The notes below the pieces were generated by a model that saw nothing but the letters and a program-made list of their open reading frames with translations, did no database searches and was not told the DNA's origin. Shown here in pieces: positions 1 to 64,000 of a DNA stretch of 64,000 nt. Source of the stretch: Actinomadura sp. CNU-125 (lineage in GTDB: Bacteria > Actinomycetota > Actinomycetes > Streptosporangiales > Streptosporangiaceae); NCBI RefSeq assembly GCF_001942465.1, contig NZ_MKJY01000044.1, positions 1-64,000 on the forward strand, in the 5' to 3' direction. Numbering within the stretch: the stretch's first letter is position 1; the number at the start of each line of letters is the position of its first letter. The position numbers were made by a program, and so were the translations under genes.

Positions 1-2
1 CC

Positions 3-83
3 CGCGGCGCCCCCGGCCGCGCCGCCGTCGCGCGCCTCGCCGACCAGCCCCCGCCGCCGGGACAGCCCCCGGCCGCGCCCTGA
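3..83 (+). CDS. C-terminal end of a gene cut by the left edge (unknown)
   Basis: One plus-strand frame is open from the left edge and closes with TGA at 81-83. It reads as a Pro/Ala-rich tail ending PPPPGQPPAAP. Such tails are common in actinomycete proteins, but only 26 residues are visible, so neither the family nor the reality of the gene can be established. No other feature explains this stretch. Confidence 0.3.
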   Translation, partial: RGAPGRAAVARLADQPPPPGQPPAAP

Positions 84-183
84 TCCGGGGCGACGATCTC
101 AGGGGCGTCCCCGAGCCCGCTCAGGGTCGAGGTCGTCCTTCAGAGTGATGACGGGTGTCCGAGGTACGGCATACCTTGGTGGT

Positions 184-354
184 ATGGGCCGAACAATATT
201 GATGATCCTCGGCGTCGTACTCGGGGTCTGGCTGCTGTTCACCGTGGTCGGCGCCATCCTGTCGATGCTCAAGTTCTTCTTCTTCATCGGGCTCGTCGCG
301 GTGGTCGTCGTGCTCGCCGTCACCCTGGTGTCCAAGATGTCCAGAAGCGGATAA
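184..354 (+). CDS. small hydrophobic membrane protein
   Basis: This predicted 56-residue protein is almost entirely hydrophobic. Residues about 3-25 and 27-49 form two probable membrane helices, separated by a short MLKFFFF stretch, and the protein ends in a basic SKMSRSG tail. The ATG at 184 is preferred to one at 145 because it begins directly before the first helix. No catalytic motif or named family is recognised. It lies upstream of and in the same direction as the acyl-CoA synthetase, but the 87-base gap gives no strong sign of an operon. A role in the cell membrane is all that can be inferred. Confidence 0.6.
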   Translation: MGRTILMILGVVLGVWLLFTVVGAILSMLKFFFFIGLVAVVVVLAVTLVSKMSRSG

Positions 355-441
355 GAAGCAGGACTCCGGTCCCTTGCCGCCGGTCGCCGATGGCCGCATG
401 ATTGCGCCGTAAGTGTGCGGTTATCGGCGAAAGGACGTGTC

Positions 442-1997
442 GTGCCTGGTCTGACCGAGAAATTGCGCGAGCGCACGAGCTCGCACCCCGACCGCATCGC
501 CTACATCGCGGGTGACGTGCGGATCAGCTACGCCGACTTCGACCGGCGCGTCGACCGGGCCGCCGCCGCGCTCGCGGGCGCCGCGTCGGCCGCGACGACC
601 GGGTCGCCATCCTCGACAAGAACTCGCTCGAATACGCCGAGCAGCTCTTCGGGGCCGCGCGGATCGGCGCCGTCCAGGTTCCGGTGAACTACCGCCTCGC
701 GCCCGACGAGGTCGCCTACATCGTCAACAACGCGCGTGCGAAGGTGTTCATCGTCGGGCCCGAGTTCGTCCCGGTGCTGGACGCCGTGGCGGGCAAGCTC
801 GAACACACCACCCACACGATCGTCATCGGCGGCGAGGACCACCCCCATCTCGACTACGCCGCCTGGATGGACGCCGCGTCCGAGACGCCGCCGGACGTCG
901 AGATCGCGACGTCCGACGTGTTCGTCCAGCTCTACTCGTCGGGCACCACGGGCCTGCCCAAGGGCGTGATGCTCACGCACGACAACTTCCTCTCCGGGCT
1001 GCCCATGGTGAAGGACGCCTGGGACGTCGACGAGTCGAGCGTCCTCATGGTCGCGATGCCGATGTACCACGTCGCGGGCAACGTCCTCACGGTCTGCGCC
1101 GTGCACGAGGGCATCACCGGCGTGATCGCGCGCGAGCCCGACCCGACGCTGATCGCCCGCGCGATCGAGGCGCACCGGGTGACGCACGTCTTCCTCGTCC
1201 CGGTCCTGCTGCAGTTCATGCAGTTGATCCCCGAGGTGGCCGAGGCCGACCTGTCCAGCCTGCGGCTGCTGCTGTACGGCGCGTCGCCGATCAGCGAGGA
1301 CGTCCTGCGCGGCGCCATGCGGATGCTGCCGAACAGCGCGTTCATGCAGGTCTACGGCCTGACCGAGACCACCGGCGCGATCACCATGCTGCCGCCCGAG
1401 GACCACGACCCGGACGGCCCGAACACGCACCGGCTGCGCAGCGCGGGGCTGCCGAACGCGGTCACCGAACTCAAGATCGTCGACCCGGCCACGGGGAACG
1501 AGCAGCCGGTCGGCGAGGTCGGCGAGATCCTGTGCCGCACCCCGCAGAACATGCAGGGCTACTGGGAGATGCCCGAGGCGACGTCCTCCGCGCTGCCCGA
1601 GGGCGGCTGGTTCCGCACCGGCGACGTCGGCTACCTCGACGAGGACGGCTACCTCTACATGCACGACCGGGTCAAGGACATGATCATCTCGGGTGGGGAG
1701 AACATCTACCCCGCCGAGATCGAGAACGTGCTGATGAGCCACCCGGACATCACCGACTGCGCGGTCATCGGCGTCCCGCACGAGAAGTGGGGCGAGACGC
1801 CGAAGGCCATCGTCGTCATGTCCGCGGACGTCCCCGAGCAGGCCGTCATCGACTTCTGCCGGGAACGTCTCGCGCACTTCAAGTGCCCGTCCTCGGTCGA
1901 GCGCCGCGACGAGATCCCCCGGAACCCGACCGGCAAGATCCTCAAGCGCGACCTGCGCGCCCCCTACTGGGAGGGCCACGACCGGGCGGTCCACTAG
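442..1997 (+). CDS. long-chain fatty acid-CoA ligase / acyl-CoA synthetase (frameshifted)
   Basis: Member of the ANL adenylating superfamily: it should activate a carboxylic acid with ATP and load it onto CoA through an acyl-adenylate. Visible motifs are the P-loop-like SSGTTGLPKGV, YGLTETTG, the hinge region RTGDVGYLDEDGY, and the C-terminal PRNPTGKILKRDL with the catalytic lysine. GTG at 442 follows AAGGA. The frame breaks near 580-600: the first 50 residues read in one frame and everything from DDRVAIL onward in the frame one base earlier. Restoring one G in the GGGC at about 586 rejoins them into about 518 residues, the normal family length. I read this as an intact gene with a lost base. 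Substrate unknown. Confidence 0.88.
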
Positions 1998-3626
1998 TCA
2001 GCCGGACGCCTCCGCGAGCGCGCGGCGCGCGAGCGCGGCGAGGTGCACGGGGCACCGCCAGCGTTCGGGCCCCGGCCCGATCTGCCCGTTGACGGTCGGG
2101 CCGAGGAAGGCGCGGTCCTCCGGGTGCTCGACGGGCACCCGGAAGCGCGGGAAGCCGTGGACCGCCGGGATCAACTGGGCGAACTCGGACGCCGAGTAGA
2201 TCCCGGCGTCCCCGACGGTGTGCCCGCCGGTGTGGCCGCACTCCGGCGGGGCCGCCGCCACGACCGCGGCCAGCGCCTCCGCGAACACGTCCGCGGCGCC
2301 GGGGAGCCCCGCGTACCAGTGGGGGTGCCGGGCCGCGTGGACGACCGACAGGGCGAGCGCCGCACGCTCCCGGTCGTCCGCCGCACCGGCCGTCAGGCGG
2401 CGCGCACACCAGACGGCCGGGGACGACTCCGGCGTCGGGCCCGCGTTGTGGAAGCGGACGTCGCGGGCGACCCGGTCGATCCGAAGCGCCCCGTCCTCGT
2501 CGAGGAACAGTGCGTCCAGGTCCGCGTCGGCGCGCGGGCCGAACCGTCCGGCGACGTCGCGCCGCAACTCGTCCGCCGCGCGGAAGGCGAGTTCGCGCAG
2601 GCGAGCGGGGCAGGAGACCGCCTCCGCCGTCTCGGCCGAGACCGGCCGGGCCTCGACCTCGGCGTCGGTGTAGTCCGGGTCCCAGAGCTTCGCCGCGGCG
2701 ACGAGCGTCTCCTCGGGGTCGAGCGCGGGATGCTCCCCGGCGTGCGCGCAGGTAGCGTCCCGGCGCACCCGATGCGCCTCCGAGAACGCCTCGACCAACT
2801 CGTCCCGGACGGCACGTTCCAGCACGTCGTCGCTCATCGAGTACGTGTACGCGTCCGACAACGCCAGCACGAGCCCCGCGCTCTCGGGACCGTCCGGACG
2901 AGCGCGCAACCTGCGCGCGCACCACAGCAGGTATCCGCGATGGTCGTTGTCGGGATCGTCGTCGAACGGAGGCTCCCGGCGCACCACCTCGAACAGGCTG
3001 CGGAGCAGCCACTTCGGCCTGATGGCGCGGCCCCGCCGGTAGTCGGTGAAGAGGGCGTTGTGATGGTGGTGGGTGAAGTCGAGGAAGACATCGGGAGTGT
3101 CCTTGAGCTCGGGCGAGTAGATCCCCTCCTCCGCCCGGGCGATCTCCCCGTCCTCGGCGAGCAGCTCGTCCATGAGCACGACGCTCTTGCTCGCGAGCCC
3201 GGACAGGTTCCTCGGGCAGGACCAGAGTTCCGCCTCCGCGCTTCGCCCGGCCTCCTCTGCCAGATCCTCCATCGCGTAGAGCACGTCCTCCGAGGAGTAC
3301 TCGGAGCCGAAGGGGTGGGCGGCGTCGCCGTGCGGGCACGGCGGTTCCCCCAGCTTCGCCGCCACGGCCTCCAGGGACGTGCGCACGTCCCTGACGAGGC
3401 GGCGGCTCTGCGACCGGAAGCACAGGTACGGGACGGTCGCGACCAGCCCGAGCACCGGAAGCGACGGATCCCACTCGTCGATCGACTTCGCGGCGGTCTC
3501 GGCGTCCGCGGCGAGCCCTTCGATGACCTGGAACGGGTCGTCGTAAGGGTAGTCGTGAACGACGCCGCCGATGCTCCGGATCTTCCTTTCGATGTCGTCG
3601 CCCTCGTCTTCCCAGTAGTGCGCCAT
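1998..3626 (-). CDS. unknown protein with three Cys/His repeat units (paralog 1)
   Basis: A 542-residue protein of no family I recognise. It carries three copies of one pattern: a C-x-H-x3-H-type cluster (PPCPHGDAAHPF, ATCAHAGEHPALD, ECGHTGGHTVGD), each followed 35-60 residues later by C-P-x-x-L-x-x-L-A (WSCPRNLSGLA, SCPARLRELA, RCPVHLAALA). Stretches such as LLWCARRL and AVWCARRL mark further shared positions, so the protein looks like an internal triplication of a roughly 170-residue helical unit that may bind a metal. It has no signal peptide or clear membrane segment. Its ATG shares one base with the stop of the upstream paralog (TGATG), so the two are probably translationally coupled. 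Function unknown. Confidence 0.75.
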   Translation of the reverse strand: MAHYWEDEGDDIERKIRSIGGVVHDYPYDDPFQVIEGLAADAETAAKSIDEWDPSLPVLGLVATVPYLCFRSQSRRLVRDVRTSLEAVAAKLGEPPCPHGDAAHPFGSEYSSEDVLYAMEDLAEEAGRSAEAELWSCPRNLSGLASKSVVLMDELLAEDGEIARAEEGIYSPELKDTPDVFLDFTHHHHNALFTDYRRGRAIRPKWLLRSLFEVVRREPPFDDDPDNDHRGYLLWCARRLRARPDGPESAGLVLALSDAYTYSMSDDVLERAVRDELVEAFSEAHRVRRDATCAHAGEHPALDPEETLVAAAKLWDPDYTDAEVEARPVSAETAEAVSCPARLRELAFRAADELRRDVAGRFGPRADADLDALFLDEDGALRIDRVARDVRFHNAGPTPESSPAVWCARRLTAGAADDRERAALALSVVHAARHPHWYAGLPGAADVFAEALAAVVAAAPPECGHTGGHTVGDAGIYSASEFAQLIPAVHGFPRFRVPVEHPEDRAFLGPTVNGQIGPGPERWRCPVHLAALARRALAEASG

Positions 3627-5268
3627 CAGGCGTTCACCTCCGCGAGCGCGAGGCGCGCGACGGCGGCGAGGTGCACGGGGCACCGCCAGCGGTCGCGCCG
3701 TTCCCCTCCTCGTCCCGGTAGATGTTCGGACGGACGAAGGGGCGCCGTTCGGGGTTCGTGGGCGGTGGCTGGTAGCGCAGCGAGTCGAACAGCACCGGGA
3801 TCAGCTGCCCGATCACGGGCGCTCCGTAGGACGCGACGTCGCCGGCGGTGTGCCCGTCGGTGTGGCCGCACTCTCCGGGGTCGGCGGCCGTGACCGCGGT
3901 GAGCGCCTCGGCGAGGACGTCGACGGCGCCCGGCAGGTCGGCGTACCAGTGCGGATGCCCGGCCGCGTGCGCCACCGCGAGCACCAGCGCGGCGCGTTCC
4001 CGGGGGTCAGCGACGCCGGCCAGGACGCGGCGGGCGCACCAGACGGCGGGGGACGTCTCCGGGTCCGGCCCCGCGTTGTGGAAGCGGACGTCGCGGGCGA
4101 CGCGGTCGGCCCGCAGGGTCCCGTCCTCGTCGAGGAACCGGGCGTCGAGGTCGGCTCCGGCGGACGGGCCGAACCGTCCGGCCACGTCGCGGCGCAGTTC
4201 GGTCGCGGCGCGCAGCGCGATGTCCCGCAGGTGCGCGGGGCAGCCGACCGCCTCGACCGTCTCGGCCGAGACCGGCCGGGCCTCGACCTCCTCGTCGGTG
4301 TAGTCCGGGACCCACAGCTTCGCCGCGGCGACGAGCGTCTCCTCCGGGTCGAGCGCGGGATGCTCCCCGGCGTGCGCGCAAGTCGCGTCCCGGCGCACCC
4401 GATGCGCCTCCGAGAACGCCTCGACCAACTCGTCCCGGACGGCACGTTCCGGCACGTCGTCGCTCATCGCGTACGTGTACGCGTCCGACAACGCCAGCAC
4501 CAGGCCCGCGGCGGTCGGGCCGTCGGGGCGCGCGCGCAACTCGCGCGCCGTCCACAGGAGGAGCCCGCGATAGTCGTCCTCGGGCCGTTCCCACGGGGCT
4601 TGGCGCCGCACCACCCGGAACAGCGGCCGGATCAGCCACTTGGGGTAGATGGGGCGCTCGCGCTCGTTCTTGGTGATGAGGATCGTGTGGCGCCCGTTCA
4701 CATGCCCGAAGAAGACGTCCGGAATGTCCTTGAGTTCCGGCGAGTAGACGCCCTCGCCCGCCCGCGCCACCTCGCCGTCCTCGGCGAGCATCCGCTCCAG
4801 TTCCCATCTGCCGTCGTCCGCCAGGGCGGCCAGGTTCTTCGGGCAGTTCCAGCGTTCCCGCTCGTCCTCGTCGAGGTCGACCTCGTCCTCGTCGGTGACC
4901 GCCAGCTCTTCCATCGCGTTCAGGAGGAAGTCCGGGCTCGCCCCGGAGTCGCCGGGGTGTTCGCCGTCGCCGTGCGGGCACGGCAGCCCGCCGAGATCGG
5001 CCGCGACCGTTATCAAGGCCTCGCGCACCCGCGCGTTCAGCGCCGCGTCCGTTGACCGCCAGCAGAGGTAGGGCACCACCGCGACCAAGCCCAGCACGGG
5101 CAGCGTCGGGATGTGGTCCGCAGCGGACTTCGCGGCGTCCACGGCGTCCGACGTGAGCACGGAGATGTCATCGAGGGGTTCCCCGAGGGGGTAGTCGCTG
5201 ACGATGCCGCTGACGTCCCGGATCTCGCGGTCGATGTTCCGCCCTGCGGCGGTCCAGTAATGCTCCAT
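3626..5268 (-). CDS. unknown protein with three Cys/His repeat units (paralog 2, frameshifted near 3' end)
   Basis: Tandem paralog of the gene after it, starting MEHYW like its sister's MAHYW. The same three units are present: PCPHGDGEHP then WNCPKNLAALA, TCAHAGEHPALD then GCPAHLRDIA, and ECGHTDGHTAGD. The last CP motif, RWRCPVHLAAVA, is only reached after a frame change near 3700. One missing G in the run encoding EEG explains it, and the corrected protein ends at 3626 with TGATG coupling to paralog 1. Corrected length is about 547 residues, matching the sister. One segment is almost identical in DNA to paralog 1, unlike the rest (see findings). Function unknown. Confidence 0.72.
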
Positions 5269-5318
5269 GGGGGATCGGACGCGCCGATGATCATGCGGGT
5301 TCCCGCGTTCCGGGCGGG

Positions 5319-6218
5319 TCAGCGGAAGCGGACGGCCGCCGAAAGGGGGCGGTGGTCGGACGACTTCTCGGGATCGCCCGGAACCCCGCAGGACACGCTC
5401 GCCGACTTCGACATGAAGATGAAGTCGTTCTTCTCGACGGCGGTGCCGCGCCAGTCCTGCAGCGTCTCGTCGCCGGTCCGGGCCGTGCCGGGGCCCTGGT
5501 CGCACTCGTTGTAGGCGTCGTAGAGGGGGTCGAGGGCCGCGCTCTTCGGCCCGTCCGCGAGGTCGCCGCCGATGACGACGCGGCCCGGCCCGGCGAAGTC
5601 CGCGAGGGCCCCGGCCTGCTTCGTCCGCCACTCGCCGGACGGGTCCCCGGCGGACGGCGTGAACTGCGTGACGCACACGCGGGCGCTCCACGCGCCGACG
5701 TCGCCGCACAGCGCGATGCGTCCGGCGCCCTCCGGGGCGGGCAGCTTCTTCGTCTCCGTCGCGGCGAGCGGGGACTCGGTGCCGATGGCGAGGCCGAGCC
5801 GTCCCTGGTCGTCCGCGCACTCCGCGGCGTCCGGGTACGCGGCGAACTTCCAGGTCCACGCGTCGAGGTCGGCCGCCTTCCGGAGCGTCTCGACCTGCCC
5901 GCCGCAGACCTCCTGCAGCAGGACGGTGTTGGGTTCGACCTCGCGCCCGCCGATGACCGTCCCCTCCGCGCGTTCGGCGATGCGGTCGGCGAGCTCGTCC
6001 GGACGGTCGCCGAGCGGGCAGCCGGGGTCCGTCTCGCCGCACACGTTCCACGTCACCGCGTTCACCGTCGCGGACGCGACCTCGCGCGCCGCGCTGTCGG
6101 CGTGGGCGGGGCCGCCGCCGGGGACGCCGTTGATCGCGGCTCCCGCGCCGGCGATCGTGACGACGACGGCGGCGGCGGACACCGACAGCAGGGGAATCAG
6201 GGCGCGGGGGGTACGCAC
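5319..6218 (-). CDS. secreted endonuclease/exonuclease/phosphatase-fold protein
   Basis: Predicted 299-residue exported protein: an N-terminal hydrophobic segment (about residues 7-30) is followed by an EEP-fold domain. Recognisable EEP signatures are TWNVC at the start, LLQEVCGG with the metal-binding Glu, VIGGDLAD (normally GGDFN, here lacking the Asn), NDFIF and the terminal SDHRPL with the catalytic Asp-His. The family hydrolyses phosphodiesters of nucleic acids or lipids, metal-dependently; the substrate here cannot be told. GTG at 6218 is the start that keeps the signal sequence. It reads in the same direction as the unknown pair but is separated from it by about 50 bases. Confidence 0.78.
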   Translation of the reverse strand: MRTPRALIPLLSVSAAAVVVTIAGAGAAINGVPGGGPAHADSAAREVASATVNAVTWNVCGETDPGCPLGDRPDELADRIAERAEGTVIGGREVEPNTVLLQEVCGGQVETLRKAADLDAWTWKFAAYPDAAECADDQGRLGLAIGTESPLAATETKKLPAPEGAGRIALCGDVGAWSARVCVTQFTPSAGDPSGEWRTKQAGALADFAGPGRVVIGGDLADGPKSAALDPLYDAYNECDQGPGTARTGDETLQDWRGTAVEKNDFIFMSKSASVSCGVPGDPEKSSDHRPLSAAVRFR

Positions 6219-6380
6219 ACGTGCTCCATGTGGGGAACTCTGCGGGGGGTGTGACGTCGGAATCTCACCACATCAAGATCGCGACCGCCACCGGTTCCCG
6301 GTGACTAGGTCCCGCAATATATGACATTTCAAGCACATGTCATATGTCCGAAACCCACTTAACGTGTCGTTCCCCGGGCC

Positions 6381-6406
6381 GGGCCCGTGCCGTACGGCAC
6401 GGGCCC
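6381..6406 (-). terminator. terminator hairpin after tuf
   Basis: A perfect palindrome with 13-base arms (GGGCCCGTGCCGT and its complement) lies 9 bases after the stop of the EF-Tu gene. It is very stable and has no U tract, as is usual in actinomycetes. Confidence 0.7.
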
Positions 6407-6414
6407 GCCGCCCG

Positions 6415-7599
6415 TCAGTCGAGCAGTTCCACGACGCTCCCGGCGCCGACCGTCCGGCCGCCCTCGCGGATCGCGAAGCCCAGCCCGGCGGTCATCGCGA
6501 CCGGCTTGCCCAGGTCGACGACCATCTCGACGTCGTCGCCCGGCAGCGCCATGCCGCCCTCGCCGAGGTCGACGCCGCCGACCACGTCGGTGGTGCGGAA
6601 GTGGAACTGCGGCCGGTACCCGTGGAAGAACGGTCGGCTCCGGCCGCCCTCCGCCGCGGTCAGCACCCGCACCCGCGCACGGAACCGCAGGTGCGGCCGG
6701 ATCGAACCCGGCGCGCTGACGACCTGGCCGCGCCGCACGTCCGTCCGCTGGACGCCGCGCAGCAGGATCGCCGTGTTGTCCCCGGCCTCCGCGTGCTCCA
6801 TCGACTGCCCGAAGGTCTCCAGGCCGGTGACGACGGACGTCAGCGTCCGCTCGTCCAGCCCGACGACCTCGACCTCGTCGCGCAGCCGGATCGCGCCCTG
6901 CGCCACCACGCCCGTCACGACGGTGCCGCGCCCGGTGATCGACAGGACGTTCTCGACCGGCATCAGGAACGGCCGGTCGAGCACCCGCTCGGGCACCGGG
7001 ACGTACGCGTCGATCGCGTCGAGCAGGTCACCGATCCGGGCCGTCCAGTACGGGTCGCCCTCCAGCGCCCGCAGCCCCGACACCCGCACGACCGGGACGT
7101 CCTCGCCCGGGAACCCGTACTCCGACAGCAGCTCCCGGACCTCCAGCTCGACGAGGTCGAGCAGCTCGGCGTCCTCGACCGTGTCGGCCTTGTTCAGCGC
7201 CACCACGATGTGCCGGACCCCGACCTGACGGGCGAGCACGATGTGCTCGCGGGTCTGCGGCATCGCACCGTCCTGCGCCGACACGACCAGCACGGCCCCG
7301 TCGATCTGCGCCGCACCGGTGATCATGTTCTTCACGTAGTCGGCGTGCCCGGGCATGTCGACGTGGGCGTAGTGCCTGGTCGCGGTCGAGTAGTGCACGT
7401 GCGCGACGTTGATCGTGATGCCGCGGTCGCGCTCCTCGGGGGCTCTGTCGATGCCCGCGAACGGGACGGCCGACGCGAGCCCGCGCGCCGCGAGCACCTT
7501 CGTGATCGCGGCGGTCAGGGTGGTCTTGCCGTGGTCGACGTGCCCCATCGTGCCGATGTTCAGGTGGGGCTTGTCCCGCTCGAAGATCTGCTTGGCCAT
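6415..7599 (-). CDS. tuf: elongation factor Tu, second divergent copy
   Basis: Full-length 394-residue translation GTPase that carries aminoacyl-tRNA to the ribosome. G1 is GHVDHGKT, G2 RGITIN, G3 DMPGH, G4 NKAD, and domains 2-3 are complete, ending [18 protein letters not shown]. It is clearly EF-Tu but diverges from a housekeeping copy: the usual DCPGH is DMPGH, the N-terminal region is shortened at [17 protein letters not shown], and the C-terminal lysine-rich end is replaced. It is not in a str operon (rpsL-rpsG-fusA-tuf). This pattern resembles the extra tuf3 genes of streptomycetes, one of which (S. ramocissimus EF-Tu3) is known to resist EF-Tu inhibitors. GAGGA precedes the ATG at a good distance. 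Confidence 0.92.
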
Positions 7600-7669
7600 G
7601 ATTCCGTCCTCACTCCTGGCTGGAACGTGAGAACCCGCGCGGACGCCGCTCGTCCACGCGTCTCGCTCC

Positions 7670-7711
7670 ACCCCCCTCCGCTGGTTCTCCGGAAGCGGGG
7701 CGGAGAGGGGT
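7670..7711 (-). promoter_or_regulatory. stable hairpin in the tuf leader region
   Basis: Arms at 7670-7681 and 7700-7711 (ACCCCCCTCCGC against GCGGAGAGGGGT) pair with one mismatch around an 18-base loop, 71 bases upstream of the tuf start. It could be an attenuator of tuf or a second terminator for the upstream pump gene. No protein explains it. Confidence 0.45.
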
Positions 7712-7760
7712 CAGCTTCGCAGGCCGTCGTCGGCCGCTGCTGCCGCTGCCACGAAGGAGG

Positions 7761-7814
7761 CAGCCGGCACCGCGCTCAGCAGAACGGTGTCTGCGAGCGT
7801 CCGGGTGCCAGCTG
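7761..7814 (-). terminator. long nested terminator hairpin after the MFS gene
   Basis: Outer arms 7761-7771 and 7804-7814 pair with one mismatch. Inside, CGCTC-a-GCAGA pairs with TCTGC-GAGCG around a six-base loop. The structure begins about 20 bases after the pump stop codon, as expected for a terminator; it would separate the pump from the downstream tuf transcript. Confidence 0.65.
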
Positions 7815-7834
7815 CGAAGAACATGCTCCGGACA

Positions 7835-9027
7835 TTACGGGGCCTTCCGCCCGGCGTCGATCGATTTTCCGCGCCCCACGTTCAGCAGCACGACGCCGAG
7901 GGCGGCGCCCGCGAACTGGCAGGCGGCGATCGCGAGGATCAGGCCGTCCGCGCCGAGCGCACCGGCGGACACGGCGGTCAGCGCGGCGCCCAGCGCGGAC
8001 GCGCCGATCTTCAGGCTGCCCGCGGTCGTGTTGACCTGGCCGAGCCGCTCCGGCGGCGCCTCCCGCTGCCGCAGCATCAGCGTCGCCGCGAACACCGGCC
8101 CCTCGGACAGCCCCGCCAGGACGAACGCGGCCGTCGCCCACGCCACCGACGGGGCCACCGCGACCGCCGCCAGCGACGCGCCGAACCCGACGAGCCCCGC
8201 GACCATCACCGGTTCGGCGTGCCGCGGCGTCAGCAACCGGCTCGACGCCAGCGAACCGATCAACGACCCCACCGCCATCGCCACCAGCAGCCGCCCGCCC
8301 GCGCTCGGCTCCGCCCCCAGCTCCCCCGCGACCAGGACGGCCGTCACCGCGACACCGCCGAACCCGAGCCACGCGATGGTCGTCGCCACCGTCAGCGCCC
8401 GCAGCACCCGCCCCCGCACCAGGACGACCACGAGCCGGTGACGATCGACGACACGCGCGGCGCCCCGTCCGGCCGCTCCGGCGGCGGGCGGAACGGCAGG
8501 AACGGCAGCGCGCACAGCCCGACGACCCCCGCCACGACGATCGCCGCGCCCGAGTACGCGCCGCCCGCGACGGACGCCACGCCCGCCGCGAGCCCGGGAC
8601 CCGCGATCGCCGCCAGGTTGTAGCTCGACGCCTCCAGCCCGTACGCGCGCGACAGCCGCTCCGCCGGGACGAACCGGGGCAGCAGGCTCGTCAGCGCCAC
8701 CACGATCGGCTCCGTGCAGCCGATCACCGCCGCGACGGCCAGCGCGAGGACGAGCGGCGACCGTCCGGCCGTCGCCAGCAGCACGGCCGACGCGGCGGCG
8801 TACCCGGCGGCCAGGAGCAGGGCGAGGCGGCGGGGGCGCGCCGTCCGGTCGAGGACGTGGCCGATCACCGGCCCGCTGAGGACGTACGGGAGCGTCATCG
8901 CGGTCTGCAGGAACCCGGCGGTCGCGGCGTCGCCCGTCCGGGCCTGGACGGTCAGCACCACGGCCGTCGCGACGCCCTCCGCGGACACCCGCAGCAGCGT
9001 GGCCGCGGACAGATGGACGCCGATCAT
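7835..9027 (-). CDS. MFS transporter (frameshifted)
   Basis: About 397 residues of a 12-helix major facilitator permease, enterobactin/multidrug-exporter-like, with helices such as LALAVAAVIGCTEPIVVAL and GRLLVAMAVGSLIGSLAS. The N-terminal half starts at ATG 9027 (MIGVHLSAATLLR). The C-terminal half continues in the frame one base earlier after about 8400-8450, in the loop between the two six-helix halves. One restored base, most simply in the GGGGG run there, joins them. A role in drug or metabolite efflux is inferred from the family alone. It is divergent from arcA, with 57 bases between starts. Confidence 0.8.
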
Positions 9028-9072
9028 GCTCCGCAGTGTGCCCCGGGCGAACGACCTCGGAAAACCCGGATC

Positions 9073-9078
9073 TAGACT
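9073..9078 (+). promoter_or_regulatory. -10 element of a probable leaderless arcA promoter
   Basis: TAGACT sits six bases before the GTG of arcA, so transcription should start at the start codon itself. The -35 region is weak. Confidence 0.4.
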
Positions 9079-9084
9079 GCGAGT

Positions 9085-10290
9085 GTGACGGAGACGACAG
9101 CGCACGGGCACCGGGTCACCAGTGAGGTCGGGCGGCTGCGGACCGTCCTGCTGCATCGGCCCGGCGCCGAACTGAAGCGGCTCACCCCGCGCAACAACGA
9201 CAAACTCCTGTTCGACGGCATCCCGTGGGCCGGACGCGCGCAGGATGAGCACGACGCGTTCGCGGAGGCCCTCCGCTCCCGCGACGTCGAGGTCCTGTAC
9301 GTCACCGAGCTGCTGCAGGACGCGCTGGAGTACGACGCCGCGCGCGAGCAGGCGATCGCCGACGCGGTCGTCGACCTGCGGCTCGGCGACCAGCTCCGCC
9401 GCGTCGTCGAGGGGTACCTGCGCGACCTCGACCCCGAGAACCTCGCGCACACGCTGATCGCGGGCCTGGCGCACGAGGAGCTGAAAACCGGGCACGGCCT
9501 GGTCTACCGGCTGCTCGACCGGCAGGACTTCATCGTCGACCCGCTGCCCAACCTGCTGTTCACCCGCGACCAGAGCGTCTGGATCGGCGACCGGGTCGCG
9601 GTGACGAGCCTCGCGACGGACGCGCGGCGCCGCGAGGCCGACCTCGTCGGCCTCCTCTACGCGCACCACCCGCGCTTCGCGGGCGTCCGGCCGGTGTACG
9701 GACCGTCCCTCGAACACCTGGAGGGCGGCGACGTCCTGCTGCTGTGCCCCGGCGTCGTCGCGGTCGGGACGGGCGAGCGGACCACCCCGGCGGGCGCGGA
9801 GCGGCTCGCGCGGCAGGTGATCGGCGCGGGCCTCGCCCGGACCGTCCTCGCCGTCCCCATCGCGCAGGAACGCGCCACCATGCACCTGGACACCGTCTGC
9901 ACGATGGTGGACACCGACACCGTCGTCATGTACCCGCCGGTCGCGCACTCGCTCGTCGCGTACACGGTCACGCTGGACGGCGGCGACCTGCGGGTACAAG
10001 AGCCCCGCCCGTTCCTGGAGGCCGCCGCCGCGGCGATGGGCCTCGACCGGCTCAAGGTCATCGACACCGGCCTCGACCCCGTCACCGCCGAACGGGAGCA
10101 GTGGGACGACGGCAACAACACGCTCGCCGTCGCGCCCCGGCTGTGCGTCGCCTACGAGCGCAACATCGAGACGAACGCGCAGCTGGAGGCCGCGGGCATC
10201 GAGGTCATCCGGATCAGCGGCAGCGAACTCGGCTCGGGTCGCGGCGGTCCCCGCTGCATGTCCTGCCCGATCCTGCGCGAGGCCCCGTGA
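9085..10290 (+). CDS. arcA: arginine deiminase
   Basis: 401-residue cytoplasmic enzyme that hydrolyses L-arginine to citrulline and ammonia. All family marks are present: the N-terminal [12 protein letters not shown], substrate-binding [18 protein letters not shown], the catalytic [12 protein letters not shown], and the nucleophile in [10 protein letters not shown] near the C-terminus. Length is typical. GTG at 9085 is the only start that keeps the conserved opening. No arcB, arcC or arginine/ornithine antiporter lies nearby, so the complete ATP-generating pathway is not encoded here. The 3' end overlaps the convergent ABC-F gene by 77 bases. Confidence 0.95.
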
Positions 10291-11859
10291 CCGTCAGGCG
10301 GGAGCCGGTGAACGCGGCCCGCAGCCGCCGGTCGTGCGTCACGATGACCAGCGCGCCCCGGTAGGCGGCCAACGCCTCCTCCAGCTGCTCCACGAGCATC
10401 GGCGACAGGTGGTTGGTCGGCTCGTCCAGCAGCAGGACGTCCACCGGCTCGCTGACCAGCCGCGCCAGCTCGATCCGGCGCCGCTGCCCGTAGGACAGCC
10501 CGCCCACGCGCAGGCCCAGCTCGGACGGCCGGAACAGCCCGAGCGCCAGCAGCGCGTCCGCGTGGTCGTCCAGGGAGCCCGGACGTCCGTGCGCGAAGGC
10601 CCGCAGGACGGTGCGGTCCGCCGGGCCCGCCGAACCGTCCTGCCGGAGGAGCCCGACCCGTCCGGTGCGCCGCACCGCGCCCTCGTCCGGGCGCAGCTCC
10701 CCGGCGAGCACTCGCATCAGCGTGGTCTTGCCCGCCCCGTTCGGGCCGGTGACCAGCAGCCGTTCCCCGGCGCGCAGGGCCAGCGAGACGGGCCGGAGCC
10801 GCCCCGCGACGGCCACGCCGTCGACCGCGACCACCTCCCCGTCCGCGTCCGCCGTGGTCAGCGCGGGGGTGAAGCGCAGCGGCTCGGGCGGCGGCGGGGC
10901 CGGATGGTCGGCGAGCCACCGCAGCCGCTGCCGCGACTGCCGGATCCGCCCGGCGGCGCCGTGCGCCCGCGAGCGCGCCCGCCAGGCGCCGGTGCCCATG
11001 CCGGCCTGCGTCATCTTGCGCGGGATCGCCACCAGCCGTCCGGCGTTGGCGGTCACGAGCGCGGCGTGCCGATCCTGTTCGACCTTCCACTCCTCGTGCG
11101 CGCGCGCCTGCGCGGCACGCTCGGCGGCCTTCGCCGCGAGGTACCCCGCGTACCCGTCGCCGTACCGGCGCACCCGTCCGCCCTCGACCTCCAGGACGGC
11201 CGTGGTGACGCGTTCGAGGAACGTCCGGTCGTGCGTGATCGCCACGACCGTCCCCCGGTGGGTGCGGAGCCGCCGTTCGAGCCAGGCCACGGCCCGGTCG
11301 TCCAGGTCGTTCGTCGGCTCGTCGAGCAGCAGCAACTCGGGATCGGACGCCAGCGTGGCGGCCAGGACGAGCCGCGAACGTTCGCCGCCCGACAGCGTCC
11401 CCAGGGCGCGGTCCCGATCGAGTCCGGGCAGCCCGAGCGCGTGCAGTGCGGCGTCCACCCGGGCGTCGGCCTCGTACCCGTCCCGCGCCTCGAACTCCGC
11501 GACCAGCTCCGCGTACCCGTCCATGTCCTCGCCGAGCGCTCGTTCGGCCTCGCGCATCCGGGCCTCCAGCCCGCGAAGATCGGCCAGGGCCAGGTCGATC
11601 GCCCCGCCGACCGTCGCGTCCGGCGGCAGTTCGAGCGACTGCGGCAGGTACCCGACGCCGCCGGGCGCGACCACCACGACGTCCCCGTTGTCCGCCCGCT
11701 CGCGCCCGCCATCAACCGGAGGAGGGTCGACTTGCCCGACCCGTTGTCCCCGATCACTCCCACACGTTCGCCGGGCTTCACCACCACCGAAGTTCGATCC
11801 AGCACGACGCGATCACCGAACCGCTTGGTGACCTCGGCAAGAGCCAGTTGAGTACGCAG
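10214..11859 (-). CDS. ABC-F family ATPase, probable ribosome-protection/antibiotic resistance factor (frameshifted)
   Basis: Two ABC ATPase domains and no membrane domain: Walker [10 protein letters not shown] and GPNGAGKTT, signatures LSGGERSR and LSYGQRRR, Walker [13 protein letters not shown] and [10 protein letters not shown]. The linker between them is long, basic and helical (about residues 185-280). ABC-F proteins bind the ribosomal E site; some dislodge antibiotics. The frame breaks near 11690-11705: adding one G to the GGGC after LMAG gives [20 protein letters not shown]. The start is probably CTG 11859, seven bases after GGAGG; in-frame TTG at 11874 lies upstream of that ribosome site. 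The last about 25 residues overlap arcA and may also be shifted. Promoter lies at 11905-11933. Confidence 0.85.
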
Positions 11860-11880
11860 AAGCCCACCTCCCAAACAAGA

Positions 11881-11947
11881 CGAGACGTTCCGTCTCGCCC
11901 CTTCAGTATGCGAACACCCGACCACAAAGTCAAGACGAACCGTCTCG
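11881..11947 (-). promoter_or_regulatory. sigma-70-type promoter flanked by two matching operators (ABC-F gene)
   Basis: On the minus strand TTGACT (11933-11928) and CATACT (11910-11905) are 17 bases apart, a near-ideal housekeeping promoter. Operator 1 (11881-11897) is CGAGACG-TTC-CGTCTCG, just after the expected start point; operator 2 (11931-11947) is CAAGACG-AAC-CGTCTCG, overlapping the -35. The shared 7-3-7 layout suggests one dimeric repressor of TetR type acting at both. No such regulator is encoded next to it. Confidence 0.75.
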
Positions 11948-11950
11948 TCT

Positions 11951-12151
11951 AGAGAAAGAACCCCAGCCCTAACCCCAGCCAGGAGCGGACCGAAACCACT
12001 GCGATTGCGAGCGAAGCCGGATTCGAGCGAAGCGAGAATCCGATCGCGCAGCGAGCCCTGGGCGAGTCGGAGCGATGCAGCAATCGCCGCGACGTCCGTT
12101 GAAGGAAGGCCGCCTCGCGGCCTGACGCCGAGGATGGCGCAGAGAGTATGG
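11951..12151. other. non-coding intergenic DNA with short dyads
   Basis: No convincing gene. The stretch holds repeated GAGCGAAGC words around a dyad CGGATTC (12018-12024) / GAATCCG (12036-12042), and a perfect hairpin AGGCCGC-ctc-GCGGCCT at 12107-12123. It may be a copy of an interspersed repeat of this genome. Confidence 0.4.
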
Positions 12152-12192
12152 AGCTCGGGCGGTGTCGACGGGGGCACGACAGCGCCCGAGCT
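12152..12192 (-). terminator. terminator hairpin after the ATP-binding regulator gene
   Basis: Ten-base outer arms AGCTCGGGCG / CGCCCGAGCT enclose an inner TGTCG / CGACA stem separated by one symmetric mismatch. It lies 85 bases past the stop at 12277 and has no competing explanation. Confidence 0.65.
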
Positions 12193-12276
12193 TGGGAGGA
12201 CACTACAAGGTTCGGTGGCGGCCGCGACAGGCGGGGGGTGTACTTTTCAACTATCCCGCCGCGGCGGGGCCGCGCG

Positions 12277-12825
12277 TCAGGCCGGGAAGGCCCTGGTCCT
12301 CGGGACTCCGTTGCGGGTCCCGTCGCAGAAGTCTTCGGTCGACGGCTCGTCGAAGAGGTCCGGGAAGGCGGACAGGTCGGGCATGACGACGTGCTCGCCG
12401 GTGGTCGAGGCGACGCCGCTCAGTTCGCCCGTCCGGGGTGCCCGCAGGACGGCCCAGACCGTGGTGGCGCCTTCCTCGTGGCGCACTCCCCAGCCTTCGG
12501 AGAGGGCCTCGACGATGCCGAGCCCCCGTCCGCCGAGCGAGGAGAGCGTCCCCGGGCCGCGGCGCGGTTCGGTCATGGCGCCGCCGTCGCTGACCTCCAG
12601 TTCGAGGACGTCGCCGCTGTACAGCCAGCGGACCTTGACCTGGCCGGACGGCAGTGGGCGCGCGTGCCGCAGCGCGTTGCTGATGAGTTCGCTCACGATG
12701 ACGCTGGCATCGTCCACGACGGCTTCGTAGACGCCCGATTCCGCCAGCTCTGAGCTGAGGCGCTTACGGGCGACCGCGACGCTGGACGGCGCGTGTGGCA
12801 GCAGTACGACGCTCGACGCCCTCAC
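12277..12825 (-). CDS. small ATP-binding regulator (anti-sigma factor-like histidine kinase ATPase)
   Basis: About 182 residues with a GHKL ATPase fold as in SpoIIAB/RsbW and the many small actinomycete ATP-binding regulators. The N box is SVIVSELISNALRHA, the G1 box SDGGAM, the G2 box GGRGLGIVEAL. There is no phosphorylated His domain, so it would act as a protein kinase or partner-binding switch on an anti-anti-sigma factor, or in another signalling pair. A 50-residue acidic C-terminal extension (MPDLSAFPDLFDEP) is unusual. GTG 12825 is chosen because conserved sequence begins soon after, but GGGGAG abuts it, so the start is uncertain. Confidence 0.78.
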   Translation of the reverse strand: MRASSVVLLPHAPSSVAVARKRLSSELAESGVYEAVVDDASVIVSELISNALRHARPLPSGQVKVRWLYSGDVLELEVSDGGAMTEPRRGPGTLSSLGGRGLGIVEALSEGWGVRHEEGATTVWAVLRAPRTGELSGVASTTGEHVVMPDLSAFPDLFDEPSTEDFCDGTRNGVPRTRAFPA

Positions 12826-13036
12826 CTCCCCGTCGTTTCGCTTGCTCGGACCGATCCCGCCGGCGCTCTTCCGGTACGACCGGAATGCCCTGTTGACAAT
12901 GTCCGGAAACCCGGACGCTCCAGTTTGCCACCTGCACAACGAGTCACCGGCCCTCCGGTCACGGTGATCACCCCCGGTTGCGGTGTTCGACGGCGTCTCC
13001 CATGGAATCTCGTCACCAACTGTGGCCAAGAAAGAT

Positions 13037-13210
13037 CTATCCACCCACCGCCGCCTTACTCATCAGAACCGTGTTATCTGCGTCGCCCTCGGGTCCGGCG
13101 GGTGGCCGGCGCCGGAACTCCCACTGATCGAAACCCTGCCAGGCGACGAGATCGGCGGCGGTGGGGAACACGCCGACCTCACCCGGCAGGTCGCACGCGT
13201 CTGTCGTCAC
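13037..13210 (-). CDS. small unknown protein, 57 residues
   Basis: The minus strand has a GTG-initiated frame, beginning VTTDACDLPGEVGVF and ending DNTVLMSKAAVGG, with a codon pattern like a real GC-rich gene and a plausible small folded or acidic protein. It lies between the sensor kinase and the ATP-binding regulator in the same direction. No domain is recognised. The gap from 12826 to 13036 contains no other gene. Confidence 0.42.
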   Translation of the reverse strand: MTTDACDLPGEVGVFPTAADLVAWQGFDQWEFRRRPPAGPEGDADNTVLMSKAAVGG

Positions 13211-13241
13211 GGTAAGTAATCGGTCGACGTTTTTTCGCTGG

Positions 13242-15109
13242 TCAGCGGACGGTCCGCAGGACCAATCGCATGCACGTTCCGGTCCCGCCCGGGGCCGGAT
13301 GCGCGGAGACCGTACCGTGTTGGGCCTCGGTGAGCCGTTTGACGATGTAGAGGCCGAGACCGATACCGCCGAAGCGGCGGCGGTCGCCCCCGCGCCCTGG
13401 ACGAACCGTTCGAAGATCCGCTCGTGGTCCTCGGGCGGGATCCCGACGCCCTCGTCCTCGACCGTCACCACGATGCGGGGGCCGTCGGCGCGCGCGCAGA
13501 CCCGGACGGTGCCGCCGTCCGGGGAGTACTTGAACGCGTTCTCCATGAGCTGCCCGAGGACGATGTCGGTCGCCATCGGGTCGCCGTGCGCGGCCGGGAG
13601 GCCGGGGGCGATCTCCAGCTCGACGCGGTGCTTCGCCGACAGGGACCGGAATCCGGCCACGACGCCCTCGACGACGCGGCGGAGGTCGAACGTCTCGACG
13701 GTGACGGCCAGCTCGTCGCGTCCGGCGCGGGAACCGAGCAGCAGGTGCTCGACGAGGCGGCCGAGCGACTGCGCGCGTTCGGCGATGGTGGCGACGGCGG
13801 CGCGCCGGTCCGGGTCGCGCAGCTCGTCCCACCGGTTGACCAGCGTGGACGCGAACCCCTGGACGACGGTGATCGGGGTGCGCAGCTCGTGGCTGGTGGT
13901 GGCGAGGAACAGGTCCTTCGCCTCCTCCAGGGCCTTGGCCTCGGACACGTCGCGGAAGTCGAGGACCAGTTCGCCGGTCTCCTCGATCTCGGCGGTCAGC
14001 ACGTTCAGCCACGTGCCCGATTCGAGCTGGTACGTCAGGTTCTCGCCGAGCGCGGGCATCTCGAACGGCAGCGGGCGCCCGATCGCGTCGTCCGGCGGGA
14101 TCCCGGTGATCGCGTGCGCGGCCGGGTTCCACTGCCGGACGACCAGGCCGTGGTCCAGGACGGCGATGCCGTCGGCGCTCGAATCGATCACGGCGCGCTC
14201 GTGCGCCCGCTGCCGGACGACCTCCGCGTACGCGACCGCGTTGCCGACGGCGACGCCCGCGTGCCCGGCGAGGAGTTCGAGCAGTTCGAGCTCCATGTGC
14301 CCCACCTTGCGGCCGGAGAACAGGGCGTAGAGGGCGCCGAACGGCTTGTCCTTCACGAACGACAGCCCGAGCGCGATCGTGTGCAGCCCCTCCAGCTCCG
14401 CCCAGATCAGGTCGCCGAGCCGCCGGTCCCCCGTCGCGAGCTTGATCGTCTTGCCGGAGCGCAGCAGCTCGCCGACCAGGCTCGGCCGCAGCTCCGCCGA
14501 CGTCCCGCGCATCCGCTCGGGCAGCCCGGACATGCTGACCAGCCGCAGCCGGTCGCCCTCGATCCGGACGAACCCGCCCGCGTCCGCGCCGGTCAGCTCG
14601 ATCAGCGCGGCGGTGATCCGGTCGAGGACGACCGCGAGATCGAGTTCGGCGTTCAGGTCGGCGACGATGTCGTTCAGCCGCCGCACCAGCCGCGCCCGCT
14701 CCGTCATGTGGTGCTGGACGATCTCGTCGTCCTCCACCGGGTGGTACACGCCGACCCAGCCGAGCAGCGTCCCGGACGGGTCCTTCAGCAGGCTCGTGTC
14801 GATGCGGACGTCGATCAGCCGCCCGTCCCGGTGGAACCGCCGGGTCGCGATCGAGATCTGCCCGCCGTCCCCGTCCCGCCTGGTCAGGAGCCGTTCCTGG
14901 ACGGCGTTGTGCTCGGCCTTCAGTTCGTCGGGGACGATCGGCGGCACGCGTCCGACCATCTCCTCGGCCGTCCAGCCGAACATCCGCTCGGCCGCCGGGT
15001 TCCACACGGTGACGCGGTGCTTGCCGTCCACGGCCACGATCGCGTCCGCGGCGCTCTCGATGACCGCCCGCGCGATCGGGTCGTGGACGTGGTGATGCAC
15101 GCCTGTCAT
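13242..15109 (-). CDS. PAS-GAF-PAS sensor histidine kinase (frameshifted)
   Basis: About 622 residues without membrane segments, so probably a cytoplasmic sensor. Order: PAS (about 12-130, AIVAVDGKHRVTVWNPAAERMFGW), GAF (about 170-315), second PAS (about 325-430), HisKA with the phosphoacceptor in SHELRTPI, then HATPase_c (N box QLMENAFKYSPDGG, G1 EDEGVGIP, F box IFERFVQG, G2 GGIGLGLYIVKRL). The G2 box is reached only after a frame change: five C on the plus strand at 13387-13391 should be six, giving QGAGGDRRRFGGIGLGL. No response regulator gene is adjacent, so its partner is elsewhere. Confidence 0.85.
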
Positions 15110-15194
15110 CGTGCCACCGGACCCGTTGCCGCGCCGGGGAACCGCAACGGAAAAGTTCCCACTCTTCACGCGGCGGCAACGGAAGAACGCCACG

Positions 15195-16520
15195 TCAGCG
15201 AGGTGCGCCGCGCGAAACCGCCGACCGGCCGACGGCCAGCGCGGCCGCGCCCGCGAGCAGGAACGACAGCAGCGACGCGCTCATCCAGCTCTGCGGCGCG
15301 AAGTGCAGCAGTTCCCGGACGTCCGTCCAGAAGTCGGCCCAGCCGCCCACCGTGCCCGGATTGATCAGCTGGTAGCCGACGAAGCCGATCACCCACGCGG
15401 CGACCATGCCCCAGCGCGACGGCGCGGTGGCCGAGCCGTCCCAGCCGTCCCGGCCGCGGCCGAGGAAGAAGTCGGCGGCCAGCACGCCCAGCATCGGGAC
15501 GAACACCGAGCCGATCAGCGACAGGAAGCCCGCGTAGTCGCCGATGTTCAGGACGAGCGCCAGCACGGTGATCAGCGCGCCGAGCGCGATCGTCAGGACG
15601 CGGCGGTCCGCGCGGGGCGCGAGGTTCTGGATCGACACCGCCGTGGAGTACACGTTCGCGAACGACTGGTCCGCCTCGCGCAGCACGAACACGCCGAAGA
15701 ACAGCACGCCCAGCGGGACCGCGAGGAACGGGTCGAACACGTTGCCGGTCGTCCCGGCGAGCGCCAGCGCGAGCAGCCCGAGGACGTACGCGACGATCTG
15801 CGTGACCGAGTATCCGGCGGCGGCCGCGCCGAACGCCCCGCGCTCGCTGCGCGCGTGCCGGGTGTAGTCGGCGGCGACCGGCACCCACGAGATCGACACC
15901 GCGAGGGCCGCGTCGGCGCCGATCAGGAAGCCGTCCCAGGAGCCCTCGGTCAAATCCGGCAGCGGCTCGCGGATCAGCTGCACGTAGAAGTAGACGAGCG
16001 CGACCAGCACCGCCGCCGTCACGTACCGGCGCAGCAGCCGCACCGAGCCGAGCGGCCAGATCGTCAGGACGGTCGTCAGCACCCCGGCCGCGATCACGTA
16101 CCCCCACCGCGGGATCCCGTCCCACAGGTGCCGCGCCGCGTCCGCGATCACGATCAGCTCGAACGTCCCCCAGCCGATGAGCTGCGCGATGTTCAGCACG
16201 GTCGGGACGTACGACAGCCGCGCGCCGAACAGCCCGCGCAGCAGCACCATCGCGGGCCGTCCGGTCCGCGCGCCGGGCACCGCGGCGAGGCCGAGCATGA
16301 GGCCGCCGACGACCGTCCCGACGATCATCGCGACGATCCCGGCGGCGATCGACAGCGTCGGCAAGCCGTCCTCGTCCGGCGCCAGCACGGTGTAGGCGCC
16401 GGAGAAGGCGAGCAGGCTGACCCCGAGGTTGGCCCAGAACGCGCTCTGGTCCCAGAACCCGAGCACCTTCGGCGCCGGCTCGTCCAGGGTGTACGGGACC
16501 TCGTCGACGGCGGACGCCAT
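15195..16520 (-). CDS. cytX: hydroxymethylpyrimidine permease CytX (NCS1 family)
   Basis: 441-residue, about 12-helix nucleobase/cation symporter. Core sequence (GARTGRPAMVLLRGLFG, LNIAQLIGWGTFELIVIA, SWVPVAADYTRHARS, LREADQSFANVYSTAVS) fits the CytX branch, thought to import the thiamine precursor HMP or related pyrimidines. The specificity call rests on the TPP riboswitch directly upstream, ending about 10 bases before the ATG. ATG 16520 gives MASAVDEVPYTL; ATG 16529 is possible but lies within the riboswitch end. A TenA protein that can regenerate HMP is encoded elsewhere in the window. Confidence 0.88.
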   Translation of the reverse strand: MASAVDEVPYTLDEPAPKVLGFWDQSAFWANLGVSLLAFSGAYTVLAPDEDGLPTLSIAAGIVAMIVGTVVGGLMLGLAAVPGARTGRPAMVLLRGLFGARLSYVPTVLNIAQLIGWGTFELIVIADAARHLWDGIPRWGYVIAAGVLTTVLTIWPLGSVRLLRRYVTAAVLVALVYFYVQLIREPLPDLTEGSWDGFLIGADAALAVSISWVPVAADYTRHARSERGAFGAAAAGYSVTQIVAYVLGLLALALAGTTGNVFDPFLAVPLGVLFFGVFVLREADQSFANVYSTAVSIQNLAPRADRRVLTIALGALITVLALVLNIGDYAGFLSLIGSVFVPMLGVLAADFFLGRGRDGWDGSATAPSRWGMVAAWVIGFVGYQLINPGTVGGWADFWTDVRELLHFAPQSWMSASLLSFLLAGAAALAVGRSAVSRGAPR

Positions 16521-16528
16521 GGAACACA

Positions 16529-16622
16529 CTCCCTACGCCGGCATTACCCGGACAGGTTCATGCGGTCGGCGCCGCCATCGGGTGCGCCCTCTCAGCCCGG
16601 CCTCAGGCCCGAGCTCCCGCGG
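16529..16622 (-). promoter_or_regulatory. TPP riboswitch (THI element)
   Basis: Read on the minus strand, the element has the two conserved parts of the thiamine pyrophosphate aptamer: GGGCTGAGAGGG with its flanking helix in the 5' half, and TGAACCTG, CCGGGTAATGCCGGCG, TAGGGA in the 3' half. The class binds TPP and switches off thiamine biosynthesis and uptake genes. It sits immediately before the cytX start, so translational control by hiding the ribosome site is likely. Confidence 0.95.
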
Positions 16623-16660
16623 AAATCGGTCGGGGAGATGGTACAACCCCCCAAACCGGG

Positions 16661-16996
16661 TCAAGCCACGTAGGGCTCCCCCTCACCTTCGCCGGCCATC
16701 GGGCGGCCCGCCTCGGACCACGCCTTCATCCCGCCGTCGACGTTCTTGGCCAGCCAGCCGGCCTGGTTCAGCGCCACGGTCACCTGCGCGGACCGCGCCC
16801 CGGACCGGCAGATCACGAACACCTCGCGGTCGCGGGGGATCTCCGCCGCGCGATCGCTGAGCCGGCCCATCGGGATGTGGACGGCCTCGGGCGCGTGTCC
16901 CGCGTCCCACTCGTCCTGTTCCCGCACGTCGAGCAGATAGGCGTCCTGCGGAACCTCGGTGGCCGGCACGGCCGGCACGTCGTCCCCGAAAATCAT
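16661..16996 (-). CDS. single-domain rhodanese
   Basis: 111 residues forming one rhodanese domain: DAYLLDVREQDEWDAGHAPEAVHIP, then the active loop CRSGARS with the cysteine that carries sulfur as persulfide, and NVDGGMKAWSEAG. The catalytic Cys and loop Arg are intact, so it is probably an active sulfurtransferase in the cytosol. GGAGGAGTG sits right before ATG 16996. It is upstream of the riboswitch and in the same direction as cytX. A link to sulfur supply for thiamine is possible but nothing in the sequence proves it. Confidence 0.88.
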   Translation of the reverse strand: MIFGDDVPAVPATEVPQDAYLLDVREQDEWDAGHAPEAVHIPMGRLSDRAAEIPRDREVFVICRSGARSAQVTVALNQAGWLAKNVDGGMKAWSEAGRPMAGEGEGEPYVA

Positions 16997-17042
16997 CACT
17001 CCTCCATGGAACCGCGCGGAACCCCGCCGCGTCGAATCACGC

Positions 17043-17492
17043 ATGCGGTATCGGACGCCCTTCCTCGCCGCGTCCGGGCTGGCTCTGATCCTTTCACTGG
17101 CCGGTTGCGGCGACGAAAGCACCACGAGCAATTCCGCCGACGGCAGTGCCACCGTGCAGCCGTCCGACTCCCCTGAGGAGACCCTCACGATCAAGGTCAA
17201 GGCCTCCGCGGAGGCCCCCGCCAAGACCTGGACGCTCACCTGCGACCCGCCCGGCGGCTCCCACCCGAAGGCCGCGGCGGCCTGCACGGCGCTCGCCGCG
17301 AAGCAGGACCCGTTCAAGCCCGTCACGAGCAAGATGTGCACGAAGATCTACGGCGGCCCCGCCACCGCCACCGTCCAGGGCACCTGGCGGGAGAAGAAGA
17401 TCGACGCCGAGTTCTCGCGCAAGGACGGCTGCGAGCTCAACCGCTGGACGGAGGTCGCCCCGCTCTTCGGCGACGTGCCGAAAATTCGCTAG
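17043..17492 (+). CDS. lipid-anchored subtilisin inhibitor-like (SSI) protein
   Basis: 149-residue lipoprotein: signal peptide with lipobox LAGC (Cys22), a 35-residue polar tether, then an SSI fold with its four cysteines (67, 81, 99, 130) spaced as in Streptomyces subtilisin inhibitor. The reactive loop reads C99-T-K-I-Y-G-G-P, so P1 is Lys101 instead of the Met of classic SSI, predicting trypsin-like target proteases. SSI proteins are usually freely secreted; an anchored form would guard the cell surface. It is divergent from the rhodanese, with short intergenic DNA. Confidence 0.8.
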   Translation: MRYRTPFLAASGLALILSLAGCGDESTTSNSADGSATVQPSDSPEETLTIKVKASAEAPAKTWTLTCDPPGGSHPKAAAACTALAAKQDPFKPVTSKMCTKIYGGPATATVQGTWREKKIDAEFSRKDGCELNRWTEVAPLFGDVPKIR

Positions 17493-17558
17493 CCGGACAT
17501 TTCCTCCCGAAGATCGTTTCTAGAGCCGGTAGTGTTCGATCTTCGGGAGGGCAGAGCG

Positions 17559-18397
17559 ATGGCCGACGAGCAGGTAGAGATCCCCGAGAACGTGCCGACC
17601 TCGGCGCGGACGTACGGGTGGATGCTGGGCGGCAAGGACAACTTCGAAGTCGACCGCCGGTTCACCATCGGGATGCTCGAACAGTTCCACTCCGGCGTGG
17701 ACATCACCCGGGAGAACCGCCGGTTCCTCTACCGTGCCGTCCGGTACATGACCGAAGAGGCCGGTATCCGGCAGTTCCTCGACATGGGCTGCGGGCTGCC
17801 GACCAACGACAACGTGCACCAGGTCGCCCAGCGCCTCGCCCCCGAGTCCCGCGTCGTCTACGTGGACAACGACCCGATCGTCCTCGCGCACGGCCGCGCC
17901 CTCCTCGCCACCGACGACAGCACGACCATGATCCAGGCCGACTTCCGCGACCAGGACGCGCTCCTCGCCGAACCCGCCCTGCAGCGCCTGATCGACTTCG
18001 ACGAACCCCTCGGCCTGCTCTTCCTCTCGGTCGGCCACCACCTGACGGACGACGACGCCCCGCGCCGCGTCCTCGGCGAGATCATCGGCCGTGCCGTCCC
18101 CGGCAGCCACCTCGCGTTCAGCCAGATGGTCTGCGACCCCGACGAGCAGCGCGCCGCGATGAACGCGGGCTTCACGCCGCGGGCATGCCCATGCAGTTGC
18201 GCTCCCTGCAAGAGGTCGAGGACATCCTCCCCGACTTGCCCCGCGTCGACCCCGGCCTGGGCAACGTCAAGGACTGGCGCCCCGATCCCGACCAGCCCGC
18301 CCTCGCACCCGTCCCCGCCGAACTCCAGAAGTACGTGGGCCGCTCGACGATGGAGCCCGCCATCCACGAATACGGCGGCATCCTCCGCAAGCCCTGA
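17559..18397 (+). CDS. SAM-dependent methyltransferase, DUF574 type (frameshifted)
   Basis: About 280 residues. The family (Methyltransf_19, abundant in actinomycetes) is recognised from PTSARTYGWMLGGKDNFEVDR, the SAM-binding FLDMGCGLPTNDNVHQVAQ, the acidic VVYVDNDPIVLAHGRALL, and GLLFLSVGHHLTDDDAP. Its natural substrate is unknown. GGGAGG lies eight bases before ATG 17559. Near 18178 the frame shifts by one base: adding G to the GGG after FTPR yields FTPRGMPMQLRSLQEVEDIL and the normal C-terminus. Confidence 0.85.
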
Positions 18398-18562
18398 GAA
18401 ATCGGCAACGATTCGGTTACGGAGCGTCGGGTTGATCTTGTCGGCGTAGGGGAAATTTCCTAGATTCCCCGACATCGGGGCCCGCCTTTCGTCCTGCCGT
18501 CGCCCGCCACCGACTCGAGATCCGAGCCGGCGGGCACGGCCGTCCTCTCATGAGGAGGCCCC

Positions 18563-19924
18563 ATGTCCGAGGTCAAACGACGCGACCTGCTGGCCGGTGC
18601 CGCGGCCTTCGCCGGGTTCGCGACCGTCGGCCTGCTCCCCGGAACGGCCACCGCCGCGACCCGGCGGCGCCCCGGCGCCGCCCTGCCCCCCTCCCTCACC
18701 GTCGGCGACCGGGCCGTGGTCGCCCGCGTCGACGCCCGCAGGGCGCTGCGGCACCTGCGGGTGCTCAGCGACGAGATCGGCTGGCGCATCGCCGGCACCC
18801 GCTCCGAGCACCGCGCCGCCCGCTACATCGCCGGGGTCCTGCGCGACCTCGGCTACGACGTCGAACTCCAGCCCTTCCCGGTCGCCGACAAGTACCTGGC
18901 GGAGATCCGCGCCCGGGGCGAGCGGCTCTGGCAGTGCAGCGCCTCCCCGCAGGGCGCCGTCGCCGCCGCGGACGGCACGGTCGTGGACGCCGGCCGCACC
19001 ACCGAGGTCACGAGCGACGCACGCGGCAAGCTCGTCCTGTTCGACCGCGTGACCGACAAGGAGACCGACCAGGCCAAAGCCGCGGCCGCGGCAGGAGCCG
19101 AGGCGGTGCTCATCGTCAACGCCCGCTCGGAGACCTACCCCGAACGCAAACCCGGCTCCTTCACCCCGAACCTGACGGAAACCGTCACGATCCCGGTGCT
19201 GGGCCTGGCCGAGTACCACGGCGAGCGGATCCGCGCGGGCGCCCGCCGGCTGTCCTTCGAGGTCACCCACCACTCCGGGCTGACCTCGTACAACGTCCTG
19301 GCCGAGCGGAAGTCGTCGCTGCCCAACCCCGATGGCAAGGCCGTCATCGTCAGCGCGCACTACGACAGCGTCCCCGGGTCGCCCGGCGCCAACGACGACG
19401 GCAGCGGAACCGTCCTGTGCCTGGAACTGGCGCGCGTCCTGCGGCGCCTGCCCACCCAGCAGGCGATCCGCATCTGCCTGTGGGGCTCGGAGGAGTACGG
19501 CCTGATCGGTGCCCGGCACTACGTGAAGGGGCTCGACGAGACGGGCGTCGCACAGATCACCGGCTGCTTCCAGAACGACATGGTCGCCACCAGCCACCCG
19601 CCCGCGGGCACGTACTGGCTGCTGTCCGTGGACGGAGCGGACAACACCACCACCACGGCGGTGAACGCCGCCGCCCGCCGCCTCGGCTACGCCGACCAGG
19701 CCGAGGGCCCGACCGCCCGCGGCTCCAGCGACCACGAAGCCTTCTACGAGCGCGGGATCCCCGCGGGCAACTTCAGCTGGCGCGGCGGCGAGGCGCCCAG
19801 CCGGCTCGAACCGATCTACCACACCCCCGAGGACACGATCGCGCAGAACATCAGCCTGCAGCGCCTCCAGGTCTCCCTCGAACTGATCGGCTGCGCCGCC
19901 TACGACGTGGCCCGCCGCAAGTGA
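18563..19924 (+). CDS. Tat-exported M28 family zinc aminopeptidase
   Basis: 453 residues. The signal KRRDLLAGAAAFAG is a twin-arginine type with a cleavage region near TATAA. A PA-like insert (about 110-230) precedes the catalytic M28 domain. Zinc ligands are visible: His in SAHYDSV, bridging Asp in GANDDGSG, the Glu pair in GSEEYGL, Asp in CFQNDMV, and His in YHTPEDT. Such enzymes release N-terminal amino acids from extracellular peptides. GAGGAGG precedes ATG 18563. A strong terminator follows. Confidence 0.92.
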   Translation: MSEVKRRDLLAGAAAFAGFATVGLLPGTATAATRRRPGAALPPSLTVGDRAVVARVDARRALRHLRVLSDEIGWRIAGTRSEHRAARYIAGVLRDLGYDVELQPFPVADKYLAEIRARGERLWQCSASPQGAVAAADGTVVDAGRTTEVTSDARGKLVLFDRVTDKETDQAKAAAAAGAEAVLIVNARSETYPERKPGSFTPNLTETVTIPVLGLAEYHGERIRAGARRLSFEVTHHSGLTSYNVLAERKSSLPNPDGKAVIVSAHYDSVPGSPGANDDGSGTVLCLELARVLRRLPTQQAIRICLWGSEEYGLIGARHYVKGLDETGVAQITGCFQNDMVATSHPPAGTYWLLSVDGADNTTTTAVNAAARRLGYADQAEGPTARGSSDHEAFYERGIPAGNFSWRGGEAPSRLEPIYHTPEDTIAQNISLQRLQVSLELIGCAAYDVARRK

Positions 19925-19927
19925 TCC

Positions 19928-19959
19928 GGCCGCCGCCCGGCCCCGGCCGGGCGGCGGCC
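19928..19959. terminator. bidirectional terminator hairpin
   Basis: Two perfect 15-base arms (GGCCGCCGCCCGGCC and its complement) are separated by only two bases, between the convergent peptidase and AraC genes. Confidence 0.8.
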
Positions 19960-20022
19960 CGTCGGACGGCTCGCGGCGGCACGGCGTCGGACGCCGCGAG
20001 GCACCGGACTTCCGGGCACGTG

Positions 20023-20766
20023 CTAGTACCGCTGCGCGTACCAGGTCGGCCGCTCGCCGAACATGCCCTTGAAGTCGCGGATGAAGTGGCCCTGGTCGGC
20101 GTAGCCGAGGTCCGCCGCCAGCGCCGCCCAGTCGATCGTCCCGCCGGCGGCCATGCGTGCGGTCACCTCGTGCAGGCGGTAACGGCGGATCACCCACTTG
20201 GGGCCGATGCCGACGTACTCCGCGAAAAGCCGCTGCACTCCCCGTACGCTCAGCCCCAGCTCACCGGCGAGGTGTTCGACCCTGGTCACGGCCTTGTCCT
20301 CGGCGATCATCTCGACGGAGGCCATCGCCCGACTCGCCCGGGGGTCGTCGTCCGGCAGGTGCCTCAGCAGGAACGCGTCCACGGTCGGCACGTCGAGCGT
20401 CGTCGGCAGGTCCGGTCCGAACACCTCGGTCGCCGGGACGACGCGGTCGGTGATCGTCGAGACGGACGCACCGAGGAACGGGCGGAAGCGGCCCGGCCGG
20501 AACGCGACGCCGAAGGCGTGGTCGCGCCCTTCGAGGACCTTGATCTGGTAGCCGCTGCACACGCCGTTGACGTACGCGCGGCCGCCGCCGAACGACAGGT
20601 GCACGTTCGGGTACGGCACGATCTTCTGCCGGTAGGGCTCGGCGTAGTCCCAGCGGGCCTCCCAGTACCGCTCCACCCATGGCGCGAGCGCCGGAGACGG
20701 GCTGTGGAACGTGTGGCGCTGGTACCTGGTCCACGCACTCCGCAGCTCACGAACGTCCCGCTCCAC
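20023..20766 (-). CDS. AraC family transcriptional regulator
   Basis: 247 residues. The N-terminal domain has the DUF6597-like opening PALAPWVERYWEARWDY and a beta-rich sensor; the C-terminal 90 residues are a double helix-turn-helix with LAGELGLSVRGVQRLFAEYVGIGPKWVIRRYRL and ADLGYADQGHFIRDFKGMFGERPTWY. GTG 20766 begins the conserved part. It is divergent from the TIGR03086 protein with 64 bases between starts, making that gene the most likely target. Confidence 0.85.
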   Translation of the reverse strand: MERDVRELRSAWTRYQRHTFHSPSPALAPWVERYWEARWDYAEPYRQKIVPYPNVHLSFGGGRAYVNGVCSGYQIKVLEGRDHAFGVAFRPGRFRPFLGASVSTITDRVVPATEVFGPDLPTTLDVPTVDAFLLRHLPDDDPRASRAMASVEMIAEDKAVTRVEHLAGELGLSVRGVQRLFAEYVGIGPKWVIRRYRLHEVTARMAAGGTIDWAALAADLGYADQGHFIRDFKGMFGERPTWYAQRY

Positions 20767-20830
20767 GCGGCAGAGTGTATGTCGCCTTTGTTCAATACCC
20801 CTCCCGCCCGGGCCGCCTAGCGTCGCTGCC

Positions 20831-21400
20831 ATGTCGCATCTGTCCAATGCCGCCGCGGCCGTGGCCGCGGTCGCCCGCACCATCACCGACGACCAGCTCG
20901 CCGACAAGACTCCGTGCACGGAGTACGACGTGCGGGCACTGATCAACCACCTGCTGTTCTGGGGCCCGTCGCTCGCCGGCGGCGGCCGCAAGGAGTCCGT
21001 CCCGCAGCCCGCGGCCGCCGAGTCCGATGTCGACCTGGCGGCCGGCGACTGGCGTGGCAGCCTGCTCGCCCTGCTGGACGACATCACGTCGTCGTGGGCG
21101 CCGCCGAGCGCCTGGGAGGGCGAGACGAGCATGGGCACTCCGCACATGCTGCCCGCGCCCGTCCTGGGCGACATGATCGTCGGCGAGCTGGCCTTGCACG
21201 GCTGGGACCTCGCGGTCGCGACCGGGCAGCGGCTGGAACTGCCCGCCGACCTGCTGACGCATCTGCACGACGCGGTGTTCGCCAACGTGGAGCAGGGGCG
21301 GGAGATGGGCATGTACGGGCCGGAGGTCGCGGTACCGGCCGACGCCCCCCTTCTCGACCGCATCCTCGGCCTGACCGGCCGTGACCCCGCCTGGGCGTAG
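20831..21400 (+). CDS. TIGR03086 family metal-binding protein (DinB/mycothiol-transferase-like)
   Basis: 189-residue four-helix-bundle protein of the mycothiol-dependent maleylpyruvate isomerase-like group. Signature elements are TPCTEYDVRALINHLLFWG, with one putative metal His, and GELALHGWDLAVATGQ, with another, plus the C-terminal DRILGLTGRDPAW. Members bind a divalent metal and some use mycothiol. The reaction here is unknown. ATG 20831 fits the family start. It is followed by a terminator and probably controlled by the divergent AraC protein. Confidence 0.82.
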   Translation: MSHLSNAAAAVAAVARTITDDQLADKTPCTEYDVRALINHLLFWGPSLAGGGRKESVPQPAAAESDVDLAAGDWRGSLLALLDDITSSWAPPSAWEGETSMGTPHMLPAPVLGDMIVGELALHGWDLAVATGQRLELPADLLTHLHDAVFANVEQGREMGMYGPEVAVPADAPLLDRILGLTGRDPAWA

Positions 21401-21437
21401 CGAGTCCCGAAGTCGGGTCTGGAACGCGCGTCTGAGA

Positions 21438-21471
21438 GTCTCGACCGTCCGCCGGGCCGGACGGTCGAGAC
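21438..21471 (+). terminator. terminator hairpin
   Basis: Perfect 14-base arms GTCTCGACCGTCCG and complement around a six-base loop, 38 bases after the TIGR03086 stop. Confidence 0.75.
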
Positions 21472-21582
21472 GGACCGCCGGGGGTCGCCGATCGGCGATC
21501 GGCGCGGCGCCGAGTTGATGGAGGCGGTTCCGGCCGGGCCGAGCGGCAAATGCCTCGCCTCGGGGCCGGACGCGACAGCATC

Positions 21583-21750
21583 ATGATGCCCATGCACATC
21601 GCGGCCTGCCGCCAAGACGATCTGGATGCTCTGGAAGAGCGCCTGCCGTCCCCAGGCGCCGCCTCCCACCATGCTCGGCGGTTCGCCCGGCAGAACGCGG
21701 GAACCAGCACGCTCCTGGTGGCCTGGCTGGACGGCCGGCCGCCGGACGGA
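21583..21750 (+). pseudogene. N-terminal remnant of a GNAT acetyltransferase
   Basis: The translated stretch reads HIAACRQDDLDALEERLPSP, then HHARRFARQNAG and LLVAWLDGRPPDG. This is the typical opening of a GNAT N-acetyltransferase (first strand and helices), but acetyl-CoA-binding motif A never appears. Recognisable homology stops about 20 bases before the 3' end of arsI, which comes from the other strand. I read it as a gene truncated when the arsenic block joined this locus. The DNA from 21472 to 21582 holds nothing else I can name. Confidence 0.5.
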
Positions 21751-21767
21751 GCTGCGAGCTTCGGCGT

Positions 21768-22208
21768 TCAGTTGGGGCCGCAGGCGCAGGCGGTTCCGGC
21801 CGTGGCCGGTTCGCCGGGCTCGGCGCTCCTGCCGAGGGTGTCGGCGTCGGCCTTGACCGTGTAGACCTCCCACGGCTCGGTGCCGGGGGCGGTGACCCAC
21901 ACCTTGTCCTGGAGCGCGTAGCAGCAGGACGTGTCGTTCTCCTCGAACGTGGCGAGATCGGCGTCGGCGAGGCGGGTCGCGGCGGCGGCGACCTCGTCGG
22001 TGGTCTCGACCTCGACGCCGAGGTGGTCCAGGCGGGTCGGCTCGTCCTCGGTTCCTTCGAGGAGGACGAGCTTGAGCGGCGGGGTCGCGATGGCGAAGTT
22101 GGCGTAGCCGGGCCGCACCTTGGCGGGCTCGGTGCCGAACAGCTTGGAGTAGAACGCGATCGACGCGTCGAGGTCGGCGACGCGCAGTGCGAGCTGGACA
22201 CGGGCCAT
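21768..22208 (-). CDS. arsI: ArsI/CadI family dioxygenase (organoarsenical C-As lyase-like)
   Basis: 146-residue VOC-fold protein. RVQLALRVADLDASIAFYSKLFGTEPAKVRPGYANFAI and the vicinal-cysteine signature SCCYALQDKVWVTAPGTEPWEVYTV identify the ArsI/CadI group. ArsI cleaves the carbon-arsenic bond of trivalent methyl- and aryl-arsenicals with Fe(II) and O2; the cysteine pair binds As(III). The C-terminus has two further Cys (TACACGPN). ATG 22208 follows GGGAGG. Divergent from arsR with a 71-base shared control region, so it should be induced with the ars operon. CadI (cadmium-induced) cannot be excluded. Confidence 0.87.
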   Translation of the reverse strand: MARVQLALRVADLDASIAFYSKLFGTEPAKVRPGYANFAIATPPLKLVLLEGTEDEPTRLDHLGVEVETTDEVAAAATRLADADLATFEENDTSCCYALQDKVWVTAPGTEPWEVYTVKADADTLGRSAEPGEPATAGTACACGPN

Positions 22209-22244
22209 GACAGCCTCCCTGTATCGAAGTTTCTCTATCCAGAG

Positions 22245-22279
22245 TTGCACGCTGCATCGAGGGGCGTCAATATAGACGC
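22245..22279 (+). promoter_or_regulatory. leaderless arsR promoter with operator dyad
   Basis: TTGCAC (22245-22250) and CAATAT (22268-22273) are 17 bases apart, six bases before the arsR ATG. The dyad GCGTC-aatata-GACGC (22264-22279) overlaps the -10 and ends at the start codon, an ideal place for ArsR to block transcription. Confidence 0.6.
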
Positions 22280-22669
22280 ATGTCGAAACAAGAGCTGCCC
22301 GTCCTCGGACAGGACGGCGTGGGCGGCTGCTGCCCCGGCCTGCTGTCCGCCCCGCTCACGACGGACGAGGCGGCCGAGCTGGCGCGGGTGTTCAAGGCGC
22401 TGGGCGATCCGGTGCGGCTCCGGCTCCTGTCGATGATCGCCTCGCGCGCGGGCGGGGAGGTGTGCGTGTGCGACCTGACGCCCGCGTTCGAGCTGGCGCA
22501 GCCGACGATCTCCCACCACCTGAAGCTGCTGCGCGAGGCCGGTCTGATCGACGGGGAGCGGCGGGGCACCTGGGTGTACTACCGGCTGGTTCCGGAGACG
22601 ACCGACCGGCTGGCGAACATCCTGACCCGGCCCGGCGGGCCGCCGCTGCCGTCGGACGGGTGCGCGTGA
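22280..22669 (+). CDS. arsR: arsenic-responsive repressor ArsR
   Basis: 129-residue winged-helix repressor: ELARVFKALGDPVRLRLLSMIAS, the As(III)-binding helix EVCVCDLTPAF with the CxC pair, the recognition helix AQPTISHHLKLLREAGL, and wing GERRGTWVYYRL. A further CC pair (GGCCPG) near the N-terminus may add a ligand. Binding of trivalent arsenic should release it from DNA. First gene of arsR-acr3-arsC/N; its stop overlaps the acr3 start (GTGA). Confidence 0.93.
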   Translation: MSKQELPVLGQDGVGGCCPGLLSAPLTTDEAAELARVFKALGDPVRLRLLSMIASRAGGEVCVCDLTPAFELAQPTISHHLKLLREAGLIDGERRGTWVYYRLVPETTDRLANILTRPGGPPLPSDGCA

Positions 22670-23736
22670 CGGCGTCTCCCGTGCGGCTCTCGTTCACCGA
22701 CCGGTACCTCGCGGTGTGGATCCTGGCGGCGATGGCGGCCGGGCTCGGGATCGGACGTCTGGTGCCGGGCCTGGGCGGGTGGCTGGCCGCGGTGGAGGTC
22801 GGCGGGATCTCGCTGCCGATCGCGGTCGGGCTGCTGGTGATGATGTATCCGGTGCTGGCCAAGGTCCGTTATGACCGGCTGGACGCCGTGACCGGCGATC
22901 GGCGGCTCATGGCCGCCTCGCTGGTGGCGAACTGGGTCGTGGGGCCTGCCGTGATGTTCGTCCTGGCTTGGGTGTTCCTGGCCGACCAGGCCGACTACCG
23001 GACCGGTCTGATCATTGTGGGCCTGGCGCGCTGCATCGCCATGGTCATCATCTGGAACGACCTCGCCTGCGGCGACCGGGAGGCCGCCGCGGTCCTCGTC
23101 GCGCTCAACTCGGTGTTCCAGGTGCTCGCGTTCGGGCTGCTCGGGTGGTTCTACCTGGATCTGCTGCCCGGATGGCTGGGGCTCGGCGAGGGGCGGGGCC
23201 TCGACGTCTCCGCGTGGGGGATCGCCGTCAACGTGCTGGTGTTCCTGGGCGTCCCGCTCGCCGCGGGGTATCTCACCCGCCGGGTCGGCGAGCGGCGGCT
23301 CGGCCGGGAGCGCTACGAGGAGCGGGTGCTGCCGAGGCTGGGGCCGTGGGCGCTGTACGGCCTGTTGTTCACGATCGTCGTCCTGTTCGCCCTCCAGGGC
23401 GCGACGATCACCGCTCGCCCGTGGGACGTCGCGCGCATCGCCCTGCCGCTGCTGGCCTACTTCGCCATCATGTGGTTCGGGACGTTCGCGTTCGGCAGGG
23501 CCATCGGCCTCGCCTACGACCGGACCGCGACGCTGGCGTTCACCGCGGCGGGCAACAACTTCGAGCTCGCCATCGCCGTGGCCATCGCCACCTTCGGGGC
23601 CGCCTCGGGGCAGGCGCTCGCGGGGGTCGTCGGGCCGCTCATCGAGGTCCCGGTGCTGGTCGGTCTCGTGTACGTGTCGCTGGCCTGGCGGCGTCGCTTC
23701 GCCGCGTCGGAGAGGGAGCCGGTTCGTGTCGGATAA
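22666..23736 (+). CDS. acr3: arsenite efflux permease Acr3
   Basis: 356-residue, ten-helix member of the Acr3 family that exports arsenite using the proton gradient. Diagnostic are GLARCIAMVIIWNDLACGD, with the essential cysteine of helix 4, and FTAAGNNFELAIAVAIATFG in helix 9. GTG 22666 overlaps the arsR stop by four bases, and the gene's own end overlaps the next start by 11 bases, so the operon is tightly coupled. Often called arsB in annotations, although Acr3 is unrelated to true ArsB. Confidence 0.94.
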   Translation: MTASPVRLSFTDRYLAVWILAAMAAGLGIGRLVPGLGGWLAAVEVGGISLPIAVGLLVMMYPVLAKVRYDRLDAVTGDRRLMAASLVANWVVGPAVMFVLAWVFLADQADYRTGLIIVGLARCIAMVIIWNDLACGDREAAAVLVALNSVFQVLAFGLLGWFYLDLLPGWLGLGEGRGLDVSAWGIAVNVLVFLGVPLAAGYLTRRVGERRLGRERYEERVLPRLGPWALYGLLFTIVVLFALQGATITARPWDVARIALPLLAYFAIMWFGTFAFGRAIGLAYDRTATLAFTAAGNNFELAIAVAIATFGAASGQALAGVVGPLIEVPVLVGLVYVSLAWRRRFAASEREPVRVG

Positions 23737-24616
23737 GCCGAGTGTCCTGTTCGTGTGCGTCCACAACGCGGGGAGGTCGCAGATGGCGGCGGCGTTCCTC
23801 GCCCGGGCGTCCGGTGGCGCGGTCGATGTGCGGTCCGCCGGGTCGGCGCCGGCGGAGGAGGTGAACCCGGCGGTGGTGGAGGCGATGGCCGAGGTCGGTA
23901 TCGACGTCTCCGCCGAAGTGCCGAAGGTGCTGACGGCCGACGCGGTCCGGGTCTCGGACGTGTGCGTGACCATGGGGTGCGGTGACGCGTGTCCGGTCTT
24001 CCCCGGCAAGCGCTACCTCGACTGGGATCTCGCGGACCCCGCCGGGCAAGGCGTTGCGGCCGTCCGGCCGATCCGGGACGAGATCGAGCGGCGGGTGCGC
24101 GCCCTGCTCGACGATCTCGGTGCGGACGCGGTGCGGATCGTCCCGATGGGGGTCGAGCACGCAGATCAGGTGCTGGCGATCTACCGGGCGGGGATCGACG
24201 AGGGCGACGCCACCTTCGAGACCGCCGCGCCGGGCTGGGACGAGTTCGACGCGGCCAAGCTCGCGGAGCATCGGCTGGTCGCCCTCGACGAGCGGGACGA
24301 TGTGCTCGGGTGGGCGGCGGTCAGTGCGGTGTCCGAACGGTGCGTCTACGCCGGGGTCGTCGAGCTTTCCCTTTACGTGCACCCACGGGCGCGGGGGCGC
24401 GGCGTCGGGCTGGCTCTGCTGCGGGCGCTCCTCGCCTCGACGGAGGCGGCGGGTGTCTGGACCGTCCAGGCCGGGATCTTCCCGGAGAACGCCGCCAGCC
24501 TCGCCCTGCATCGGAAGGCCGGGTTCCGGACGATCGGCGTTCGTGAGCGGGTCGGCCGCCACCATGGGACGTGGCGGGACGTGGTGCTGCTGGAGAGGCG
24601 CAGCCCCGTCATTTGA
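23726..24616 (+). CDS. arsC: arsenate reductase ArsC fused to ArsN1-type acetyltransferase
   Basis: 296-residue two-domain protein. Residues 1-140 are a low-molecular-weight-phosphatase-type arsenate reductase: VLFVCVHNAGRSQ (Cys11-x5-Arg17 loop) and CVTMGCGDACPVFPGKRYLDWDLADPAG. Residues 145-296 are a PAT-like GNAT: YRAGIDEGDATFETAAPGWDE, VELSLYVHPRARGRGVGLAL (acetyl-CoA loop), and GIFPENAASLALHRKAGFR. This second part matches the ArsN1 group, which acetylates the arsenic antibiotic arsinothricin. There is no stop or frame change between the halves. Starts at GTG 23726 after GAGAGGGAG. The activity of each half is inferred from family. Confidence 0.87.
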   Translation: MSDKPSVLFVCVHNAGRSQMAAAFLARASGGAVDVRSAGSAPAEEVNPAVVEAMAEVGIDVSAEVPKVLTADAVRVSDVCVTMGCGDACPVFPGKRYLDWDLADPAGQGVAAVRPIRDEIERRVRALLDDLGADAVRIVPMGVEHADQVLAIYRAGIDEGDATFETAAPGWDEFDAAKLAEHRLVALDERDDVLGWAAVSAVSERCVYAGVVELSLYVHPRARGRGVGLALLRALLASTEAAGVWTVQAGIFPENAASLALHRKAGFRTIGVRERVGRHHGTWRDVVLLERRSPVI

Positions 24617-25472
24617 GCAGCCTGGACATGCGGCGGTCGGCCAGGGGTTTGCCTCCGGTCTGGCAGGTGGGGCAGTACTGGAGGGACGAGTCGGCGAAGG
24701 AGACCTCGCGGACGGTGTCGCCGCAGACGGGGCATTTCTCGCCGGTTCGGCCGTGGACGCGGAGGCCGGTCTTCTTCTCGCCCTTGAGGTCCTGGGCTTC
24801 GAGGCCGCGGGAGCGTTCGACGGCGTCTCGCAGGGTCGAGACGATCGCGTCGTGCAGGGTGGCGACGTCGGTGTCGTCGAGGGTGGCGGCGATCTTGAAC
24901 GGGGACATGCGGGCGGCGTGCAGGACCTCGTCGGAGTAGGCGTTGCCGATGCCCGCGATGACCTTCTGGTCGCGTAGGAGGCCCTTGATCTGGGTGCGTT
25001 TGCCCGTGACGATCTCGCGCAGGGCCTCCGGGGTGAACGTCTCGTCCAGGGGGTCGGGGCCGAGGGCGGCGATGCCGGGGACGTCGGCGGGGTCTCGGAC
25101 GACGTAGACGGCGAGGCCCTTCTTCGTGCCGGCCTCGGTGAGGTCGAAGCCGGAGCCGTCGTCGAGGTGGAGGCGGAGGGCGAGCGGGTTCTTGGCGGAC
25201 GGGCGGGCGGGTCTGGTGGGGACCTCGTCGCGCCAGCGGAGCCAGCCGGCGCGGGCGAGGTGGATCACCAGGTGGACGCCGTCGACGTCGAGGTCGATGA
25301 ACTTGCCGTGCCGGGCGGCGTTCGTGATCGTCAGGCCGCCGAGGGCGGTCACCGGCGGGTCGTAGGTCTTGAGCGCGGAGATGGCGAGAACATCGACGCG
25401 GGCGACGGCCCGGCCGACCGCGCGTTCGCGCAGGAAGCCGGTCAGCGCCTCGACCTCTGGCAACTCGGGCAT
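24609..25472 (-). CDS. Fpg/Nei family DNA glycosylase
   Basis: 287-residue base-excision repair enzyme that removes oxidised bases and cuts the abasic site. It starts MPELPEVEAL: Pro2 is the nucleophile and Glu3 the catalytic acid, which fixes the start at ATG 25472. The helix-two-turn-helix region has KGLLRDQKVIAGIGNAYSDEVL, and the C-terminal zinc finger is CPVCGDTVREVSFADSSLQYC plus PTC. Substrate preference (8-oxoguanine or oxidised pyrimidine) cannot be told. Its stop overlaps the convergent arsC-arsN1 end by eight bases. Not part of the ars operon. Confidence 0.9.
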   Translation of the reverse strand: MPELPEVEALTGFLRERAVGRAVARVDVLAISALKTYDPPVTALGGLTITNAARHGKFIDLDVDGVHLVIHLARAGWLRWRDEVPTRPARPSAKNPLALRLHLDDGSGFDLTEAGTKKGLAVYVVRDPADVPGIAALGPDPLDETFTPEALREIVTGKRTQIKGLLRDQKVIAGIGNAYSDEVLHAARMSPFKIAATLDDTDVATLHDAIVSTLRDAVERSRGLEAQDLKGEKKTGLRVHGRTGEKCPVCGDTVREVSFADSSLQYCPTCQTGGKPLADRRMSRLLK

Positions 25473-25511
25473 GGGACCAGTATCGGTGATGGCGGTGCTC
25501 GTCCACACCCC

Positions 25512-25648
25512 TGTGGATGGCTGTGGATAACCCTGTGCATAACTTGGCGATCGGCCCTGTGGGACGGGCCAGCGGCGGCGATACGTCCACAAACACCGAC
25601 ATATCGCAGGGGAAGGGCCGACCGGTTGTGCACACAGGCTGTGGATAA
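25512..25648. other. cluster of DnaA-box-like 9-mers
   Basis: TGTGGATAA occurs twice (25522-25530, 25640-25648), with one-mismatch copies TGTGGATGG (25512-25520) and TGTGCATAA (25534-25542). These match the complement of the DnaA box TTATCCACA. The cluster lies upstream of the glycosylase gene and in otherwise empty DNA (25473-25814). Confidence 0.4.
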
Positions 25649-25717
25649 CTTTCGCCGTGGGACCCCTGTTTTCGGCGCGCGCGCGGAGTGTCGTCCAGTG
25701 TGGCGCGGATCTCGAAA

Positions 25718-25795
25718 TAACCCCTAGGGGGTACGGGTTGTCAGCGGTGTCCGGTTATGGCAGCATGGCGAACGCCAGATACCCCCCAGGGGTAA
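25718..25795 (+). promoter_or_regulatory. two CsoR-like copper operators upstream of copZ
   Basis: Two G/C-tract dyads, TAACCCCTAGGGGGTA (25718-25733) and ATACCCCCCAGGGGTAAT (25779-25796), match the TACCCC-GGGGTA style bound by the copper sensor CsoR. They flank a probable promoter whose hexamers I could not fix, and precede copZ by 20 bases. No csoR gene is in the window. Confidence 0.6.
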
Positions 25796-25814
25796 TCGAG
25801 AGAGAGGTTCCGAG

Positions 25815-26021
25815 ATGAGCACCAGCACCTACACCGTCGCCGGGATGACCTGCGGGCACTGCGTCAGCGCGGTCACGGAGGAAGTCGGCGGGGTCGCGGG
25901 CGTCACGAACGTGGACGTCGACCTGCAGTCCGGCACCGTGACCGTGACGAGCGAGGGACCCGTCGACGTCGAGCTCATCCGGGCCGCCGTCGACGAAGCC
26001 GGTTACGAACTCAAGGCATAA
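25815..26021 (+). CDS. copZ: copper chaperone CopZ (HMA domain)
   Basis: 68-residue single heavy-metal-associated domain. The metal loop GMTCGHC provides two Cys ligands, with a ferredoxin-like fold ending EAGYELKA. It should carry Cu(I) in the cytosol to the downstream P-type ATPase. The GAGAGAGGTT before ATG 25815 is a good ribosome site. First gene of the copper operon. Confidence 0.9.
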   Translation: MSTSTYTVAGMTCGHCVSAVTEEVGGVAGVTNVDVDLQSGTVTVTSEGPVDVELIRAAVDEAGYELKA

Positions 26022-26039
26022 CGGACGGAGTGAACGGTC

Positions 26040-26989
26040 ATGAACACCGCGACCAAGCTGGGGGCCTACGCTCTGGGCCTGGCCGCCGTCTTCGGCGCGC
26101 CCTCGGGGCCGGTAACGTCACCGGTCCCGTGGGCGCGGCCCCGGAGACGGAGAGCCACGGGCACGGCGGCGGGCACGCGGGCGGGACCGCCGCGAGTACG
26201 CAGGCTCCGGGCGGGCTCCAGGTTTCGGAGGACGGGTACACGCTGGCACCTCGGCGGTCGACCCTTGAGGCCGGGGAAAAGACGAACTTCTCCTTCACGA
26301 TCAACGGTCCGGACGGCAAGCCCGTCACCGGGTTCGAGCCGCTGCACGGCAAGCGGCTGCACCTGATCGTCGCGCGCCGGGACCTGTCGGGGTTCCAGCA
26401 TCTGCACCCGACGCTGGCGGGGGGCGTCTGGACCGTTCCGCTGACCCTGCCGGACGCGGGCGTCTACCGGTTCTTCACCGACTTCAAGCCGGTCGGTGCC
26501 GATCGCCAGTACACCTTGGGGACCGACATCAGCGTTCCCGGCGACCTGAAGCCGGTGCCGCTGCCCGAGCCGGAGCAGGTGGCGAAGGTGGACGGCTACG
26601 AGGTGCGGCTCGCGGGCACGCTCGTCCCGGGCGAGAGCAGCGAGCTGACGCTGAGCGTCGGCCGCAAGGACGGCGAGCCGGTCACCGACCTCCAGCCGTA
26701 CCTGGAGGCTTACGGGCACCTGGTCGCGCTCCGCGCGGGCGACCTCGCCTACCTGCACGTCCACCCGGACGGCGAGCCGGGCGACGGCGAGACGAAGCCG
26801 GGGCCGGGGATCACGTTCTTCGCCGAGGCCCCGAGCGCGGGCGCCTACCGGCTCTACCTGGACTTCAAGCACGGCGACGAGGTCAGGACGGCCGAGTTCA
26901 CCGTGTACGCGGGGCAGGGCGCGGTTCCAGCCGCGCCCGAGCCGCGCGAGAGCGAAACACCCGACGATGGCCACGGCCACACGCACTGA
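26040..26989 (+). CDS. His-rich envelope protein of the copper operon (frameshifted)
   Basis: About 316 residues. One N-terminal membrane helix or signal ([15 protein letters not shown]) is followed by a His-rich segment ([11 protein letters not shown]), two similar beta-rich halves ([25 protein letters not shown] and ..[21 protein letters not shown]), and a His-rich tail DDGHGHTH. The HLHP and HVHP motifs and His clusters suggest copper binding outside the membrane. Such proteins commonly sit between copZ and copA in actinomycetes. The start ATG 26040 and the main part are in different frames; one extra G in GGGG near 26105 gives [18 protein letters not shown] and repairs it. Biochemical role unknown. 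Confidence 0.72.
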
Positions 26990-27002
26990 CGAAGGAGGGG
27001 CG

Positions 27003-29300
27003 ATGACTACCGGTGCGGAATCCGGGCGGGTCGAGCTGGCGATCGGCGGGATGACGTGCGCCTCGTGCGCCGCCCGCATCGAGAAGAAGCTCAACCGGAT
27101 GGAAGGCGTGACCGCGACCGTCAACTACGCGACGGAGAAGGCGCGGGTCGAGTTCACCGGGGACGTGTCCCCGGACGACCTGATCGCAACGGTCGAGAAG
27201 ACGGGGTACACCGCCGAACTGCCGCCTCCGCCGGAGGCGGCGGCCGATGCGCCCGAGCCGGTCGACGAGCTGGCGCCGCTGCGGCAGCGGCTGCTCACCT
27301 CGGTGGTGCTCGCGGTGCCGGTGATCGCGATGGCGATGGTCCCGGCCCTGCAGTTCGAGTACTGGCAGTGGCTGTCGCTGACGCTGGCCGCGCCCGTCGT
27401 GGTGTACGCGGGGTGGCCGTTCCACCGGGCGGCGTGGACGAACCTGCGGCACGGCGCCGCGACGATGGACACGCTCGTCTCGATGGGGACGCTCGCCGCG
27501 TTCGCCTGGTCGCTGTGGGCGCTGTTCTTCGGGACGGCCGGCGAACCGGGCATCAAGCACGGTTTCGAGTTCTCGATGACCCGTACCGACGGCTCGATGA
27601 ACATCTACCTGGAGGCCGCGGCGGGCGTCATCGCGTTCATCCTCGCGGGCCGCTACTTCGAGGCGCGGTCCAAGCGGCGGGCGGGCTCGGCGCTGCGGGC
27701 GCTGCTGGAGCTCGGCGCGAAGGAGGTGTCGGTCGTCCGGGACGGCCGCGAGGAGCGGATCCCGGTCGAGAGCCTGCAGGTCGGAGACGTCTTCGTCGTC
27801 CGTCCCGGCGAGAAGATCGCCACCGACGGGACGGTCGAGGAGGGCTCGTCCGCGGTGGACGCGTCGCTGCTGACGGGCGAGTCGGTGCCGGTGGAGGTCG
27901 CCCCGGGCGACACGGTCGCGGGCGCGACGGTGAACGCGGGCGGACGGCTGCTGGTGCGGGCGACGCGGGTCGGTTCGGACACGCAGCTCGCGCAGATGGC
28001 GCGGCTCGTCGAGGACGCGCAGACCGGCAAGGCGCGGGTGCAGCGGCTCGCCGACCGGATCTCGGGGATCTTCGTGCCGGTGGTGATCGCGCTGGCCGTC
28101 GCGACGCTGGGCTTCTGGATCGGGACGGGCGCGGGTACGGCGGCCGCGTTCACCGCGGGGGTCGCGGTACTGATCATCGCCTGCCCGTGCGCGCTGGGCC
28201 TGGCCACCCCGACCGCCCTCATGGTCGGAACGGGCCGCGGCGCCCAGCTCGGGATCCTGATCAAGGGCCCGGAGGTGCTGGAGTCGACGCGGACGATCGA
28301 CACGGTCGTCCTCGACAAGACCGGCACGGTCACGACGGGGAAGATGGCGCTGGTGGACGTCGTCACGGCCGACGGCGTGGACGACCGGGAGGCGCTCCGG
28401 CTGGCGGGGGCGCTGGAGGACGCCTCGGAGCACCCGATCGCGCAGGCCATCGCGCGGGGCGCGCGGGAGCGGGCCGGTGAACTCGGGACGGTCGAGGACT
28501 TCGCGAACGTCGAGGGCCTGGGCGTCCAGGGCATGGTGGACGGGCACGGCGTGCTCGTCGGCCGTCCGCAGCTCCTCGCGGAGTGGTCGCAGAAGCTGAC
28601 GCCCGAGCTGGAGGCGGCGATGGCGGACGCGCAGGCGCTCGGCCGCACGGCGGTCGCGGTCGGCTGGGACGGTGCGGCGCGCGCGGTCCTGACCGTCGCG
28701 GACGAGGTGAAGCCGACGTCGGCGGAGGCGGTGCGGCGGCTGCGCGCGCTCGGGCTGCGGCCGGTGCTGCTGACCGGCGACAACGAGGCCGTCGCGCGGA
28801 CGGTCGCGGACACCGTCGGGATCGACGAGGTCATCGCGGACGTCCTGCCGAAGGACAAGGTCGACGTCGTCAAGCGGCTGCAGGACGAGGGCCGGACGGT
28901 CGCGATGGTCGGGGACGGCGTGAACGACGCGGCGGCGCTCGCCCAGGCCGACCTGGGGCTCGCGATGGGCACCGGCACGGACGCGGCGATCGAGGCGTCG
29001 GACCTGACGCTGGTGCGCGGCGACCTGCGGGCGGCGGCGGACGCGATCAGGCTGTCGCGGCGCACGCTCCGGACGATCAAGGGGAACCTGTTCTGGGCGT
29101 TCGCCTACAACGTGGCCGCGCTGCCGCTGGCGGCGGCGGGGCTGCTCAGCCCGATGATCGCGGGCGGGGCGATGGCGTTCTCCTCGGTGTTCGTGGTGAG
29201 CAACAGCCTGCGGCTGCGCGGGTTCAAGGCGCTCGCCGACGACGACGGGCCGGTTCCGGCGGCCGCGGCGCCGCAGCGTCCGAAGGTGCCGGCGGGCTGA
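27003..29300 (+). CDS. copA: copper-exporting P1B-type ATPase CopA
   Basis: 765 residues. One N-terminal HMA domain ([21 protein letters not shown]), about eight membrane helices, TGES in the actuator domain, the ion-binding [11 protein letters not shown] of helix 6, the phosphorylated Asp in DKTGTVT, the nucleotide-domain SEHPIAQA, and hinge [12 protein letters not shown]. The CPC motif indicates Cu(I) or Ag(I) export. ATG 27003 follows AAGGAGGGG. Completes the copZ operon; complete and undamaged. Confidence 0.95.
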
Positions 29301-29324
29301 TCGCCTCCGCGAGCGCGCGGTCCC

Positions 29325-29798
29325 TCATCGAGGGCCTCGCGCTCGCCGCGTCCACCGGGTGCGGAGCAGGTGGACGAGCGGGGCGAGCGCGGGGTCGGCG
29401 GCGGCCTCGTCGAGCGCCTCGGTGAGCTCCGCGTGGTAGGTCGGGGACGCCTTGTCCTGCACGGCCCGGCCCTCGCCGGTGATCTGCGTGTAGACGCCGC
29501 GGCGGTCGGCGGGGCAGTGGTCGCGCCTGGTCAGCCCGGCGTTCTCCAGCCGGGTGACGAGCCGGCTGACCGAGCTCTGGTTGAGGCCGATGAGGTCGGC
29601 CAGTTCCTGCATGCGCAGTTCGCCGTCGTCGGCGTCGACGAGCCGGCACAGCGCCCGGTACTCGGAGAGCCCGATGCCGTGCCGCCGCTGGAGCGCCTTG
29701 GCGATCCGCTGCTCGACGCGCCCGTGCAGGGTCACGATGCCGTCCCAGCGCAGGCCGTCCCAGCGCAGGCCGTCCCAGCGCAGGCCGTCCGTCCGCAT
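29325..29798 (-). CDS. MarR family regulator
   Basis: 157 residues from ATG 29798. Winged helix: GIGLSEYRALCRLVDADDGELRMQELADLIGLNQSSVSRLVTRLENAGLTRRDHCPADRRGVYTQIT in consecutive motifs, with the recognition helix QSSVSRLVTRLE. The first 20 residues are three copies of GLRWD, encoded by a 15-base tandem repeat. GTG 29735, just after the repeat, would give a start closer to normal MarR length (136 residues). Divergent from ridA and the old yellow enzyme, with a long palindrome between, so it most likely represses them and itself. Confidence 0.82.
   Translation of the reverse strand: MRTDGLRWDGLRWDGLRWDGIVTLHGRVEQRIAKALQRRHGIGLSEYRALCRLVDADDGELRMQELADLIGLNQSSVSRLVTRLENAGLTRRDHCPADRRGVYTQITGEGRAVQDKASPTYHAELTEALDEAAADPALAPLVHLLRTRWTRRARGPR
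29739..29790. repeat. 15-base tandem repeat, 3.5 copies
   Basis: GCCGTCCCAGCGCAG is repeated exactly at 29739, 29754 and 29769, with seven further bases at 29784. It lies in frame at the 5' end of the marR gene or in its leader, depending on the start used. Confidence 0.9.
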
Positions 29799-29821
29799 TC
29801 TCCGTCACCCCGGTTCCCGTC

Positions 29822-29884
29822 TTGACATCAGCGTACCGCCGTTGCAAATATGCATGCACCTACAAAACATGTAGGTGCATGCAT
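29822..29884 (+). promoter_or_regulatory. ridA promoter and MarR operator palindrome
   Basis: TTGACA (29822-29827) and CAAATA (29845-29850) are 17 bases apart. A perfect inverted repeat with 15-base arms, ATGCATGCACCTACA (29850-29864) and its complement (29870-29884), covers the expected start point. Unusual for its length and low GC. Confidence 0.8.
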
Positions 29885-29897
29885 CTAAGGAGCGGAC

Positions 29898-30281
29898 ATG
29901 ATCGAGCGCATCGCCACGACCCCCGACTGGTACGAGCCCTACAAGATCTCGCAGGCCATCAGGGCCGGCGGCGTCATCTACGTCTCCGGCCAGGCGGGCA
30001 TCGACGAGCAGGGCCGGACGGTCCCCGGCGGCTTCCTCGAACAGGGCAGGCAGGCGTTCCGGAACGTGCGGCGCGTGCTGAACGAGGCCGGAGCCGACCT
30101 CACCGACGTCGTCAAGATCGGCATCTTCGTGCGGGACATGGCCGCCGACCTGGACGACGTCATCAAGCTCCGCGAGGAGTTCCTCAGCGAGCCCTACCCC
30201 GCCGACACGCTCCTCGAAGTCTCCTCGCTCGCGCAGCCCGACTGGCGCATCGAGGTCGAAGCCACCGCCGTCGCCCGCTGA
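29898..30281 (+). CDS. RidA family protein
   Basis: 127-residue YjgF/YER057c/UK114 trimer protein. Recognisable are GGVIYVSGQAGIDEQG, FRNVRRVLNEAGADLTDVVKIGIFVRD, and EEFLSEPYPADTLLEVSSLAQPDWRIEVEATA. The Arg that binds the carboxylate in deaminating members (R in PxRT-like positions) is replaced here (PADTLLEV), so 2-aminoacrylate deaminase activity is doubtful. AAGGAG precedes ATG 29898. Co-directional with the old yellow enzyme gene 32 bases downstream and under the palindromic operator. Confidence 0.88.
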   Translation: MIERIATTPDWYEPYKISQAIRAGGVIYVSGQAGIDEQGRTVPGGFLEQGRQAFRNVRRVLNEAGADLTDVVKIGIFVRDMAADLDDVIKLREEFLSEPYPADTLLEVSSLAQPDWRIEVEATAVAR

Positions 30282-30313
30282 ACCCCGCCGCCGAAGAAGG
30301 AAGGGCAGACACC

Positions 30314-31404
30314 ATGAGCGACCTCCTGCGCCCCTACACCGGGCCGCACCTCGACCTCCCCAACCGGATCGCGATGGCGCCGATGACGCGCGGGCGGGCG
30401 GACGACGCGACGGGCGTCCCGGGCCCGCCGACCGCCCAGTACTACGCGCAACGGGCCGGGGCCGGGTTGATCGTCACCGAGGGGATCTACCCGAACCCGC
30501 TCGGCAAGGGCGGCCCCGGCGTCCCCGGCCTGGTGACGAACGCGCAGGTCGACGGCTGGCGCGCGGTGACCGGCGCCGTGCACGCGGCGGGCGGGCGGAT
30601 CTTCGCGCAGCTCTGGCACGTCGGGCGGATGACGCATCCCGTGACGCTCCCGGACGGTGCGACGCCCGTCGCGCCGTCGGCCGTCCGGATCGGATCGGCG
30701 CCGATCTTCACCCGGGACGGCCTCGTCCCGCACGTCGTCCCGCGCCCGCTGACGACCGCCGAGGCGGAGACGACGATCGCGGACTTCGCGAACGAGGCGC
30801 GGGCGGCGATCCGCGCGGGGTTCGACGGCGTCGAGGTCCACGGCGCGAACGGGTACCTGATCCAGCAGTTCCTCGCCGAGAACACGAACCGGCGCACCGA
30901 CCGGTTCGGAGGCTCGCGGTCCGGACGGCTCCGGTTCGCGCTCGACGCGTCGAGGCCGTCGCGGACGCGGTCGGGCCGGAGCGGGTCGGCCTGCGGATCT
31001 CACCCGGCAACCCGGAGAACGAGATCGCCGAGCAGGATCCGCGGGGTACGTACCGGGCGCTCGTGGCCGCCCTCGAACCGCGCGGCCTCGCCTACCTGCA
31101 CGTCATCGAGCGCGGGACGTACGGGGCGCTCGCCGACCTGCGGCCGCGCTGGTCGGGCACGCTGATCGGCAACTTCAACGGGCCCGAGCCGACGACGCGG
31201 CGGGCCGGGGAGGAGGCGGTCGCCGCCGGCCTGGCGGACGTCTTCTCGTTCGGCCGCCTGTTCATCGCCAACCCCGACCTCCCGCGGCGGTTCGCCGCGG
31301 ACGCGCCGCTGGCGACGCACGATCCCCGGCGGGTCTACGGCGGCGGCGCGGAGGGTTACACCGACTATCCGGCACTGGCCGGGGCGTCGGTTCCGGCGTA
31401 CTGA
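30314..31404 (+). CDS. old yellow enzyme family NADH:flavin oxidoreductase (frameshifted)
   Basis: About 363 residues. FMN-dependent ene-reductase: [47 protein letters not shown], the active-site [19 protein letters not shown] (His-Ala-Asn), and C-terminal GNFNGPEP and [13 protein letters not shown] for FMN binding. The frame changes near 30945; one missing base after ALDA restores [22 protein letters not shown]. Reduces activated double bonds using NAD(P)H. Its 3' end overlaps the convergent VOC gene by 40 bases. Cluster with RidA and MarR suggests a stress or electrophile response. Confidence 0.85.
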
Positions 31405-31802
31405 TCGGCGAACTCGCCGGTCGGGGCGATCGGCGTGATGACGTCGATCAGGACGCCGTCCGGGTCGGCGACGATGAAGTGGCGCTGGCCGAAGTCCTCG
31501 TCGCGCAGCGGCAGTTCGGGGGCGCGGCCGCCGCGGACGACGAGCCGGTCCCATTCGGCGTCGACGTCCTCGACCTCGAAGTTGAGCAGCAGTCCCCGGA
31601 CGGGCGCGCGGTACGCCGCGGGCAGCGTCGGGTGCGCGTGGTCGAGGAGCGCCAGTTCGTACGCGGGCGGGCCGGGCCGCCGCAGGCTGACGTACCAGTC
31701 CGCCTCGAAGGTCGGTTCGAACCCGAGCAGCCCGGTGTAGAAGTCGCGGGATTTCCCGATGTCGGAGCTGCAGATCACCGGATAGAAGCTGGTCAGCCGC
31801 AT
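31365..31802 (-). CDS. VOC (glyoxalase/bleomycin-resistance) family protein
   Basis: 145 residues with two beta-alpha-beta-beta-beta units: [38 protein letters not shown] and [38 protein letters not shown]. Acidic and His metal positions of the fold are only partly present, so the reaction (isomerase, dioxygenase or drug binding) is open. ATG 31802. Divergent from the TetR gene, with which it shares two operators; likely the repressed target. Confidence 0.82.
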
Positions 31803-31813
31803 GGCAACGTCCT

Positions 31814-31868
31814 TTCACATACCGACGGTATGTGAAGGTACGCTATTGACGTACCATCGGTATGTCAA
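31814..31868 (-). promoter_or_regulatory. VOC gene promoter and two TetR operators
   Basis: Dyad 1 is TTCACATACC-gac-GGTATGTGAA (31814-31836); dyad 2 is TTGACGTACC-atc-GGTATGTCAA (31846-31868, one mismatch). On the minus strand TTGACA (31868-31863) and TAGCGT (31845-31840) are 17 bases apart, so dyad 2 covers the -35 and spacer and dyad 1 the start point. Confidence 0.8.
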
Positions 31869-31880
31869 CGTGGGGGCGGA

Positions 31881-32474
31881 ATGGACGGCGGCGTACGGAG
31901 CAGGCAACGCGAGCAGACCCGGCGGACGCTGCTGCGCGAGAGCAGGCCGCTGTTCGCCGAGCGCGGCTACGGGGCGGTGGGGCTCGCGGAGATCGTGCGC
32001 GCCGCCGGGGTCACCAAGGGAGCGCTCTACCACCACTTCGAGGGGAAGGCCGACCTGTTCCGCGCGGTGCTGGCGGAGGTGCAGGGCGAGGTCGCGGCAC
32101 GGGTCGCCGCGACCGCCGACGCCGAGGACGATCCGTGGGCGCGGCTACTGGCCGGATGCAAGGCGTTCCTGACGGCGAGCACCGCGCCGGGCGTCCAGCG
32201 CATCATGCTGGTGGACGGCCCGGCGGTGCTCGGATGGAGCGAGTGGCGCGCGATGGACGAGGGGGCGTCGGCCCGGCACCTCGTCGACGCGCTGACCGAT
32301 CTCGTCGAGCGCGGCACGATCGCGCCGTGTCCGGTCGAGCCGCTCGCGCACCTGCTGTCCGGCGCGATGAACGAGGCGGCCCTGTGGCTGGCGGGATCCG
32401 CGCGGCCGGACCGCGACCTGGACGACGCGTGGGCCGCGCTCGCGCGGATGCTGGAGGCGTTCCGCGCCCGCTGA
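31881..32474 (+). CDS. TetR family repressor
   Basis: 197 residues. N-terminal DNA-binding domain QTRRTLLRESRPLFAERGYGAVGLAEIVRAAGVTKGALYHHFEGKADLFRAV split over helices 1-3, then a TetR_C-like ligand domain (LMLVDGPAVLGWSEWRAMDEG). ATG 31881 overlaps no other gene and lies 13 bases after operator 2. It should control itself and the divergent VOC gene. Ligand unknown. Confidence 0.88.
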   Translation: MDGGVRSRQREQTRRTLLRESRPLFAERGYGAVGLAEIVRAAGVTKGALYHHFEGKADLFRAVLAEVQGEVAARVAATADAEDDPWARLLAGCKAFLTASTAPGVQRIMLVDGPAVLGWSEWRAMDEGASARHLVDALTDLVERGTIAPCPVEPLAHLLSGAMNEAALWLAGSARPDRDLDDAWAALARMLEAFRAR

Positions 32475-32485
32475 CCGCCGTCCGA

Positions 32486-33094
32486 TCAGCGGGGGACGTC
32501 CCAGAAGGCCAGCTCGTGGCGCATGCCTTCGAGGAAGAAGCGTTCGGCGCGCTCGGGGTCGGCGCCGGACTCGTCGATCATCTGCGCGCAGCGGCGGGTG
32601 AGGGCGGCGAAGCCGGGGTCGGCGTAGGTGTCGACCCAGCGGCGGTAGCGGGGCTCGGCGGGCGGGTTCTCGGCGAGACGCAGGCCGAGGGTGGAATATC
32701 CCCACATGCAGGGATAGAGGGCGGCGAGGCCGTCGGTGTAGGAGGCGGCGCTCGCCAGCAGGAACTCGCTGTAGGCGGCGCAGGCCGGGCCCTTCTTCGC
32801 GCCGCCGAGGTCGGCGCCGAACTCGGCGGACAGCGAGCGGTGCAGCGACAGCTCTTCGTGGAAGGTGGAGTGCGCCAGGTCGACGAGGTCGCCGAGGTGC
32901 GCGTCCGGGGCCTGCCAGGCGAGGCGGGAGAAGACGCGTACGTAGTCGAGGAGGTAGAGGTAGTCCTGTTCGAGCCAGGAGCGGAACACCGCCTCGTCGA
33001 GGTCGCCGCGGGCGATTCCCGCCACGGTCGGGTGCCGGAGCTGCTCGTCGACCAGCGGACGGCCGAGTTCTTCCAGGTGCGCCGCAAGACTCAT
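32486..33094 (-). CDS. TenA/thiaminase II family protein
   Basis: 202-residue all-helical protein: HPTVAGIARGDLDEAVFRSWLEQDYLYLLDYVRVFSRL, DLAHSTFHEELSLHRSLSAEFG, and YPCMWGYSTLGLRLAE, PRYRRWVDTYADPGFAA. In the family the Glu of the C-terminal EGMRHELAFWD region and an active-site Asp hydrolyse damaged thiamine or aminopyrimidines to HMP; the reactive cysteine of classical TenA, at the AYSEFLL position, is not seen, as in TenA_E-type members. ATG 33094. Fits salvage with the CytX permease, although 16 kb away. Confidence 0.82.
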   Translation of the reverse strand: MSLAAHLEELGRPLVDEQLRHPTVAGIARGDLDEAVFRSWLEQDYLYLLDYVRVFSRLAWQAPDAHLGDLVDLAHSTFHEELSLHRSLSAEFGADLGGAKKGPACAAYSEFLLASAASYTDGLAALYPCMWGYSTLGLRLAENPPAEPRYRRWVDTYADPGFAALTRRCAQMIDESGADPERAERFFLEGMRHELAFWDVPR

Positions 33095-33120
33095 GCCCGA
33101 ATCGTCCCATGGACGGCATG

Positions 33121-33165
33121 GATCGGGGCCCCGCCGGACGGTGCGGTCCGGCCGGGGCCCCGATC
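33121..33165 (-). terminator. very stable hairpin upstream of tenA
   Basis: GATCGGGGCCCCG (33121-33133) pairs with its complement (33153-33165), with an inner CGGAC/GTCCG stem. It is terminator-like but lies 27 bases before the tenA start, where no protein gene ends; see the structured region beside it. Confidence 0.6.
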
Positions 33166-33170
33166 GAACA

Positions 33171-33273
33171 CCGATGTGTGGGGTCGCCTCTCGGCGAAAG
33201 GCACAACACGGCTCCAGCCGAACGGTATTCCGTGAAGGCAATAGGTGAGGCCCGGGGACACCAGGCACATCGG
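33171..33273. ncRNA. candidate structured RNA (strand undetermined)
   Basis: CCGATGTG (33171-33178) pairs with CACATCGG (33266-33273), closing a 103-base region that holds four small hairpins: CGCC-tctc-GGCG (33185), CGGC-tcca-GCCG (33209), ACGG-tatt-CCGT (33222) and GGTG..CACC (33244-33262). It matches no RNA class I recognise. Read leftwards it would be followed by the 33121-33165 terminator. The rest of 33095-33481 has no gene. Confidence 0.4.
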
Positions 33274-33288
33274 CTGCCTCGTATAACT

Positions 33289-33321
33289 GACGGGACCCCG
33301 GGGATTGTTCCCGGGCCCGTC
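33289..33321. terminator. hairpin on the right flank of the structured region
   Basis: GACGGG (33289-33294) pairs with CCCGTC (33316-33321), with an inner CCGGG/CCCGG stem. It could end a rightward transcript of the structured region. Confidence 0.4.
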
Positions 33322-33481
33322 CGGCGATCCGCGGATCCGCCTCGGGACCGCCTCCGGACCGCCCCGGGATTGGTCCACCTCGCGTCACACGGTTCCCCGC
33401 CGCCCCAAAGGCCGGTGGATGGCCCGAAACGGCCCCGGAAAATCCCCGAAGTCCCGCCTGCGCAGGCGAAATCCCTGCACA

Positions 33482-34149
33482 ATGCTGCGAGTGACAAGGA
33501 AGTCGCGGACGGTGCCCCCCGAGCGGGACGCCGAACTGAGCCGCGCCCTGCGGGGCGCGCAGGACGGCGACGAGCCGTCCTTCCGACTGCTGTACCGCGA
33601 CGTGCACCCCCGGCTGATCCGGTTCGCCGCCGCGCTCGTCGGCACGGACGCCGAGGACGTGACGTCGGAGGCGTGGCTGCAGATAGCCCGGGACCTGCCC
33701 GGCTTCCGCGGCGACCTGGACGGCTTCCGCGGCTGGACCGCGACGATCACCCGCTACCGGGCCCTGGACCATCTGCGCCGCACCTCCCGGCGGCCCGCCG
33801 CCGACCTGCCCGACGAGGCGCTCGCCGCGCTGGCGTCCGACGGCGACACCGAGGCGGACGCGCTGGACGGCATCGCCACCCGGGACGCGCTGCGGCTGAT
33901 CGCCGAACTGCCCCCCGACCAGGCCGAGGCGGTGCTGCTGCGGGTGGTGGTGGGGCTGGACGCCAAGACCGCCGGGAAGGTGGTCGGCAAGCGTCCCGGC
34001 GCGGTCCGGACGGCCGCGTACCGGGGGCTGCGGCGCTCGCCGACCGGCTCGCGGCGGACGCGTCCGCGGTGGGGCCGGAGCGGCCGGGCGCGCTTCCCCT
34101 GCTGCAGGGTGACAAAAGCGGCGGTACCGGCGCTGAAGGGGTGAGATGA
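33482..34149 (+). CDS. ECF-type RNA polymerase sigma factor (frameshifted)
   Basis: About 222 residues. Sigma region 2: FRLLYRDVHPRLIRFAAALVG, DAEDVTSEAWLQIARDLPGFRG, FRGWTATITRYRALDHLRR; region 4: IAELPPDQAEAVLLRVVVGLDAKTAGKVVGKRPGAVRTAAYRGL. The C-terminus is out of frame; one lost base near 34035 (GLRR then LADRLAADASAVG) restores it and moves the stop to 34147-34149, overlapping the next ATG (ATGA). ATG 33482 is chosen over GTG 33491. The coupled membrane protein downstream may be its regulator. Confidence 0.82.
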
Positions 34150-34882
34150 ACGACGACCGCGGGTCCGGGCGGCCGAACCGCCGGACCGCCGAACTGCTCC
34201 TGTCCGGTTCCGCCCCGGCCGGGCGGCACGCCGCACTGCGCGCACTGCTCGACGCGGCGCCCCGCCCGAGACCGGACGCGCCGCCCGCCCGGCCGGGGAG
34301 GACGCCGCCGCGGCGCGTTCGGCCGCCGCGGCGGCTGCCGCACCTGTCCGGCCGGTCGCCGCCCCCGCCCGTCCACGACGGTCCGTCTTGCGGCGGTTCG
34401 TCACGGTCAAGGCCGTGGTCGTGACCGTGTCCGTCGCCCTGTTCGGCGGCGTCGCGTACGCGACGATCACCGGGAACTTCCCCGGACACGACGAACAACG
34501 CGATACCGTCCCCCCGGCCGGCGCCCTCCATCACCGACCCGAATGCGCCCGGACGGCACGACCAGCCGGTCGCCCCGACCGCGCTGTCGAGCCCGAACAC
34601 GCGCTCGTCCGCCCCGGCGACCGAACCCGACCCGGTCACCGCGCCGGACCGCCCCGGACGGACGCCGGACGCGGGCGGTCGCCGAGCGCGAAGCCGCCGT
34701 CTCCCCCCTCCGCGACCACCGGGCCGCCCGAGCACGCGGTGAAGCCGTCCCCCGGACGCCCCAGCGACCTCCCCACGGGCCCGAACGAGAACGCGAACCC
34801 CCGGGCGGAAGAACGGGCGAACGGGCAGAAGACCCGCAACGGCCCGCTTCCCCGGAGCAACGGCGACAACCGGCGGGACTAG
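34146..34882 (+). CDS. single-pass membrane protein coupled to the sigma factor (frame disrupted)
   Basis: ATG 34146 overlaps the corrected sigma stop. The N-terminal part (RTAELLLSGSAPAGRHAALRALLDAA) looks like an anti-sigma-like helical region. After a lost base near 34258 comes an Ala-rich stretch, then a membrane helix (VLRRFVTVKAVVVTVSVALFGGVAYATITGNFPG). The extracytoplasmic part is Pro/Ser/Thr-rich and its frame between about 34490 and 34690 cannot be fixed; the last part ends NRRD at 34882. Such two-gene units usually pair an ECF sigma with a membrane anti-sigma factor, but no zinc-binding HxxxCxxC motif is seen, so the role is open. Confidence 0.5.
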
Positions 34883-35005
34883 GCGGCGAGGTCGCCGAAC
34901 CCGTGGTCGCGGGCCTGGAAGAAAAAAGTTCGGGCCGGGTGTCCATATGGTGAGGTCCCGTTCGTGGACAGGGCGTACGGCGAACACAACACGGGAGCGA
35001 ACACC

Positions 35006-35362
35006 ATGAAGTACATGCTGCTGATCAACGCCGGCCCGGCGGACAGCGCGGAGGAGGCGGAGGCGCAGGCCGTCTGCGAGTTCGCGGACTGGCAGAAGTT
35101 CGACGACCAGATCCAGGGCGCGGGCGTCGTCGTCGCGTCGCACGCGCTCGCCGACCTGACCACCGCGACGAAGGTCCGGGTCACCGCCGACGGCGAGCGG
35201 GTCATCACGACGGACGGGCCGTTCGCCGAGGCCCGCGAGGTGCTCGGCGGGTACTACGTGATCGACGTGCCCGACCTGGACGCGGCGCTCGACTGGGCCG
35301 CGCGCTGCCCCGGCGCCCGCGACGGCTCCATCGTCGTCCGTCCGGTGACCGACGAGTACTGA
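35006..35362 (+). CDS. YCII-related DGPF-domain protein
   Basis: 118 residues: KYMLLINAGPADSAEEAE at the start and the eponymous DGPFAEAREVLGGYYVIDVPDLDAALDWAARCP, followed by DGSIVVRPV. DGPF proteins accompany sigma factors of group ECF42, as here, where the sigma gene begins one base after this stop codon. They are thought to work with that sigma factor but their activity is not settled. ATG 35006 is the family start. Confidence 0.9.
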   Translation: MKYMLLINAGPADSAEEAEAQAVCEFADWQKFDDQIQGAGVVVASHALADLTTATKVRVTADGERVITTDGPFAEAREVLGGYYVIDVPDLDAALDWAARCPGARDGSIVVRPVTDEY

Positions 35363-35363
35363 C

Positions 35364-36598
35364 ATGACCGGACCGGACGCCCGGGCCTCGGTGGAGGCGA
35401 TCTTCCGGGAGGAGCGGGGGCTGCTGCTGGCCGCGCTCGTCCGGCGGTTCGGGGACCTCGACCTGGCGGAGGAGGTCGCCTCGGACGCGATCGAGGCGGC
35501 CCTCGTCCACTGGCCCGTTCGGGGGGTTCCGCCGAGCCCGGGCGCCTGGCTGATGACGACGGCGCGGCGCAGGGCCGTCGACCGGCTGCGGCGCGACAAG
35601 GCGTACGCGGCGCGCCTCGCGCTCCTGCAGGTGGAGGCGGAGCGCGCCGGGCCCGTCCCGGCGGCGGATCCGGGCGGCGGGCTCCCGGACGAGCGGCTGC
35701 AGCTGTTCTTCACGTGCGCGCATCCGGCGCTGGACGCCGAGGACCGGACGGCGCTCACGCTGCGCTGCCTCGCGGGCCTGACGACGCCCGAGGTCGCGCG
35801 GTCGTTCCTCGTCCCGACGGCGACCATGGCGAAGCGGATCGTCCGGGCGAAGCACCGGATCCGCACGGCCCGGATCCCGTTCCGGGTGCCCGGACCGGAC
35901 GAGCTGCCCGCGCGGCTGCCGGGCGTCCTGCAGGTCCTCTACTCGATCTTCACCGAGGGGTACGCCGCGGCCCGCGGCGACCTCGCGGAGGAGGCGGTGC
36001 GGCTCGCCCGCATCCTGCACCGGCTGCTGCCGGACGAGCGCGAGACCGCGGGGCTGCTCGCGCTGCTGCTGCTCACGCACGCGCGGCACGCGGCGCGGCT
36101 CGCCCCGGACGGCGGCCTGCTCCTGCTGGACGAGCAGGACCGGGCGCGCTGGGACCGCGCGCTCATCGACGAGGGGCGCGGGCTGGCGGAGGAGTCGCTG
36201 ACCGGCGGCGCGCCCGGCCCGTACGGGGCTGCAAGGCCGCGATCGCCGCGCTGCACGACGAGGCACCGGACGTCGCGTCCACCGACTGGCCGCAGATCGT
36301 CGCGCTGTACGACGTCCTGTTCGCGCTGACGCCGTCGCCCGTCGTGGCGCTGAACCGGGCGGCGGCGGTGGCGATGCGCGACGGGCCGGAGGCGGGGCTG
36401 GCGCTGCTGGACGAGCTGGCGGGCGAGCCTCGGCTGCGCGGCTACCACCCGTACGCGGCCGCCCGCGCGGACCTGCTCCGCCGCCTCGGCCGTCTCACCG
36501 AGGCGGCGGAGGCGTACCGGGAGGCCATCGGGCTCGCCGAGACCGACCGCGAGCGGGCGCTGCTGCGGCGGATGCTCGACGCTGTCGAGGCCAGGTGA
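35364..36598 (+). CDS. ECF42-group sigma factor with C-terminal extension (frameshifted)
   Basis: About 411 residues. Sigma region 2 (VEAIFREERGLLLAALVRRFGDLDLAEEVASDAIEAALVHWP, then RRRAVDRLRRDKAY), region 4 (LTLRCLAGLTTPEVARSFLVPTATMAKRIVRAKHRIR), and a long helical TPR-like extension (YSIFTEGYAAARGD through AAEAYREAIGLAETDRERALLRRML). The DGPF gene before it and this extension define ECF42, which lacks a classical anti-sigma factor. One lost base near 36228 interrupts the reading frame before KAAIAALHDEAP. ATG 35364. Confidence 0.88.
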
Positions 36599-36639
36599 TT
36601 CTGGTAGGGTCGGGCGCAACGAAAGGAGGAGGTGAGTTG

Positions 36640-36693
36640 ATGACTGCCGTGCGCGGTACCTCAGTCGTCCTTACTTCCTGGGCTCAGGTCTGA
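36640..36693 (+). CDS. 17-residue leader peptide
   Basis: ATG 36640 follows an exceptionally strong ribosome site (GGAGGAGG) and encodes MTAVRGTSVVLTSWAQV, ending 41 bases before the methyltransferase-acetyltransferase gene. The DNA between (CTGGGC..GCCCCAG) can form stems that include the uORF end. The layout is that of a translational or transcriptional attenuator. No known leader class is recognised. Confidence 0.5.
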   Translation: MTAVRGTSVVLTSWAQV

Positions 36694-36734
36694 CATCAGG
36701 CCATTCGGGCCCCAGTCCTTTCGAGGTCTTTCAG

Positions 36735-37991
36735 TTGTCTCAGACTGTCATCGAGGCGTTGCTCGCCTTGCACCACGGGCTGCCCAGGCAGGGCCCCGGT
36801 TCCGACGCCACCACCCGGCGGCTGCTGTCGCTCGCGGGGCCGGGTCCCGGCGCGCCGCGCGCGCTCGACGCGGGCAGCGGCCCGGGCCGGGCGGCGCTGG
36901 TGCTGGCCGCCGAGGCGAACGCGCGGGTCGACGCCGTCGACCTGTACCGTCCGTTCCTGCTGGAGCTCCTGGACGCCGCCGAGCGGCAGGGCGTGCACGA
37001 CCGCGTCCGCGCGATGTGCTGCTCCATGGACCGGCTCCCCTTCCCCGACCAGGTCTTCGACCTGGTCTGGAGCGAGAGCGCGGTCTACAACATCGGGCTG
37101 GACGCCGCGCTGCGCGGGTGGCGCCGGCTGCTGGCCCCGGACGGCGTCGTCGTCGTCACCGAGATCGAGTGGGCCGCCGACGAGCCGTCCCCGCAGGCCC
37201 GCGCCTGGTGGGAGCCCGTCTACCCGGTGCGCACGGCGGAGGAGAACGCCGCGATCGTCCGGGCCGCCGGGTACGAGGTGGTCGCGCGGCTGCCGCTGCC
37301 CGAAACCGACTGGTGGGAGGAGTACTACACCCCGCTGGAGGAGCGGATCGGGGCGGCCGACCTGTCGCGGCCCGGCATGGCCGAGGCCGTCGCTGGGACC
37401 CGCGAGGAGATCGCGCTGCGCCGGGCGCACGGCGAGGACTACCGGTACACCGGATATGTCCTGCGGCCGGTCGACCGGCCGGCCACCGCCTGGACGACCC
37501 GCACCGAGACGCCCGCCGACGTGGACGTCATCCGCGAGATCGTCCGGACGGCCTTCCCCACGGCGGAGGAATCCGCGCTGGTCGACGCGCTGCGCGCCGA
37601 CACCGCGGCGTGGATTCCCGGCCTGTCGGTGGTCGCCGGGGCACCGGACGGCCGCGTCGCCGGGCACGCGCTGTTCACGCGCTGCCACGTCGGCGACGAG
37701 CCCGCCGCTGGCGCTCGCGCCGGTCGCGGTGGCGCCCGACGCCCAGCGGCGGGGCGCCGGGGCGGCCGCGATCCGGGCGGGCTCGACGCGGCGCGGGCGA
37801 TGGGCGAGAACCTGGTGGTGGTCCTCGGGCATCCCGAGTACTACCCCCGGTTCGGGTTCGAGCGCGCGTCCGCGTACGGGATCCGCGCGGCGTTCGACGC
37901 GCCGGACGACGCGCTGATGGCGCTCGGACTGGACGCGTCGCGTCCGGTGCCGGGCGGCGTCATCCGCTACGCGGCGCCGTTCGGCGTCTGA
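36735..37991 (+). CDS. SAM methyltransferase fused to GNAT acetyltransferase (frameshifted)
   Basis: About 419 residues. N-terminal class I methyltransferase: RALDAGSGPGRAALVLAAEANARVDAVDLYRPFL, then DQVFDLVWSESAVYNIGLDAALRGWRRLLAPDGV. From about residue 255 an acetyltransferase: TRTETPADVDVIREIVRTAFPTAEE, LALAPVAVAPDAQRRGAGAAAIRAG (acetyl-CoA loop), and GHPEYYPRFGFERASAYGI. The acetyl-CoA loop is in another frame between about 37700 and 37780; net correction needs two changes, in CCC near 37700 and GGG near 37777. TTG 36735 lies after GAGG. Substrates unknown; a drug- or small-molecule-modifying role is conceivable. Confidence 0.78.
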   Translation: MSQTVIEALLALHHGLPRQGPGSDATTRRLLSLAGPGPGAPRALDAGSGPGRAALVLAAEANARVDAVDLYRPFLLELLDAAERQGVHDRVRAMCCSMDRLPFPDQVFDLVWSESAVYNIGLDAALRGWRRLLAPDGVVVVTEIEWAADEPSPQARAWWEPVYPVRTAEENAAIVRAAGYEVVARLPLPETDWWEEYYTPLEERIGAADLSRPGMAEAVAGTREEIALRRAHGEDYRYTGYVLRPVDRPATAWTTRTETPADVDVIREIVRTAFPTAEESALVDALRADTAAWIPGLSVVAGAPDGRVAGHALFTRCHVGDEPAAGARAGRGGARRPAAGRRGGRDPGGLDAARAMGENLVVVLGHPEYYPRFGFERASAYGIRAAFDAPDDALMALGLDASRPVPGGVIRYAAPFGV

Positions 37992-38007
37992 TCCTCGTGT
38001 CCTCGTG

Positions 38008-38044
38008 ACCGGGCGGCGGGCCGCACCGGCCCGCCGCCCGGTCA
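38008..38044. terminator. terminator hairpin
   Basis: Perfect 15-base arms GACCGGGCGGCGGGC and complement around seven bases, 17 bases after the methyltransferase-GNAT stop. Confidence 0.8.
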
Positions 38045-38102
38045 TCCGAGGTCGGACGGCAGCACCTATGAGCACCTCGCCGAGCGGGCCGAGGCTGCGG
38101 GG

Positions 38103-38126
38103 TTGACCTCAACCAATATCGAGGTC
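38103..38126 (+). promoter_or_regulatory. probable promoter/operator of the flavin reductase-MFS pair
   Basis: TTGACC (38103-38108) is a plausible -35, overlapping the dyad GACCTC-N10-GAGGTC (38105-38126). This layout is like operators of MerR- or MarR-type regulators. No regulator gene is adjacent. About 110 bases of leader follow. Confidence 0.45.
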
Positions 38127-38237
38127 TCAGAGTGGTGCACGGGCCGGTCGGTCGGCCCAGTCATCTGACGGATGCCCGGTCATGACCGGCCTCCGTAGCT
38201 TCGAGGACATCACGAAGAGCCCGCTCAAGGAGAAGAG

Positions 38238-38809
38238 ATGACCGACACACCGCTCCGCCTCGCGATCATCATCGGCAGCACCCGGGAGGGCCGGTTCGGG
38301 CCCACGGTCGGCGCGTGGTTCGCCGAACAGGCCCGGCAGCGCGACGACATGATCGTCGACGTGGTCGACGTCGCGGACGCCGAACCGCCGTCGGCGCTCG
38401 GCGCCCGGACGTCCGAGAACTTCGCCCGCGCGTCCGAGACGCTGGCCGCGGCCGACGCCTACACCGTCGTGACCTGCGAGTACAACCACAGCTACCCCGG
38501 CACCTTGAAGAACATGATCGATCACCACTTCCACGAGTGGCGGGCGAAGCCCGTCGGGTTCGTGTCGTACGGGGGGCTCGCGGGCGGCCGGATGGCCGTC
38601 GAGCACCTGCGCGGCGTCTTCGCCGAGCTGCACGCCGTGACGATGCGCGACATGGTGAGCTTCCACCAGCCGTGGAACTGGTTCGGCGACGACGCCGGCC
38701 GGTCGCCGCCGAGGGCGCGGGCGCCGCCGCGAAGGTGCTGCTCGACCAGGTCGCCTGGTGGGGGCACGCGCTGCGCGACGCCCGGTCCGTCCGGCCGTAC
38801 GGGGCCTGA
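38238..38809 (+). CDS. NADPH-dependent FMN reductase family protein (frameshifted)
   Basis: About 190-residue flavodoxin-like oxidoreductase: LAIIIGSTREGRFGPTVGAWFAEQA (FMN phosphate loop), TVVTCEYNHSYPGTLKNMIDHHFHEWRAKPVGFVSYGG, and GRMAVEHLRGVFAELHAVTM. One base is lost near 38695 (GDDAG then PVAAEGAGAAAKVLLDQVAWW), in a GGCC context. AAGGAGAAGAG precedes ATG 38238. The MFS gene starts one base after its stop. It may reduce flavins or quinones. Confidence 0.86.
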
Positions 38810-38810
38810 C

Positions 38811-40298
38811 ATGACCACGACGACCGCGCCCAGGGCCGTCCCCGCGAGCGGGACGGCCCCCGGGCCGATGACGATCGCGCTCGTGCTCGTCCTCGGCTCC
38901 ATCATGATCAGCCTGGACATGACGGTGGTGAACGTCGCCGTCAACCGGCTGTCGCAGCAGTTCACCGCCCCGCTCGCCACCATCCAGTGGGTCGCGACCG
39001 GGTACTCGCTGGCGCTCGGCGCCGTCATGCCGACGACCGCGTGGGCGATCGGCCGGTTCGGCGCCCGGCGGCTGTACCTGGCCGCGATCGCCGCGTTCGG
39101 CGGCGCGTCCGTGCTGGCCGGGCTCGCCTGGAACATCGAGTCGCTGATCGCGTTCCGCGTGCTGCAGGGGTTCAGCGGCGGCCTGGTGATGCCCGTCGGC
39201 ATGACGATCCTGCTGCGCGCCGCGAACAAGGACGAGCTGGGCAAGGCGATGAGCACGATGGGCCTGGCGATCCTCGTCGGGCCGCTCGCCGGGCCCGTCC
39301 TCGGCGGCTGGCTCATCGACGAGGTGTCGTGGCGGTGGATGTTCTTCATCAACGCGCCGATCACCGTCGCGGTGGTGGTGCTCGCCGCGCGGCTGTTCCC
39401 CCGGGACGTCGCGGGGGAGCGTCGCCCGCTGGACGTCGTCGGGCTGCTCCTGCTCTCCCCCGGTCTCGCCGTGCTGATGTACGGGGTGACGAGCGGCGGC
39501 GAGCGCGGCGACTTCGCGGCGCCGGGCGTCCTGGTGCCGCTGCTGGCGGGCGCGGCGCTGGTCGCCGGGTTCGTCGTGCGGGCGCTGACCGCCGCGAACC
39601 CGCTGATCGACCTGCGGCCGTTCCGCGACCGGACGTTCGCGGCGGCCACCGCGACGCTGACGCTGTTCGCGGCCGGCTACTTCGGCTCGATGCTGCTCCT
39701 CCCCCTCTATCTGCAGGTCGTGCGGGGCGAGTCGGCGACGATGGCGGGGCTGCTCGGCATCCCGTTCGCGCTCGGCTCCGGCCTCGCGATGCAGGTCGCG
39801 GGCCGGATCGTCGACCGGGTGCCGCCGGGACGGGTCGTCCCGGTGACGGTCGCGCTCGGGCTGACCGGGTTCGCGCTGTTCGCCGCGCAGCTCGACGCGG
39901 ACGCGCCCTACTGGGCGCTGTGCGCGACGATGGTGCTGATGGGCGCGGGCGGCGGCGCGACGATGATGCCCGCGATCACGGCGGCGACGCGCGGCATGTC
40001 GCACGAGCAGGCCCCCGCCGCGAGCACCACCGTCAACCTGATCAACACGACCGCCGGAGCGATCGGGACGGCGCTGGCGTCGGTGGTGCTGGCGACGAGG
40101 ATGGACGACCTGGTGCCCGCGGGGGACGGCGGCGCGCTGCAGGCCGTCCACGCGCTCGGCGCGGGCGCCCGCGCCGCGATCGCCGATCCCCTCGCCGGGA
40201 CGTTCCGGTACACCTACCTGTTCGCGGTCGCGCTGATCGCGCTGGCGATCGTCCCCGCCCTGCTCCTCCCGCGCCGGACCGGGACGGACGCCGAGTGA
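38811..40298 (+). CDS. DHA2-type MFS drug exporter
   Basis: 495 residues, 14 predicted membrane helices of the EmrB/QacA group. Motif D1 LDMTVVNVAVNRLSQQF in helix 1, motif A GRFGARRLYLAAI, and motif C GLAILVGPLAGPVLGGWLID. The proton-driven export of lipophilic compounds is the family function. Complete frame. Directly coupled to the flavin reductase upstream; a palindromic terminator follows. Confidence 0.92.
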   Translation: MTTTTAPRAVPASGTAPGPMTIALVLVLGSIMISLDMTVVNVAVNRLSQQFTAPLATIQWVATGYSLALGAVMPTTAWAIGRFGARRLYLAAIAAFGGASVLAGLAWNIESLIAFRVLQGFSGGLVMPVGMTILLRAANKDELGKAMSTMGLAILVGPLAGPVLGGWLIDEVSWRWMFFINAPITVAVVVLAARLFPRDVAGERRPLDVVGLLLLSPGLAVLMYGVTSGGERGDFAAPGVLVPLLAGAALVAGFVVRALTAANPLIDLRPFRDRTFAAATATLTLFAAGYFGSMLLLPLYLQVVRGESATMAGLLGIPFALGSGLAMQVAGRIVDRVPPGRVVPVTVALGLTGFALFAAQLDADAPYWALCATMVLMGAGGGATMMPAITAATRGMSHEQAPAASTTVNLINTTAGAIGTALASVVLATRMDDLVPAGDGGALQAVHALGAGARAAIADPLAGTFRYTYLFAVALIALAIVPALLLPRRTGTDAE

Positions 40299-40311
40299 TC
40301 CGCCCCGGGAA

Positions 40312-40339
40312 CGCCCGGCCGGACGCGTCCGGCCGGGCG
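40312..40339. terminator. bidirectional terminator palindrome
   Basis: A perfect 28-base palindrome (arms CGCCCGGCCGGACG) between convergent MFS and SDR genes. Confidence 0.8.
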
Positions 40340-40353
40340 TCCGCGTTCGGACG

Positions 40354-41160
40354 TCAGATCTCCTTGAGGAAGCCGCCGTCGACGGCGATCTCGGCGCCCG
40401 TCGTGCTCGCCGAGCGCGGCGACGCCAGCAGCACGACCGCGTCCGCTACCTCCTGCGGGTCCACGAGACGGCCCGTGACCAGGTTCATCATCTCCGCCGC
40501 CCCGCCATCCAGGATCGCGTCGCGGTCGGCGCCGGTCGCCCCCGCCAGGACGTCGGCCGCGCCGCCCTCGTCCGTCCACCACGCGGTCCGGACCGGGCCC
40601 GGCGACACGGTGTTCACCCGGATCCCCTGCGGCCCGTACTCCTCCGAGAGCCCCTTCGTCAGGTTGTTCACGGCGGCCTTCGCGGCGTTGTAGTCGAAGT
40701 TCATCGGGCCCGGCCGCCGCCCGTTCCCGGACGAGACGTTCACGATCGACGCCGCGTCGCTGCCCAGCAGGTGCGGGATCGCCGCCCGGACCGCACGGAC
40801 CAGGGCGAACAGGTTGAACTCGAACATCGCGCGCCAGTCGTCGTCGCCGGGGGTCAGGAACCCGAACCGGGGCAGCGTCGTCCCGGGCGGCGGGCCGCCC
40901 GCGTTGTTCACCAGGACGTCGAGGCCGCCGAACGTCTCGACCGCGCGCCGGACGGCCTCCGCCGGGGCGTCCGGGTCCATGAGGTCGGCCGGGACGTGCA
41001 GGAGGTTCGGCCCGGCGAGCGCGTCGAGGTCCGCACCGGACTTGCGGGACACGGCGGCCACGCGGGCGCCCTCGTCCAGCAGGGTACGGACGACGGCGAG
41101 GCCGATGCCCTTCGAGGCGCCGGTGACGACCGCGACACGGCCGGTGAGCTGCAGGTCCAT
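40354..41160 (-). CDS. SDR family oxidoreductase
   Basis: 268 residues, classical short-chain dehydrogenase: cofactor loop VVTGASKGIGLAVVRTL, NNAG, catalytic Ser in IVNVSSGNG and Tyr-x3-Lys in FDYNAAKAAV, and VSPGPVRTAWW. It ends with ASTTGAEIAVDGGFLKEI. NADP(H) use is suggested by the Arg/Lys after the second strand (AVSRKSG). ATG 41160. About 100 bases downstream of the MBL gene and in the same direction, so probably one transcript. Confidence 0.92.
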   Translation of the reverse strand: MDLQLTGRVAVVTGASKGIGLAVVRTLLDEGARVAAVSRKSGADLDALAGPNLLHVPADLMDPDAPAEAVRRAVETFGGLDVLVNNAGGPPPGTTLPRFGFLTPGDDDWRAMFEFNLFALVRAVRAAIPHLLGSDAASIVNVSSGNGRRPGPMNFDYNAAKAAVNNLTKGLSEEYGPQGIRVNTVSPGPVRTAWWTDEGGAADVLAGATGADRDAILDGGAAEMMNLVTGRLVDPQEVADAVVLLASPRSASTTGAEIAVDGGFLKEI

Positions 41161-41258
41161 GGGATTCCGTTCGTCGGTGCGCACGCCGCCCCTGCGGCGT
41201 GCCATGCGTGAGAACCCCGCCGCCGTGCGGGCGGTTGCACCCGGTTCGCCCGCGTTCG

Positions 41259-42056
41259 TCAGTGCTCGGGGTGCCAGGCGTTCGCGCGGACGCGGCCGAA
41301 CTGGACGTCCGCGAAGTGGATGCCGAACGCGCGGGTGCGGCGGTCGTCCAGTTCGTCCACGAGGCGGCGCCGGGCCTCGATCCCGGCCTCCTGGTCGGCG
41401 TCGAGGGCGACCCGCCAGCCGGGGTGCTCGATCTGGACGGGCGAGTGGAACGAGTCGCCGAGGGCGATGAGCCGTTCGCCGCGCGACTCCAGGACGTACG
41501 CGGTGTGGCCGGGGGTGTGGCCGGGGGTGGCGAGGACGCGGACGCCGGGGAAGATCTCGTCGCCGTCGCCGATCGTCTCGACGCGGTCGGCGATCGCGTC
41601 GAGTTCGCCGCCGTGCCGGTGGTCCCATTCGGGCGCGGCGACCAGGTGCCGGGCGAACCGGTCGGACCAGCCGATGTGGTCGGGGTGCAGGTGTGTGTAG
41701 GCGACGGCCTCGACCTGGTCGGGCGTGCGCCCGAGTGCGGCGAGGTTGTCGAGGAATGAGCCGGTGGTGATCGCGCCGACGTGCGCGTTCGCGGGGTCGT
41801 CGGCCTGCGACACGGTGCCGAAGCCCGCGTCGATCAGCAGGGCGCGGTCGCCGTGCTCGACGAGCAGGCCGCCCATGCTCGCCACGAGCGCGTCCGATTC
41901 GTCCAGGACGTCCGGATGGCGCGCCCAGTCGTCGTCGGTGGTGCCGGGGAACCAGCCGCGCGACCGCAGCCGTCCGACGCCGTCGGGGACATAGCTGACG
42001 CGGAGCTCGCCGACCTCGGTCGTCCGGATCCCGGCCTCGGTGTTCCACCTGCTCAT
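41259..42056 (-). CDS. MBL-fold metallohydrolase
   Basis: 265 residues. Metal site THLHPDHIGWSDRF (HxHxDH), then GHTPGHTAYV and GDSFHSPVQ supply further ligands. Opening DGVGRLRSRGWFPG is typical for the quorum-quenching/hydrolase-like subgroup; the natural substrate is unclear. ATG 42056. Divergent from the MarR gene with an operator dyad between; the likely regulated target together with the SDR. Confidence 0.9.
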   Translation of the reverse strand: MSRWNTEAGIRTTEVGELRVSYVPDGVGRLRSRGWFPGTTDDDWARHPDVLDESDALVASMGGLLVEHGDRALLIDAGFGTVSQADDPANAHVGAITTGSFLDNLAALGRTPDQVEAVAYTHLHPDHIGWSDRFARHLVAAPEWDHRHGGELDAIADRVETIGDGDEIFPGVRVLATPGHTPGHTAYVLESRGERLIALGDSFHSPVQIEHPGWRVALDADQEAGIEARRRLVDELDDRRTRAFGIHFADVQFGRVRANAWHPEH

Positions 42057-42127
42057 GGCATGCCTCCACGGCGACGGGGCCGCCCGGCGCGGCCCGACAC
42101 CGGAAGAACTTACAACTCAAATCATTC

Positions 42128-42140
42128 AAGCTGCAAGCTT
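42128..42140. promoter_or_regulatory. MarR operator candidate
   Basis: Dyad AAGCT-gca-AGCTT in AT-rich DNA between the divergent MBL and MarR genes, 24 bases before the marR GTG. Confidence 0.5.
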
Positions 42141-42164
42141 TATCGGGATGCGTAGACTGTTCGC

Positions 42165-42593
42165 GTGGAAGCGCGAGCGGAACCGGAAGCCCTGGCCGAG
42201 CAGGAGATCTGCGGGCTGGTGAAGGGCCTCGCCACGCAACTTGAGGTGCACGTCCGCGAGCGCGCGGTCAACCTCGACCTGACCGCCCCGCAGGCGACCG
42301 CGCTGCGCGAGCTGGCCGGCCCCATGACGATGCGCGACCTCGCCGAACGGATGAGCTGCGAGGCGTCCAACGCGACGTTCATCGTCGACCGGCTGGAACG
42401 GCTCGGCCTCGTCGAACGCCGCCCCCACCCCACCGACCGGCGCGCCAAGATCCTCGCGCTGACGCGGCGAGGCACCGACGTCCGCGACCGGCTCCTCGCC
42501 ATGCTGGTCGAGGACTCGCCGGTCACCCGGCTCACGCAGGAGGAGCAGCGGACGCTCCGCGAACTCCTCCTGCGCGCGACCGGCCGCGCCTGA
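42165..42593 (+). CDS. MarR family regulator
   Basis: 142 residues: LTAPQATALRELAGPMTMRDLAERMSCEASNATFIVDRLERLGLVERRPHPTDRRAKILALT gives the winged helix, with recognition helix SNATFIVDRLE and wing DRRAK. GTG 42165 is the only good start before the fold. Expected to control the divergent MBL-SDR pair. Confidence 0.9.
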   Translation: MEARAEPEALAEQEICGLVKGLATQLEVHVRERAVNLDLTAPQATALRELAGPMTMRDLAERMSCEASNATFIVDRLERLGLVERRPHPTDRRAKILALTRRGTDVRDRLLAMLVEDSPVTRLTQEEQRTLRELLLRATGRA

Positions 42594-42626
42594 CGCACGT
42601 CCGGCCGTACGACCCGGCGGCCGTCC

Positions 42627-43658
42627 TCAGGACACGACCTTCAGCGAACCGATGATCTTGTTGACGTCCGACCAGTACTGCCGGTGCGTGTTCGGGATGT
42701 CGATCCACAGGCTGGACGGGCGCTCCTGCCCGGTGTCGACGACCACGACGACCGACAGGTCCATCGTCGCCCGCAGGGTCGCCTCCTTGAAGTGCATCTC
42801 CCGGACCAGCACCCACGCCGGACGCCCGCTCACCTTGAACGACTGCGACGCGACGTCCCGTCCGGTCGTCCCGTCGCGGAAGCCGTCGAGCTGCCGGGCG
42901 TCCTGGATCGCCGCGGCGACGTCGCGCAGCCGGTTCGGCCCGTTGTAGACGCCCATGACGCCTTCGTCCACCAGCCGGGAACCGAGCATGGCCTGCCAGT
43001 CGTCCTCGGTGTCGAAGGACTGGCTCCCGCTGTACGGGCCGTACGGTTCGGTGCTGAACGGCTCCCACGGCCGCCCCAGCTCGGCGAACGACAGCCGCGC
43101 CTCTGGGTCGGTGGCCCGCCCGACGACCTTCGCGCCGGTCCCCGGGTAGCGCGGCAGCTTCACCGTCTTCTCCAGCCGCCGCACCTCCGGGCCGATCACC
43201 CCGGTCAGCGGCGGCATCTTCGCGCCCGCGATCGGCTTCAGCCGCTTGGCCGTCCCCGTGCAGGTCGCCTCGCCGTCCATGCCGCTCACGCGCTCCTGCT
43301 CAACGACCTTCCCGCCCACCAGGATCGTGCAGGTCAGCGCACCGGCGGCGCCGTTCTCGTCGTTCTTCGCGCTGATCTTCAGCGATTCGTCGTCGTCCGC
43401 CTGGAAGTCCATCCGGAACGGCAGCGGCGTCGCCGCGATCGTGTCGCTCTCGATCGAGCTCGGCGTGTAGTAGGTGAGCATCGCGTCGGAGCTCTCGCCG
43501 GTCACCAGGTAGGTGATCTTCTTCGGCTTGCCGATCGTGTTGCCCGCCCAGACGAGCGCCGCGATCGGCTGCGCGAGGGCGAGGCAGACGGCCGTGACCA
43601 TCACCCATTCGGGTATCCGCTTGTTGATCCGCTGCGCGCGGGGCGACATCTTGCTCAC
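42627..43658 (-). CDS. membrane-anchored protein with MmpS-like domain
   Basis: 343 residues: one N-terminal membrane helix (VMVTAVCLALAQPIAALVWAG), then an MmpS-like beta domain (KKITYLVTGESSDAMLTYYT.., LTCTILVGGKVV, ATCTG with a likely disulfide), and a second alpha/beta domain of unknown type (residues about 190-343). MmpS proteins assist lipid export in mycobacteria, but no MmpL is nearby. GTG 43658 overlaps the preceding stop (GTGA). Confidence 0.7.
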   Translation of the reverse strand: MSKMSPRAQRINKRIPEWVMVTAVCLALAQPIAALVWAGNTIGKPKKITYLVTGESSDAMLTYYTPSSIESDTIAATPLPFRMDFQADDDESLKISAKNDENGAAGALTCTILVGGKVVEQERVSGMDGEATCTGTAKRLKPIAGAKMPPLTGVIGPEVRRLEKTVKLPRYPGTGAKVVGRATDPEARLSFAELGRPWEPFSTEPYGPYSGSQSFDTEDDWQAMLGSRLVDEGVMGVYNGPNRLRDVAAAIQDARQLDGFRDGTTGRDVASQSFKVSGRPAWVLVREMHFKEATLRATMDLSVVVVVDTGQERPSSLWIDIPNTHRQYWSDVNKIIGSLKVVS

Positions 43659-44509
43659 TTGCGTGCCTCCCCGCCCGCCGGAGCCGCGGCCAGCGCCGCC
43701 GCCGACTCCCGGACCCCCGCCATCAGCGCCTGGAGCTGCTCGTCGGTGCTCTCACCGCGCTGCTTCGCGCGGTACGCGCGGTCGGCGGTCCGCACCTTGT
43801 TCCCGTACGCGTTCAGCGCCGACACCCGCTCCCTCATCTCGTTGCGCGCCTGGTTGACGGCGCGCCAGCGCGGTTTGAGCGCCAGCCGCAGCGCGTCGTC
43901 GCCGCGGTTCTCCTTCGAGAGCTTGCGCAGCGCCCGCTTCTCCACCGTCGTCTCGCGGCCGGTGACGGCGATCTCCCACTCGATCGCGCGCACGTCGACG
44001 CCGTCGCCGTCCAGCAGGCCCGCCTTGTGCAGCTCCGACTCCAGGACGGCTTCGACGGCGCGCTGCGCCCGCACGACGTCCTGCACGGCTCCGCCGAGGT
44101 CGTCGGTGAGGAAGTACCGGCCGTGGTGGGTGCGCCCGAGCTTCTCGCGCGCGCCGTCGCCGCAGCACGCGTACAGGACGATCCAGGACACGATCTGCAG
44201 CGCCGTCCCGCCCGCGAGGAACGCGCCGAACCCGAACCGCCACCACAGCATCGCCGAGCCGACCTGCGCGAGCGCGCCCAGCAGCGCGCCGACCCCGCCG
44301 AGCAGCCACGGCAGCGTCGCGGCGGGCACGAACCCGCACGCGGTGGCGATGCCGAGCGCCCACCAGCGGTCGGCGGCGGTGCGCCCGCCGGACGACGGCA
44401 CGTCCTCGCCCGCGGCGGTCAGGCCGTCCGGGCCCTCCGCCAGCAGGTCCCGTTCGTCGGGAGGCAGGGACGGATCCACCACGGGCCGCAGCAACTGTTC
44501 CGAACTCAT
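43655..44509 (-). CDS. membrane protein of unknown function
   Basis: 284 residues: a 50-residue polar N-terminus, two or three hydrophobic helices (WWALGIATACGFVPAATLPWLLGG, GAFLAGGTALQIVSWIVLYACC), and a long charged helical tail (about 150 residues, EKRALRKLSKENRGDDALRLALK) likely to be coiled coil. No family recognised. Translationally coupled to the MmpS-like gene, suggesting a shared envelope complex. ATG 44509. Confidence 0.7.
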   Translation of the reverse strand: MSSEQLLRPVVDPSLPPDERDLLAEGPDGLTAAGEDVPSSGGRTAADRWWALGIATACGFVPAATLPWLLGGVGALLGALAQVGSAMLWWRFGFGAFLAGGTALQIVSWIVLYACCGDGAREKLGRTHHGRYFLTDDLGGAVQDVVRAQRAVEAVLESELHKAGLLDGDGVDVRAIEWEIAVTGRETTVEKRALRKLSKENRGDDALRLALKPRWRAVNQARNEMRERVSALNAYGNKVRTADRAYRAKQRGESTDEQLQALMAGVRESAAALAAAPAGGEARK

Positions 44510-44608
44510 CTGGATCTCCCCGCCTGAACTGGTCCGCGAGAGATTATGGCGAGTAACCCGCTCTGTCCGAAACCCCACGATGGCGGGCGTTCCGGATGAT
44601 CGGCCGGT

Positions 44609-45166
44609 TCAGGTGCGCAAGAGTGCCAGGAATGCCCGGAAGAGTCCTGGCATGTCGATGTCGTCGGGGGACAGCAGCCACTGCTGCTGCAGCCCGTCCA
44701 TCACGGCGAGGAGCAGCGGCGCGGCCTGCTCGGGGGTGACGCCGCCGGGCAGGTCGGGGCCGCATTCGGCCCGGACGATGTCGGCCATCCACGTCCGCGA
44801 CTCGCGGTAGCGGTCGCGGAAGAAGTCCCCCGCCGGATGGTCGTCGAGGACGCTCTCGGCGGACAGCACCGTGAACGACTGCACGATCCCGCGCCGCTCC
44901 CGGTTGTAGTCGATGATCGCCGCGATCGTGTCGAGGGTGATCGTCCCGCCGGTGCCGCCGAGCGCGATGACGTCCAGTCCGCGCTCGTCCCGCAGCCGCA
45001 GGACCTCGGCGAGCAGGCGGTCCTTGCTGGGGAAGTAGTGCAGGACGCCCTGCTGGGACAGGCCGACGCGCTCCGCGACGGCGGCGATCGAGGCGCCCGT
45101 GTACCCGCGCTCACCGAAAACGTCCAAAGCGGCGAGAAGGATCTCTTCGCGACGGTTCCGGGGCAT
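44609..45166 (-). CDS. TetR family repressor
   Basis: 185 residues: RREEILLAALDVFGERGYTGASIAAVAERVGLSQQGVLHYFPSKDRLLAEVL forms the DNA-binding domain in consecutive helices; the ligand domain ends DIDMPGLFRAFLALLRT. ATG 45166. Divergent from the GH3 glucosidase gene, with a dyad between, so it probably represses sugar-glycoside degradation. Confidence 0.9.
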   Translation of the reverse strand: MPRNRREEILLAALDVFGERGYTGASIAAVAERVGLSQQGVLHYFPSKDRLLAEVLRLRDERGLDVIALGGTGGTITLDTIAAIIDYNRERRGIVQSFTVLSAESVLDDHPAGDFFRDRYRESRTWMADIVRAECGPDLPGGVTPEQAAPLLLAVMDGLQQQWLLSPDDIDMPGLFRAFLALLRT

Positions 45167-45213
45167 GGCGCTCAGGATAGACCCGGGCTTACATAACAAG
45201 AAAGTCACATCAC

Positions 45214-45231
45214 CTACCGATCGCTCGGTAG
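45214..45231. promoter_or_regulatory. TetR operator
   Basis: Perfect dyad CTACCGA-tcgc-TCGGTAG between the tetR and GH3 starts, of the common TetR form. Confidence 0.7.
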
Positions 45232-45250
45232 CGCGGCTTACCGTTGCGCC

Positions 45251-47602
45251 ATGAACATCGACCTCGACGCCAAGGCCCGCTTGCTCGCCGGTCAGGACAT
45301 GTGGACGCTGCCGGACGCGCCCGAACTGGGGCTCGCGTCGATCGTGATGTCCGACGGCCCGATCGGCGTGCGCGGCGTCGAATGGTCGTCCGCCGACCCG
45401 TCCATCGCGCTCCCCAGCCCCACCGCGCTCGCCGCCACCTGGGACACCGGCCTGCTGCACCGGGCCGGGGCGCTGCTCGCGCAGGAGGCGCGGCGCAAAG
45501 GCGTGCACGTGCTGCTCGCGCCGACCGTCAACCTGCAGCGGTCCCCGCTCGGCGGCCGCCACTTCGAGTGCTTCTCCGAAGACCCGCTGCTCGGCGGCCT
45601 GCTCGCGGCCGGGTACGTGCGCGGCGTGCAGGGCGGCGGCGTCGCCGTCACCGTGAAGCACTTCGTCGCCAACGACTTCGAGACCGAACGGATGACCGCC
45701 GACGTCGTGGTGTCCGAGCGGGCACTGCGCGAGCTGTACCTGCGCCCGTTCGAGATCGTCGTGCGGGAGGCCGGACCGTGGGGCGTCATGGCGTCGTACA
45801 ACTCCGTCAACGGCACGACGATGAGCGAGAACGACCTGCTGATCAACGGGGTGCTGCGCGGCGAATGGGGCTTCGACGGGTTCGTCGTGTCCGACTGGTT
45901 CGGCGCCCGCGACACCGTCGCCGCCGCGCGCGGCGGCCTCGACGTCGCGATGCCCGGCCCCGACACCGTCTACGGGCCCGCGCTCGCGCAGGCGGTACGG
46001 GACGGGCGCGTCGCCGAGGACGTCGTGGACCTGCACGTCCGGCGGGTGATCGACCTCGCGCGCCGCACCGGCGCGACGTCCGGCGCCCGGCCGTCCGAAC
46101 CCGCGGCGGAGATCGACGGGGCCGCCCTCGCCCGCGAACTCGCCGCCCGCTCGTTCACCCTGCTGAGCAACGACGGGATCCTGCCCCTCGCCCGCGACGC
46201 GAAGATCGCGCTGATCGGCGGGCTCGCCACCGACGCGCGCGTGCTGGGCGGCGGCAGCGCGCAGGTGTTCCCCGCGCACGTCGCCTCCCCGCTCGACGGG
46301 CTCACCGCCGCCGGACTCGACGTCGCCTACGAGCGCGGCGCCGACCCGAGCGTCCGGCTCCCCGGCGCGCGGTTCCCCCTGAGCGCGCGGGCCCGGGACG
46401 CGGACGGCGCGCTGCTCGGCGAGGTCGAACTGGCCGACGGCGAACTCCGCTGGATCGGGCGGCTCCCCGCCGGGATCCCCTTCGACGCCCTGCACACGGT
46501 GACGGTCGAGGGCACGTTCGTCCCGGACGCCGGCGGCACGCACCGGCTGGAGGTGCAGGGGCTCGGCCGGTTCCTGCTCGAAGTGGACGGCGAGGTCCTG
46601 TTCGACGACGTGATCGGGCCGGAGAGCGACGACGTCTTCGCCGCGTTCATGTTCCCGCCGCCCCGGACCGTCCCCGTCGAACTGGAGGCGGGCCGCGAGG
46701 CCGCCGTCCGGCTCGTCCACACCATGGCCGACGGCCCGGCGGGCCCGTTCCCCGCCGTCAGTTTCACTCTGGCGCACCGCGGGCCGACCGCCCCCGCGGA
46801 CGAGCTGATGGAGCGCGCCGTCGCCGCCGCGGCGGCCGCCGACGTCGCCGTGGTCGTCGTCGGCACGTCCAGCGAGGTCGAGAGCGAGGGCTTCGACCGG
46901 ACGTCGCTGCGGCTCCCCGGCCGCCAGGACGAGCTGGTCGCGCGGGTCGCCGCCGCGAACCCGCGCACCATCGCGGTGATCAACGCGGGTTCGCCCGTCG
47001 AACTGCCGTGGCGCGGCGACGTCGCGGCGCTGCTGCTGACCTGGTTCCCCGGCCAGGAAGGCGGGCACGCGCTCGCCGACGTGCTGCTCGGCGACCGCGA
47101 GCCCGGCGGGCGGCTGCCCACCACCTGGCCCGCCGAACTCGCCGACTGCCCCGTCTCCGACGTCACCCCGGTCGACGGCGTCCTGCGCTACGACGAGGGC
47201 GTCTTCGTCGGCTACGCCGCCTGGGACCGGGCCGGGACGACGCCCGCGTTCGCCTTCGGGTCCGGGCTCGGCTACACGACCTGGTCGTACGAAGAAGCCT
47301 CCTACGCGGACGGCGAGCTGACCGTGCGCGTCCGCAACACCGGCGACCGGCCCGGACGCGAGGTCGTGCAGGCGTACGTGGCGTTCGCCGAGCCGGGCCC
47401 GGACCGTCCGGCCCGCCGCCTCGCCGGCTTCGCCGTCGCCGAGGCGGGCCCCGGGGAGGACGCGACGGTCGTCATCGCCGTCCCCCGCCGCGCCGCCGAG
47501 ACCTGGACCGACGACGGCTGGCGCCCCGTCCCCGGCGACCACCGCCTGGACACGGGCCACTCGCTCGACGACCTCCGGCTCAGCACACCGCTCACCTTTT
47601 AG
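45251..47602 (+). CDS. GH3 family beta-glucosidase
   Basis: 783 residues, cytoplasmic (no signal). Order: GH3 N-terminal barrel with the nucleophile Asp in VVSDWFGARDT and KHFVANDFETER; GH3 C-terminal domain beginning SFTLLSNDGILPLA, interrupted by a PA14-like insert (about 370-510), with the probable acid/base Glu in SSEVESEGFDR; then a fibronectin III-like end (REVVQAYVAF). Domain plan matches plant-glycoside-cleaving enzymes. ATG 45251. Complete frame; probably repressed by the divergent TetR protein. Confidence 0.94.
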   Translation: MNIDLDAKARLLAGQDMWTLPDAPELGLASIVMSDGPIGVRGVEWSSADPSIALPSPTALAATWDTGLLHRAGALLAQEARRKGVHVLLAPTVNLQRSPLGGRHFECFSEDPLLGGLLAAGYVRGVQGGGVAVTVKHFVANDFETERMTADVVVSERALRELYLRPFEIVVREAGPWGVMASYNSVNGTTMSENDLLINGVLRGEWGFDGFVVSDWFGARDTVAAARGGLDVAMPGPDTVYGPALAQAVRDGRVAEDVVDLHVRRVIDLARRTGATSGARPSEPAAEIDGAALARELAARSFTLLSNDGILPLARDAKIALIGGLATDARVLGGGSAQVFPAHVASPLDGLTAAGLDVAYERGADPSVRLPGARFPLSARARDADGALLGEVELADGELRWIGRLPAGIPFDALHTVTVEGTFVPDAGGTHRLEVQGLGRFLLEVDGEVLFDDVIGPESDDVFAAFMFPPPRTVPVELEAGREAAVRLVHTMADGPAGPFPAVSFTLAHRGPTAPADELMERAVAAAAAADVAVVVVGTSSEVESEGFDRTSLRLPGRQDELVARVAAANPRTIAVINAGSPVELPWRGDVAALLLTWFPGQEGGHALADVLLGDREPGGRLPTTWPAELADCPVSDVTPVDGVLRYDEGVFVGYAAWDRAGTTPAFAFGSGLGYTTWSYEEASYADGELTVRVRNTGDRPGREVVQAYVAFAEPGPDRPARRLAGFAVAEAGPGEDATVVIAVPRRAAETWTDDGWRPVPGDHRLDTGHSLDDLRLSTPLTF

Positions 47603-47678
47603 CCTGGCCGCGACGGGGCGTCGCCGTCCCGCCCGCCGAGGGCGTACGCTGACCGGCGCGAGAAGGAGATTTCCGTTC

Positions 47679-48365
47679 ATGAAGATTAAGGTTCACGAGC
47701 TGGGAGACGGCGATCGCACGGCGATCCTGATCCACGGGATCATGTCGTCCGCCCGCACCTGGGTGCGGTTCGCGCCTCTGCTGGCGGCGCGCGGCTACCG
47801 GGTGCTGATGCCCGACCTGCGCGGCCACGGCGCCAGCCCGCACGCCGCCGCCTACACGGCCGACGACTTCGCGGGCGACCTCGTCGAGTCGCTGCCCACC
47901 GGCGCGGACGTCGCGATCGGCCACTCCCTCGGCGGACTGTCCCTCTCACTCGCCGTCAACGCCCTGCGCCCGGCCCGCGCCGTCTACAGCGACCCGGCGT
48001 GGCGCCTCGCCGACACCGCGCCCCTCGCCGCGTTCGCCCGCCGCACCAAGACCATGACCCGCGACGACATCGCGGCCATGAGCCCGCGCTGGGACGCGGC
48101 GGACGTCGACGCCGAACACGCCGACTTCGCCGACTGGGACGTCCGCATCGCAGACACCCTCGCGACGCTCGCGCCCCGCGTGCCCGCACGTCCGCTCGTC
48201 CCGTCCCTCGTGCAGGTCGCCGACCCGAGCTTCCTGGTGTCCGCCGAACTCGCCGCCGCCCTGCGCGAGCGCGGCTTCGAGGTCCGCACCGTCCCGGGCA
48301 CCGGCCACTGCATCCACCGCGACGACCTCGACGGCTTCACCGCGTCCCTGGACGGCTGGATCTGA
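47679..48365 (+). CDS. alpha/beta hydrolase
   Basis: 228 residues: oxyanion region ILIHGIMSSARTW, LMPDLRGHGASPH, nucleophile elbow AIGHSLGG, and catalytic His in GTGHCIHRDDL. Ester or related bond hydrolysis is expected; substrate unknown. AGAAGGAGA precedes ATG 47679. Followed within 41 bases by the secreted SurE-like gene, possibly one operon. Confidence 0.9.
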   Translation: MKIKVHELGDGDRTAILIHGIMSSARTWVRFAPLLAARGYRVLMPDLRGHGASPHAAAYTADDFAGDLVESLPTGADVAIGHSLGGLSLSLAVNALRPARAVYSDPAWRLADTAPLAAFARRTKTMTRDDIAAMSPRWDAADVDAEHADFADWDVRIADTLATLAPRVPARPLVPSLVQVADPSFLVSAELAAALRERGFEVRTVPGTGHCIHRDDLDGFTASLDGWI

Positions 48366-48406
48366 CTTTCCATCGGTGCCCCCCCCACTCCCGAAGGAGA
48401 CGACCG

Positions 48407-49288
48407 ATGAAGAAAACGCTGATCACCCTGTCCCTGGCGGGACTCGCGCTCGTCGGCGCGCCGCCCGCCGCCGCCGAACCCGATCCCGAACCCCTGCGCA
48501 TCCTGCTGAGCAACGACGACGGCTACGAGGCCGCCGGGATCAACGCCGTCTACGACGAACTGACCGAAGCCGGACACGACGTCACGATCGTCGCCCCCGC
48601 CACCGACCAGAGCGGCGAAGGCACCGGACGGGCGTTCGGCGGGACGGTCCGGGCCGACCACGTCTCCGAGGACGTGTGGGCCGTGACGGGCACTCCCGGC
48701 GACTCGGTCGCGTTCGGCCTGTTCCACGTGTTCAAGGACGAGAAGCCCGATCTGGTCGTCTCCGGGACGAACGCGGGGCAGAACATCGCCGCCCTCGCCA
48801 ACCACTCGGGCACGGTCGGCGCCGCCGTCACCGCGCTGGAGTACGGCGTCCCGGCGATCGCCGTCAGCACCGAGGCGTCCCGTCCCAGCGAAGAGCCGAT
48901 GCTCAACGCCCAGCGGCACACCGCCGACTTCGTCGTGTCGCTCGTCGCCGCGCTCCGCGCGAAGTCCCACGGCGGCGCGCTGCTGCCCGAACACCTCGGC
49001 CTCAACGTCAACTACCCGATCGTCGGCGCCGACGGCGACAGCCCCGCCGCCCGCTGGACGCTGACGAACCAGGACCGGCAGCCGCTCATCAAGCCGTCCT
49101 ACACCGACAACGGCGACGGCACCTACGCGATGGAGCTGAGCATCGACGCCCGCGAGCCGGGCCGCCGCTCCGACGTCGCGGCCCTCGCCGCCGACGAGAT
49201 CTCGATCTCCCCGATCGAGGCGAACTGGGGCCCCGGCGCCCTCTCCCAGGCCAGGGCGCGCGCGCTGCTCCACGGCCTCAAGCCCTGA
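48407..49288 (+). CDS. secreted SurE-like 5'/3'-nucleotidase
   Basis: 293 residues. Unusual for SurE, it has a signal peptide (KKTLITLSLAGLALVGAPPAAA). Family motifs: LLSNDDGYEAAGINAVYDEL, with metal-binding Asp pair, VAPATDQSG, TPGDSVAFGL, and SGTNAGQN with the third ligand Asn. Expected to release phosphate from nucleotides outside the cell. GAAGGAGA before ATG 48407; a terminator follows. Confidence 0.9.
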   Translation: MKKTLITLSLAGLALVGAPPAAAEPDPEPLRILLSNDDGYEAAGINAVYDELTEAGHDVTIVAPATDQSGEGTGRAFGGTVRADHVSEDVWAVTGTPGDSVAFGLFHVFKDEKPDLVVSGTNAGQNIAALANHSGTVGAAVTALEYGVPAIAVSTEASRPSEEPMLNAQRHTADFVVSLVAALRAKSHGGALLPEHLGLNVNYPIVGADGDSPAARWTLTNQDRQPLIKPSYTDNGDGTYAMELSIDAREPGRRSDVAALAADEISISPIEANWGPGALSQARARALLHGLKP

Positions 49289-49294
49289 CGGACC

Positions 49295-49326
49295 GGTGCC
49301 GCCGGGCCCGCACGCCCGGCGGCACC
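49295..49326 (+). terminator. terminator hairpin
   Basis: Perfect 13-base arms GGTGCCGCCGGGC and complement around six bases, just after the SurE-like gene. Confidence 0.8.
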
Positions 49327-49381
49327 GCCCGACCGCGTCGAACGTCCAAGCTCCACTGCGACGTTCCACCGGATTGGGATC

Positions 49382-50023
49382 ATGAGCACGGGCTTCGAAC
49401 AGATCAAAGCGAAGGTCGACTACATACTCGCCCGCGACGACGTGGCGAGCCCCCTCAACGTCCGCGAGGACTGGGCGGCGGAAGGGCTCACCGAGCCGCT
49501 CCGAGAGAACCCCACGGACCCCGTCGCCCACCTCCTCGACGCCTTCGCGGGCCGCCGGACGGGACAGTTGATCTTCCGCGCCCCCCACGAACGCTACGCG
49601 TTCACCATCGACGAGTCGGAAACCGAATGGCAGGGCGAGGACGCCTGGCTCTGCATCGGCGAGTCCGCACTCGCCACCACGACGGCCGTCCTCTTCAACA
49701 CCCGGACGGGCGAGACGGTGCTGTACGACAGCGACGCCTGGGACTGGGAACTCCAGGACAACTTCATCCTGATCAAGGACTCCTTCGTCACCTTCGTCAA
49801 CGACGTCGTCCTCGGCCACGAGTACCGGCGGCTGTACTACCAGAACTGGGTCGAACTCACGCTGGTCCTGGAATCAGCCGACCTCGACTTCCCCGGAATA
49901 TACGGCGACCCTTGGTACCACCTGCTCCGAGAAATGCAAGCGGACCTCTTCGGCGGACAACCCGTCTCAAGAACCCGGCGTAAGGAACTCCTCCGCCGCA
50001 TCGACGAATACTTCGAGGACTGA
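49382..50023 (+). CDS. unknown protein, possibly SUKH-like immunity protein
   Basis: 213 residues, acidic, with no signal or membrane segment. FTIDESETEWQGEDAWLCIGESALATTTAVLFNTRTGETVLYDSDAWDWE followed by ILIKDSFVTFVNDVVL has the strand-rich look of the SUKH/SMI1-KNR4 immunity fold, but the match is by eye only. It is coupled to a clear SUKH-4 gene by a four-base overlap. ATG 49382. Base composition is lower in GC here than around it. Confidence 0.55.
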   Translation: MSTGFEQIKAKVDYILARDDVASPLNVREDWAAEGLTEPLRENPTDPVAHLLDAFAGRRTGQLIFRAPHERYAFTIDESETEWQGEDAWLCIGESALATTTAVLFNTRTGETVLYDSDAWDWELQDNFILIKDSFVTFVNDVVLGHEYRRLYYQNWVELTLVLESADLDFPGIYGDPWYHLLREMQADLFGGQPVSRTRRKELLRRIDEYFED

Positions 50024-50508
50024 ATGCGACCCGCGAGGAATACCTGCGACTCTGGGGCGAAGACAACACCATCGCCGTCCCCCTCGCACCCGCCGAGGTG
50101 GACCTGCTCCCCATCGACATGTCGGTGGCCTTCACCGCCTACCTCGACGGCACGTACGAACCGTTCCACCAGTTCGTGAACGACTCCCGAACGTTCATCG
50201 TCCTCGGCAAGGTCCCCCAGCCCAAGACCGCACTCTTCGTGCTGGCCCCGGACACGGGCGCCGTCCACCTGATGACCCCACCGGACGGGACGCCGGAAAA
50301 GCTCCACTCGTCATACGCGACCTTCGTCGAATTCCTCTACCGCTTCGCCCAGTTCATCGAAGCCGACGAAGACCTCGAAACCCGCCCCGCCCGCGCGGAA
50401 GAACTCGAACGCGACCTAAAAGCAATCGACGCCACCCCCTTCGACAACGAAGAAAGCCCCTGGAACAACGCCATCCGTTTCCTAAAAACCAAGTTCCCCC
50501 TCCACTGA
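50020..50508 (+). CDS. SUKH-4 family immunity protein
   Basis: 162 residues if started at CTG 50020: NATREEYLRLWGEDNTIAV, LLPIDMSVAFTAYLDGTYEPFHQFVNDSRTFIVLGKV, FVLAPDTGAVHLM, and TFVEFLYRFAQFIEAD. These fit SUKH-4 proteins, which neutralise polymorphic toxins. CTG overlaps the upstream stop as CTGA, analogous to ATGA coupling; the next start (GTG 50098) would remove the conserved N-terminus. No toxin gene is adjacent. Confidence 0.7.
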   Translation: MNATREEYLRLWGEDNTIAVPLAPAEVDLLPIDMSVAFTAYLDGTYEPFHQFVNDSRTFIVLGKVPQPKTALFVLAPDTGAVHLMTPPDGTPEKLHSSYATFVEFLYRFAQFIEADEDLETRPARAEELERDLKAIDATPFDNEESPWNNAIRFLKTKFPLH

Positions 50509-50568
50509 ACCCACGATGATGGATCCGCCCCGCCGGGCGGCGGTCGGCACGAGAAGGGCGGCAAGTAG

Positions 50569-51726
50569 GTGATCGACGCCTTGGCGCGAGCAGGCGACTT
50601 GGCCGAGGAGCTGACCGACTCGGATGTGCTCGTTCCGTCCTGGCGGGAAGCGTTCTCGGCAGTGCCCCGGCATCGGTTCATCCCGGACACGGTGTGGGTC
50701 GAGGATGGTGACCACCTCGTCCCAGTGCACCGCAAGGACGACGAGACCCGCTGGGTTGACCTGTGCTACGCCAACGATTCCGTGGTCGCGCAGGTGGACG
50801 ACGGCGTCCCGGCCGGGCCAGGGCAGGCCGGGCACGAGATCACCAGCTCGGCCAGCCGCCCGGACGTGGTCGCCCGGATGCTGGCGGCGCTGATGGCCGA
50901 GCCGGGCATGTCGGTGCTCGAAGTAGGCACGGGGACGGGCTGGAACGCCGCACTGCTCGCCGAACGGCTCGGCTCGGCGCAGGTGACCTCCGTGGAGGTG
51001 GACCCGGCTGTGGCCGACCGCGCCCGCCGGACGCTGCGGGAGGCGGGATACGAGGTCACCGTGGCGACCGGAGACGGCGCACTCGGGTACCCGCCCCACG
51101 CCCCGTTCGACAGGGTGATCGCCACGGTGGCGGTCGACCGGGTCCCGTATGCATGGGTGGAGCAGACCCGGCCCGGCGGGCGGGTGCTGGTGCCCTGGAC
51201 CACCGATTTCCACAACGGCGCCCTGGTGTCGTTCGTGGTGGCACGAGACGGCACGATGCAAGGACGGATCGTGGGGAACGTGGCGTTCATGCGGCTGCGG
51301 TCCCAGCGCGGCAAGCGCGCTTCGCTGGACCGGCACGTACACGACGCCGCAGCAGCGCGCCGCTCGTCCACCGACCTGCACCCCTACGACGCGTTCGGTG
51401 AATACGACGCCTCATTGGCGATCGGCCTTCGGGTGCCGCACTGCAAGCTGATCGTCACCGGCCACGGCGGCGGCGCCTACACCGCATGGTTGATCGACCC
51501 GTGGTCGGGTTCGTGGGCGGGCCTCGATTACCGGCCGGACGCCGATAGGTACGTCGTGCGCCAATCAGGCGAGCGCGACCTGTGGCAAGAGGTCCACGAC
51601 GCGTACCAGTGGTGGGACGGGCTCGGCCGCCCCACCGCCGACCGCTGGGGCTTGACTGTCGCGCCGGACGACCAGTACGTATGGCTGGACGCGCCGGACA
51701 ACCCGATCGACCGCCCCGGCACGTGA
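50569..51726 (+). CDS. protein-L-isoaspartate O-methyltransferase-like enzyme
   Basis: 385 residues. The N-terminal 230 residues are PCMT-like: VPRHRFIPD, QVDDG, ITSSASRPDVVARMLAALMAEPGMSVLEVGTGTGWNAALLAERLG (SAM-binding), and FDRVIATVAVDRVPYAWVEQTRPGGRVLVPW. A C-terminal domain of about 150 residues is typical of the actinomycete variant found with RiPP clusters, where it methylates Asp of a modified peptide. No precursor peptide or ligase or lanthipeptide synthetase is present here. GTG 50569 after GAGAAGG. Confidence 0.82.
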   Translation: MIDALARAGDLAEELTDSDVLVPSWREAFSAVPRHRFIPDTVWVEDGDHLVPVHRKDDETRWVDLCYANDSVVAQVDDGVPAGPGQAGHEITSSASRPDVVARMLAALMAEPGMSVLEVGTGTGWNAALLAERLGSAQVTSVEVDPAVADRARRTLREAGYEVTVATGDGALGYPPHAPFDRVIATVAVDRVPYAWVEQTRPGGRVLVPWTTDFHNGALVSFVVARDGTMQGRIVGNVAFMRLRSQRGKRASLDRHVHDAAAARRSSTDLHPYDAFGEYDASLAIGLRVPHCKLIVTGHGGGAYTAWLIDPWSGSWAGLDYRPDADRYVVRQSGERDLWQEVHDAYQWWDGLGRPTADRWGLTVAPDDQYVWLDAPDNPIDRPGT

Positions 51727-51760
51727 GCCCAAGGCTCCGACCGTCCCGGCGGCGACCGTG

Positions 51761-51964
51761 TTACAGGTCGTACGCGCCGTCCCGGACGTCCGCGACGAAC
51801 CGCCGGAACGCAGACGGGCGCAGGACGACCTTGTGGCCCGTAGGGTCCTTGGAATCGCGAAGTCCAACGATGCCCCGCCTCGCGGCAACCTCGACACACT
51901 GGTCGTTCTGGGCACTGCGACTCGACTTGCGCCAATGGACGTGAGTGACGCTCGGTGCAAACAT
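51761..51964 (-). CDS. DUF397 protein (copy 1)
   Basis: 67 residues: VHWRKSSRSAQNDQCVEVAARRGIVGLRDSKDPTGHKVVLRPSAFRRFVADV. DUF397 proteins are small partners of Scr1/Xre-type regulators in actinomycetes. ATG 51964 has GACGAGGA before it, as in copy 2. Adjacent near-duplicate of the upstream gene. Confidence 0.9.
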   Translation of the reverse strand: MFAPSVTHVHWRKSSRSAQNDQCVEVAARRGIVGLRDSKDPTGHKVVLRPSAFRRFVADVRDGAYDL

Positions 51965-52013
51965 CGATGTCCTCGTCTCTGGGCTGCTCACGCCGCTCAC
52001 GGCATGGGCATCC

Positions 52014-52232
52014 TCAGCTCAGCGAATCACAGATCGTGCACACCGTCACGGACGCCGCGATGAGCTGCCAGAACGCGGACGGGCGCAGGACGACCTTGGG
52101 ACCGAACGGGTCCTTGGAGTCGCGAACCCCCACGACGCCCTGAACAGCGGCAACCTCGACGCACTGATCGTTCTGGCCGAGACTGTGCGTCGACTTACGC
52201 CATTGGACGTGAGAAGAACTCGGTGCAGACAT
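52014..52232 (-). CDS. DUF397 protein (copy 2)
   Basis: 72 residues: VQWRKSTHSLGQNDQCVEVAAVQGVVGVRDSKDPFGPKVVLRPSAF, with an unusual Cys-containing end. ATG 52232 (SAPSSSHVQW) is chosen because the HTH gene's stop and a GGAG lie just upstream; ATG 52244 is the alternative. Shares start sequence with copy 1, so the two arose by duplication. Confidence 0.9.
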   Translation of the reverse strand: MSAPSSSHVQWRKSTHSLGQNDQCVEVAAVQGVVGVRDSKDPFGPKVVLRPSAFWQLIAASVTVCTICDSLS

Positions 52233-52251
52233 CGACGTCCTCATCTCCGGG

Positions 52252-53115
52252 CTACTTGTAACCCTCAGCGACGGCCTGAATGAACTTCAGCGAGTCCGCC
52301 GCGCTCTTGGCCGTCGCCTTCAGGTGCTCGAACGTCAGATTCGCGGCCCGAACATCGGCAGCACGCTCAAGAAAAAGCGTACCCCCAAAGGATTCGCTGA
52401 ACGCTACGTCGGGTTCGTCTTCTCCGGCGAAGTGAAAGATACCGAACGATCCTGGCAGAGACGCATGGACTCCAGTCTCGAAGGGGATCACCTGGAGAGT
52501 GATTCCCGGCTGCCGCGCGGCTTCCGCGAGTCTCTGCAGCTGGGTGGACATGGTCTCGCGACCACCGATCTCGCGCCGTAGCGCCGCCTCATCAAGGACT
52601 GCCCAGAGTTCAAGAGGGCGCTCACCCTTGAGTACTGCCTGGCGTTCCAGTCGCAGGTTCACTCGTCGCTCGATCGCATCGTCGTCCAAGTCAAGGGACC
52701 CCCCTTCCGAGATGACAGCGCGAGCGTACTCGGCGGTTTGCAACGGGCCGGGAATGCCGAGTGTTTGGAAGATGTCGAGCCGTGCGGCTGCGGTCTCCAG
52801 ACCGATGTACGTGCGGTAGTCCTTGCTGAGGAAATCGCTGTACGACTGCCACCAGCCGACCTGCTTGGCTTCCCGGGCCAATGCAATCAGCGCTTCTCGC
52901 TGCTCACCCTCGGGATATCCGTAGAGGTCGAGCAGCGCTGCGACTCCCTCCCAGGCGACCCCGACCTTCCCGGTCTCGATGCGGCTGAGCTTGGCCAGGG
53001 ACCAGTTCATGTATGCGGCCACGTCCTCACCGGGCATGCGGGCCACTTCCCGCAGGCGGCGGAGCTCCGCACCCAACCGGCGACGCCGAACAGTCGGGCT
53101 GTTCCGACGCGACAT
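52252..53115 (-). CDS. helix-turn-helix regulator of the Scr1/DUF5753 family
   Basis: 287 residues. Xre-type HTH at the N-terminus (LGAELRRLREVARMPGEDVAAYMNWSLAKLSRIETGKVGV), then the DUF5753 domain: WWQSYSDFLSKDYRTYIGLETAAARLDIFQTLGIPGPLQTAEYARAV, LWAVLDEAALRREIGG, and IFHFAGEDEPDVAFSES. Members regulate small DUF397 genes like the two downstream and affect development in streptomycetes. ATG 53115 follows GGAGGGTG. Confidence 0.93.
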   Translation of the reverse strand: MSRRNSPTVRRRRLGAELRRLREVARMPGEDVAAYMNWSLAKLSRIETGKVGVAWEGVAALLDLYGYPEGEQREALIALAREAKQVGWWQSYSDFLSKDYRTYIGLETAAARLDIFQTLGIPGPLQTAEYARAVISEGGSLDLDDDAIERRVNLRLERQAVLKGERPLELWAVLDEAALRREIGGRETMSTQLQRLAEAARQPGITLQVIPFETGVHASLPGSFGIFHFAGEDEPDVAFSESFGGTLFLERAADVRAANLTFEHLKATAKSAADSLKFIQAVAEGYK

Positions 53116-53194
53116 GTCACCCTCCGCAAGATCTTTTGTCGATCGCACTTGCAGATCGTCAAACTATCGTTCATGCTCGCTCTGTGTCAGGTCA

Positions 53195-53284
53195 ATGACC
53201 GAAAGTAAGGAGATGCTGATGGCGGCGTTGGCGGGCGGGTCGCCGCGCCGCAGCCAGGCCGGGCGACGGGCCTGGGGCACATAA
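53195..53284 (+). CDS. possible 29-residue small protein
   Basis: MTESKEMLMAALAGGSPRRSQAGRRAWGT, starting at ATG 53195 (or ATG 53213 after AAGGAG). It is divergent from the HTH gene and ends 11 bases before a very strong hairpin. Basic C-terminus. Nothing identifies a family; it may be a leader peptide or a real small gene. Confidence 0.35.
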   Translation: MTESKEMLMAALAGGSPRRSQAGRRAWGT

Positions 53285-53294
53285 CGACATGAAA

Positions 53295-53341
53295 GCCGCG
53301 CGGCCGGGCTCGGATTGGAGCCCTTGACCCGGCCGCGCGGC
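53295..53341 (+). terminator. terminator/attenuator hairpin
   Basis: Perfect 14-base arms GCCGCGCGGCCGGG (53295-53308) and complement (53328-53341), with a nested GGGCTC/GAGCCC. It lies between the small ORF and the next gene. Confidence 0.7.
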
Positions 53342-53368
53342 CTCTACCTCACGAGGAGGTGTGCCGCC

Positions 53369-53605
53369 ATGGTAACCAAGGCGGTCGAGGAACGACGGGT
53401 GGCGCTGGAAACGGCCCACCCGGGATGGCTCGTCGGGCTTTCGCGGACAGGCGCGATGTGGATGGCCACGCGGCGGCGGACGTTGACGGGGCGCGAGCTG
53501 CGCGCCGGGCTCGTCCAGTCGGTGATCGAGGACGGCGCCGACGCGCTGGCGGAACGGCTGGCCGAACAGGACGCGACGGAACTGCGCGCGGGGGCCGTCC
53601 GATGA
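53369..53605 (+). CDS. small unknown protein
   Basis: 78 residues: VEERRVALETAHPGWLVGLSRTGAMWMATRRRTLTGRELRAGLVQSVIEDGADALAERLAEQ in consecutive segments. GAGGAGG precedes ATG 53369. No family recognised; the pattern resembles small actinomycete proteins found beside regulator genes. Stop overlaps next start (ATGA). Confidence 0.65.
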   Translation: MVTKAVEERRVALETAHPGWLVGLSRTGAMWMATRRRTLTGRELRAGLVQSVIEDGADALAERLAEQDATELRAGAVR

Positions 53606-53946
53606 CGGCCCCGGCGTTCGCCGCCGCGTACGTCGACCCCGAGGAGATCGTGGCCGCGCTGCAGCGGGAGATCCCCGGGCTGACGGCCTGGTGGGGCGAA
53701 TATACCGGGAGCTTCTGGGCGTTGCTGGACGGGCGGTTGTGCGAGTTCCGCACCCCGCAGGAGCTCGTGGTCGTGGCGCGGTTGGCGGCCCGTCCCCGGA
53801 ACGTCCGGCGGCGGTTCGCCGACGTCAATCGGCCTGCACCGACTCGGGTGAGGCCGCACGTGCCGGTTCGGCATGCGCGGCCTCAGACCGCCCGTGGGTG
53901 GCGGCGGGTCTGGCGGATCGCCCAGCGGTTCGTCGCCCGGAGGTGA
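53602..53946 (+). CDS. unknown protein coupled to the preceding gene
   Basis: 114 residues: PEEIVAALQREIPGLTAWWGEYTGSFWALLDGRLCEFRTPQELVVVARLAARP, then a very basic C-terminal half (RRRFADVNRPAPTRVRPHVPV). ATG 53602 overlaps the preceding stop by four bases. Such pairs are common in actinomycetes but I do not know a function. Its end faces argG with only two bases between. Confidence 0.62.
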   Translation: MTAPAFAAAYVDPEEIVAALQREIPGLTAWWGEYTGSFWALLDGRLCEFRTPQELVVVARLAARPRNVRRRFADVNRPAPTRVRPHVPVRHARPQTARGWRRVWRIAQRFVARR

Positions 53947-53948
53947 AC

Positions 53949-56908
<2,960 letters not shown>

Positions 56909-56912
<4 letters not shown>

Positions 56913-58047
56913 CGATGCTGCTGGGCCGCTACCGGCTCGTCCGCGAGCTGGGGCGCGGCGGGATGGGCGTCGTGTGGGCGGCCCGCGACGAGGTGATGCG
57001 CCGCGACGTCGCGATCAAGGAGCTGCTGCTGCCGGACGGCGTCGGCGCCGAGCGGCGCGGCAGGCTCGTCGAACGCGCGGTGCGCGAGGCGCGCGCCGCG
57101 TCCCGGCTGCGGCACCCCGGGATCGTCCGCGTGCACGACGTCCTGACCGCCGACGACCGGCCGTGGATCGTGATGGAGCTGATGTCGGGCCACGGCCTCG
57201 ACGCGGAGATCCGCGACCGCGGCCGCCTGCCGCCCGAACAGGTCCGGACGGTCGCGCTCGCGGTCGTCCGGGCCCTGCGCGCCGCCCACGCGCAGGGCGT
57301 GGTGCACCGGGACGTCAAGCCCGCGAACGTGTTCCTGTGCGACGACGGACGGGTGGTGCTCGCCGACTTCGGGATCGCCAGCCTGGACGACGAGGAGCGG
57401 ATGACCCGCACCGGTCTCCCGATCGGCGCCCGGGTACGTCGCGCCCGAACGCATGCGGGGCCGCGGGCGCGCCGAACCCGCCTCCGACCTGTTCTCCCTC
57501 GGCGTCGCGATGCACGCCGCGCTCTCCGGGAAGGCGCCGTTCCGGCGGGAGAACGCGATGGCCTCGTTCGGCGCCGTCCTCACCGACCGCCCGGACCGTC
57601 CGCCCGGCCCGCCCCGGCTCGCCGACCTGGTCATGCGGCTGCTGGAGAAGGACCCGGCGCGGCGGATCGGCGCGGACCGGGCCGAGGAACTGCTCGCCGA
57701 CCCGCGCGTCCTGGACGCCGCCGCCGTCGAGCGGGACGTGCCGCGCTGGCACCGTCCGGCGGCGGTCGGCATCGCCGTCCTGTGCGTCGTGCTGCCGCTC
57801 AGCCAGGTGCGCGGGTGCGGGACGGGCGAGGAGGCGGTCCCGCCCGTCGCGCCGCGACCGTCCACGGCGGTTCCCTCGACGCCGACCCCCGAGCCCGCCG
57901 CGTCCACCTCGGCGCCGGAGACTCCGGAGACCGCCCGAAGACCCCGGGGACGTCCCGACCACGCCGCGGCTCGGCCCCGGGTTCACGTTCTCGCCGCCGG
58001 TGCCGTCGATCACCCTGCCCCCGTGCGTCCTTGAGGGGACCTGTTGA
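56909..58047 (+). CDS. Ser/Thr protein kinase (frameshifted)
   Basis: About 380 residues, a paralog of the kinase before it: LGRGGMGVVW, VAIKELLLP, VVHRDVKPANVFL, ADFGIAS, then GYVAPERMRG and ASDLFSLGVAMH in another frame; two lost bases near 57433 (CCCGGG, perhaps CCCCGGGG) repair it. A membrane helix (AAVGIAVLCVVLPLSQV) follows. The Pro-rich end again changes frame near 57940, finishing PSITLPPCVLEGTC. Starts at ATG 56909; the next gene begins TTG at 58044 (TTGA overlap). Confidence 0.82.
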
Positions 58048-58403
58048 CCCCGACCCGCGCCCTGCTCGACCTGGCCGCCGCGCTCGGCGCCATGCTCGGC
58101 CTGACCGCCCTGGTCTGGTTCGGTCCGGGCGATCACGGCCTGATGATGCCGCACCTGATGTGGGCCCTCGGCCTCGCCGCGGTCACCGCACTCGTGCTGA
58201 TCCGCCTGGTCCGGCGCGATCGGCGGGTCTGGTGGGTGACGGCCCTCGCCGCGCTCGGCACCGCGGCGCTCGTCTTCGTGAAGTTCGCCGTCACCGTGAA
58301 CCCGTTCGGCTGGGTGCCCGCGGTGTGCGTGCTGGCGGCCGCGGCCGTCCTGGTCCCGCACGCCGTCCGGGCGCCGCGCCGCCCCCGCGACTGGACGCGC
58401 TGA
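58044..58403 (+). CDS. four-helix membrane protein of unknown function
   Basis: 119 residues with four hydrophobic segments (LLDLAAALGAMLGLTALVWF, LMWALGLAAVTALVLIRLV, VWWVTALAALGTAALVFVKFAV, VPAVCVLAAAAVLVPHAV). TTG 58044 overlaps the kinase stop, so it belongs to the kinase operon. No family recognised. Its stop abuts the end of the convergent gene without any spacer. Confidence 0.7.
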   Translation: MTPTRALLDLAAALGAMLGLTALVWFGPGDHGLMMPHLMWALGLAAVTALVLIRLVRRDRRVWWVTALAALGTAALVFVKFAVTVNPFGWVPAVCVLAAAAVLVPHAVRAPRRPRDWTR

Positions 58404-59042
58404 TCAGTCCACGGTCTTCTCGACGTGTTCCTGAAGGAGGCTCTTCCACTGCGACGGCAGGATCCCCGATTCGAGGACGACCCCGGACGCCGACCGCGGG
58501 CACGACCGGTCCTCGCCGAGGACTTCCCACGAGTCGACCTCGTCCCCGGTGCGCGCCTCGTAGAGGGTCACCTTGTACCGGGTCTCGTAGAGGGAGACGT
58601 AGCCGTCGAGTTCCGGTCCCGAGCCGTCGAGGTCGAAGGGGAACCGGTTGACGTAGCGGGGGCATTCGACCTCGCCGAGGCCGGTCTCGTCGATCTCCTC
58701 GGCGCAGGCGACGAGCCGCACCTGGTCGGCCCGCCGAGGGTCCCATTCGGCGGGCGGCTTGTCCGGGTCCTGCTTCGCCCCGTCCCCCGGGCTCGGCGCC
58801 CCGAAGATCTTGACCGGGTGCGGCCCCGGCCCCGCGTAGGCGGACGCGCGGGTGAACGCCGTGCCCTCGCACACCGCGTACCAGTCCTCGCCGGCGTCCG
58901 TCGGCATCCGGTCGACCTCGTTGGGGCCGGTGAAGACCTGCCATCCGACCGTCCCGGCCAGCACCACCGCGAACGCCGCGAGCAGGACGCGGTGGCGGCG
59001 GGCGAAGTGCGCCGCCTCCGTGCGGAACTCGTCTCGTCTCAC
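58404..59042 (-). CDS. membrane-anchored unknown protein
   Basis: 212 residues: one N-terminal membrane helix (RVLLAAFAVVLAGTVGWQVF) and an outer domain with four Cys (YAVCEG, VACAEE, VECPRY, RSCPR) that could form two disulfides. No family recognised. GTG 59042 overlaps the preceding stop by four bases. Conceivably an envelope sensor partner of the kinase next to it, but this is only neighbourhood. Confidence 0.68.
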   Translation of the reverse strand: MRRDEFRTEAAHFARRHRVLLAAFAVVLAGTVGWQVFTGPNEVDRMPTDAGEDWYAVCEGTAFTRASAYAGPGPHPVKIFGAPSPGDGAKQDPDKPPAEWDPRRADQVRLVACAEEIDETGLGEVECPRYVNRFPFDLDGSGPELDGYVSLYETRYKVTLYEARTGDEVDSWEVLGEDRSCPRSASGVVLESGILPSQWKSLLQEHVEKTVD

Positions 59043-59239
59043 CGGGTCACCACAGCGTGACGAGCGTGGACGTGTCCGAGTCGAGCAGCGGACTTCACAC
59101 CGATCTTGAGCACGTTCGGGGACGACGGCGGCGTCACCTCGTGATTCAGCGGCCCGTCGGTGTTCTCCGGATCCCGACCGCCGCAACCGGCGGCGGCCAT
59201 GACCACGGCCACCGCGAAATGGCCGACATATCGGTGCAT
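59039..59239 (-). CDS. small lipoprotein
   Basis: 66 residues from ATG 59239: signal HFAVAVVMAAAGC with a lipobox at Cys18, then a polar segment (NHEVTPPSSPNVLKIGVKS). Another frame over the last bases reads LLDSDTSTLVTLW and stops at 59047, so the true C-terminus may be that, with a frame change. Coupled to the next gene (GTGA). Function unknown. Confidence 0.55.
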   Translation of the reverse strand: MHRYVGHFAVAVVMAAAGCGGRDPENTDGPLNHEVTPPSSPNVLKIGVKSAARLGHVHARHAVVTR

Positions 59240-59322
59240 ATTGAAAATCGTATTGACCGGCCGCCGCCCCGGACGGGAAGCGGCCGATCATGGCCATCCC
59301 GATCGGGGCGGAGGTCGCACCC

Positions 59323-60081
59323 TCAGATCTGCCGCAGCGCACCGCCGTCCACCGGCCATTCGGCGCCGGTCACCTGGACGGCCAGCGGGGACAGCAGGTA
59401 GGCGATGACGCGCGCGACGTCGTCCGGGGCGCCGAGGCGGCCGGTGGGCAGGCGGCGCTCCTCCCGGACGAACCGTTCGATCGCCGCGTCCACCGGCAGG
59501 CCGTACCGTGCGGCGAGCTGTTCGGCGAAGCCGCCCGGCGCGTCCCACAACCGGGTCCGCGTGGGGCCGGGGGACACCACGTTGGACCGGACGCCGCGCG
59601 CGCCGAACTCGGCGGCGAGCGTCTTCGACACCGACAGCAGCGCCGTCTTGGCCGCCGCGTAGTCGACCAGCGGCGGGTCGGGGAGACGGCCCGCCTCGCT
59701 CGACACGTGCACGATGCTCCCGCCGCGCCCGTCGAGCATGGCGGGCAGCGCGGCGCGCGTCATGCGGACGGCGGCGTGCAGGTTGAGCTCGAACGTGCCG
59801 TGCCAGTCGTCGTCGCCGACGTCGAGGAACCCGGTGCGGGAGGTGAGCGCGCCCGCGTTGTCGACCAGCCCGTCCAGGCGGCCGTGCCGGTCCAGGACGG
59901 TCGACGACGCGGCGCGCGGCGTCCGGTTCGGTGAGGTCGGCGCGATGTCGTCGCGCCGCCGGCGCGGCGGGCGACGCGACGGCGCGGGCGCCTCGGCGCG
60001 CAGCAGCGCGGCGGTCGCGGCGCCGATCCCGGCGGACGCCCCGGTGACGACGAAGACCTTCCCGGCCAGTTCCAGGTCCAT
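59323..60081 (-). CDS. SDR family oxidoreductase (frameshifted)
   Basis: About 254 residues. VVTGASAGIGAATAALLRAE cofactor loop, DNAGAL in place of NNAG, catalytic Ser in IVHVSSEAG, Tyr-x3-Lys in VDYAAAKTAL, VSPGPTRTRLWDAPGG. Between about 59895 and 60005 the protein reads sensibly only in another frame (RADLTEPDAARRVVD), so at least two base losses flank this part. The gene resembles the other SDR of the window (PDDVA, VDGGALRQI ending). Stop to MFS start spacing is two bases, so it is co-transcribed with the pump upstream. Confidence 0.82.
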   Translation of the reverse strand: MDLELAGKVFVVTGASAGIGAATAALLRAEAPAPSRRPPRRRRDDIAPTSPNRTPRAASSTVLDRHGRLDGLVDNAGALTSRTGFLDVGDDDWHGTFELNLHAAVRMTRAALPAMLDGRGGSIVHVSSEAGRLPDPPLVDYAAAKTALLSVSKTLAAEFGARGVRSNVVSPGPTRTRLWDAPGGFAEQLAARYGLPVDAAIERFVREERRLPTGRLGAPDDVARVIAYLLSPLAVQVTGAEWPVDGGALRQI

Positions 60082-60083
60082 GG

Positions 60084-61541
60084 TCAGGCGTCCTTTCCGG
60101 TGGGGCGGCCGAGGAAGGCGGCGGCGAGGAGGGCGCCCGCGACCACGAGCAGGGCGTTGACGCCGATGGCGACCCGGACGCCCGACAGCACCGCGGCGGC
60201 CCCGGTCGTCCCGGCCATGGCGGCGGTGGCGATCGCGCTCATGATCGGGGTGCCCATGGTGATGCCGATCTGCTGGCTCATGGTGGCGATGCCGGTGGCC
60301 CGGCCCTGCTCGGCGTCCGGCAGCCCGGACGTGGCGGTCACCATGAACGCGACGATCATCAGCATGTTGCCGACGCCGCCGGCGAACGTGGCGGCCAGCA
60401 GCAGCCAGATCCAGCCGCCGGACGCGCCGAGCGCGACGAGCGGCAGCGTCGCCGCGGCCTGCAGCAGGCCGCCGGCCGCGATGGTGGCGCGGGCGCCGAG
60501 GCGCCCGACCGTCCGGCCGCCGAGCGTCCCGCCCAGCACGGTGCCGAGGCCGAGGACCCCGAACGCCAGGCCGGTGGCCAGCGGCGAGTAGCCGAGGACC
60601 TTCTGTAGGTAGAGGGTCAGCAGGAACACCAGCGACGTCTCGGTGACGAACGCGATCACCCCGGCGGTGTTGCCCCAGACGACGTTGCGGCGCTTCAGCA
60701 GGGCGATCGGGACGAGCGGTTCGCCGGTGCGCCGCTCGACGAACCAGAAGACCACGAGCAGCGCGGCTCCGGCGGCCAGCGCGACCAGCGTCGCCGGGGT
60801 CGTCCAGCCGTGCTCGCCCGCCTGGGTGAGGCCGAACACCAGCAGCAGCAGTCCGGCGGTGACGGTCACGGCGCCGGGAACGTCCAGGCGCGGCCGCTCC
60901 CGCGACCGGTCCTCGCGGACGACCCGGGGTGCGAGCACGACGACCAGCGCGGCGACCGGGACGTTGATCAGGAACGCCCAGCGCCAGGAGAGCAGGCTCG
61001 TCAGCAGGCCGCCCAGGATCGCCCCGGCGGTGAACCCGGCCGACATCAGCGCGCCGTTGAGCCCGAGCGCCCGCTCGCGCAGCGGCCCCTCCCGGAACGC
61101 GGTGGTGAGCAGCGCCAGCCCGGCCGGGGTGACGGCCGCGGTGGCGAGCCCCTGCAGCACCCGGGCGACCAGCAGCAACTCCGGGCCGGTGGCCAGCCCG
61201 CCCAGCAGGGAGGACGCGCCGAGCACGGCCATGCCGCCGACGAACAGCCGCTTGCGGCCCACCAGGTCGGCCACCCGGCCGAACAGCAGCGTGAACCCCG
61301 CGGCGGCCAGCGCGAACGAGGTGGCGATCCACTGCAGGTTCGCCAGCGAGAAGCCGAGACCGGCGCCGACCTCGGGCAGCGCGACGTTCAGGATCGAGAA
61401 GTCCACGGCGACCATGAACTGGGCGCCGAGCAAGAGCGTGAGCAGCAGCCGTTCGCGGCCGGTCATCCGCGTGGCGGACGCGGCGGGCGGATCCGCCGGT
61501 CGGGCGGACCCGCGGGTGGGCCTGGTGGACGCAGCCATCAT
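60084..61541 (-). CDS. DHA2-type MFS drug exporter
   Basis: 485 residues, 14 helices: LLTLLLGAQFMVAVDFSILNVALPEVGAGLGFS (motif D1), GRVADLVGRKRLFVGG (motif A), GLNGALMSAGFTAGAILGGLLTSLLSWRWAFLINVP (motif C). Proton-coupled export of drugs or metabolites. Complete frame. ATG 61541 or 61538. Divergent from the TetR gene, sharing the operators at 61564-61639. Confidence 0.92.
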   Translation of the reverse strand: MMAASTRPTRGSARPADPPAASATRMTGRERLLLTLLLGAQFMVAVDFSILNVALPEVGAGLGFSLANLQWIATSFALAAAGFTLLFGRVADLVGRKRLFVGGMAVLGASSLLGGLATGPELLLVARVLQGLATAAVTPAGLALLTTAFREGPLRERALGLNGALMSAGFTAGAILGGLLTSLLSWRWAFLINVPVAALVVVLAPRVVREDRSRERPRLDVPGAVTVTAGLLLLVFGLTQAGEHGWTTPATLVALAAGAALLVVFWFVERRTGEPLVPIALLKRRNVVWGNTAGVIAFVTETSLVFLLTLYLQKVLGYSPLATGLAFGVLGLGTVLGGTLGGRTVGRLGARATIAAGGLLQAAATLPLVALGASGGWIWLLLAATFAGGVGNMLMIVAFMVTATSGLPDAEQGRATGIATMSQQIGITMGTPIMSAIATAAMAGTTGAAAVLSGVRVAIGVNALLVVAGALLAAAFLGRPTGKDA

Positions 61542-61563
61542 CGTGTCCCTTCACGACCCGAGC

Positions 61564-61639
61564 TAACGGGTCTTCAGTTCCGTTAAGATGGGGCGACCGT
61601 AACACGAGAGTCAGTCCTAATGAAACTGGAGTTCCGTTA
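61564..61639. promoter_or_regulatory. two TetR operators between MFS and tetR
   Basis: TAACGGGTCT-tc-AGTTCCGTTA (61564-61585) and TAATGAAACT-gg-AGTTCCGTTA (61618-61639) share one half-site exactly and pair imperfectly in the other. The second runs into the tetR ATG, so bound repressor would block both genes. Confidence 0.7.
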
Positions 61640-62253
61640 TGAGTGACGCAGGGCAGGTCCCGGGCACCGTGCGCCCCGGCGGCCGCACGGCCCGGATCCG
61701 TACCGCCGTGCTGCGCGCCGCCGAGGACGCGCTGATCGAGTGCGGGTTCGCGGGCGTGGACCTCGCCGAGGTCGCCCGCCGCGCCGAGGTCGGCAAGACG
61801 ACCGTCTACCGCCGCTGGGGCACCCCGCAGGGCCTCGTCGCCGACCTGCTGCAGGACATGGCGGAACAGTCCGTCCGGCGCACCGAGACCGGCGCCCTCG
61901 CGGACGACCTGCGCGCCAACGCCCGGCTGGTGCTCGGCACCCTCACCGACCCCCGCCAGGGCGTGCTGTTCAAGGCGGTGATCTCGGCCGCGGCGAACGA
62001 CGCGCGCACCGCCGAGGCGCTGCACCGCTTCTACGCCGCCCGGATCGCCGAATGGTCCCCGTGCGTCGAGCAGGCGATCGTCCGGGGCGAGGCCCCCGCG
62101 GGCACCGACGCCGCCGAAGTCGTCCGCGCGGTCTCGGCGCCGCTGTACTACCGCTTCCTCGTCAGCGGCGACCCGCTGGACGAGGACGCCGCCGACCGGA
62201 GCGCCCGCGCCGCCGCCCGCGCGACCGCCGCGGGCGCCTACGTGCGCTGCTGA
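61639..62253 (+). CDS. TetR family repressor
   Basis: 204 residues: IRTAVLRAAEDALIECGFAGVDLAEVARRAEVGKTTVYRRWGTPQGLVADLL in consecutive helices, then the TetR_C_16-like ligand domain. ATG 61639 lies inside operator 2. It should regulate itself and the divergent MFS-SDR operon, releasing on binding of an exported compound. Confidence 0.9.
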   Translation: MSDAGQVPGTVRPGGRTARIRTAVLRAAEDALIECGFAGVDLAEVARRAEVGKTTVYRRWGTPQGLVADLLQDMAEQSVRRTETGALADDLRANARLVLGTLTDPRQGVLFKAVISAAANDARTAEALHRFYAARIAEWSPCVEQAIVRGEAPAGTDAAEVVRAVSAPLYYRFLVSGDPLDEDAADRSARAAARATAAGAYVRC

Positions 62254-62381
62254 AATAACCCGAACGGCCGGTGCTTAAGCTTCCGATAACAGATCATTCA
62301 CCTACACCGAGACAGAACAGAGGCCATTTCGGTTATCGTCCTTCATGATCACCATGCAAACGGATCTGAAGGGAATCGCCC

Positions 62382-63134
62382 ATGACCTCGGACTTCCGCC
62401 TCACCCGCCGGAGCCTGCTCGGCGGCGCCGCCGCGGCCGTGGGCGGTGCACTGCTGGGGCCGGTACCGGTCGCGTCCGCGGCGACGGCGGCCGCGCCCCG
62501 CCTCTACACCCGCGCGGAATGGCGGGCGCGCGCGCCCAAGGCGGCCGCGACCGTCCTGAACCGGGCGCCCGACCACATCGTCGTCCACCACACCGCCTCG
62601 GCGAACGCCACGGATTACTCGCTGGAGCACGCATTCGATTTGTCGCGGTCCATCCAGAATTTCCATATGGACGGCAACGGCTGGGACGACACCGGCCAGC
62701 AGCTCACGATCAGCCGCGGCGGCCACCTCATGGAGGGCCGCAACCGCAGCCTCGACGCGATCGACGCCGGAAACCACGTCATGGGCGCGCACACCCTCAG
62801 CCACAACGAGCACACGATCGGCATCGAGAACGAGGGCACCTACATGACCGAGGGCCCCACCGACGCGCTGTGGGACGGGCTCGTCGCGACCTGCGCCTGG
62901 CTGTGCGACGTCTACGGACTCGACCCGCACGCGGCGATCGTCGGCCACCGCGACTACAACAGCACCGCCTGCCCCGGCGACACCCTGTACGCGCTGCTGC
63001 CGCAGCTCCGCGACCAGGTCGCCGCCGGGCTGAGCGACCCGCGCATCAAGATCCGCGCGCGGATCGAGGCCAGCGGCCTGCCCGAACCGCGCCACCGCTT
63101 CGACCACGGCCCCACCGGCCGTCCCGCCCGCTGA
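62382..63134 (+). CDS. Tat-exported N-acetylmuramoyl-L-alanine amidase (PGRP/amidase_2)
   Basis: 250 residues. Twin-arginine signal RLTRRSLLGGAAAAVGG cleaved near ASAA, then the PGRP fold: LYTRAEWRARAPK, HIVVHHTAS (zinc His), FHMDGNGWDDTGQQLTIS, GHRDYNSTACPGD (second His and Cys ligands). It should cut the bond between muramic acid and the stem peptide in cell walls. GAAGGGAAT before ATG 62382. The 120 bases upstream are AT-richer, with a possible promoter but no recognisable riboswitch. Confidence 0.92.
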   Translation: MTSDFRLTRRSLLGGAAAAVGGALLGPVPVASAATAAAPRLYTRAEWRARAPKAAATVLNRAPDHIVVHHTASANATDYSLEHAFDLSRSIQNFHMDGNGWDDTGQQLTISRGGHLMEGRNRSLDAIDAGNHVMGAHTLSHNEHTIGIENEGTYMTEGPTDALWDGLVATCAWLCDVYGLDPHAAIVGHRDYNSTACPGDTLYALLPQLRDQVAAGLSDPRIKIRARIEASGLPEPRHRFDHGPTGRPAR

Positions 63135-63175
63135 CCGCGGCCTTACCGTCGGACCGGTCCGGCATCATTCCCCGC

Positions 63176-64000
63176 ATGCCGCACACGTTTCCGCTCGTCC
63201 TTCCCGACCATCTCGTGGACGACCATCGCATCGACCTGTCCGCGCCGTACTCGAACGGATGGGAAGTCGCCGCCCAAGACGTCGCGGCGGCTCCCTGCGG
63301 GGATTTCTATGCGCTGTACCTGGTGTATCGGTACACGTGGAACGTAGCCGAAGACGAACCCGATCCCGCCATAGCGAACTTCCGCTACCGGATCATCACG
63401 CGATACTCCCCGGACGGCGATCCGCTGGCCACCGCGCTGATCTGCCCCTCCCATCCCGGCGCCTGGAAATCGGCGGTGGCCGACGGAAACGAAATGACGC
63501 TGTGCGTACTGCCGGACGGTCTGCTTTCGGTGAACGCCCGGCCCGACTGCACCACGCTCATCGCACCCGACCTGAGCGCGGCGGTGGCCGCCTACCAAAC
63601 GGCGGGCCGTCGCGCTTTCGAGCCGTTCGTGCCGGGCGATCCGTTCGCCTCCTCGATCGACGCGACACCGTCGGGACGGCTGCTGTGCGTTACCGCCGAG
63701 TACGGGGTGCAGGGATACGGCAACACGCTGCCCAACATCGTCGGGGTCGCGGACGGCCCGCTGACTCCGCACCACAAGCCGTCCGTACGGGCGGTGGCCT
63801 CGTTCGATCCGGAGCCCGCCCGCCAGACCGAGGACGATCTGCGCTCCCACGTCCGGTTCGACGGGCGGCCGATCGGCCTGCACAACCGGCCGCGGCCGTC
63901 ACTGCGCGAGATCTTCGCGCCCAGGTCGTCCGGCAGCCGCTGGGACCTGCACGAACTCCTCCGGCCCGCAGCGCTGTCGGACGACCTGTTCGTAGTGCCG
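63176..64000 (+). CDS. unknown protein, cut by the right edge
   Basis: A plus-strand frame starts at ATG 63176 and stays open for 275 codons to the window edge. It begins MPHTFPLVLPDHLVDDHR, is rich in strands, and has repeated segments such as PDGDPLATALICPSHPGAW, VLPDGLLSVN, and TPSGRLLCVTAEYG that suggest a beta-propeller-like fold with D-G turns. No signal peptide. No family recognised. The competing long frames on the other strand show no domains. Confidence 0.6.
   Translation, partial: MPHTFPLVLPDHLVDDHRIDLSAPYSNGWEVAAQDVAAAPCGDFYALYLVYRYTWNVAEDEPDPAIANFRYRIITRYSPDGDPLATALICPSHPGAWKSAVADGNEMTLCVLPDGLLSVNARPDCTTLIAPDLSAAVAAYQTAGRRAFEPFVPGDPFASSIDATPSGRLLCVTAEYGVQGYGNTLPNIVGVADGPLTPHHKPSVRAVASFDPEPARQTEDDLRSHVRFDGRPIGLHNRPRPSLREIFAPRSSGSRWDLHELLRPAALSDDLFVVP

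What the first reader, a model, noticed from the sequence alone, without database searches (positions are those of the whole stretch)
23726..24616. Arsenate reductase fused to an ArsN1-like acetyltransferase
One uninterrupted frame joins an ArsC with intact catalytic Cys and a GNAT with the ArsN1 pattern. ArsN1 inactivates arsinothricin, an organoarsenical antibiotic. The operon with ArsI, ArsR and Acr3 would then resist inorganic, methylated and antibiotic arsenic. The fusion would keep the two activities at fixed ratio.
Basis: partly seen in the sequence, partly recalled or inferred. Interest (0 to 1): 0.63.

Follow-up and report, generated by a model that had tools for sequence, protein, structure and literature searches.

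The report
Arsenate reductase fused to acetyltransferase
In a soil actinomycete, two neighbouring arsenic-resistance genes, one for an arsenate-reducing enzyme and one for an acetyltransferase, have merged into one gene; the same merger happened separately in a second lineage, which suggests the two enzymes belong together, although what the acetyltransferase acts on is still unproven.

Summary
One open frame, 23726-24616 (+), encodes a three-cysteine, Cg_ArsC1'-like arsenate reductase (residues 1-131) joined to a GNAT acetyltransferase (137-292). It is not an assembly error: a one-contig genome of the same genus carries the same fusion (88% identical), both domains under purifying selection. 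In 24 related loci the two genes are adjacent but separate, 18 with a 4-nt stop/start overlap, so a small deletion across a coupled junction made the fusion. Planotetraspora thailandica fused the same pair independently (one clade rejected, p-AU 4.9e-7).

The ArsN1 reading is partly supported. The GNAT scores below curated cut-offs for ArsN1a (135.9 vs 170 bits), ArsN1b and PAT. It belongs to a separate, well-supported clade nearest ArsN1a and far from characterised Pseudomonas putida ArsN1, with Ser at PpArsN1 Arg75 in 91 of 91 members compared. The clade is tied to ars genes (45 of 80 loci; 0 of 40 control GNATs), so an arsenic-related amino-acid toxin is the likeliest substrate; arsinothricin is unproven. 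ArsC-ArsN fusions are already mentioned in print (review citing Chauhan 2009). New here: the clade, the repeated fusion and its origin.

The parts
23726..24616 (+). fused gene arsC-GNAT, 296 aa, GTG start, stop included
   Evidence: translation; independent fused homologue in G474
23726..24118 (+). ArsC domain, residues 1-131, low-molecular-weight phosphatase fold, Cg_ArsC1'-like
   Evidence: PF01451 72.1 bits; best PDB sequence 3t38, 1.8e-44, named thioredoxin-dependent Cg_ArsC1'
23756..23758 (+). Cys11, P-loop nucleophile of ArsC
   Evidence: CVHNAGRS motif; alignment with S. aureus ArsC
23978..23992 (+). Cys85 and Cys89, resolving cysteines of the redox triad
   Evidence: align with two cysteines of S. 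aureus ArsC
24119..24145 (+). fusion junction (residues 132-140); replaces the arsC stop and GNAT start found in relatives
   Evidence: junction alignment with five unfused loci; census of unfused pairs; relaxed dN/dS over residues 131-140
24134..24601 (+). GNAT N-acetyltransferase domain, residues 137-292, ars-linked clade nearest ArsN1a
   Evidence: NF040503 135.9 bits, below cut-off 170; tree; model pLDDT mostly over 90 in this half and Foldseek matches to PAT/ArsN1 structures
24332..24340 (+). Ser203-Glu204-Arg205, positions of PpArsN1 Arg75-Ala76-Arg77
   Evidence: column comparison
22666..23736 (+). acr3 arsenite efflux gene, upstream in the same direction
   Evidence: TIGR00832 425.7 bits over cut-off 282.8
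22280..22669 (+). arsR regulator gene, first gene of the presumed operon
   Evidence: NF033788 100 bits over cut-off 55
21768..22250 (-). arsI/cadI-family gene, divergent from arsR
   Evidence: NF041414 197.4 bits over cut-off 116

Best explanation
The gene encodes a bifunctional detoxification protein of an arsR-acr3-[arsC-GNAT] operon. The N-terminal half is a thioredoxin-type arsenate reductase that makes arsenite for Acr3 to export. The C-terminal half is an acetyl-CoA-dependent GNAT that most likely acetylates, and so inactivates, the alpha-amino group of an amino-acid toxin of the arsinothricin/phosphinothricin kind. In most relatives seen the two genes are neighbours with a 4-nt stop/start overlap; a small deletion of 3n+2 bases across that overlap joined them in frame. 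The two activities probably stay independent, with the GNAT halves pairing to form the active site, so that the protein is a dimer carrying two reductase domains. Shown: the fusion, its origin, its independent recurrence, intact catalytic residues, purifying selection, the ars linkage. Inferred: both activities, the substrate, dimerisation, co-transcription.
For: Open frame and domains. Second fused copy in a one-contig genome, dN/dS 0.14-0.17 in both domains. Junction alignment: relatives have the two genes separate, the window lacks the overlapping stop/start; of 27 distinct adjacent same-strand pairs among the loci held, 24 are split, 18 of these with a 4-nt overlap in the GNAT frame (repeat views removed). 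Independent fusion in Planotetraspora, whose sister (a Sphaerisporangium metagenome assembly) is split; one clade of the three fused rejected, p-AU 4.85e-7. Redox triad kept. GNAT clade near ars genes in 45 of 80 loci against 0 of 40 control GNAT loci of the same genus. The clade has Phe, Arg, Tyr and Glu at PpArsN1 positions 33, 77, 89 and 85 in 91 of 91 rows. Clade member next to acr3-arsC in Hymenobacter, near arsH/arsD on a Klebsiella plasmid, fused to ArsR on Rhodococcus plasmids. Foldseek: PAT with L-PPT (9igl) and ArsN with AST (5wph) among the matches. PpArsN1 acetylates AST and its active site is built from two chains (PMC6465285, passages and whole sections 9, 12, 21).
Against: GNAT is below the ArsN1a, ArsN1b and PAT cut-offs. 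Ser replaces Arg75, which contacts arsinothricin in PpArsN1, in 91 of 91 clade rows. Within the genus only 12 of 40 clade loci have an ars gene other than arsR within 5 kb, so not every member need be arsenic-related. The genome has other ArsC and Acr3 copies, so the reductase half may be redundant. In G474 homology to the window begins in mid arsR, arsI is absent and acr3 has an in-frame deletion of about 215 codons, so there the fusion persists without its operon's pump. Redundant Cys-based ArsC families TIGR02691 and TIGR02689 are matched only below their cut-offs. No assay exists. Only 3 fused cases were seen.
Confidence: 0.55

Rival explanations
1. The GNAT half acts on a different, not yet known organoarsenical or amino-acid toxin, and not appreciably on arsinothricin; the Ser75/Phe124 pocket marks a distinct specificity.
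For: Separate clade with 100/100 support and a long stem (1.09), Ser at position 75 and Phe at 124 in 91 of 91 rows; below the curated cut-offs; ars linkage.
Against: Arg77, Phe33, Tyr89 and an acidic residue at 85 are kept; 4 of 7 proteins over the ArsN1a cut-off also have Ser at 75 and 7 of 7 have Phe at 124, and ArsN1a members themselves rest on annotation, not on an assay that I saw.
Confidence: 0.3
2. The GNAT half is a general phosphinothricin/methionine-sulfoximine-type acetyltransferase whose place beside arsC is incidental or only for co-regulation.
For: Best PDB matches are PAT/MAT-type structures (4jxq, PA4866, 9igl); 28 of 40 genus loci show no ars gene other than arsR nearby.
Against: Repeated adjacency to arsC, acr3, arsI, aqpS or arsO in several families and phyla, and fusions to ArsC (twice) and ArsR; PPT_acetyltrans 49 bits against a cut-off of 300.
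Confidence: 0.15
3. The GNAT half helps arsenate resistance directly, by working with ArsC, rather than by acting on an antibiotic.
For: A review states that arsN confers arsenate resistance through a mechanism that needs arsC or arsD (PMC12607644, passages, citing work I could not read); adjacency to and fusion with ArsC.
Against: That arsN may be of the other (ArsN2) type; the GNAT also occurs fused to ArsR and in arsR-GNAT pairs without an adjacent arsC; no known mechanism.
Confidence: 0.08
4. The fusion itself is a neutral joining of two coupled genes with no functional consequence beyond a strict 1:1 ratio (compatible with the best explanation).
For: Junction residues vary freely (dN/dS about 0.97, length differs by one residue between the two fused sisters); unfused relatives mostly have 4-nt overlaps.
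Against: Two independent fusions of the same pair, though two events are few.
Confidence: 0.45
5. Sequencing or assembly error joining two genes.
For: The window lies in a draft genome of 603 contigs.
Against: Same fusion in an independent one-contig genome; the junction is 11, 26 and 29 nt shorter than in three split relatives, not a single-base indel.
Confidence: 0.01

Closest known systems
ArsC-ArsN / ArsD-ArsN fusions reported by Chauhan et al. 2009 (known to me only through the review PMC6205960, passages)
   Same: An arsC joined to an N-acetyltransferase gene of ars operons, taken there to suggest a shared role.
   Different: The paper was not held, so its ArsN type is unverified; PMC6465285 cites it (reference 20) where it describes clade 2, ArsN2, like glutamate N-acetyltransferases. 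The window GNAT belongs to the PAT/ArsN1 side.
Other ArsC fusions: Acr3-ArsC of Mycobacterium, ArsR-ArsC, AqpS-ArsC of Salinispora (PMC6205960 and PMC6514093, passages)
   Same: Small ArsC domain joined to another product of the same operon.
   Different: Partners there are pump, regulator or channel; here a second enzyme. The word acetyltransferase does not occur in the main text of PMC6514093, which analyses 357 actinobacterial ArsC proteins.
Pseudomonas putida ArsN1 (5JTF, 5WPH, 6M7G)
   Same: GNAT fold; in the window, equivalents of Phe33, Arg77, Tyr80, Tyr89, Gly122, Val158; ars context.
   Different: 26-27% identity; Arg75 is Ser, Ile31 is Ala, Ala124 is Phe, Asp85 is Glu; other part of the tree, with ArsN1b; stand-alone protein.
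NCBIfam ArsN1 family A (NF040503)
   Same: Nearest named family on the tree (branch joining the ArsN1a group and the window clade 95/83) and best profile score.
   Different: 135.9 bits against a cut-off of 170; Gly (89 of 91) or Ser instead of Arg or Lys at position 122; own clade supported 100/100.
Corynebacterium glutamicum Cg_ArsC1' (3t38)
   Same: Arsenate reductase domain, MGCGDxCP motif.
   Different: The aligned part begins at chain residue 80 of 213, so 3t38 has an N-terminal extension that the window lacks, and no GNAT.

Membership tests
ArsN1 family A (NF040503) | whole-protein score at or above the curated cut-off of 170 bits | tested here: not met
   135.9 bits; 0 of 65 genus genomes over the cut-off; fused G474 130.7, Planotetraspora 125.6
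ArsN1 family A (NF040503) | falls inside the clade of proteins over the cut-off | tested here: not met
   separate clade, 100/100; the 7 ArsN1a rows form their own group, 97/82
ArsN1 family B (NF040504) | score at or above 210 bits | tested here: not met
   85.4 bits
ArsN1 (PpArsN1) | arsinothricin-contact residues Arg75 and Arg77, acidic residue at 85 | tested here: inconclusive
   Arg77 and an acidic residue kept, Arg75 replaced by Ser in 91 of 91; 4 of 7 ArsN1a also have Ser
ArsN1 | encoded in an ars operon | tested here: met
   acr3 and arsR upstream in the window; 45 of 80 clade loci near ars genes
ArsN1 | acetylates arsinothricin | not testable with these tools
   needs an enzyme assay
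Phosphinothricin N-acetyltransferase (NF040502) | score at or above 300 bits | tested here: not met
   49.2 bits
GNAT superfamily | Acetyltransf_1 profile and GNAT fold | tested here: met
   PF00583 46.5 bits over 20.7; Foldseek TM-score by target 0.79-0.89 for the GNAT structures among the 50 rows listed
LMW-phosphatase-type arsenate reductase (ArsC) | P-loop C-x5-R-S and the two further redox cysteines | tested here: met
   Cys11, Cys85, Cys89; PF01451 over its cut-off
ArsC pI258 family (TIGR02691) | score at or above 174.3 bits | tested here: not met
   75 bits; nearest is Cg_ArsC1' instead
ArsC glutaredoxin type (TIGR02689) | score at or above 157.6 bits | tested here: not met
   71.7 bits
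ACR3 efflux transporter | score over 282.8 bits | tested here: met
   425.7 bits
ArsI/CadI | score over 116 bits | tested here: met
   197.4 bits

The most novel reading that the evidence does not exclude
The GNAT half defines a third, unnamed class of ars-operon acetyltransferase, spread from actinomycetes to Hymenobacter and Klebsiella plasmids and repeatedly fused to ArsC or ArsR, that disarms an organoarsenical antibiotic other than arsinothricin; its spread would then report a hidden class of arsenic-containing natural products in soil.
Probability: 0.25. Interest if true: 0.65.

Novelty: new variant of a known kind. Interest (0 to 1): 0.4.

Why it matters
If the GNAT acts on an arsenic-containing antibiotic, one protein defends against inorganic arsenate and an organoarsenical weapon at once, and the clade gives a genomic marker for exposure to such weapons. 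Repeated fusion is independent evidence that the GNAT belongs to arsenic metabolism. The clade scores below the curated ArsN1 models in every member tested, and the records that I opened give it generic names such as 'GNAT family N-acetyltransferase', so its arsenic link is invisible in annotation.

Tried and rejected
Assembly error: rejected by the second fused genome. Single origin of all three fusions: rejected (the split sister of the Planotetraspora fusion is a metagenome assembly, so a sequencing error there cannot be ruled out). Streptomyces GNAT hits that reach back to query residue 93-110 looked like partial fusions: of the seven that came with a locus (L089, L090, L091, L095, L099, L107, L115), four (L089, L090, L095, L099) have an adjacent arsC and are split; the other three have no adjacent arsC hit there; further hits of this sort without a locus were not checked. 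Canonical ArsN1 membership: rejected by cut-offs, tree and residues. A first dN/dS run compared the two fusions without aligning a one-residue length difference and gave a false 60% GNAT identity; replaced by the codon-aligned. Chauhan 2009 could not be read. Literature; I opened seven papers in part (PMC6465285, PMC6205960, PMC12607644, PMC10190100, PMC6514093, PMC9518604 by sections or passages) and otherwise saw listings only (one search lists 20 of 66); the only mention of ArsC-ArsN fusions that I met is in PMC6205960.

Limits of the counts. One search returned 41 rows (5 fused); repeat views of one place were removed by hand, and L256 and L272, counted apart, are one record (same contig position, identical sequence), so 27 distinct loci remain (3 fused, 24 split) and the 19 of 25 become 18 of 24. 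One search left out loci L197-L204 and L210-L239 (repeat views or ArsN1b references). Context survey: I fetched 40 of 43 clade hits and 40 of the more than 100 listed (the 20 best and 20 from lower down), so it is not a random sample; one search counts 45 of 80 after removing overlapping hits, one search counts 47 of 80 (12 of 40 genus, 35 of 40 Streptomyces) without that step; a few of these hits are weak (30-37% identity); arsR alone was not counted. The 40 control loci are weak GNAT matches in the same genus, some cut by contig ends. Residue counts use 91 of 92 clade rows; L157 was dropped as shorter than 140 residues.

Full report
What is there. The frame 23726-24616 on the plus strand is open for 296 codons and ends in a stop. 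Its first half is a low-molecular-weight-phosphatase-type arsenate reductase, its second half a GNAT acetyltransferase. The reductase is closest among solved structures to the thioredoxin-dependent Cg_ArsC1' of Corynebacterium glutamicum (3t38) and keeps the P-loop Cys11 and two further cysteines (85, 89) that align with cysteines of S. aureus ArsC. Upstream in the same direction lie arsR (22280-22669) and acr3 (22666-23736), overlapping each other by 4 nt and the fused gene by 11 nt; arsI (21768-22250) is divergent. All three pass curated family cut-offs.

Is it real? The window sits in a draft genome of 603 contigs, so an artefact had to be excluded. G474, a one-contig genome of the same genus, has the same fused gene, 296 residues, 88% identical, with the same downstream gene. 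Codon-aligned dN/dS is 0.144 for the ArsC part, 0.174 for the GNAT part and about 0.97 for the ten junction codons: both domains are maintained, the joint is free to drift. The genus is very probably Actinomadura: the same-genus genome G001 has a contig of the same length (304518), with the hit at the same place, as a named record of Actinomadura nitritigenes.

How it arose. In five near relatives the aligned junctions show arsC ending and the GNAT gene starting in ATGA or GTGA, in the +2 frame. The window is 11, 26 and 29 nt shorter there than three of them (L010, L039, L009), a 3n+2 loss that removes both signals and puts the frames in phase. Among 27 distinct places with an adjacent same-strand pair in the loci held, 24 are split and 3 fused (repeat views removed); 18 of the 24 split pairs have the 4-nt overlap in the GNAT frame (one duplicate removed). 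The third fused case is Planotetraspora thailandica (L259), in an arsI / arsR-[arsC-GNAT] cluster. On a tree of both domains its sister is a split Sphaerisporangium locus (a metagenome assembly), while the window and G474 pair together (100/98) next to a split locus of their own genus; holding the three fused rows together is rejected (p-AU 4.85e-7). The same fusion has therefore most likely happened at least twice. On Rhodococcus plasmids a member of the same GNAT clade is fused to ArsR instead (295 aa).

What the GNAT is. The best curated match is ArsN1 family A, but at 135.9 bits against a cut-off of 170; ArsN1b gives 85.4 (cut-off 210) and phosphinothricin acetyltransferase 49.2 (cut-off 300). 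None of 65 genus genomes has any match over the ArsN1a cut-off. In a tree of 64 sequences the window clade is one side of a branch with 100/100 support, nearest the ArsN1a group (joining branch 95/83), while the only ArsN1 whose activity I read about, P. putida ArsN1, lies with ArsN1b and the Streptomyces hygroscopicus BAR protein (root drawn at the midpoint). The clade also holds proteins from Klebsiella and Hymenobacter plasmids. At the positions that contact substrate in PpArsN1 (positions from PMC6465285, passages), all 91 clade rows of at least 140 residues have Phe33, Arg77 and Tyr89, Glu for Asp85, Ser for Arg75 and Phe for Ala124. Four of seven ArsN1a proteins over the cut-off also have Ser at 75 and all seven have Phe at 124. 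So the pocket is related, not identical, and the substrate cannot be read off.

Link to arsenic. Of 80 clade loci fetched, 45 have arsC, acr3, arsI, aqpS or arsO within 5 kb: 12 of 40 in the genus and 35 of 40 in Streptomyces by the laxer count, against 0 of 40 for other GNAT genes of the same genus (Fisher p 1.9e-4 for the genus alone). The loci were not a random sample (see Tried and rejected), and 28 of 40 genus loci have none of these genes nearby. Layouts seen are arsI / arsR-aqpS-arsC-GNAT (Kitasatospora), arsI / arsR-acr3-arsC-GNAT (G012) and arsR-GNAT beside arsO with acr3 or an aquaporin.

Model. AlphaFold2 on 25 aligned rows gave mean pLDDT 86.6 and pTM 0.65; the last ArsC helix (110-131) is followed directly by the first GNAT strand (137-140), so the linker is only a few residues. 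The modest pTM leaves the relative placement of the domains open. Foldseek matches are PAT, MAT-type and ArsN1 structures for the GNAT half and 3t38 for the ArsC half. In PpArsN1 the site is built from two chains; if this holds here the fusion should dimerise through the GNAT half. This is inference.

A result that cuts both ways. In G474 no arsI is found in the 19 kb fetched, homology to the window begins in mid arsR, and acr3 has an in-frame deletion of about 645 nt, yet the fused gene is intact; another full acr3 lies about 50 kb away. The window genome has three acr3 genes and further stand-alone arsC copies but one clade GNAT at E 1e-20 (9 of 43 candidates scored). This suggests that the GNAT half may be what keeps the gene, and it weakens the picture of one integrated operon.

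What is known. That arsN may be fused with arsC or arsD is stated in PMC6205960 (passages) with reference to Chauhan et al. 2009, which I could not read; another review says that arsN confers arsenate resistance only together with arsC or arsD (PMC12607644, passages). ArsC fusions to Acr3, ArsR and an aquaglyceroporin are known. Arsinothricin acetylation is shown for PpArsN1 (PMC6465285: abstract, sections 9, 12 and 21, and passages). I met no description of this GNAT clade, of its fusion to a Cg_ArsC1'-type reductase or of its repeated origin (searches, mostly seen as listings), within an open-access library only.

Verdict. A genuine, selected fusion of two ars-linked enzymes that arose at least twice; the arsinothricin claim is plausible and untested, and canonical ArsN1 membership is not met.

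Noticed in passing
L207:3614-4501 and L070:3779-4666 (Rhodococcus plasmids): A member of the same GNAT clade is fused behind an ArsR-type regulator (295 aa in L207, domains checked; L070 seen from its annotation only), annotated only as an ArsR/SmtB factor.
   Followed up: partly
L206 (Klebsiella pneumoniae plasmid pE17KP0029-2): Two different GNAT genes flank an arsH/arsD region on a clinical plasmid; one belongs to the window clade (52% identical), the other scores best with ArsN1b (147 bits, below its cut-off). 1045 Klebsiella plasmid records match the window GNAT.
   Followed up: partly
L117:8520-8795 (G474): The sister operon has no arsI, homology begins in mid arsR, and acr3 has an in-frame deletion of about 215 codons, with the fused gene intact.
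   Followed up: partly
window 24609-25592 (-): A formamidopyrimidine-DNA-glycosylase-like gene converges on the fused gene and overlaps its end by 8 nt; a 92% identical gene lies at the same place in G474.
   Followed up: no
window 25815-29300: A metal cluster (CopZ-like chaperone, a 319-aa protein with no Pfam or NCBIfam match, heavy-metal P-type ATPase) lies downstream.
   Followed up: no
L209, L069 (Streptomyces plasmids): The clade GNAT is paired with its own ArsR next to an MFS transporter and oxidoreductases, beside arsO with acr3 or an aquaporin; this set could be a detoxification or biosynthetic unit.
   Followed up: no
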